This document shows, piece after piece, positions 1 through 23,705 of a stretch of 23,705 nt of DNA. The notes beneath the pieces were generated by a model. That model worked only from the letters and a program-made list of their open reading frames with translations, did no database searches and was not told the origin of the DNA. Origin of the DNA: a virus; IMG/VR virus record IMGVR_UViG_3300045998_000011, positions 1-23,705 of that record, one strand, 5' to 3'. The position numbers and the translations under genes are program-made. Numbering within the stretch: position 1 is the first letter of the stretch; every line of letters begins with the position of its first letter.

Positions 1-58
1 GATTCGGGCCGCGGTCTTTTTGCATTTTTAACCTACTGAATTTACTACTATTTTTCCA

Positions 59-628
59 ATGCGTATAGATGATGCTAAAAACTGCGGCCCTGGCGACGTA
101 GCTTATATACTGAACCTCAGTGTACGCCGCGTAAATCAGATGGTTAATGAAGGGCTACTGACTAAAAATGCTAATAAGAAGTATGATTTGCAACAATGTG
201 TCGAGGCCTATATAAACGATAAACAACACGGCGCTAATGCTCGGGGGAGATTGTACAATGCGCAAGCTGAAAAGGCTGAAGTCGAAGCGGCAGAAAAGCG
301 CGGACTTATCGCACCCGTTAGCGGCTTTGTCGAGACGTTGCTCGCTGTGTTTGCGATATTCGGCGCTGGGCTTGACGCAATTGCGGGGAGGTTAGCCAAT
401 GAGTTGGCCGGAGTTGACAATCCCGCAGTTATTAGACAGCGAATACTGGATGAGATGCGAGGAGTTCGAGCGAACGTCGTCGATCGACTTCGGGAGTTTG
501 TCGAAGATCTACAACGCCGTCATTTTAGCGTTACCGACGCTACAACCCCCGCCGAAGAGGTGCCCAAGCCAGTGGGCAAGCGAAAACAGAATACTCCCAC
601 CCGGAAGCGCGGAGCCAGGAAAGTTTAG
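59..628 (+). CDS. terS: Terminase small subunit (Nu1-like)
   Basis: This 189-residue protein is probably the small terminase subunit, which recognises the packaging site and hands DNA to TerL. Residues about 10-50 look like a winged helix-turn-helix of the Nu1 type (GDVAYILNLSVRRVNQMV, then a short turn before a second helix). Residues about 60-150 are helical and charged, as in oligomerisation domains of small terminases. The last 30 residues are basic, proline-rich and low in complexity. The gene directly precedes the large terminase, which is the usual order. I see no good Shine-Dalgarno sequence before the ATG at 59; the preceding bases are T-rich. The last 230 bases overlap the start of TerL in another frame. 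The family call rests on the HTH and position, because small terminases diverge strongly. Confidence 0.75.
   Translation: MRIDDAKNCGPGDVAYILNLSVRRVNQMVNEGLLTKNANKKYDLQQCVEAYINDKQHGANARGRLYNAQAEKAEVEAAEKRGLIAPVSGFVETLLAVFAIFGAGLDAIAGRLANELAGVDNPAVIRQRILDEMRGVRANVVDRLREFVEDLQRRHFSVTDATTPAEEVPKPVGKRKQNTPTRKRGARKV
385..401 (+). promoter_or_regulatory. Ribosome binding site and start codon of TerL inside terS
   Basis: A GGGGAGG motif at 385-391 lies seven bases before the ATG at 399. It is the best Shine-Dalgarno sequence near the 5' end of TerL. The next in-frame ATG, at 450, has none. It therefore supports the 399 start and the long overlap with terS. Confidence 0.6.
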
Positions 629-2396
629 ACCCGAGCGGGCTCCCTGGGTTATACCCATCGGCCAAGCTTGCACCGATCCTCACTACAAAAACATCATTGT
701 TGCGTGTGGTGCTCAAATGTCGAAAACCGACGGCGTTATACTAAACGTTATAGGTCATCGGTTGGACGACGACCCTACCCCCATATTGTATATAGGGCCC
801 ACTAAATCCCTCATCGAAAAGATGATCGAGCCGCGCCTAACGGCTTTAATACGTAACGCTAAAGGGCTGCGTATTAAAACAACGGGTGGTAAAAAGGGTA
901 TGAAAACCCAAAAGATCGTTGGCGGCGTTAAAGTGCGGTTAGCCTGGGCTCACTCTGCGACGGAGATATCCTCTGACCCGGCCGGGTTAGTGCTTGTTGA
1001 TGAAATAGACCGTATGCCCGACGATATTGGTGACGGGAGCAACCCAAAAGAAGCCGCCGATGCACGACACTCTACGTACCCCGATGGTAGAACGGTAGTC
1101 GTAAGCACTCCGACTACCGGAAGTGTTAAGGCGCAACGGCATCCTGATACCGGGCTATTCCACTGGGAACTTGGTGAGCCGAGCGCGGTACAGTCTCCCA
1201 TCTGGGCATTGTGGCAGGAGGGCACTAGGCACGAATGGGCAGTCCCTTGCCCCGTATGCGGGGAGTATTTTATTCCACGCTGGAGTCTGTTATATATCCC
1301 CGACGATTGCACACCAGAGCGAGCGGCAAAGGAGGCGCGGTTACAGTGCACTAATGGTCATAAGATTGAAGAAAAATATAAGCCCGAAATGAATAGCGCC
1401 GGGGTATTTCTGGCTCCGGGTCAATATGTTGAGGGTGGCGAAGTGCGCGGGCCGCAACCGGCATCGAGTACGTTTTCTTGTTGGATCTCCGGGCTTATGT
1501 CCCCCTGGAAATCCTTTGGCGACCGGGCGGAGGGGTATGTTAAAGCGCTAAACTCCGGCGAGTCCACGCGAATACAGTCAGTGCTCAATTTGCAGGGGGG
1601 CGAGCTGTATCAGGTATTGGGCGCAGTCAGAGAGTGGGAAGAAATACAAGCTTTAGCTGGCGAGTATAAATACGGTGAAGTTAACGATGCTACAGAACAC
1701 ATTTTTATGGCGGTCGACGTCGGTAAGAGTAGCTTATTTTATGTGATACGCGGTTGGGGTGAAGGTAAGTCTTGGCTTATCGACGAGGGTGAGCTAGTCG
1801 GGGACTCTGCGCTTGAAAGTACCTGGGAGCGCGTCGCTGAGTTTAAAGACTACGACTATAGTGGTCATCATATAGAAAGGGTGTTTATTGATACCGGATA
1901 TAGACCTGAACCGGTTTACGCATTTTGTTACGAGCACAAAGGTTGGGCCTATGCGGTGAAAGGGCAACCCGCCGGGCAACCCAAACCGATACGAGTGTCG
2001 GAAATTGATATCGGCTACCAAGGTAAAGTGCTGCGCGGCGGGTTGCAGTTGTGGCATTTGGACTCGAATTTTTTTAAAACCTGGGTACAGGATCAGTACG
2101 ATAAAGAGCCCCGTACATGGTTTTTACCCTCCAACATTAGTGAAGAGTATTGCAAAGAGCAGGTGGCGGAGGTTAAGATTGTTAAACCTAATGGCGGGGT
2201 ATTGTGGGTGCGGATGGGTAAACACAATCACCGGTTCGATTGTGAATATCTGTGCTATGCTGTAGCCTATAGTTTGAAGGTACATAGGGGTTCTGGTTCC
2301 GTTAAAACACCCGGTAATGGGACTAAGCAACATCAAACCGCACAACCAGTCAATAGCTGGCTAGGTAATCAATCCGGATGGTTTAACAGGAGGTAG
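399..2396 (+). CDS. terL: Terminase large subunit, GpA family
   Basis: This 665-residue protein is the packaging motor and nuclease that pumps DNA into the prohead and cuts the concatemer. The N-terminal signature of the GpA family is visible at residues about 57-82 (SQWASENRILPPG, then EPGKF and RAPW). The ATPase has a divergent Walker A-like segment, GAQMSKTD, at about 104-111, a Walker B LVLVDEID at about 197-204, and a coupling motif VVSTPTTG at about 234-241. A Cys pair CPVC at 284-287 and a later Cys/His pair at about 317-321 resemble the family's zinc-binding insertion. The nuclease domain begins near AVDVGK, with Asp440 a candidate metal ligand. The length matches lambda gpA (about 640). 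The start at 399 has a good Shine-Dalgarno sequence and lies inside terS. Confidence 0.93.
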   Translation: MSWPELTIPQLLDSEYWMRCEEFERTSSIDFGSLSKIYNAVILALPTLQPPPKRCPSQWASENRILPPGSAEPGKFRPERAPWVIPIGQACTDPHYKNIIVACGAQMSKTDGVILNVIGHRLDDDPTPILYIGPTKSLIEKMIEPRLTALIRNAKGLRIKTTGGKKGMKTQKIVGGVKVRLAWAHSATEISSDPAGLVLVDEIDRMPDDIGDGSNPKEAADARHSTYPDGRTVVVSTPTTGSVKAQRHPDTGLFHWELGEPSAVQSPIWALWQEGTRHEWAVPCPVCGEYFIPRWSLLYIPDDCTPERAAKEARLQCTNGHKIEEKYKPEMNSAGVFLAPGQYVEGGEVRGPQPASSTFSCWISGLMSPWKSFGDRAEGYVKALNSGESTRIQSVLNLQGGELYQVLGAVREWEEIQALAGEYKYGEVNDATEHIFMAVDVGKSSLFYVIRGWGEGKSWLIDEGELVGDSALESTWERVAEFKDYDYSGHHIERVFIDTGYRPEPVYAFCYEHKGWAYAVKGQPAGQPKPIRVSEIDIGYQGKVLRGGLQLWHLDSNFFKTWVQDQYDKEPRTWFLPSNISEEYCKEQVAEVKIVKPNGGVLWVRMGKHNHRFDCEYLCYAVAYSLKVHRGSGSVKTPGNGTKQHQTAQPVNSWLGNQSGWFNRR

Positions 2397-2399
2397 TTT

Positions 2400-2594
2400 A
2401 TGTCAACACTCACAGTGAGGGGTAAAGCTCAGACCCCGGCAGCTTCCGGCGCTCAGACCCCGGCAGCTTCCGGCGCTCAGACCCCGGCAGCTTCCGGCGC
2501 TCAGACCCCGGCAGCTGCCGGCGCTCAGACCCCGGCGCGGCGTCTTGTCTATGTTAAAGACAAACGCGGCATCCCGGTTGCGACGTATAGATGA
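2400..2594 (+). CDS. Small Ala/Pro repeat protein of unknown function
   Basis: This 64-residue protein is not one I recognise. An AGGAGGT at 2387-2393 precedes the ATG, so translation is likely. Residues about 10-46 are a run of the octapeptide AQTPAASG: three exact copies, one AQTPAAAG and a partial copy. They are flanked by MSTLTVRGK and a basic tail ending RRLVYVKDKRGIPVATYR. It lies between TerL and the gpW-like joiner, and its stop overlaps the next start as ATGA. The repeat would form an extended, uncharged linker between two short ends. It could be a small head accessory protein or a spacer peptide. The position suggests a role in head assembly, but nothing in the sequence proves it. 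Confidence 0.6.
   Translation: MSTLTVRGKAQTPAASGAQTPAASGAQTPAASGAQTPAAAGAQTPARRLVYVKDKRGIPVATYR
2427..2537 (+). repeat. Tandem repeat, 24-base unit, about 4.6 copies
   Basis: The unit is gctcagaccccggcagcttc followed by cggc. Copies start at 2427, 2451, 2475 and 2499, with a partial copy from 2523. The first three are identical at the base level; the fourth has gctgccggc at its end. The unit is a multiple of three, so the reading frame stays open and copy number could vary without breaking the gene. Confidence 0.95.
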
Positions 2595-2821
2595 ACGTCG
2601 ACGAAATAAAAGATGCGCTATCCTTGGCACAAGCTGCGTATAAAGCCTCTTTGCGCGGTGCCCGTACTATGTCGTGGAATGGTCGAACTGTTCAGCTAGG
2701 TGACCCGGACATGTACTATAAAGAAGTGGGGCGTCTAGAATCCGCGTTACAGAGTGCGCAAGCACCAGGCGGCGGTAGTTTACTCGGTATATCACTAGTG
2801 CGTTTCAACGATAATGGCTAA
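2591..2821 (+). CDS. gpW-like head-tail joining protein
   Basis: This 76-residue protein resembles lambda gpW, the small protein that plugs the filled head below the portal and provides the site for the next connector. It has an N-terminal helix rich in Ala (EIKDALSLAQAAYKASLRG), a central beta hairpin segment with the pattern TMSWNGRTVQLGD, and a second helix with YYKEVGRLESAL. This helix-hairpin-helix order and length fit gpW. It starts at an ATGA overlap with the preceding gene and overlaps the portal start by eight bases. In lambda the W gene also lies between terminase and portal. Confidence 0.75.
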   Translation: MNVDEIKDALSLAQAAYKASLRGARTMSWNGRTVQLGDPDMYYKEVGRLESALQSAQAPGGGSLLGISLVRFNDNG

Positions 2822-4304
2822 GATCTCTCTACTTGATCGTACGATACTAGTGCTTGCCCCGGTATGGGCGGCGAATCGCGCCAGAGCGCGTTATGTACAG
2901 GCGGCATACGAGGCGGCAAAGTGGACCCGGTTAAGTAAAATGCGGGGGGATAATAGGTCGGGTACCGCTGTTACCGAGGGGGCGGCGAAAACTATTCGGG
3001 GTAATGCGCGGGAACTCGAGCAGAATTATGATCTCGCCGTATCTGCTTTAGATACGCTTGTTAAGTTTACGATTGGGGCCATGGGTGTGCGTATGGAGCC
3101 CATGGCCAAGCTGGTTAGTGGGGAGCTTGCCGTTGATTTTAACCGGCAGCTTGCGGCCATTGTTGCTGAGTATAACCGTAGGCCAGAGGTTACGGGCGAA
3201 CTTGACGCGGCGGCGGCGGATAGGCTTTTAGCGCGTAGTTGGTTTAGAGACGGTGAAGTGTTTACTCAGTATCTTGTAGGTAAAGTTCCCAGATACGAGT
3301 ATGCTACGGATCTTCAGTTTGCCTTCGAGATGATCGAATGCGACCGAGTCCCGGAAGACTACAACGATAAGTCTAAGGATATAAAACAAGGTATACAACG
3401 TAATGGTTGGGGCCGCGCCACAAATTTCTATATTAGCAAAGACCATCCCGGCGACACCTTCCGTAATGACTACCGGACTATACCGGCGGACAGGGTGTCA
3501 CATATTAAGACAGCGTCACGTATTGGTCAAAATCGGGGGGTGTCCGTGTTTGCTTCGGTGTTTAACCGTATCGAGGCATTAAAAGACGCTGAGGAGTCGG
3601 AGAACGTCGCAATGCGGGTGGCGGCCGCCGTCGTTATGACTCTGAACAAAAACGAGCGTTATGTGCCGGACAAGAATAAGGTTTTAGACACTCAATTAAA
3701 TTTTGCACCTGGTACGGTGTTTAACCCGGAAGTTGGCGTAGAGCCGGAGATATTGGCGTCTGAACGGCCTAACACTAACCTGATTCAATATTTAAATTCA
3801 CAAAAACGCTCCGCTTCCGGCGGTCTCGGTGTCGGTGCCTCGTCGATACTAAAAGAATACAACGGAACTTTCTCGGCCCAACGGCAGGAGTTAATAGAGT
3901 CGTGGGTCCAATATATGGTCCTTCGTTCTTCGTATGTCTGCGCCAAAAAACAGCCGGAGTACACGCATATAGTTAAAATGGCCGTGCTTAATGGTTTAGT
4001 AGACGTACCCTCGGACATTGATATTCGCACGCTGTATATGGCTGAGGCTAAAGGCCCACCCATGCCGTGGTTTGACCCGCAGAAGGAGGTAGGGGCCGTG
4101 CTGGACGCTATCAACGGGAGTATCATGAGCAAATCCCAGGCTATACGCGAACGCAGCGGTGATCCGGAATCCGTGTTTAATGAGATAGAGCGCGAAAAAG
4201 AGCGGCTGGGGTCAAGTACCGAGAGTGCAGCAACCGCCCGTGCGGACGAACGTGGCATTATTCGACTAATAGAGAGGGTTAGACAAAATGAAAACATGGT
4301 ATAG
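2814..4304 (+). CDS. Portal protein, lambda gpB family
   Basis: This 496-residue protein is the portal, the dodecameric ring at the capsid vertex through which DNA enters and leaves. The N-terminus carries the lambda-portal pattern of NRARARYVQAAYEAAK, then NARELEQNYDLAVSALDTLV with a following GAMGVRMEP. The middle segment FEMIECDRVPEDYND and the later RVSHIKTASRIGQNRGVSVF match the portal core, where the family usually has a R.GQ.RG.s motif. The length is close to lambda gpB (533). The final 60 residues are charged and may be the exposed C-terminal tail. The gene overlaps both neighbours, eight bases with gpW and 17 with the protease-capsid fusion. Confidence 0.93.
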   Translation: MAKISLLDRTILVLAPVWAANRARARYVQAAYEAAKWTRLSKMRGDNRSGTAVTEGAAKTIRGNARELEQNYDLAVSALDTLVKFTIGAMGVRMEPMAKLVSGELAVDFNRQLAAIVAEYNRRPEVTGELDAAAADRLLARSWFRDGEVFTQYLVGKVPRYEYATDLQFAFEMIECDRVPEDYNDKSKDIKQGIQRNGWGRATNFYISKDHPGDTFRNDYRTIPADRVSHIKTASRIGQNRGVSVFASVFNRIEALKDAEESENVAMRVAAAVVMTLNKNERYVPDKNKVLDTQLNFAPGTVFNPEVGVEPEILASERPNTNLIQYLNSQKRSASGGLGVGASSILKEYNGTFSAQRQELIESWVQYMVLRSSYVCAKKQPEYTHIVKMAVLNGLVDVPSDIDIRTLYMAEAKGPPMPWFDPQKEVGAVLDAINGSIMSKSQAIRERSGDPESVFNEIEREKERLGSSTESAATARADERGIIRLIERVRQNENMV

Positions 4305-6243
4305 TATTAAGGCGCTAGGTAGTAAACTAGCTGAAATATTCATTTACGACTACATAGGGTCGTGGGGCGTTACTGCGAGGGACTTTGTCACGGCATTAGC
4401 GCCTTACAAGGGGTATGACCTTGACGTCCGTATAATCTCACGCGGTGGGGAGATTACCGAGGGTTTTGGTATCTATAACGCCCTCAAGCGACATGACGGT
4501 ATAGTAAATACGTACAATGACGGGTTAGCTGCAAGTATGGCGTCGATTGTGTTTTTAGCGGGCAAAAATAGGTATATGGCCGAAAACGCGCTATTGATGG
4601 TTCATAAGCCGCTGACTTTACAAGACGGTAATGCGGATGACCTGCGAAAGACCGCCGACATATTAGATAAGTACGAAGCTAATTTGCTCGCGGTATACGC
4701 TAGCGTAACGGGTATTGGCTCTGAAGAGTTGACCGCGATGCTACGTGAAGAGACCTTCCTAAACGCGGATGAGGCCATGTCTAAGGGGTTTGCGACTGGG
4801 CTTGTCGCAGAGGTGGACCTCCCTATAGCCGCCGCAATGGACGCGAGCGTATTCGCGGCAATACAACACAATTTGAGCAGTAACAACCGCGCGGCAATCG
4901 CCGCATATATCAACACAGGAGGAGTGCCTACAATGCCCCCGATCAAAGATAAGCCGGAGGGTGTGCAGCCCGCGCCGGAGTTAACGAACGTTAATGTTGC
5001 TGTAGCGGCCGAACGTAGACGCGTTAGTGATATACGCGCCGCGTTTGCCCCTTTCGGCGACACTTACGCAGCTTTAGCTAACCAGCATATCGATTCAGGG
5101 TCTTCGGTTGACGTTGCCAACGCGGCGTTGATTGTGGAACTTGGTAAATCTACGCAACCCGCCGGGTCGGTTCATGTCGTGGAAGATGAACGCGATAAAT
5201 TCCGGGCAGAAATGGTGGGAGCGCTCGAACTTCGCGCCGGCGTGGGTAAAGACGATCCGGCCAATCGTTTCCGGTCATACACCTTGCTTGAAATGGCGCG
5301 GGCTTGCGTGAGCCGTAACAGCGCCACCATTATCGGTCGCGATAAAATGGCGGTGGTCGCGGCAGCGTTTACAACGTCGGATTTTCCCGCTTTTCTCACC
5401 AGCACGGCGAAGAAGTCTATGCTTAAGGGGTGGGATGCCGCGCCGGAGACGTATTCACGTTGGACTGTTAAGGGCGATTTGTCCGACTTCCGCCCCATGG
5501 ACCGCGTTGCCGGATCCCAGTTTGATGACCTGGATGAAATAACTGAGGGGGGAGAGTATAAGGCGGGCGGGATTCAGGAATTCAAGGAGACCGTCAAGCT
5601 GTTAACGTTTGGCAAAAAGTTTCCTATCACGCGGGTGGCGATTATCAACGATGATTTGCAGGTTTTTACAAAAATGCCGCAAAAGATGGGTGGTGCCGCC
5701 CGTCGTCGTGTGGGGGATCTGGCTTATGCAGTCCTCACGTCTAACCCATTAATGTCGGATGGTGTGGCGTTATTTCACGCCAACCATGGCAATGTGGCGG
5801 GGGTTGCGGGTGCGCCGAGTTTGGCGACGCTGAACGACCTGAACACAAAGACGCGTTTACAAAAAGACCCCAACGGAATTTTAACCCAGGTCATGACAAA
5901 GTACTTGTTAGTTCCTGCTGCGTTGGAGCCTACGGCTACCGAGTGGGTTATTAATACCACACAGCCGGGTCAAAACAACGCGAACTTAAAAAACCCCTTT
6001 GCTAACACTAAGGAGGTTATCTCCGATGCGCGTCTTGATATTAACTCGGCAGTTAAGTGGTACGCGGCGGGCGACCCGTCGGTGTATGACACAATTGAGA
6101 TTAGTTATCTCGATGGTATCGAAGAGCCGTATCTTGAGGGTCAAAACGGGTGGAACATCGACGGGGTAGAGTTGAAGGTCCGTATTGACGCCGCAGCTAA
6201 GGCGCTAAGCTGGCAAGCTCTGTTTTACAATCCCGGCGTCTAA
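4288..6243 (+). CDS. ClpP-like prohead protease fused to major capsid protein
   Basis: One 651-residue frame carries two head functions. Residues about 10-180 are a ClpP/S14-type serine protease: IISRGGEITEGF is the substrate-binding strand, Ser83 in GLAASMAS the likely nucleophile and His106 in MVHKP the likely base. Where ClpP has its catalytic Asp (after EA..GLV) this protein has Thr170 in GFATG, so the third residue is unclear. Residues about 200-330 form a charged, helical linker that may act as a scaffold (delta) domain. Residues about 340-651 are the capsid domain, with SRWTVKGDLSDF, a KKFPITRVAIINDD segment and LFHANHGN. Protease-capsid fusions of this kind are a known phage family. 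An internal start at 4933 could give a separate capsid precursor of 436 residues. Confidence 0.92.
   Translation: MKTWYSIKALGSKLAEIFIYDYIGSWGVTARDFVTALAPYKGYDLDVRIISRGGEITEGFGIYNALKRHDGIVNTYNDGLAASMASIVFLAGKNRYMAENALLMVHKPLTLQDGNADDLRKTADILDKYEANLLAVYASVTGIGSEELTAMLREETFLNADEAMSKGFATGLVAEVDLPIAAAMDASVFAAIQHNLSSNNRAAIAAYINTGGVPTMPPIKDKPEGVQPAPELTNVNVAVAAERRRVSDIRAAFAPFGDTYAALANQHIDSGSSVDVANAALIVELGKSTQPAGSVHVVEDERDKFRAEMVGALELRAGVGKDDPANRFRSYTLLEMARACVSRNSATIIGRDKMAVVAAAFTTSDFPAFLTSTAKKSMLKGWDAAPETYSRWTVKGDLSDFRPMDRVAGSQFDDLDEITEGGEYKAGGIQEFKETVKLLTFGKKFPITRVAIINDDLQVFTKMPQKMGGAARRRVGDLAYAVLTSNPLMSDGVALFHANHGNVAGVAGAPSLATLNDLNTKTRLQKDPNGILTQVMTKYLLVPAALEPTATEWVINTTQPGQNNANLKNPFANTKEVISDARLDINSAVKWYAAGDPSVYDTIEISYLDGIEEPYLEGQNGWNIDGVELKVRIDAAAKALSWQALFYNPGV
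4917..4935 (+). promoter_or_regulatory. Internal ribosome site and in-frame ATG before scaffold/capsid part
   Basis: AGGAGGAG at 4917-4924 is followed eight bases later by an ATG at 4933 in the same frame as the fusion gene (residue Met216). This is a near-ideal Shine-Dalgarno arrangement, located exactly between the protease domain and the scaffold-like linker. In lambda the scaffold Nu3 is made from an internal start in gene C, so a nested product here is plausible. Confidence 0.6.
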
Positions 6244-6270
6244 TTAACAATCTATAGAGGAGCGTTTGAC

Positions 6271-6627
6271 GTGAGAAATTATATTGCAAAGGGCGAAGCC
6301 CTTCAATACACCAACGCCGGGGCACCGATAGCCTCCGGCGACCCTGTTATAGTCGGGGAGGTATTATGCATAGCGGCGGTGGATATCGGCACCGGCGAGG
6401 TGGGCACCGTTGCCCCCGTCGGCTGTTTTCAACTTATCAAGCTGGCGGGCACTGCGATTAATCAGGGTGACCTTGTAGACTACGACGTGTCGGCGGCGGG
6501 GGTTACTAAGTTGGGCACCCCGGCGGCAGGCGACCTCGTGAGCTTCGGTTATGCATATGAGGGGGCGCTCGCTGGCGATACCCTTGTTAACGTGGTGTTA
6601 ACACCTGGCACGGCTACGTTGACATAA
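6271..6627 (+). CDS. Capsid decoration protein, DUF2190 family
   Basis: This 118-residue protein matches the DUF2190 type, small beta-rich proteins encoded next to the capsid gene and thought to decorate or stabilise the shell, in the role of lambda gpD. The family pattern is visible: an N-terminal NYIAKGEALQYTNAGAPIASG, then DPVIVGEVLCIAAVDI, a central PVGCFQLIKLAG and a QGDLVDYD segment near residue 70. The start is GTG at 6271, with an AGAGGAG motif ending near 6262. It follows the capsid gene by 27 bases and would be needed in large amounts, which fits the strong ribosome site. Confidence 0.85.
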   Translation: MRNYIAKGEALQYTNAGAPIASGDPVIVGEVLCIAAVDIGTGEVGTVAPVGCFQLIKLAGTAINQGDLVDYDVSAAGVTKLGTPAAGDLVSFGYAYEGALAGDTLVNVVLTPGTATLT

Positions 6628-6629
6628 CC

Positions 6630-6956
6630 ATGACATTCGTGGATGAGTTCGAAGGTATTGCCCGGGAGTCGGGTTTCCTGGAGGTGTTAGGTGATGAGTT
6701 TTGCTACACACCCCCGGGAATGCCTTACCCGAGTAGCGCTACTAAATTTAGTATGTATGGTATTCTTGAACCGTCCGCGAGTAACCGCCTCGGGGTTATA
6801 GGTTATAACCCTACCCTTGAGCTACCTCGGGAGTATTGGGGGTGTGTCGAGGGGGAGGGTACTATAATATTTGCTGTTAGTGATACCGTGTATAAAGTGC
6901 AGTCTATCGGGCCGGTAATAGATCAGACCTTTATAGTTAACCTGAGGGCAATCTGA
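6630..6956 (+). CDS. Probable head-tail connector (gpFII-like)
   Basis: This 108-residue protein lies between the decoration protein and the tail terminator, where lambda has the head completion proteins FI and FII. It begins MTFVDEFEGIARESGFLEVLGDEF and then has a run of short beta strands (FSMYGILEPSASN, LELPREYW, GTIIFAVSD, YKVQSIGPV), as expected for the small barrel of a head-closure protein. The start has no clear Shine-Dalgarno sequence, so it may be translated by coupling to the previous gene, which ends two bases earlier. The stop overlaps the next start as TGATG. The call is mainly positional. Confidence 0.55.
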   Translation: MTFVDEFEGIARESGFLEVLGDEFCYTPPGMPYPSSATKFSMYGILEPSASNRLGVIGYNPTLELPREYWGCVEGEGTIIFAVSDTVYKVQSIGPVIDQTFIVNLRAI

Positions 6957-7408
6957 TGGTGGACCATGTACGCTACTCGGTTAAATCCAAAATCCTTGAG
7001 TTGTTACAACCGATGCTAGACGCCGGGGCGATAAAACGCCTTGAGGGTAATACGGTTATGCCTAGCGATGTATCCCAGGTACCGGCGGTGTCTGTTGTGT
7101 TTGTAACGGAGGCTATTTCTACAACTATGACGTACCCCCGGACACAAAAGCGGCAACTAACCATCGACGTTATTTGCTCCACGCTTGAGGGGGTGGAGAA
7201 TAACCCACAAAGGATATTAGACGGCATCATTGCGGAGGTAGAGAACCGTCTAGCGGCTGTCGATAATCTTGGTGGGGTAGTTAAAAATTTTACTTTGTTA
7301 AGCACGGATTTTGAGCGTGACGAATTGGAGCAAACAACCAACCGTACTACGTTACATTATGCGTGTGTATACTTTACCAAAGAAACGGACGCTACTATAG
7401 GAGTTTAA
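6956..7408 (+). CDS. Probable tail terminator protein (gpU-like)
   Basis: This 150-residue protein lies just before the tail tube gene, the usual place of the tail terminator that caps the tube and joins it to the head. The N-terminal helix VRYSVKSKILELLQPMLDAG is followed by strands with the pattern VPAVSVVFVTEAIS and QLTIDVIC, then a helix NPQRILDGIIAEVENRL and a last strand LHYACVYFTKE. This alpha-beta-alpha-beta layout is typical of gpU and related minor tail proteins. It starts within the stop of the preceding gene and ends four bases before the tube gene. A gpZ-type completion protein is the main alternative. Confidence 0.65.
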   Translation: MVDHVRYSVKSKILELLQPMLDAGAIKRLEGNTVMPSDVSQVPAVSVVFVTEAISTTMTYPRTQKRQLTIDVICSTLEGVENNPQRILDGIIAEVENRLAAVDNLGGVVKNFTLLSTDFERDELEQTTNRTTLHYACVYFTKETDATIGV

Positions 7409-7412
7409 TATT

Positions 7413-7829
7413 ATGAGCAGTGCGGCTTTAGAATCACAGGGCACATTGTTAAGACGGGGTGACGGTGGCGCACCGACAGAGGTATTTACCGCTATCGGAG
7501 AGATAACGGATCTTACCGGCCCTAGCGGTTCCGCCTCTGTGATAAACGTGTCGGACCTCAACAGCGTCGCGGTAGAAAAGCGTATGGGGTTGCCGGATGA
7601 GGGACAGTTCACTTTAACGCTTAACTTCCTCCCGCAAGATGTTCAGCATGCGGCCCTTCGCACGGACCGTGCTTCGAAGTTATTACGTAATTTTGAATTT
7701 GTATTTACAGACACTACGGTGTGGAAGTTTTCGGCGTATGTTACTGGCTTAAGTGTTAGTAATTCGGTCGATGGTACAACAAACGGAAATATCACGTTAG
7801 AGATATCCGGCCCAGTTGTACAAGTTTAA
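7413..7829 (+). CDS. Major tail tube protein
   Basis: This 138-residue protein is probably the tube subunit of the long non-contractile tail. It has a beta-rich pattern with the features usual for tube proteins: an opening loop GTLLRRGDGGAPTEVFTAIGEI, a segment INVSDLNSVAVEKRMGLPDEGQFTL in family position, and a closing strand ITLEISGPVV. It is preceded by the terminator and followed by the frameshifted chaperone pair, which is the lambda order (U, V, G, GT, H). A TAGGAG lies about ten bases before the ATG at 7413. The length is below lambda gpV, which carries an extra Ig-like domain that is absent here. Confidence 0.82.
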   Translation: MSSAALESQGTLLRRGDGGAPTEVFTAIGEITDLTGPSGSASVINVSDLNSVAVEKRMGLPDEGQFTLTLNFLPQDVQHAALRTDRASKLLRNFEFVFTDTTVWKFSAYVTGLSVSNSVDGTTNGNITLEISGPVVQV

Positions 7830-7856
7830 TCAGTCAATTAACACGGGGGGATACCG

Positions 7857-8204
7857 GTGGACAAGCAAGATGTTTTAAACGAACTATTATCACACAATGC
7901 CATTAAACAAGTGGGTTGCCTCTTCGTTCGTTCTGTAAGTGCTGCACGTGCGAAGGATTGGCAAGACTTACTAATCTCAGATAACAAACAATTTAGTACC
8001 GCGTCTGTCTGGGTGGGCATGTGCCTATGCGACGAGGGTGGCGCTTTCTTGTTTACTAAAGAAGATTTGTCGGAGTTGGATAACGCAAGCCTACCTGCGC
8101 TTACCCCGCTACTAAATGCCGCAATGGAAGTTAACGGGGGGACGGAGGCGCAGCTTGAAAAAAAGCCCGACATGACCGTAGGTTCTGGTTCGATCACACA
8201 TTAA
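7857..8204 (+). CDS. Tail assembly chaperone, G product
   Basis: This 115-residue protein occupies the gene G position between tail tube and tape measure. It starts with GTG at 7857 behind a GGGGGG run at 7845-7850. The frame carries helical segments (VLNELLSHNAIKQVGCLFV, LTPLLNAAMEVN) and ends in a polar tail TVGSGSITH made only when no frameshift occurs. G proteins coat the tape measure during tail assembly and are absent from the finished virion. Near codon 103 the mRNA carries a slippery heptamer, at which a fraction of ribosomes would move to the T frame and make a longer GT protein of 207 residues. Confidence 0.8.
   Translation: MDKQDVLNELLSHNAIKQVGCLFVRSVSAARAKDWQDLLISDNKQFSTASVWVGMCLCDEGGAFLFTKEDLSELDNASLPALTPLLNAAMEVNGGTEAQLEKKPDMTVGSGSITH
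8144..8165 (+). promoter_or_regulatory. Programmed -1 frameshift site with upstream SD-like stimulator
   Basis: The heptamer A AAA AAG occupies 8159-8165, with the zero frame reading AAA AAG as Lys-Lys. This is the same heptamer as the frameshift site of E. coli dnaX. GGAGG at 8144-8148 ends ten bases before it, as does the stimulatory Shine-Dalgarno-like element in dnaX. The T frame has a stop codon TGA at 8156-8158 and is open from 8159 onward, so the frame opens exactly at the slippery site. I see no convincing hairpin just downstream. Confidence 0.88.
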
Positions 8205-8479
8205 CTCTAGCTATCGGGGGCAGGACTAAAGATGAGTTGTTGAGTGTTATGTCCTACGCCGAATATAGAGAGTGGGAGGCGTTTTACAGTGTTCACCCTT
8301 TTGGGGACTTACGGGGGGATGAGCGGACGGCGCTAGTGACGTCCCTTTTATACAACTTACATCGGCATGGTGGTAAACCTAAAACGGTGAGCGATTGTAT
8401 GTATCGTGGTATACCCAAACCCAAACCCTCTGGGGACGAACTTAAAAAGAGGCTTCTGTCTATCTGGGGCAAGCAATAG
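8165..8479 (+). CDS. Tail assembly chaperone T domain, made as GT fusion by -1 frameshift
   Basis: These 104 codons are read after ribosomes slip at 8159-8165, giving a 207-residue GT fusion that begins at 7857. The T segment has the motif pattern of lambda-type T domains: HTLTLAIGGRTKDELLSVMS followed by YREWEAFYSVHPFGD. The GRT.DEL part lies upstream of the first possible start codon (TTG at 8237), so an independent T gene would lose part of the conserved domain. There is no ATG, GTG or TTG in this frame between 8159 and 8237. In lambda the T domain recruits the tail tube protein to the tape-measure complex. The TAG stop overlaps the GTG start of the tape measure. Confidence 0.85.
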   Translation, partial: ARHDRRFWFDHTLTLAIGGRTKDELLSVMSYAEYREWEAFYSVHPFGDLRGDERTALVTSLLYNLHRHGGKPKTVSDCMYRGIPKPKPSGDELKKRLLSIWGKQ

Positions 8480-10266
8480 TGTCTACTGATATTTTTGTTA
8501 ACCTCCTTGGCGGCGGTTCTAGCCAGTTTACCGGCGGTATAGATCGCGCCTCCCAGTCCCTGACCTCCTTTGCCGCTAAAGCTGACCGCGCTATAAAAGT
8601 GACCCAGGCTCTATTTGCGGCAGGGGCGGCAACCACATTTATAACTAAACTTGCTTCGGCCGGTGACGCGATCGCTAAGATGTCGCGGGAACTCGGTATA
8701 GCGTCTAGCCGCATGTTAGAGCTGGATACGGCTGCCGAGCGGCTGTCGGGGGCAACACCCGAAGAGATGAACAGCGCCCTCGAGCGTATGACGCGGGCTA
8801 TAGGCGACGCCGATAGAGGTTTAGGCCGAGCCAAGGCGTCCCTTGACGCCCTAAATATAAGCGCGAATAAACTGGTTAAATTAAATGCGGCAGATCAATT
8901 TTTAGTGATTACCGACGCGCTGAATAAAGTTACAAATGAGAGCGAAAGGGCTTCCCTCGCTTACGGAATTTTTGGCGATAAAAGTACCAAGTTGCTTAAC
9001 ACGATAGGTGCAGGGCGCGGCGAGATCGAAAAAGTGGCGGACAGCACTCGCAAATTGATTGCCGGTATAGATGACAACGCGCTTTCCAGGATAGAAGCCT
9101 TTAACGATGCATGGGGGGACGTGTTCCTCTCTCTTAAGGGTCTGGGCATTAGCGTAGTTTCGGCTTTTGCGGGTATACTGACTAAACTTGCTAAAGTACT
9201 AACGGACTACGTTATACCGGCGGTAAAAGCATTGTCCACCCTCGTGTTACTACCAATTAAGGGTCTAGAGGCCCTTATAGTTTTACTTAGCGGTGACGGG
9301 TTAGACGCGGCTGCGGCTATAGCTAACCAAGCGCTGTTGGACTTAGCGAAGGCTTTCGGATACGTAGAACCTGAAGCCGCAAAAACGGCAGCTACACTTG
9401 AAAGTGTAACCGTGGTTGCTAAAAAAATGGGTTTAGAAATTAGGGCAGCGATGAGCCCAGAGGAATTAGATAAATTTGTAGAAACACTCGAGGGGGACGT
9501 GCTACCCGCAACGGATAAATTCGCGGAGCAAGTTCGTAAGATCAACCAAGCCTATCAAGCGGGACTTATCGGGGACGAAACATTCAACGCGGGCGTTGTA
9601 AAAGCGCAAAACGATTTCCTAGCCGAATCTAAAAAGACCGCTAACGACTGGGTCAAAGCCTGGCAGGACGCGGCGGGCCGGTTCGCTTCGGGTGTTGGTG
9701 ATGCCGTTGCTGATGTGTTTTTTCAAACCTCTTCCGCCGCTGATGCGGCTAAAAAACTGGTACAGGATCTTACCCGCCAGGTTATAAGCTCTATGGTTGA
9801 GATAGGTGTTCGACGGGCGATACAGTTTGCCACAGCGCAATCTCAACAAGCCGCCGCCACGTCCGCTACCGTGGCAAGCAATGCGACTATAGCCGCGAGT
9901 GCCGCACCGGCGGCGGCGGGTGTGTCACTCGCAACGGCGGGCGCAAACTCAATACCGGCAATTGCGGGTATAGCCGCCACTATAGCCGCAACGGCTTTAA
10001 TAGCCGGGTATAGGGCCGAGGGTGGAGTTGTGGAAGCGGGTAGGGCGTACCGTGTGGGGGAGAGAGGTGCGGAGTATTTTGTGCCGAACCAAGACGGGAG
10101 TATTGTCCCGGCGGGGTCGGGTGGTGTAATGGTTAACGTTAATATCGACGCACGTAGTAGTAACCTAACTGGGGGGCAAATTAACGCATTGCGTAGGATG
10201 GTATCAAACGACGCTCTAAACGCCTTCCAATCTGTAATGACCTCTAGGGGTAGGAGGGTGTTTTAA
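8479..10266 (+). CDS. Tail tape measure protein
   Basis: This 595-residue protein sets tail length and is ejected ahead of the DNA. Its start is GTG at 8479, overlapping the T-domain stop. The protein is Ala-rich and helical for most of its length. Residues about 222-270 form a long hydrophobic stretch (GISVVSAFAGILTKLAKV and ALSTLVLLPIKGLEALIVLL) that could enter the membrane during ejection. The C-terminus has the recognisable end of lambda-type tape measures, EGGVVEAGRAYRVGERGAEYFVP, at about residues 514-536. It is shorter than lambda gpH (853), so the tail should be shorter than lambda's if the length rule holds. The next gene begins in its stop codon (TAATG). Confidence 0.92.
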   Translation: MSTDIFVNLLGGGSSQFTGGIDRASQSLTSFAAKADRAIKVTQALFAAGAATTFITKLASAGDAIAKMSRELGIASSRMLELDTAAERLSGATPEEMNSALERMTRAIGDADRGLGRAKASLDALNISANKLVKLNAADQFLVITDALNKVTNESERASLAYGIFGDKSTKLLNTIGAGRGEIEKVADSTRKLIAGIDDNALSRIEAFNDAWGDVFLSLKGLGISVVSAFAGILTKLAKVLTDYVIPAVKALSTLVLLPIKGLEALIVLLSGDGLDAAAAIANQALLDLAKAFGYVEPEAAKTAATLESVTVVAKKMGLEIRAAMSPEELDKFVETLEGDVLPATDKFAEQVRKINQAYQAGLIGDETFNAGVVKAQNDFLAESKKTANDWVKAWQDAAGRFASGVGDAVADVFFQTSSAADAAKKLVQDLTRQVISSMVEIGVRRAIQFATAQSQQAAATSATVASNATIAASAAPAAAGVSLATAGANSIPAIAGIAATIAATALIAGYRAEGGVVEAGRAYRVGERGAEYFVPNQDGSIVPAGSGGVMVNVNIDARSSNLTGGQINALRRMVSNDALNAFQSVMTSRGRRVF

Positions 10267-11669
10267 TGCCGGGGATATTGCCAAGCTCGCCGACGTTCCG
10301 GGTAGTGAATTTTGAGAGTAACTATTCAGCTATAACAGATGTGTCAGTTTCTAGTAGGAGCCATAGTCGCGGGCGGCCTAATCAATTATTCAGTTTTAAA
10401 GTTGATTACCCCTCGCTTACAAAAGATCAGGCGTCCGAGATCTACGCGTTTTTAATGCGTCAACATGGTACCGATGGTACTTTCGATGTTGTCTTGCCAC
10501 AAAAGACACCCCGAGGGGTTATGTCAGGTTCCCCCGTAGTCGGTGGGCAGTTTATGACGTACTTAAACGCCGTAAATGTGGCTAATGAGACTTTCAGCGA
10601 GGTAGGGTTTAGTAATGCTTTTATATCTTCCGCGTCCCCTAAAATCGGGTCGTACAAATTACGTTTAAGTGTTAATTGTTCCTATGATTTCGAGCCAGCT
10701 CCTTGCCCCGTTCTCAACGGTAAGCTTTTACGAATAGATTACTGGAGGGGGCCGGGGGGTTCTGAGTCAGATAGGTGGGCTAAGTTAATGTTGACGGGCG
10801 ACATTTTGGTCGACGGCCCTCGTATCGACGCGGTCGACAATAGCCTGAACTCTAGTGATCCCCAGCACTATAGCTACAAAACCCGGATCTTTAAATACGA
10901 TATTGCCACCACCAGATACCTAGTCAATAGAACGGATTTAACCCTGCCTGGCACCTTCGGGCAAGCCGACACATTTTTCGACGCATTCACTATTACCGCT
11001 AGCGACGAGTTAATAAGTAATGGGCAATTTTGGGCTAACCACTGGTGGGATCTGGGGGTCGGTGCGACGATACAAGACCTAAATGAAAAACTTGTTATTG
11101 ATGGGTCGCAGGTTAATACCCAATCTGTTGCGCAATCTGAGGTATTTCCCGATGCTCTGTCCGCTGCAAAGGTCACGGTAACTTTTACACGTACAGCGGG
11201 AACTATAAAGTTTAGCACTACGGGAACCGCGAGCGAGGTGTTCTCCTTAGGGGGGACGTATACCTTTCTGCTCATACCCTCCATTAACAACGCCCCTTTT
11301 ATGATAGAGTACGACCAGGATTTCATCGGCGAAGTTACAAGCGTTTCCGCTAAACCCCTCTCGTCCGGTAATTTACTCGCGGTAGGTGGTGCTACTCCTA
11401 GTGTTATAGGTTGGGCTAAACCCGGAGACATATTTAAGCCCGTTGGTGATCTTAAGGTTTACATGGTCGTTGAGTCGGCGGATTCTAGCTCCGGCGGTAA
11501 CGTGTGCCTGGTATTCGAGCCGCCCTTAATTCGTGACCCGGCTCAGGGTGAACAAATACTAGTGAGTGATGTCCCCTTTCGCGTTAGGCTTGCGAGTAGT
11601 ATACATTCCTACACTGTCGAGCCAGGTCTTGAGTATGGCATGTCTTTTGATGTCGTGGAGGCTATATAA
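10266..11669 (+). CDS. Distal tail (Dit-like) protein with large inserted domain
   Basis: This 467-residue protein follows the tape measure and probably forms the distal tail hub. Residues 1-95 match the N-terminal half of the short tail proteins at this locus (PTFRVVNFESNY, RGRPNQLFSFKVDYP, TFDVVLPQ). The matching C-terminal half appears only from about residue 370 (GATPSVIGWAKPGDIF, LKVYMVVES, VPFRVRLAS, YGMSFDVVEAI). About 270 residues lie between. Within them, residues about 240-350 look like a jelly-roll of the carbohydrate-binding CBM4/9 type (SDELISNGQFWANHWWDLG, then alternating strands). Evolved Dit proteins with inserted binding modules are known and are thought to help bind the cell surface. 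The split reading is inference from visible motifs, without an alignment. Confidence 0.72.
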   Translation: MPGILPSSPTFRVVNFESNYSAITDVSVSSRSHSRGRPNQLFSFKVDYPSLTKDQASEIYAFLMRQHGTDGTFDVVLPQKTPRGVMSGSPVVGGQFMTYLNAVNVANETFSEVGFSNAFISSASPKIGSYKLRLSVNCSYDFEPAPCPVLNGKLLRIDYWRGPGGSESDRWAKLMLTGDILVDGPRIDAVDNSLNSSDPQHYSYKTRIFKYDIATTRYLVNRTDLTLPGTFGQADTFFDAFTITASDELISNGQFWANHWWDLGVGATIQDLNEKLVIDGSQVNTQSVAQSEVFPDALSAAKVTVTFTRTAGTIKFSTTGTASEVFSLGGTYTFLLIPSINNAPFMIEYDQDFIGEVTSVSAKPLSSGNLLAVGGATPSVIGWAKPGDIFKPVGDLKVYMVVESADSSSGGNVCLVFEPPLIRDPAQGEQILVSDVPFRVRLASSIHSYTVEPGLEYGMSFDVVEAI

Positions 11670-12230
11670 ATGCGCGACATTACGCAATTGATGGCGCAAT
11701 ATGTTAGCTTACGTCAAATACCATCTTGGTTTTTCCTGATCGACTTTTATTTTTCTACGGTTGTGCGGTATACGACGCACAATAAAAATTTGGTGTGGGG
11801 AGGCAACACATATACGCCTGCGCTCGGTCTACTGGATATCGGGGACATTTTAGAGACTCAGGAGCACAGAGTTTCAGCTATTACGCTTCGATTGACCGGA
11901 GCAAACCTGTCTAATATATCCGTGGCGCTCAATGAAAGATTCAACGACGCGAGGGTATCCATAAATTTAGCCTCCGTCGATATCTCCGGCGTGATCCTTC
12001 CCGACCCAATTAATTTTTTTGACGGTACAATCGAGTCATACGAGCTGGCCGAGGATATTCAGTCCGGTTCCTCATCGGTAGTTTGGAATATATCAAACCA
12101 TTGGGCACAGTTTGAAAAGAGGGCGGGCAGACGCACCAACGTAGAGAGCCAACAACGCTTTTTCCTCGGTGATACCGGCTTCGAATTTTCCGGAGTGTCG
12201 GTCAAAGACGTTAAATGGGGGCGGGTATAA
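11670..12230 (+). CDS. Minor tail protein (L-like hub component)
   Basis: This 186-residue protein lies between the Dit-like protein and the J-like tip protein, the position of lambda gpL. It begins MRDITQLMAQYVSLRQIPSW and has the pattern LVWGGNTYTPALG, DILETQEHRVSAITLRLTG and FFDGTIESYELAED seen in small baseplate hub proteins of this kind. The C-terminal FEKRAGRRTNVESQQRFF followed by a DTGFEF box and KDVKWGR is typical for the family. I see no Cys cluster of the kind lambda gpL uses to bind an iron-sulphur centre. It starts directly after the previous stop, and its stop overlaps the start of the tip protein. Confidence 0.72.
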   Translation: MRDITQLMAQYVSLRQIPSWFFLIDFYFSTVVRYTTHNKNLVWGGNTYTPALGLLDIGDILETQEHRVSAITLRLTGANLSNISVALNERFNDARVSINLASVDISGVILPDPINFFDGTIESYELAEDIQSGSSSVVWNISNHWAQFEKRAGRRTNVESQQRFFLGDTGFEFSGVSVKDVKWGRV

Positions 12231-15043
12231 TGGGGTTCGGGCTTGGCAGTATAGGGGACGCGATCGGTGGTGTCGGGGACGCTATAAGTGACGCCTACTC
12301 CGACGTTAAGGATTCTGTATCCGATTTTATTGACGACCCTATAGACTTTGTTAAGGATAACGGCCTTACTCTTTTAAACCCCACGATCGGGCTGCTAAAA
12401 AATGGTTATGACTGGTTGATCGACGAGTTAACCGACATACCTATAAACAACATCGACCGCGAAAAAGGGGTATTGCTGAATACGCAATCTACCGTCGAAA
12501 AAATACCGGTGGTGTACGGCACACGCAAGGTCGGCGCTATACGAGTGTTTTGGGGTTCGGCCGGAGAGACTAACCAAGACTTGCATACCGTGCTGGTATT
12601 GTGCGAGGGTGAGATTGATTCTGTGTCGGAGATTTATATTGATGACATTATTAGCACGGACGAAAGGTTCTCCGGTTTGTTAGATGTCCGCGTATACACC
12701 GGCACAACTACCCAGACTGTTGACCCGATATTAAACGCGGCTTTCCCCACACAATGGGGTATAGACAAATTACTAAGTGGCGTAGCTTATTTGGCTTGTA
12801 AATTTACCATGGGGGAAAACTCCCCCTACTCTAGTTTCCCGCGTGTTAACGCTGTAGTTAAAGGTAAGAAGGTATTCGACCCCCGCGATGTGGGGCAGTC
12901 CTACGCAGACCCCTCCACGTGGTTATATTCTGAGAACCCCGCTTGGCAAATCCGGGACTATCTTAAAAACACCATATACGGTCGCGGGCTTGCCGACTCG
13001 GCCATAAATGACCTGGCTTTTATAGCGGCGGCGGACTACTACGATACCCCATCACCGCTATTCGTTGGATCTGTAGGTACGGAGGCGTTACTAGCCACTA
13101 ACATCGTGGTGGATACCAGCAATAAGGTTTTTGACAACATAGGCGCATTAGTGGGTAGTTGCCGCTCTAAGTTGCCGTTTATTCAAGGGGCCTACGCTTT
13201 AACCCCCTTGCGCGATGAACCAACGGCGGCGTATTTTAACGAAGATAATATATTTGGTACGGTAGTATATAAATCCCCAAATAAGTCATCGTTATTAAAC
13301 ACTGTAGAGGTGAGGTATATAAACCCGGAGGATAACTGGCAACCTGCCACTGTGCAGAATCAATCTGCGACTTATTTGGCGGAGGATAACGGGTTACAGC
13401 TCGACACAACGGCGGACTTCTCCGGTGAAACTAGCCCGTATAGAGCGAGGTACCGCGCAGAGTACCTTTTAAAAACCTCGCGCAATACCGGCATAGTTAC
13501 GTTTAACGCGGGTCCGGAAGCCGTGAAACTAAATCCTACAAGCGTGTTTGCCTTATCGTATGACTCGTATGGTTTTGTAGATAAACTTTTCCGCGTCGTT
13601 GAAATGGCTTTGACTCTTACAGGGCGTATCCGGATTACCGGTATAGAGTACGACCCTACGGACTATGATCGTACTGTTACATCAGAATACCTGCCGCCGT
13701 CGGATACAATACTGGTTAGTCCATTTGCGATTGACCCGCCAACTAATCTAAATGTTATTAGCGACGAGTCTCAACTTGTTTTAGGCCGTGACGGGACATT
13801 GATCGTTATGGTTAGAGTGTTATGGACGGCATCACAAAATCCGTTTGTAGTTGCATATTTTATAGAATATAAAGAGTCCGCTAGTGCTACATGGCTACCC
13901 GGGGCCGCGGTTAATAGCCCAAATCTAACGGAGGGTTTAATACCGAATTTACGTGAGGGGGTGTTACATGATTTTCGCATCAAGGCGATAGGGGGCCAGG
14001 GTGTCTCGAGTTCGTATTCGTATTTGTACGGCGTTACGGTCATCGGTAAGACCTCCCCGCCGCCAGACGTGCAAGCATTCTTTTTTAGCGCCCAGGGTGA
14101 CGGTACTCGCCAGTTTACCTGGCAGTACCCGAATCCCCCTTTAGACCTCGACGGTTTTAGCATTCGTTATTTTGCCGGTGTTGGCGGGACGTGGGAGCAG
14201 ATGACGCCCATAAGTGGGGCGGAAAAGCTCTCCGACGGGCTTCGGGCTTGGGAAACTAACCAGCTTGCGCAGGGACATTATACGATAGGCATTAAAGCCG
14301 TTGACACAAGCGGGAATTATTCGACTAATGCTATAATAATTGAGGGTGACCTACCTAATCCGCGTATTGCGGCCGCTTTTGAGGTAGTTAATCTGTCCAC
14401 TGTAGGGTGGCCGGGTATAAAGTTTAATTGTACTGTTTACTCTGACAGGTCGGAGTTGTATGCGGACGACCAATCCCACTGGCAGGACTGGGCGGAGTGG
14501 CAAGGTTTAACGTTTTGGAATAAAAACCCCTATCTTAACCTGTACTATGTTCACACCTTCGATGTAGGTGCTAAAGTTACATTGACACCACTTGTAAGCG
14601 TAGTGCATAACGCCGACACACTTATTGTCGAAGAAGAGCACAGCGACGACGATGTGACGTATACCCCCTGGGCAGTAGTGGGCCCGCCGGTAACATGTAG
14701 GTATATTCACATCCGGATAAGCGCGTCTAGGGCGTCGGGAATTATAGTTATTAGCAACGCGGATATTATTCTAAGTGGCGATACAGTAAACGAAATATTA
14801 GAGGACATAAACACATCTTTACTTATAGCACCGTACCGGTTAGGTGTCGGGGATATTCGGGTTCCAATCACCCAGGTGTATACTAAAATCAAACGGGTTA
14901 ACGTGATACTTCAGAATACGGGCCCCGGATGGAGCTATGAGGTTATAGATAAGGACGTGGCTATTGGCCCCCGAATTAAATTATATAATGCGTCACTTGC
15001 TCTAGCTGACGCTAATATTGATGTGGACATTGTAGGAGTGTAA
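12230..15043 (+). CDS. Tail tip / host specificity protein, gpJ-like
   Basis: This 937-residue protein is the central tail tip. An Asp/Gly/Val-rich amphipathic N-terminus (GSIGDAIGGVGDAISDAYSD) leads into the conserved hub region, with STVEKIPVVYGTRKVGAIRV, then FPRVNAVVKGKKVFDPR and ENPAWQIRDYLKNTIYGRGL. Around residues 500-700 there are two fibronectin type III-like modules (starting DPPTNLNV and SPPPDVQAF). The C-terminal 230 residues show no motif I know and probably contact the host receptor. It is shorter than lambda gpJ (1132). The ATG at 12230 overlaps the previous stop as TAATG behind a G-rich stretch. An in-frame ATG at 12215 would add five residues and cannot be excluded. Confidence 0.85.
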   Translation: MGFGLGSIGDAIGGVGDAISDAYSDVKDSVSDFIDDPIDFVKDNGLTLLNPTIGLLKNGYDWLIDELTDIPINNIDREKGVLLNTQSTVEKIPVVYGTRKVGAIRVFWGSAGETNQDLHTVLVLCEGEIDSVSEIYIDDIISTDERFSGLLDVRVYTGTTTQTVDPILNAAFPTQWGIDKLLSGVAYLACKFTMGENSPYSSFPRVNAVVKGKKVFDPRDVGQSYADPSTWLYSENPAWQIRDYLKNTIYGRGLADSAINDLAFIAAADYYDTPSPLFVGSVGTEALLATNIVVDTSNKVFDNIGALVGSCRSKLPFIQGAYALTPLRDEPTAAYFNEDNIFGTVVYKSPNKSSLLNTVEVRYINPEDNWQPATVQNQSATYLAEDNGLQLDTTADFSGETSPYRARYRAEYLLKTSRNTGIVTFNAGPEAVKLNPTSVFALSYDSYGFVDKLFRVVEMALTLTGRIRITGIEYDPTDYDRTVTSEYLPPSDTILVSPFAIDPPTNLNVISDESQLVLGRDGTLIVMVRVLWTASQNPFVVAYFIEYKESASATWLPGAAVNSPNLTEGLIPNLREGVLHDFRIKAIGGQGVSSSYSYLYGVTVIGKTSPPPDVQAFFFSAQGDGTRQFTWQYPNPPLDLDGFSIRYFAGVGGTWEQMTPISGAEKLSDGLRAWETNQLAQGHYTIGIKAVDTSGNYSTNAIIIEGDLPNPRIAAAFEVVNLSTVGWPGIKFNCTVYSDRSELYADDQSHWQDWAEWQGLTFWNKNPYLNLYYVHTFDVGAKVTLTPLVSVVHNADTLIVEEEHSDDDVTYTPWAVVGPPVTCRYIHIRISASRASGIIVISNADIILSGDTVNEILEDINTSLLIAPYRLGVGDIRVPITQVYTKIKRVNVILQNTGPGWSYEVIDKDVAIGPRIKLYNASLALADANIDVDIVGV

Positions 15044-15047
15044 TAAC

Positions 15048-15767
15048 ATGCCTTGGCCGACTGTACCGGTAAATACTACAAACTTAGACGATCCTGTGAA
15101 CGATAAAGCCAGTGACGCTAGGTCGGACATATTGGACCTAACTACTAAGTTTAATCAGTTAATCGCCATGCGGGGGTTGGCTAACGGTGTAGCGTCTCTC
15201 GGAACTACAGGGCTAGTTCCCACCACACAATTGCCCCTCGCTACAACCCCCCAAGCCTACTCAGGTAATGATGACGCGGTATTAATGACCGCATTCAAAT
15301 CCCGCCTAACTAGACAGAGGGGGATACTGTTAAGCGGTACGGGCGGGCCGAGCACTTTTGGCGTTGATCTGACGTTTCCGGCTATACCCTGGTATCATAA
15401 GGAATACGAAGTTGGGGCGGGGGTCATAGTGCCTAGCCTTCCCGCCACTGAGGTGCCCATACCCCTTGGTGTGTCGTTTGTTCAATTTTTTGGTCAAGTC
15501 TATTTTAATTCACAAGCTACCCAATACCTTGTTGGGGTGGATATATACGTTAACGGCACAACAGGGTGGCCGGGACAACCGAGGGCTAGGGGGTTAATTA
15601 ACTCACTCGGTCCTACGATATTGTCTATAGTGTCGCCCCCGATGTATGTGGTCAATGGGGACACCTATTCGCTAAGGGCGTTTTCTAGTGGTGTCGGCAC
15701 TGTCGTGGATATGAGTAGTAATAAGACATGGCTTTGCATGAAGGTTATAGTAGGGGTGGGGAACTAG
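15048..15767 (+). CDS. Putative tail fibre-like protein
   Basis: This 239-residue protein follows the tip protein and probably contributes to a fibre or side structure. The N-terminal part has a pattern common in fibre adaptors: NTTNLDDPVNDKASDARSDI, then LANGVASLGTTGLVPTTQLP near residues 43-62, the last being the widespread N-G-V-A-S-L-...-G-.-V-P-..-Q-L-P motif. The remaining residues are beta-rich with aromatic residues and no Cys-based or coiled-coil signature (ending TWLCMKVIVGVGN). TAGGAG upstream gives a fair ribosome site. It is too short for a full fibre, so it may be a tip-associated fibre or a receptor-binding fragment. The exact role is open. Confidence 0.6.
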   Translation: MPWPTVPVNTTNLDDPVNDKASDARSDILDLTTKFNQLIAMRGLANGVASLGTTGLVPTTQLPLATTPQAYSGNDDAVLMTAFKSRLTRQRGILLSGTGGPSTFGVDLTFPAIPWYHKEYEVGAGVIVPSLPATEVPIPLGVSFVQFFGQVYFNSQATQYLVGVDIYVNGTTGWPGQPRARGLINSLGPTILSIVSPPMYVVNGDTYSLRAFSSGVGTVVDMSSNKTWLCMKVIVGVGN

Positions 15768-15769
15768 AT

Positions 15770-16309
15770 ATGACATGTAAACAAAGAGTGATTGACGCTA
15801 TTTTAGGGGTTGAAGGTGAAGACCACACAGACCACCCGGACGACTCCGGAGGGTCGACAAAGTGGGGCGTTACCGAGACGGTGGCGAGGGCTTACGGTTA
15901 CTTGGGCAAGATGTCTGAGATGCCGCGCCAGATAGCTTTCGACATCTATTCAAGGCGTTATTGGGACTCTGTGCAGGGTGATAGCCTTGCAACTCTGTCG
16001 GAGGCAATTGCTGAGGAAGTAGTCGATACCGGGGTATTAATGGGGCCGGTGACGGCTATCAAATTTTTACAACGTGCACTTAATGTGTTTAACGTCAAGC
16101 AAACTTTATACCCCGATGTAGCCGTAGACGGTGTTGCGGGTCCAGCCACGTTTAGAGCGCTTGCTAAATATCTTACTAAACGAAGTGAGAAAACCCTGTG
16201 CAAAGCGTTGAATTGCTTGCAGGGGGCAGGGTGTATAGAGTTAGCGGAGCAACGGGAAAAAGATGAAACGTTTGTATATGGTTGGCTAAACCGGAGGGTT
16301 AACCTGTGA
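15770..16309 (+). CDS. Endolysin, glycoside hydrolase 108 type
   Basis: This 179-residue protein is the cell-wall enzyme, very likely an N-acetylmuramidase of the GH108 family (ZliS-like). The catalytic region is near the N-terminus: ILGVEGEDHTDHPDDSGGST and KWGVT, with Glu15 in VEG as the expected catalytic acid. GH108 proteins normally read E-G-G there, and here it is E-G-E. From about residue 90 the sequence fits the peptidoglycan-binding domain that usually follows (LQRALNVF, DGVAGPATFRAL). No signal peptide is visible, so release depends on the holin. The ATG at 15770 lies two bases after the previous stop. An upstream in-frame ATG at 15728 would overlap the fibre gene and adds nothing family-like. 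The stop overlaps the holin start as GTGA. Confidence 0.9.
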   Translation: MTCKQRVIDAILGVEGEDHTDHPDDSGGSTKWGVTETVARAYGYLGKMSEMPRQIAFDIYSRRYWDSVQGDSLATLSEAIAEEVVDTGVLMGPVTAIKFLQRALNVFNVKQTLYPDVAVDGVAGPATFRALAKYLTKRSEKTLCKALNCLQGAGCIELAEQREKDETFVYGWLNRRVNL

Positions 16310-16863
16310 AGTGGCAGGATGTTGGTGACTGGGTTAAGCGTAATGCGGGACCGGGTGCCGCTCTGGTCGGGTCACTTATTACGGGTAATATCCCTGGAGC
16401 TGTGGCCGCTGGTGTGTCAATAGTATCCGGCGCAACGGGAACCAATAGTCCCGCAGAAGCGCTTGCGGCGCTACAGACCGACCCGCAAACTATGGTAAAA
16501 CTAAAGGAGTTGTATTACCAAAACGAGGAGGCCGTCCGTAAGCACATAGAGACGATGGCTCTCGCGGCGTTGCAGGATAAACAGGAGGAGCACAAACAAA
16601 CACAAGAGACAATACGGACAGGGGACACTGCGCTAGATGAATACGTCCGGCGTACACGGCCGCGTATGGCCCGAGAGTCGTGGTTAGCGCTCATTGCGTA
16701 CTGTTTCGTGTGCTTGGCTTTTAGAATATTCGACGGTACGGATTTATTTAATGGCGCTATCGCTTCGGTTATTGCGTCCCCCGCTTGGGCGTATCTTGGT
16801 TTACGCACGTTTGATAAAAGAGCGGGGACGCAACACAGTGATAAGGTTTTTTGGCAGAAATGA
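16306..16863 (+). CDS. Holin, three-transmembrane GTA type
   Basis: This 185-residue protein is probably the holin that permeabilises the inner membrane and frees the endolysin. Residues about 15-42 are Gly/Ala-rich and hydrophobic, and two further membrane segments lie at about 127-142 (LALIAYCFVCLAFRIF) and 148-166 (NGAIASVIASPAWAYLGL). Between them is a charged helix with QEEHKQTQETIR and then the DEYVRRTRPRMARESW motif ahead of the second segment, which is the hallmark of the GTA_holin_3TM family. The start is GTG at 16306, inside the endolysin stop (GTGA). The stop overlaps the next start as ATGA. Neighbouring lysis genes support the call. Confidence 0.87.
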   Translation: MKWQDVGDWVKRNAGPGAALVGSLITGNIPGAVAAGVSIVSGATGTNSPAEALAALQTDPQTMVKLKELYYQNEEAVRKHIETMALAALQDKQEEHKQTQETIRTGDTALDEYVRRTRPRMARESWLALIAYCFVCLAFRIFDGTDLFNGAIASVIASPAWAYLGLRTFDKRAGTQHSDKVFWQK

Positions 16864-17210
16864 CGGAAGAACCTCCCCAAAGGCCCCGGTGGAGCGACGG
16901 CGAATTACTCAGGCTTAGATTGGATTTCGAGCGATACGTTGCACGGCAAGAAGCTTACAACAAGAACCAAGAGCAATTGTGGAGGCAATTAGCCGACATT
17001 GTTCAAAGCAATTCAGAAGCGACAAGAGAACAGGCTAGGGCTTTGGAGGATCTTGCGAAGAGTACCGAGGGGGTAGTCAAATTCTTTAGGGATATGGAGA
17101 GCACAGTACGTGTGAGCGGCGGTATAAAAGGGTTTTTGCTTTGGGTAGTGTCTGTCGCTACGGCGTCGGCCACTATAATTCTGGGAATACTTCATTTTAT
17201 TAACCCGTAG
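16860..17210 (+). CDS. Small coiled-coil membrane protein of the lysis cassette
   Basis: This 116-residue protein has an ATG at 16860 inside the holin stop (ATGA). A TTG three codons earlier is a less likely start. Residues about 10-85 are hydrophilic and helical (ELLRLRLDFERYVARQEAYN, IVQSNSEATREQARALEDLA), as in coiled coils. Residues about 90-112 form one membrane span (FLLWVVSVATASATIILGIL) close to the C-terminus. The layout, a cytoplasmic coiled coil with a C-terminal anchor, resembles XhlA-type or other holin-associated proteins. A spanin usually has the anchor at the N-terminus, so this is a poor fit for one. I do not recognise the family; involvement in lysis is inferred from position. 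Confidence 0.6.
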   Translation: MTEEPPQRPRWSDGELLRLRLDFERYVARQEAYNKNQEQLWRQLADIVQSNSEATREQARALEDLAKSTEGVVKFFRDMESTVRVSGGIKGFLLWVVSVATASATIILGILHFINP

Positions 17211-17219
17211 GGTGACGTT

Positions 17220-17423
17220 ATGTTGCACAGGTATGTTGAATTTTTTGTCCGGTTTTTTACTCGCGTGTTAGGTCCGGAGGGGTCGAAGTATAACCCTAAC
17301 TGGGGTCGGTTCCCTTTTAGGGGGCCTAGGGCCGACCGTTACGCGTCGTACCACTTAGGGCACTATGCCGCCTATATCACAGCTGTAGTGCCCCTAGTGT
17401 TGATTGCCTTACTACTCGAATAG
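17220..17423 (+). CDS. Small membrane protein of unknown function
   Basis: This 67-residue protein is the last plus-strand gene. It has an aromatic, basic N-terminal part (MLHRYVEFFVRFFTRVLG), a polar Gly/Pro/Arg middle and a single C-terminal membrane span at about residues 48-66 (YAAYITAVVPLVLIALLL). A GGTG lies just before the ATG at 17220, nine bases after the preceding stop. The gene end overlaps the end of the minus-strand kinase gene by 12 bases. It may assist lysis or modify the membrane. I do not recognise it. Confidence 0.5.
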   Translation: MLHRYVEFFVRFFTRVLGPEGSKYNPNWGRFPFRGPRADRYASYHLGHYAAYITAVVPLVLIALLLE

Positions 17424-17900
17424 ATGCGACAAACCCTCTACTTGTCTGTAGAGTTCGTTGAATGTGTGGTTGTTATCGATCAACGTCATGGTGTTCTCAT
17501 CAAAAGCTATATCCATTGTTTTATCAAACCCAACACGGTCAAAGGCGTCAACGAAGAATATCAGATCGAATAAATGCCTGGAGGCTTCGAACTCCTTCCT
17601 GCATCGCATACCGTTGTAGATATCAGCATGAGCAACGACGCGCCGGGCTAACGCGGATTTGTCTTGACAGTTATACAGCGCTATAAGCTCACGCCATAGT
17701 TCGCGGTTGTCTTTGCGTCGTTTATATGCCTCCTCTGGCAACGTCGCCCTCGTTACTAACGACAAAACGGGAAAGATATATGGCAATGCGGCGAGGCTCG
17801 AGGATAGGTACGTTAGCTTAAACGTGGTCTGTAGTGCTACACACAATGTATCTTTTCCGTGTCCGCCGTGCCCTAATACGAGTATTCTCGGTTTCGACAT
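17412..17900 (-). CDS. P-loop nucleotide kinase, probable dNMP kinase
   Basis: This 162-residue protein carries a P-loop, GHGGHGKDT, at residues 10-18. The GKDT ending is typical of phage deoxynucleotide monophosphate kinases related to T4 gp1, which phosphorylate dNMPs, including modified ones, with ATP. Other matching features are NRELWRELIALYN, GMRCRKEFEASRHL with basic residues for phosphate binding, FDLIFFVDAFDR as the second core strand, and a late IDNNHT. An AAAAAGGAG lies about ten bases before the ATG. It is the last gene of the minus-strand operon, 18 bases after the cytochrome-like gene. With the family A polymerase it fits nucleotide supply for phage replication. Substrate identity, and whether the phage DNA is modified, cannot be read from the sequence. 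Confidence 0.82.
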   Translation of the reverse strand: MSKPRILVLGHGGHGKDTLCVALQTTFKLTYLSSSLAALPYIFPVLSLVTRATLPEEAYKRRKDNRELWRELIALYNCQDKSALARRVVAHADIYNGMRCRKEFEASRHLFDLIFFVDAFDRVGFDKTMDIAFDENTMTLIDNNHTFNELYRQVEGLSHLFE

Positions 17901-17918
17901 AATTTAATTTCTCCTTTT

Positions 17919-20900
17919 TCACTGTAAAACAAAACACTGATTAATTTGCGTACCCGCATCGTAAATAAACCAAGCCGGATCTTGTGGTAAGCAGGCATTT
18001 GTCGGAGTTGTAACGCAACATTCAAAACTTGCCGGGTTAATGTCGCACGGATTAACGGGCGGCGGAGCCATATCTCCTCCTGCCATTTCGAATAGCCGTC
18101 CAGCAGTGTACGTTAACTTGCTTCCATTCTGCGCAAATATCCCTGGCTGAGCATACGAGAATGTCCTATTCGGCATATCTTTCAATTGGAAAATATAAAG
18201 CCCGGTCGAACTGCTTGTGATCGGATCGGATAATATAACTTCTACGGTGTTAGCGTGTGGATCAATCTGTGGCGTGATATTTACACCATCAACGGTTACC
18301 GAAAAACTTAGCGGGTCAATCGGTGATTCGTCCCAGTAACCCACAATTAAGCTTGTAACTACGTTGCTGGTTAGAACCGGCGTAACAGTTAAAACCGGTG
18401 CCATCGTATCATCGTGTGCGTTGGTCTTTGGTGCGCCAATGTCAATCCAGCGAGCTATCAAACGTTTTTCAGCTTCGGTCATACCCACGACATAGGCCGC
18501 ATGTGTCGCAACATTTGGCCACGTTTCCGGGTATTCTTTGCCTAAATTATCAACCAGCACCTCGCTATTCGGGAAGGGCAGGCCGGTTGCCGGGTCACGT
18601 CCGTCCATTCGCTCGCCGTATAGCGCCCACACCAGCATGCTTGAACGGGCACTATTAAACGATATCCAGCGTGATGCTGTGCAACACGAATACCGGGGGA
18701 CAACGGAATCGCCGGGTTTAGATGTTTGGTTTTTTGCTATTAATTCGTAGGCGTTAATATCTAGCCGCAGGCCGGTGGCTAGGTGTGCTGGTTGCCCCTC
18801 ACCGTGGCAACTAGAACACCGGGCCTGAATGATCGGCGCGATGTCCGTTACCCAATCGGCAGCTAACGTTTTCAGTGAGTTTAAACTCACGGAACCGGGG
18901 TATAGATTGCTCACTGTTTCTGTGACTATCAGATCATTCAGGTTTCCTGCGAACAGTATTGGACTAGTACCGCCAGCGCTTTGAACCGGTTGAACAGGGT
19001 CAGTAAATAACGGTAGTGTATTCGGATCAATGGAATCCCGTGTGTGGACGTGGCAGCCGCCGCATATTTGTTTCTCGCCAGGGATAACCGACCGGGACGT
19101 TGTTTCAATGTCCAATGCCATACCCCGTTTGTCTAAAGTTTGAAACGCGAAAGGCGTATTAGCCGGAATCTTCAGCAAGAAACTTGTATCTGGGTTGCCT
19201 TGCGCATCCAGACTCCCATCAAGTTTTCTAACTGGAAATTCGCCAAGTATTCGGTACCAATGATTTTGATGCCCGGCAAATTTACTCGCATCAGCTTGAC
19301 CGGTGGCTAGCGGAAACGGCTTAACTGGCAGCAAAATCCGAACACCGTATATCTCCGAATTGTCAAATATTGCTAATTCGGCTCCCATTGTGCCTAGGTT
19401 GGTATAAGTACGGCCTGACATTGTGCCGCCGCCGTCTTTCATGTTCCAAGGCGTCCCATTGGGCGCGCGAGTCTCACGGTCAAACAGAGTAGCCGCGCCG
19501 GTCAAACCGAACGGCTCCCCTGGCAGCAATCGGCTATCCGTAGTTTTACTAATAATCGGCGGCTGGGCGCTGTAGATTTGGTTAAACGGTACCACCGCGC
19601 GCGGCATGATTTCATGGTATTCCGGGTGGTCAACAATTAATTGACATTGTGTGATGTGGTCTATTGTTTCTGTTCCGCCGGGAGTAAGGTGACAAACATA
19701 CAACCCGGCATCCTTTCCACATGACCGCGTGATAACGCCCGGTGTGCCCGTACAACCGCCCATCGTTGAACTCGCGCCAATAGTATAGGTTACGAGCAGG
19801 TCATTCCCAGGACCGGCTGCGGGGTGCGTAAACCGTCCATTGTGCTGTATTTCTGGATCGTCCGTAGGATATGGGGCACCGTTGATCGTGAGAAATCGCC
19901 CTGTTTGACGTTGCGGGTGTATCCAATAATCGGCGGGATCTGTGTAAAACTTAGCAGGAGAGTCGCCTGCATCTGAACCGGGTGTTAACGTGTATTGACC
20001 GGGTTTTAGGAATCCTTCAACGCCCGGCTCCCACTGAGTTACGACAGGATTGTAAAAATCCGGCCCAGGTGGATCGATCGGGAACCGCAACAGAGTGCCC
20101 ATGCCGCCGTTATTATGGTTGTAGTAGAGCGTCACGACAACCGAACCATCACTTAAAACGGTCGTATAGTGGTAGCTAACGTGTGTTGCATCAAATTTAC
20201 CCGCCAAAATGAAGGGAAAACTCCCATCGGTGTTAATTGTAAACGGAGAATACTGGTTATTTGATCCTTTTTGCCCAATGATATCGAAGCTAGTGTAAAT
20301 GATTTTTCCTCCAGGTGATAAAATCGGGTGTAGCTGTTGGTTCATGGCCCGATGGCCTAAAAAATCCAAATCCGTCCCGTTTGTGGAAAAAAGTTCGAAA
20401 CGGAGTGTTCCACTAGCCCGATTGGAAACGAAAGCTACCCTCCCGCCAGGTAAATAAACCGGTGACGTGTCCATGATCGGGATTGTCGGTGTCCAGCCAA
20501 AGGGTTTGCCCGGATAAGCGTGTGCGCCATACGGTTCAGAGGGTGGTGACACTCGGCTGACAACATTCGTTTGTAGATCGTATTCTAAAATAAAACTCCC
20601 GCCGACATACGGCAGCATTCCGGAACTCTTTCGGGTTCCGCTTGGTAAATCCACATAGCTTTGATTGTGATCCGGATACGGCCCCGCGTTTGTCATCTGA
20701 ATTCCGTAATTCGAAACAAAGCTAGACGTGTCTGGAAAGTATGTGAATGCGATTTTCGAACCATCAAGCGAAACAGCGGGATCTGCTACCGTGCAGCTAT
20801 TAGCGCAACCCACTAAAATTTCTTCGGTTTGATCCGGATGGTGCAACACCAGGTCACAACCCGGTTGCTGATAAATGTTATTCGATGCGGACAACCACAT

Positions 20901-21104
20901 GTCGTTGACACCGTTCCAGTTTAACAGGCTTTTTGCGCCCATCCAGTTTACAGGCTCTTGCCCTCTTGGGCATCGCACATATACCACGGCATAACTTAGT
21001 TGTGCATATTGCATAACGCGCCCTGCCCTTACATTGTGAGCACACATTGCGAGCACGAATATGGAAAAGCCTATCATGGTCATTTTGAATAGTCGGTCTT
21101 TCAT
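17919..21104 (-). CDS. Secreted dihaem HzsA-related protein (hydrazine synthase alpha-like)
   Basis: This 1061-residue protein starts with a Sec signal peptide (hydrophobic TMIGFSIFVLAMCA, likely cleavage after VRA at 27), so it should act in the periplasm. Residues about 35-350 look like a beta-propeller with TolB-like blades (VSLDGSKIAFTYFPD, TSPVYLPGGRVAFVSNR, LHPILSPGGKIIYTSFD). A middle region contains HWYRILGEFPVRKLDGS, IPANTPFAFQTLDKRG and PGEKQICGGCH, with a c-type haem motif at Cys681-His685. A cytochrome c-like region has a second motif, CSSCH, at 763-767, then ALYGERMDGRD and ARWIDIGAPK. An Ig-like segment and a Cys-rich tail close the protein. This order matches the hydrazine synthase alpha family. 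Function outside anammox bacteria is not known to me, and no partner subunits are visible. Maturation would need the host Ccm system. Codon use differs from the phage genes. Confidence 0.85.
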   Translation of the reverse strand: MKDRLFKMTMIGFSIFVLAMCAHNVRAGRVMQYAQLSYAVVYVRCPRGQEPVNWMGAKSLLNWNGVNDMWLSASNNIYQQPGCDLVLHHPDQTEEILVGCANSCTVADPAVSLDGSKIAFTYFPDTSSFVSNYGIQMTNAGPYPDHNQSYVDLPSGTRKSSGMLPYVGGSFILEYDLQTNVVSRVSPPSEPYGAHAYPGKPFGWTPTIPIMDTSPVYLPGGRVAFVSNRASGTLRFELFSTNGTDLDFLGHRAMNQQLHPILSPGGKIIYTSFDIIGQKGSNNQYSPFTINTDGSFPFILAGKFDATHVSYHYTTVLSDGSVVVTLYYNHNNGGMGTLLRFPIDPPGPDFYNPVVTQWEPGVEGFLKPGQYTLTPGSDAGDSPAKFYTDPADYWIHPQRQTGRFLTINGAPYPTDDPEIQHNGRFTHPAAGPGNDLLVTYTIGASSTMGGCTGTPGVITRSCGKDAGLYVCHLTPGGTETIDHITQCQLIVDHPEYHEIMPRAVVPFNQIYSAQPPIISKTTDSRLLPGEPFGLTGAATLFDRETRAPNGTPWNMKDGGGTMSGRTYTNLGTMGAELAIFDNSEIYGVRILLPVKPFPLATGQADASKFAGHQNHWYRILGEFPVRKLDGSLDAQGNPDTSFLLKIPANTPFAFQTLDKRGMALDIETTSRSVIPGEKQICGGCHVHTRDSIDPNTLPLFTDPVQPVQSAGGTSPILFAGNLNDLIVTETVSNLYPGSVSLNSLKTLAADWVTDIAPIIQARCSSCHGEGQPAHLATGLRLDINAYELIAKNQTSKPGDSVVPRYSCCTASRWISFNSARSSMLVWALYGERMDGRDPATGLPFPNSEVLVDNLGKEYPETWPNVATHAAYVVGMTEAEKRLIARWIDIGAPKTNAHDDTMAPVLTVTPVLTSNVVTSLIVGYWDESPIDPLSFSVTVDGVNITPQIDPHANTVEVILSDPITSSSTGLYIFQLKDMPNRTFSYAQPGIFAQNGSKLTYTAGRLFEMAGGDMAPPPVNPCDINPASFECCVTTPTNACLPQDPAWFIYDAGTQINQCFVLQ

Positions 21105-21196
21105 TTCTTTAGTCCTGTCCTTTGTTCCAATTGTTAACCCTCAATCCAGTCATATGGAAACCCTAAATTTTAAATTCGTACTCCTTAAACCTCGTA
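21105..21196 (-). other. Leader between polymerase and cytochrome-like gene
   Basis: This 92-base gap, read on the minus strand, holds an AAGGAG (plus 21181-21186) with no start codon at a useful distance, an AT-rich segment AATTTAAAATTT, a possible 14-codon leader ORF (ATG at 21153 to TAA at 21109) and an AGGA eight bases before the ATG at 21104. No clear promoter or terminator was seen. The orphan AAGGAG and AT-rich stretch resemble the leader of the kinase gene at 17901-17920. Confidence 0.4.
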
Positions 21197-23539
21197 TCAC
21201 TTACCGTATTCGTACGCCTCCCACCCCGTCGCTTTGATTGGCCACCAGCTCGCCCAGTAAGGTCGAATTTCTAATAGATCCACCATTCTCTGTAATGTGT
21301 ATATCGGGGAGTCTGGTACCTCCGCTAGAGCCTCGTCGTGTGTATCTAATACAATAGGGTAGTTGTTTTGCTCGCAACGCGTTAGCGCTTCCGCGTGTAT
21401 ATCGCCAGCGACGGCCTGAACACCGTTTTGGAATATCCGGCCGCCATAGGTCTCTTGGCGTATCCAGCCCTTCGGGCCTTTCTTTGTCTGCGTGTTATAG
21501 CCCATAAAGGTTATTTTCCATGCGGGTCGCCCCATTTTGTCGTGTGTCTCGATTAGACGCGGTTCGTGGTAATACAAGTATCTACCCGACGGTAATTGCA
21601 TGTAGAGGGTGTCACCCTCTACGGATATAGTAAAGTCATTAACCTGGTGGTTAGTGCCTGGGTTCAGTATCGCTTTAATAAACGCACCCTCTAGCCCGAA
21701 TAATTCCGGTTGATTGTATCCCCGATACTGGCCGCCCCACATGTCGACAATTTCAGGGGATTCCTCCCGCCATTTTAACACGTCGGCTTTTATTTCACCG
21801 TCGTTGTTGAAATATTTCTCCGCCCCAAAATTCTTCCAAGCTCCGATCCACCCACCATAGCCACCGGCAAGTTCGCGGATTTTTCCAATACCGTTTCTCA
21901 CCGGGTGGTGCCTCCCGTGTTCTTTTTTATACGCCAGTATCTCCTCAAACGATATTCCTGTAGCGCGTGCCGCGCTTTCCTCGTATATCTTCCCATGCGT
22001 GCTAAATACGTCTATACGCCATTGACACCGTGACACACACGCAGCGACTACCGCCTCTACCGCGGAGAAATCACAACAAATAAATTTATGTTCGGGCTTT
22101 GGTATAATGAGACCACGAATGCACCCCGTTAATACCTCTATCGGTGAGACCCAAATCTGTTCTATGTATTCAAGGGACTTTGTTCTTATATCCCGCTTTG
22201 CTTGTCTTACGGCACCGTTACCCCACTCCGGCAAAACGTGAAACATAAGCGAGCCGCAATGCGGGCAAGCTTTTTGAACCCCAAAGAATCTACCACAAGA
22301 CTCGCATTCGGCTGTCTGTGGTCCTTCGGCAGTTAGGCTTTGCATGGGTCCGGACCAACGCCCTGTACGGTCGGCACCACAATAGACATATTGATTTCGT
22401 AGTCTGTTATCGCTACTTAATTGCAGTTTAATAGATTTCAACTTCTTTATATTTGCACCCATTATTAGCCGAGCGATGTCCAGAGCCCGATGAACATCCG
22501 GAGGCAAATACCCTTTCAATAACTCCTCTCTGTGCTCCTCGTCAACGCTCCTAGTGTGTACCCCCCGGGATTGCACCCACTCTATAAACTTTTTATTCTG
22601 ATTTACTGTCTTAACTAGCCCTCCGGTGAGCGCTTTAAGTTCTGCGTTGTATTTCTCCCCGGCTTGAGCTAACACGTCAAGTGAGGCATTCAACGTTTCG
22701 ATATCAAACAACATTCCCCTAGCGTTTATTGTTTGATCCGTGATCCACGTAGCTAGCTCATAAGGTGTAAGGTCGGGTATATGTGCGCTAACTTCATCCT
22801 CAGCTAGTACGTCCTGATCGTTGTATTTATAAAGTTTTTTAAAATCCTCCCATGCTGTTGCAGGGGTCCAACGATACGACGGGTTTAATTTAGTCGGGGT
22901 GTGTGGTACGGTTAATTTGCGTATTAGGTTAGTCCCTTCGGGGTCTTTACCGGTAGTGCCTAACACATTCGACAGTAGATCAAGTCCGCCGGGTAGGCTG
23001 TAACGTTTAGCTTTAGCTTTAGAGCAACGGCATTGGGTTATAAGGAGAGGCGGCCACCCCAATTTACGCACGCAGTACAGGTTCCAAACATACCACTCGA
23101 ACGTAGAGTTGTGCGCCTCCAGTAAGCCGCCCAGCTCCACATGACCTAATAAATCTGACGGGGTGGGCATAGTGGGCAACCATAACCGACGCCCCCCACC
23201 ATCCTTGAGGTCATAAACGAGCGATAATACTTCGAAAGTAGGATGCTCCACATAGGCCGGTACCCCGACTACCCCCAAGCCGCCGCCGTTAGATCCCGCG
23301 CCTATTACTTTATATGCAGGACTCCAACGGCGAGCGTCGGTTTGCGGTTGCTGGATAAACAGGTACCCCGCCGCGCTATAGGTTTCAAAGTCTAGCGATG
23401 GTAGTACTGTCGAAAAGTATTTCGCGGTACGTATTCGCGCACCGGCGGGGAGGTCGGAGGGGTCGACCGGTTCGGATGTGCTCCGACAGTTCGACCCACT
23501 CCCGCGTACTACCCCCGTGGGGGTATGATAAACGCTCAT
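21197..23539 (-). CDS. Family A DNA polymerase with 3'-5' exonuclease and zinc ribbon
   Basis: This 780-residue protein is the replicative DNA polymerase of the phage. The exonuclease domain has SLDFETYS (Asp50, Glu52), a second motif AHNSTFEW near 142-149, and YNDQD with Asp243. The polymerase domain has GRWSG at 393-397, motif A CCDFSAVEA with Asp490, motif B-like HPVRNGIGKIRELAGGYGG (Lys553, Tyr561) and motif C as THDE where VHDE is usual. Between GRWSG and the motif A region lies a zinc-ribbon-like insertion with two CxxC pairs (Cys412/415 and Cys425/428). In motif B the arginine is five residues before the lysine, one more than the usual spacing. The ATG at 23539 overlaps the previous stop as ATGA, so the gene is translated with an upstream gene. 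Confidence 0.92.
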   Translation of the reverse strand: MSVYHTPTGVVRGSGSNCRSTSEPVDPSDLPAGARIRTAKYFSTVLPSLDFETYSAAGYLFIQQPQTDARRWSPAYKVIGAGSNGGGLGVVGVPAYVEHPTFEVLSLVYDLKDGGGRRLWLPTMPTPSDLLGHVELGGLLEAHNSTFEWYVWNLYCVRKLGWPPLLITQCRCSKAKAKRYSLPGGLDLLSNVLGTTGKDPEGTNLIRKLTVPHTPTKLNPSYRWTPATAWEDFKKLYKYNDQDVLAEDEVSAHIPDLTPYELATWITDQTINARGMLFDIETLNASLDVLAQAGEKYNAELKALTGGLVKTVNQNKKFIEWVQSRGVHTRSVDEEHREELLKGYLPPDVHRALDIARLIMGANIKKLKSIKLQLSSDNRLRNQYVYCGADRTGRWSGPMQSLTAEGPQTAECESCGRFFGVQKACPHCGSLMFHVLPEWGNGAVRQAKRDIRTKSLEYIEQIWVSPIEVLTGCIRGLIIPKPEHKFICCDFSAVEAVVAACVSRCQWRIDVFSTHGKIYEESAARATGISFEEILAYKKEHGRHHPVRNGIGKIRELAGGYGGWIGAWKNFGAEKYFNNDGEIKADVLKWREESPEIVDMWGGQYRGYNQPELFGLEGAFIKAILNPGTNHQVNDFTISVEGDTLYMQLPSGRYLYYHEPRLIETHDKMGRPAWKITFMGYNTQTKKGPKGWIRQETYGGRIFQNGVQAVAGDIHAEALTRCEQNNYPIVLDTHDEALAEVPDSPIYTLQRMVDLLEIRPYWASWWPIKATGWEAYEYGK

Positions 23540-23705
23540 GGTTTTTGTGGCGGTAAAAAGTTATGAACCTGTTGTGGGTAGCCTTGACCGTAACCCTGCG
23601 AAGGTTGACTGTAGCCCTGCGAAGGTTGACTGTAGCCCTGCGAAGGTTGACTGTAGCCCTGCGAAGGTTGACTGTAGCCCTGCGAAGGTTGACTGTAGCC
23701 CTGCG
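23536..23705 (-). CDS. C-terminal end of Q/G/Y/S/P repeat protein (partial)
   Basis: The minus strand is open from the window edge to a TGA at 23538-23536 that overlaps the polymerase start as ATGA. The 55 visible codons read as five exact copies of the heptapeptide QGYSQPS, then QGYGQGYPQQVHNFLPPQKP. This is a disordered, tyrosine- and glutamine-rich tail. The start and any folded domain are outside the window. Single-stranded DNA-binding proteins often have Gln/Gly/Pro-rich tails and sit beside polymerases, so that is one possibility, but the acidic tip typical of SSB is absent. Confidence 0.65.
   Translation of the reverse strand, partial: QGYSQPSQGYSQPSQGYSQPSQGYSQPSQGYSQPSQGYGQGYPQQVHNFLPPQKP
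23601..23705. repeat. Tandem repeat, 21-base unit, five identical copies to window edge
   Basis: The plus-strand unit is aaggttgactgtagccctgc plus g. Copies start at 23601, 23622, 23643, 23664 and 23685, and the fifth ends exactly at the last base of the window. A diverged unit lies before 23601. On the minus strand each unit encodes QGYSQPS. The array probably continues beyond the edge. Confidence 0.97.

Follow-up and report, generated by a model that had tools for sequence, protein, structure and literature searches.

A phage-borne gene for a predicted exported dihaem protein of the hydrazine synthase alpha superfamily

Main finding

The stretch of DNA analysed here (hereinafter the window), a linear virus contig, is 23,705 bases long. 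It carries an intact gene for a 1061-residue protein with two c-type haem motifs. Because homologues align with this protein over about 1000 residues and it retains each of the 10 invariant cysteines, sequence comparison excludes chance similarity and identifies the ORF as a real homologue within the hydrazine synthase alpha (HZS-alpha) superfamily. The gene lies among phage genes, and we tentatively favour the reading that it is a phage accessory gene altering the surface or exopolysaccharide of the infected cell.

The dihaem protein

The ORF starts with ATG and stops with TGA (Table 1). Its N-terminus, MKDRLFKMTMIGFSIFVLAMCAHNVRA, resembles a Sec signal peptide as judged by eye. In the non-overlapping set of ORFs of at least 60 aa, it is the sole ORF of the window that bears a CxxCH motif. 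The initial annotation had described a 1061-residue ORF with such a start and with two CxxCH motifs, and both the intact frame and the motif positions (residues 681-685 and 763-767) confirm it.

The same annotation had placed the protein in the HZS-alpha family, to be checked by HMM search, and this placement stands. Specifically, a Pfam scan matches residues 636-685 to HZS_alpha with an E-value of 3.3e-11, and this middle domain passes the gathering score of PF18582 (44 bits against 26.6). In the PDB, hydrazine synthase alpha (HzsA) is matched by the single sequence with an E-value of 1.2e-8, and over the haem domains (PDB 5c2v) by a family profile of 13 members with an E-value of 6.2e-23. 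The N-terminal region matches HzsA and a propeller peptidase weakly in the profile search, and contains a PD40 propeller repeat (2.6e-3) that falls below the curated cut-off. The AlphaFold2 models were unusable, with pLDDT of 36.6 for the whole protein and 31.6 for residues 600-905.

Table 1. Positions of the dihaem gene, its parts and its neighbours in the window.
Feature	Position	Strand	Basis or remark
Gene for dihaem protein of the HZS-alpha superfamily, predicted to be exported	17919..21104	-	Intact ORF; Pfam HZS_alpha; profile match to 5c2v
Signal-peptide-like N-terminus, residues 1-27	21024..21104	-	Basic start, hydrophobic core, VRA before Gly (by reading)
Propeller-like N-terminal region, about residues 30-600	19305..21017	-	PD40 below cut-off; weak profile matches
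HZS_alpha middle domain, residues 636-685	19050..19199	-	Pfam PF18582
First haem motif CGGCH, residues 681-685	19050..19064	-	Invariant across the family
Second haem motif CSSCH, residues 763-767	18804..18818	-	Missing from the shortened version of phage G375
His868	18501..18503	-	Aligns with HzsA distal haem ligand His772 (profile alignment, 5c2v); nearly invariant in the family
Cys-rich C-terminal tail, residues 1010-1061	17922..18077	-	Alignments; lacks the Ig repeats and anchor of many bacterial relatives (domain scan)
Phage family A DNA polymerase (polA), upstream of the dihaem gene	21197..23539	-	PHROG 17, 1e-70
P-loop kinase-like gene, downstream, probably co-transcribed	17412..17900	-	Walker A-like GHGGHGKDT; PHROG 38514 (unknown function), 6e-15
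AAGGAG, likely ribosome-binding site of the kinase-like gene	17911..17916	-	By reading; directly after the dihaem stop codon

Relation to hydrazine synthase alpha

The order of domains is that of HzsA, namely a propeller-like region, an HZS_alpha middle domain with CxxCH and a C-terminal cytochrome with CxxCH. The two proteins also share two c-type haem motifs, both conserved in dihaem members of the family, and a distal histidine: in the profile alignment to 5c2v, His772 of HzsA, the distal ligand of haem alpha-II, aligns with His868, a predicted ligand. In contrast, Tyr591, which is the ligand of the active-site haem alpha-I in HzsA (PMC12607021), aligns with Arg689. The NCBIfam equivalog model for hydrazine synthase alpha (NF052339) fails, scoring 51.9 bits where the cut-off is 800, and no gene for a beta or gamma subunit (HzsB/C-like) was found in the window, which covers about half a genome. 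Judged from its sequence, the protein is a distant homologue of HzsA and not a hydrazine synthase subunit; the initial annotation had refrained from claiming hydrazine synthesis, and the score, the substitution and the missing partners bear out that restraint.

Distant homologues outside anammox bacteria have been sorted into clades I-IV (PMC12758564). Like the window protein, they seem to have an ordinary first haem site and lack a known function, clades I-III having no Tyr591. Unlike the window gene, which has no such neighbour, they were picked for an adjoining fused beta-gamma homologue; moreover, clade I lacks the equivalent of His772 and clades II-III lack the second haem, whereas the window protein has both. 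Because the counterpart of His772 is kept and Tyr591 is changed, and by comparison with these clades, haem II of the window protein is probably bis-His-ligated and haem I is probably ordinary.

Bacterial relatives and their gene contexts

Gammaproteobacterial relatives occur at fifteen loci, with 46-52% identity, and the identity of full-length bacterial homologues is 46-53%. In the tree, the window protein and the exopolysaccharide-locus proteins form a clade of 12 with support of 100/100, within which the 11 bacterial rows group together (support, 98/97) to the exclusion of the window protein. The window gene, lying outside that group, is therefore not a recent transfer from any sampled bacterial member of the clade. 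The window protein keeps 328 of the 418 columns that are invariant in nine bacterial rows, including 10 of 10 cysteines and 13 of 14 histidines, and this retention indicates, at the level of sequence, that the gene is constrained and under selection.

The HZS_alpha proteins of the exopolysaccharide loci (L002-L016, L053) resemble the window protein in nearly full length, at about 43-53% identity and with the same motifs and conserved residues. They differ in being chromosomal and in most cases longer, many of them carrying Ig or cadherin repeats and a C-terminal anchor, and in lying among exopolysaccharide genes whereas the window gene lies among phage genes. The repeats and anchors fit a non-enzymatic surface protein, in which the propeller and haem domains would give a stable scaffold or adhesin, able to mask receptors or bind matrix, with haems that are structural; so does the lack of an electron-transfer partner. 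We regard such a scaffold as fairly unlikely, since the haem motifs and His868 are strictly conserved in dihaem members, beyond what a scaffold would need, and the phage protein itself has neither repeats nor anchor.

The neighbours of the bacterial relatives include alginate lyases, sulfotransferases, glycosyltransferases, polysaccharide flippases, a sulfatase, and Kelch and pectate-lyase-like proteins. Exosortase A-system proteins surround the relatives in two genomes (G072 and G146). XrtA is present in 8 of the 12 genomes that carry a relative, and in four of the genomes (G002, G004, G008 and G146) it and the relative are no more than about 22 kb apart on one contig. Near these genes, further CxxCH proteins that might serve as electron-transfer or haem partners are almost entirely absent.

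PF18582 is matched in 39 of 274 genomes. A commoner HZS_alpha family of the same class, Gammaproteobacteria, served as the control for the exopolysaccharide context; it occupies a different recurrent locus that is not an exopolysaccharide context (seven examples). At these loci (L058-L064), the HZS_alpha proteins have two or three CxxCH motifs, and the recurrent neighbours, by reading, are an SH3-like protein, a TlpA-like thioredoxin, and outer-membrane-like and TPR-like proteins.

These contexts bear on the role first suggested for the gene, an auxiliary metabolic gene for periplasmic redox (nitrogen or C1) whose haems would, in the infected cell, transfer electrons or work on a small compound. 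In its favour are the pair of c-type haem motifs, the signal peptide and the real relationship to HzsA, and co-direction with polA makes early expression possible. The idea is nevertheless improbable in our judgement: the equivalog model fails and Tyr591 is replaced, there is no HzsB/C-like or other haem partner in the window and almost none beside the relatives, and one phage version of the family (G375, below) has a single haem motif. Because the bacterial relatives lie in polysaccharide loci and have no haem partner nearby, we prefer an action on the cell surface or exopolysaccharide.

The phage contig and the slot of the gene

The window encodes TerS, TerL, portal, protease-capsid, tape measure, tail J and a GH108 endolysin. 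These genes, and a layout that recurs in cultured relatives, agree with the earlier statement that the dihaem gene is phage-borne. The closest polA genes (about 48-52% identity) belong to phages of marine-type gammaproteobacteria with genomes of about 41-48 kb; thus, the contig holds about half of a phage genome. Tandem repeats lie at 2427-2536 (24-base) and 23584-23705 (21-base), with 98% matches; the second ends the contig and probably stopped the assembly. The endolysin is shared with one of the polA-related phages.

In four polA-related cultured phages, small variable genes come after polA, and beyond them lie genes on the opposite strand, which are lysis or tail genes where annotated. The dihaem gene fills the corresponding slot, with polA on one side and the convergent lysis genes on the other. 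No phage relative carries it in the post-polA slot, where other small genes are found. It is thus a non-core, inserted gene in a slot that varies among relatives, as expected of an accessory (moron) gene. Sequence scans found promoter- and terminator-like sites around it at chance level only.

Of the two neighbours named by the initial annotation, the family A polymerase is clear. The dNMP kinase is plausible only, from its Walker A-like motif; the gene has no Pfam or NCBIfam match, and its one PHROG is of unknown function. The same polymerase-cytochrome-kinase order, which it had been proposed to look for elsewhere, was not found among the phage relatives examined. A conserved polA-kinase pair was likewise rejected, as kinase relatives lack a window-type polA in the stretches examined.

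We considered whether a bacterial gene was wrongly joined to a phage contig during assembly. No second phage is known with the same junctions, and the codon usage of the dihaem gene correlates with the phage core at 0.73 against 0.88 for polA, although portal and capsid are similar at 0.77 and the measure is not decisive. On the other side, both junctions are clean and fall at gene borders, no bacterial genes flank the insert, and other phages carry the family. Because the arrangement of polA, small accessory genes and convergent lysis or tail genes recurs in cultured phages, and because the gene takes up precisely the space from polA to the AAGGAG of the kinase-like gene, a chimera is unlikely, and we give it very little chance.

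Distant versions in other phages

A tblastn search of 50,697 phage records gave no match for the window protein or for the Mu-internal protein of genome G328 described below. Scans of IMG/VR with patterns from the window protein, from its alignment and from the G328 alignment gave no relatives, so that neither route turned up a close phage relative of the window gene. The IMG/VR scans work by exact matching of short peptide or DNA patterns and may miss distant phage relatives. An IMG/VR scan for CxxCH motifs found G375, while a second hit of that scan (L083) was a false match; a scan with the G375 protein returned only G375 itself, and a second motif scan returned nothing related.

Genome G328 contains four family members. 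One lies within a Mu-like prophage with MuA, portal and DUF3164 (L065:14723-18340), and a second at the right-hand edge of that prophage (L056:6455-11911); of the others, one lies beside a transposase and one beside a GH108 endolysin. The latter (L091:7840-11589) directly precedes the endolysin, which is of the same family as that of the window phage.

G375 (IMG/VR contig IMGVR_UViG_3300048597_000667) is a 40-kb temperate phage with an integrase-like gene by reading and with matches to CII-like, Q-like, amidase and terminase genes. Its HZS-alpha-like protein, encoded between the CII-like and Q-like genes, has 666 residues and a single CxxCH, and ends after the first haem motif. One small ORF away lies a gene for an esterase-like secreted protein, and the two genes (L088:6251-9953) precede the Q-like and lysis genes. 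This secreted protein aligns with a bacterial esterase-like protein with 29% identity across 180 aa (E 1e-9, against a very small database), and the bacterial protein lies just upstream of the homologue at five loci. The esterase-like link, suggested by sequence, comes from one phage and a modest alignment.

Like the window protein, the G328 prophage and G375 versions are phage-borne and have a signal-peptide-like N-terminus and an HZS_alpha domain; they are only about 20-27% identical to it and fall on separate tree branches. The family is therefore not unique to the window phage, as two unrelated phages carry distant versions. The initial annotation had held phage-borne cytochromes of this size not to be commonly described; for the HZS-alpha family this agrees with the literature searched, although the window gene is no isolated case. 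From a microvirus, a putative multihaem protein resembling cytochrome c has been reported (PMC10190252), which is similarly a predicted phage c-type cytochrome-like protein; as described in the part of that source consulted, it comes from another phage group and is membrane-associated and multihaem. Hydrazine synthase is mentioned only as background in the parts consulted of two viral nitrogen papers (PMC8115048, PMC9083009).

Two of the three family-carrying phages are temperate by their genes, which would suit a lysogenic-conversion gene that aids the lysogen in biofilm or under redox stress and has no direct lytic use. We find this cargo role improbable for the window gene, which lies with replication genes, and no integrase was found in the half genome seen.

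Discussion

Several observations point, tentatively, to an action on the host surface or exopolysaccharide: the exopolysaccharide and XrtA contexts, the differing control family, the recurrence in phages, the esterase-like neighbour in G375 and the retention of Cys and His. Of these, the gene neighbourhoods are evidence of an indirect kind. The half genome seen contains no exopolysaccharide gene of the phage's own.

In the mechanism that we propose, the window gene would be a moron gene encoding an exported beta-propeller protein with two haems, a member of the HZS-alpha superfamily derived from the gammaproteobacterial protein clade found in exopolysaccharide (exosortase A) loci. The gene would be transcribed together with the replication genes, and its product would be exported by the signal peptide and loaded by the host with two c-type haems. 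Once in the periplasm or on the cell surface, the protein may act on host exopolysaccharide or envelope and so change the adsorption of competing phages to the infected cell, or the hold of the cell in its matrix, to the presumed benefit of the phage.

A broader, more speculative and rather doubtful extension is that HZS-alpha-like dihaem proteins form a recurrent class of phage accessory proteins, repeatedly captured and sometimes accompanied by an esterase-like partner, that modify or protect the exopolysaccharide surface of the host by an undescribed haem chemistry.

A viral gene annotated as HZS_alpha does not amount to viral nitrogen cycling. No function is known for the HZS-alpha relatives outside anammox bacteria, and their occurrence in exopolysaccharide loci and in unrelated phages provides a testable lead. 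The window protein would add a cytochrome-type protein to the tools that phages may use on host surfaces.
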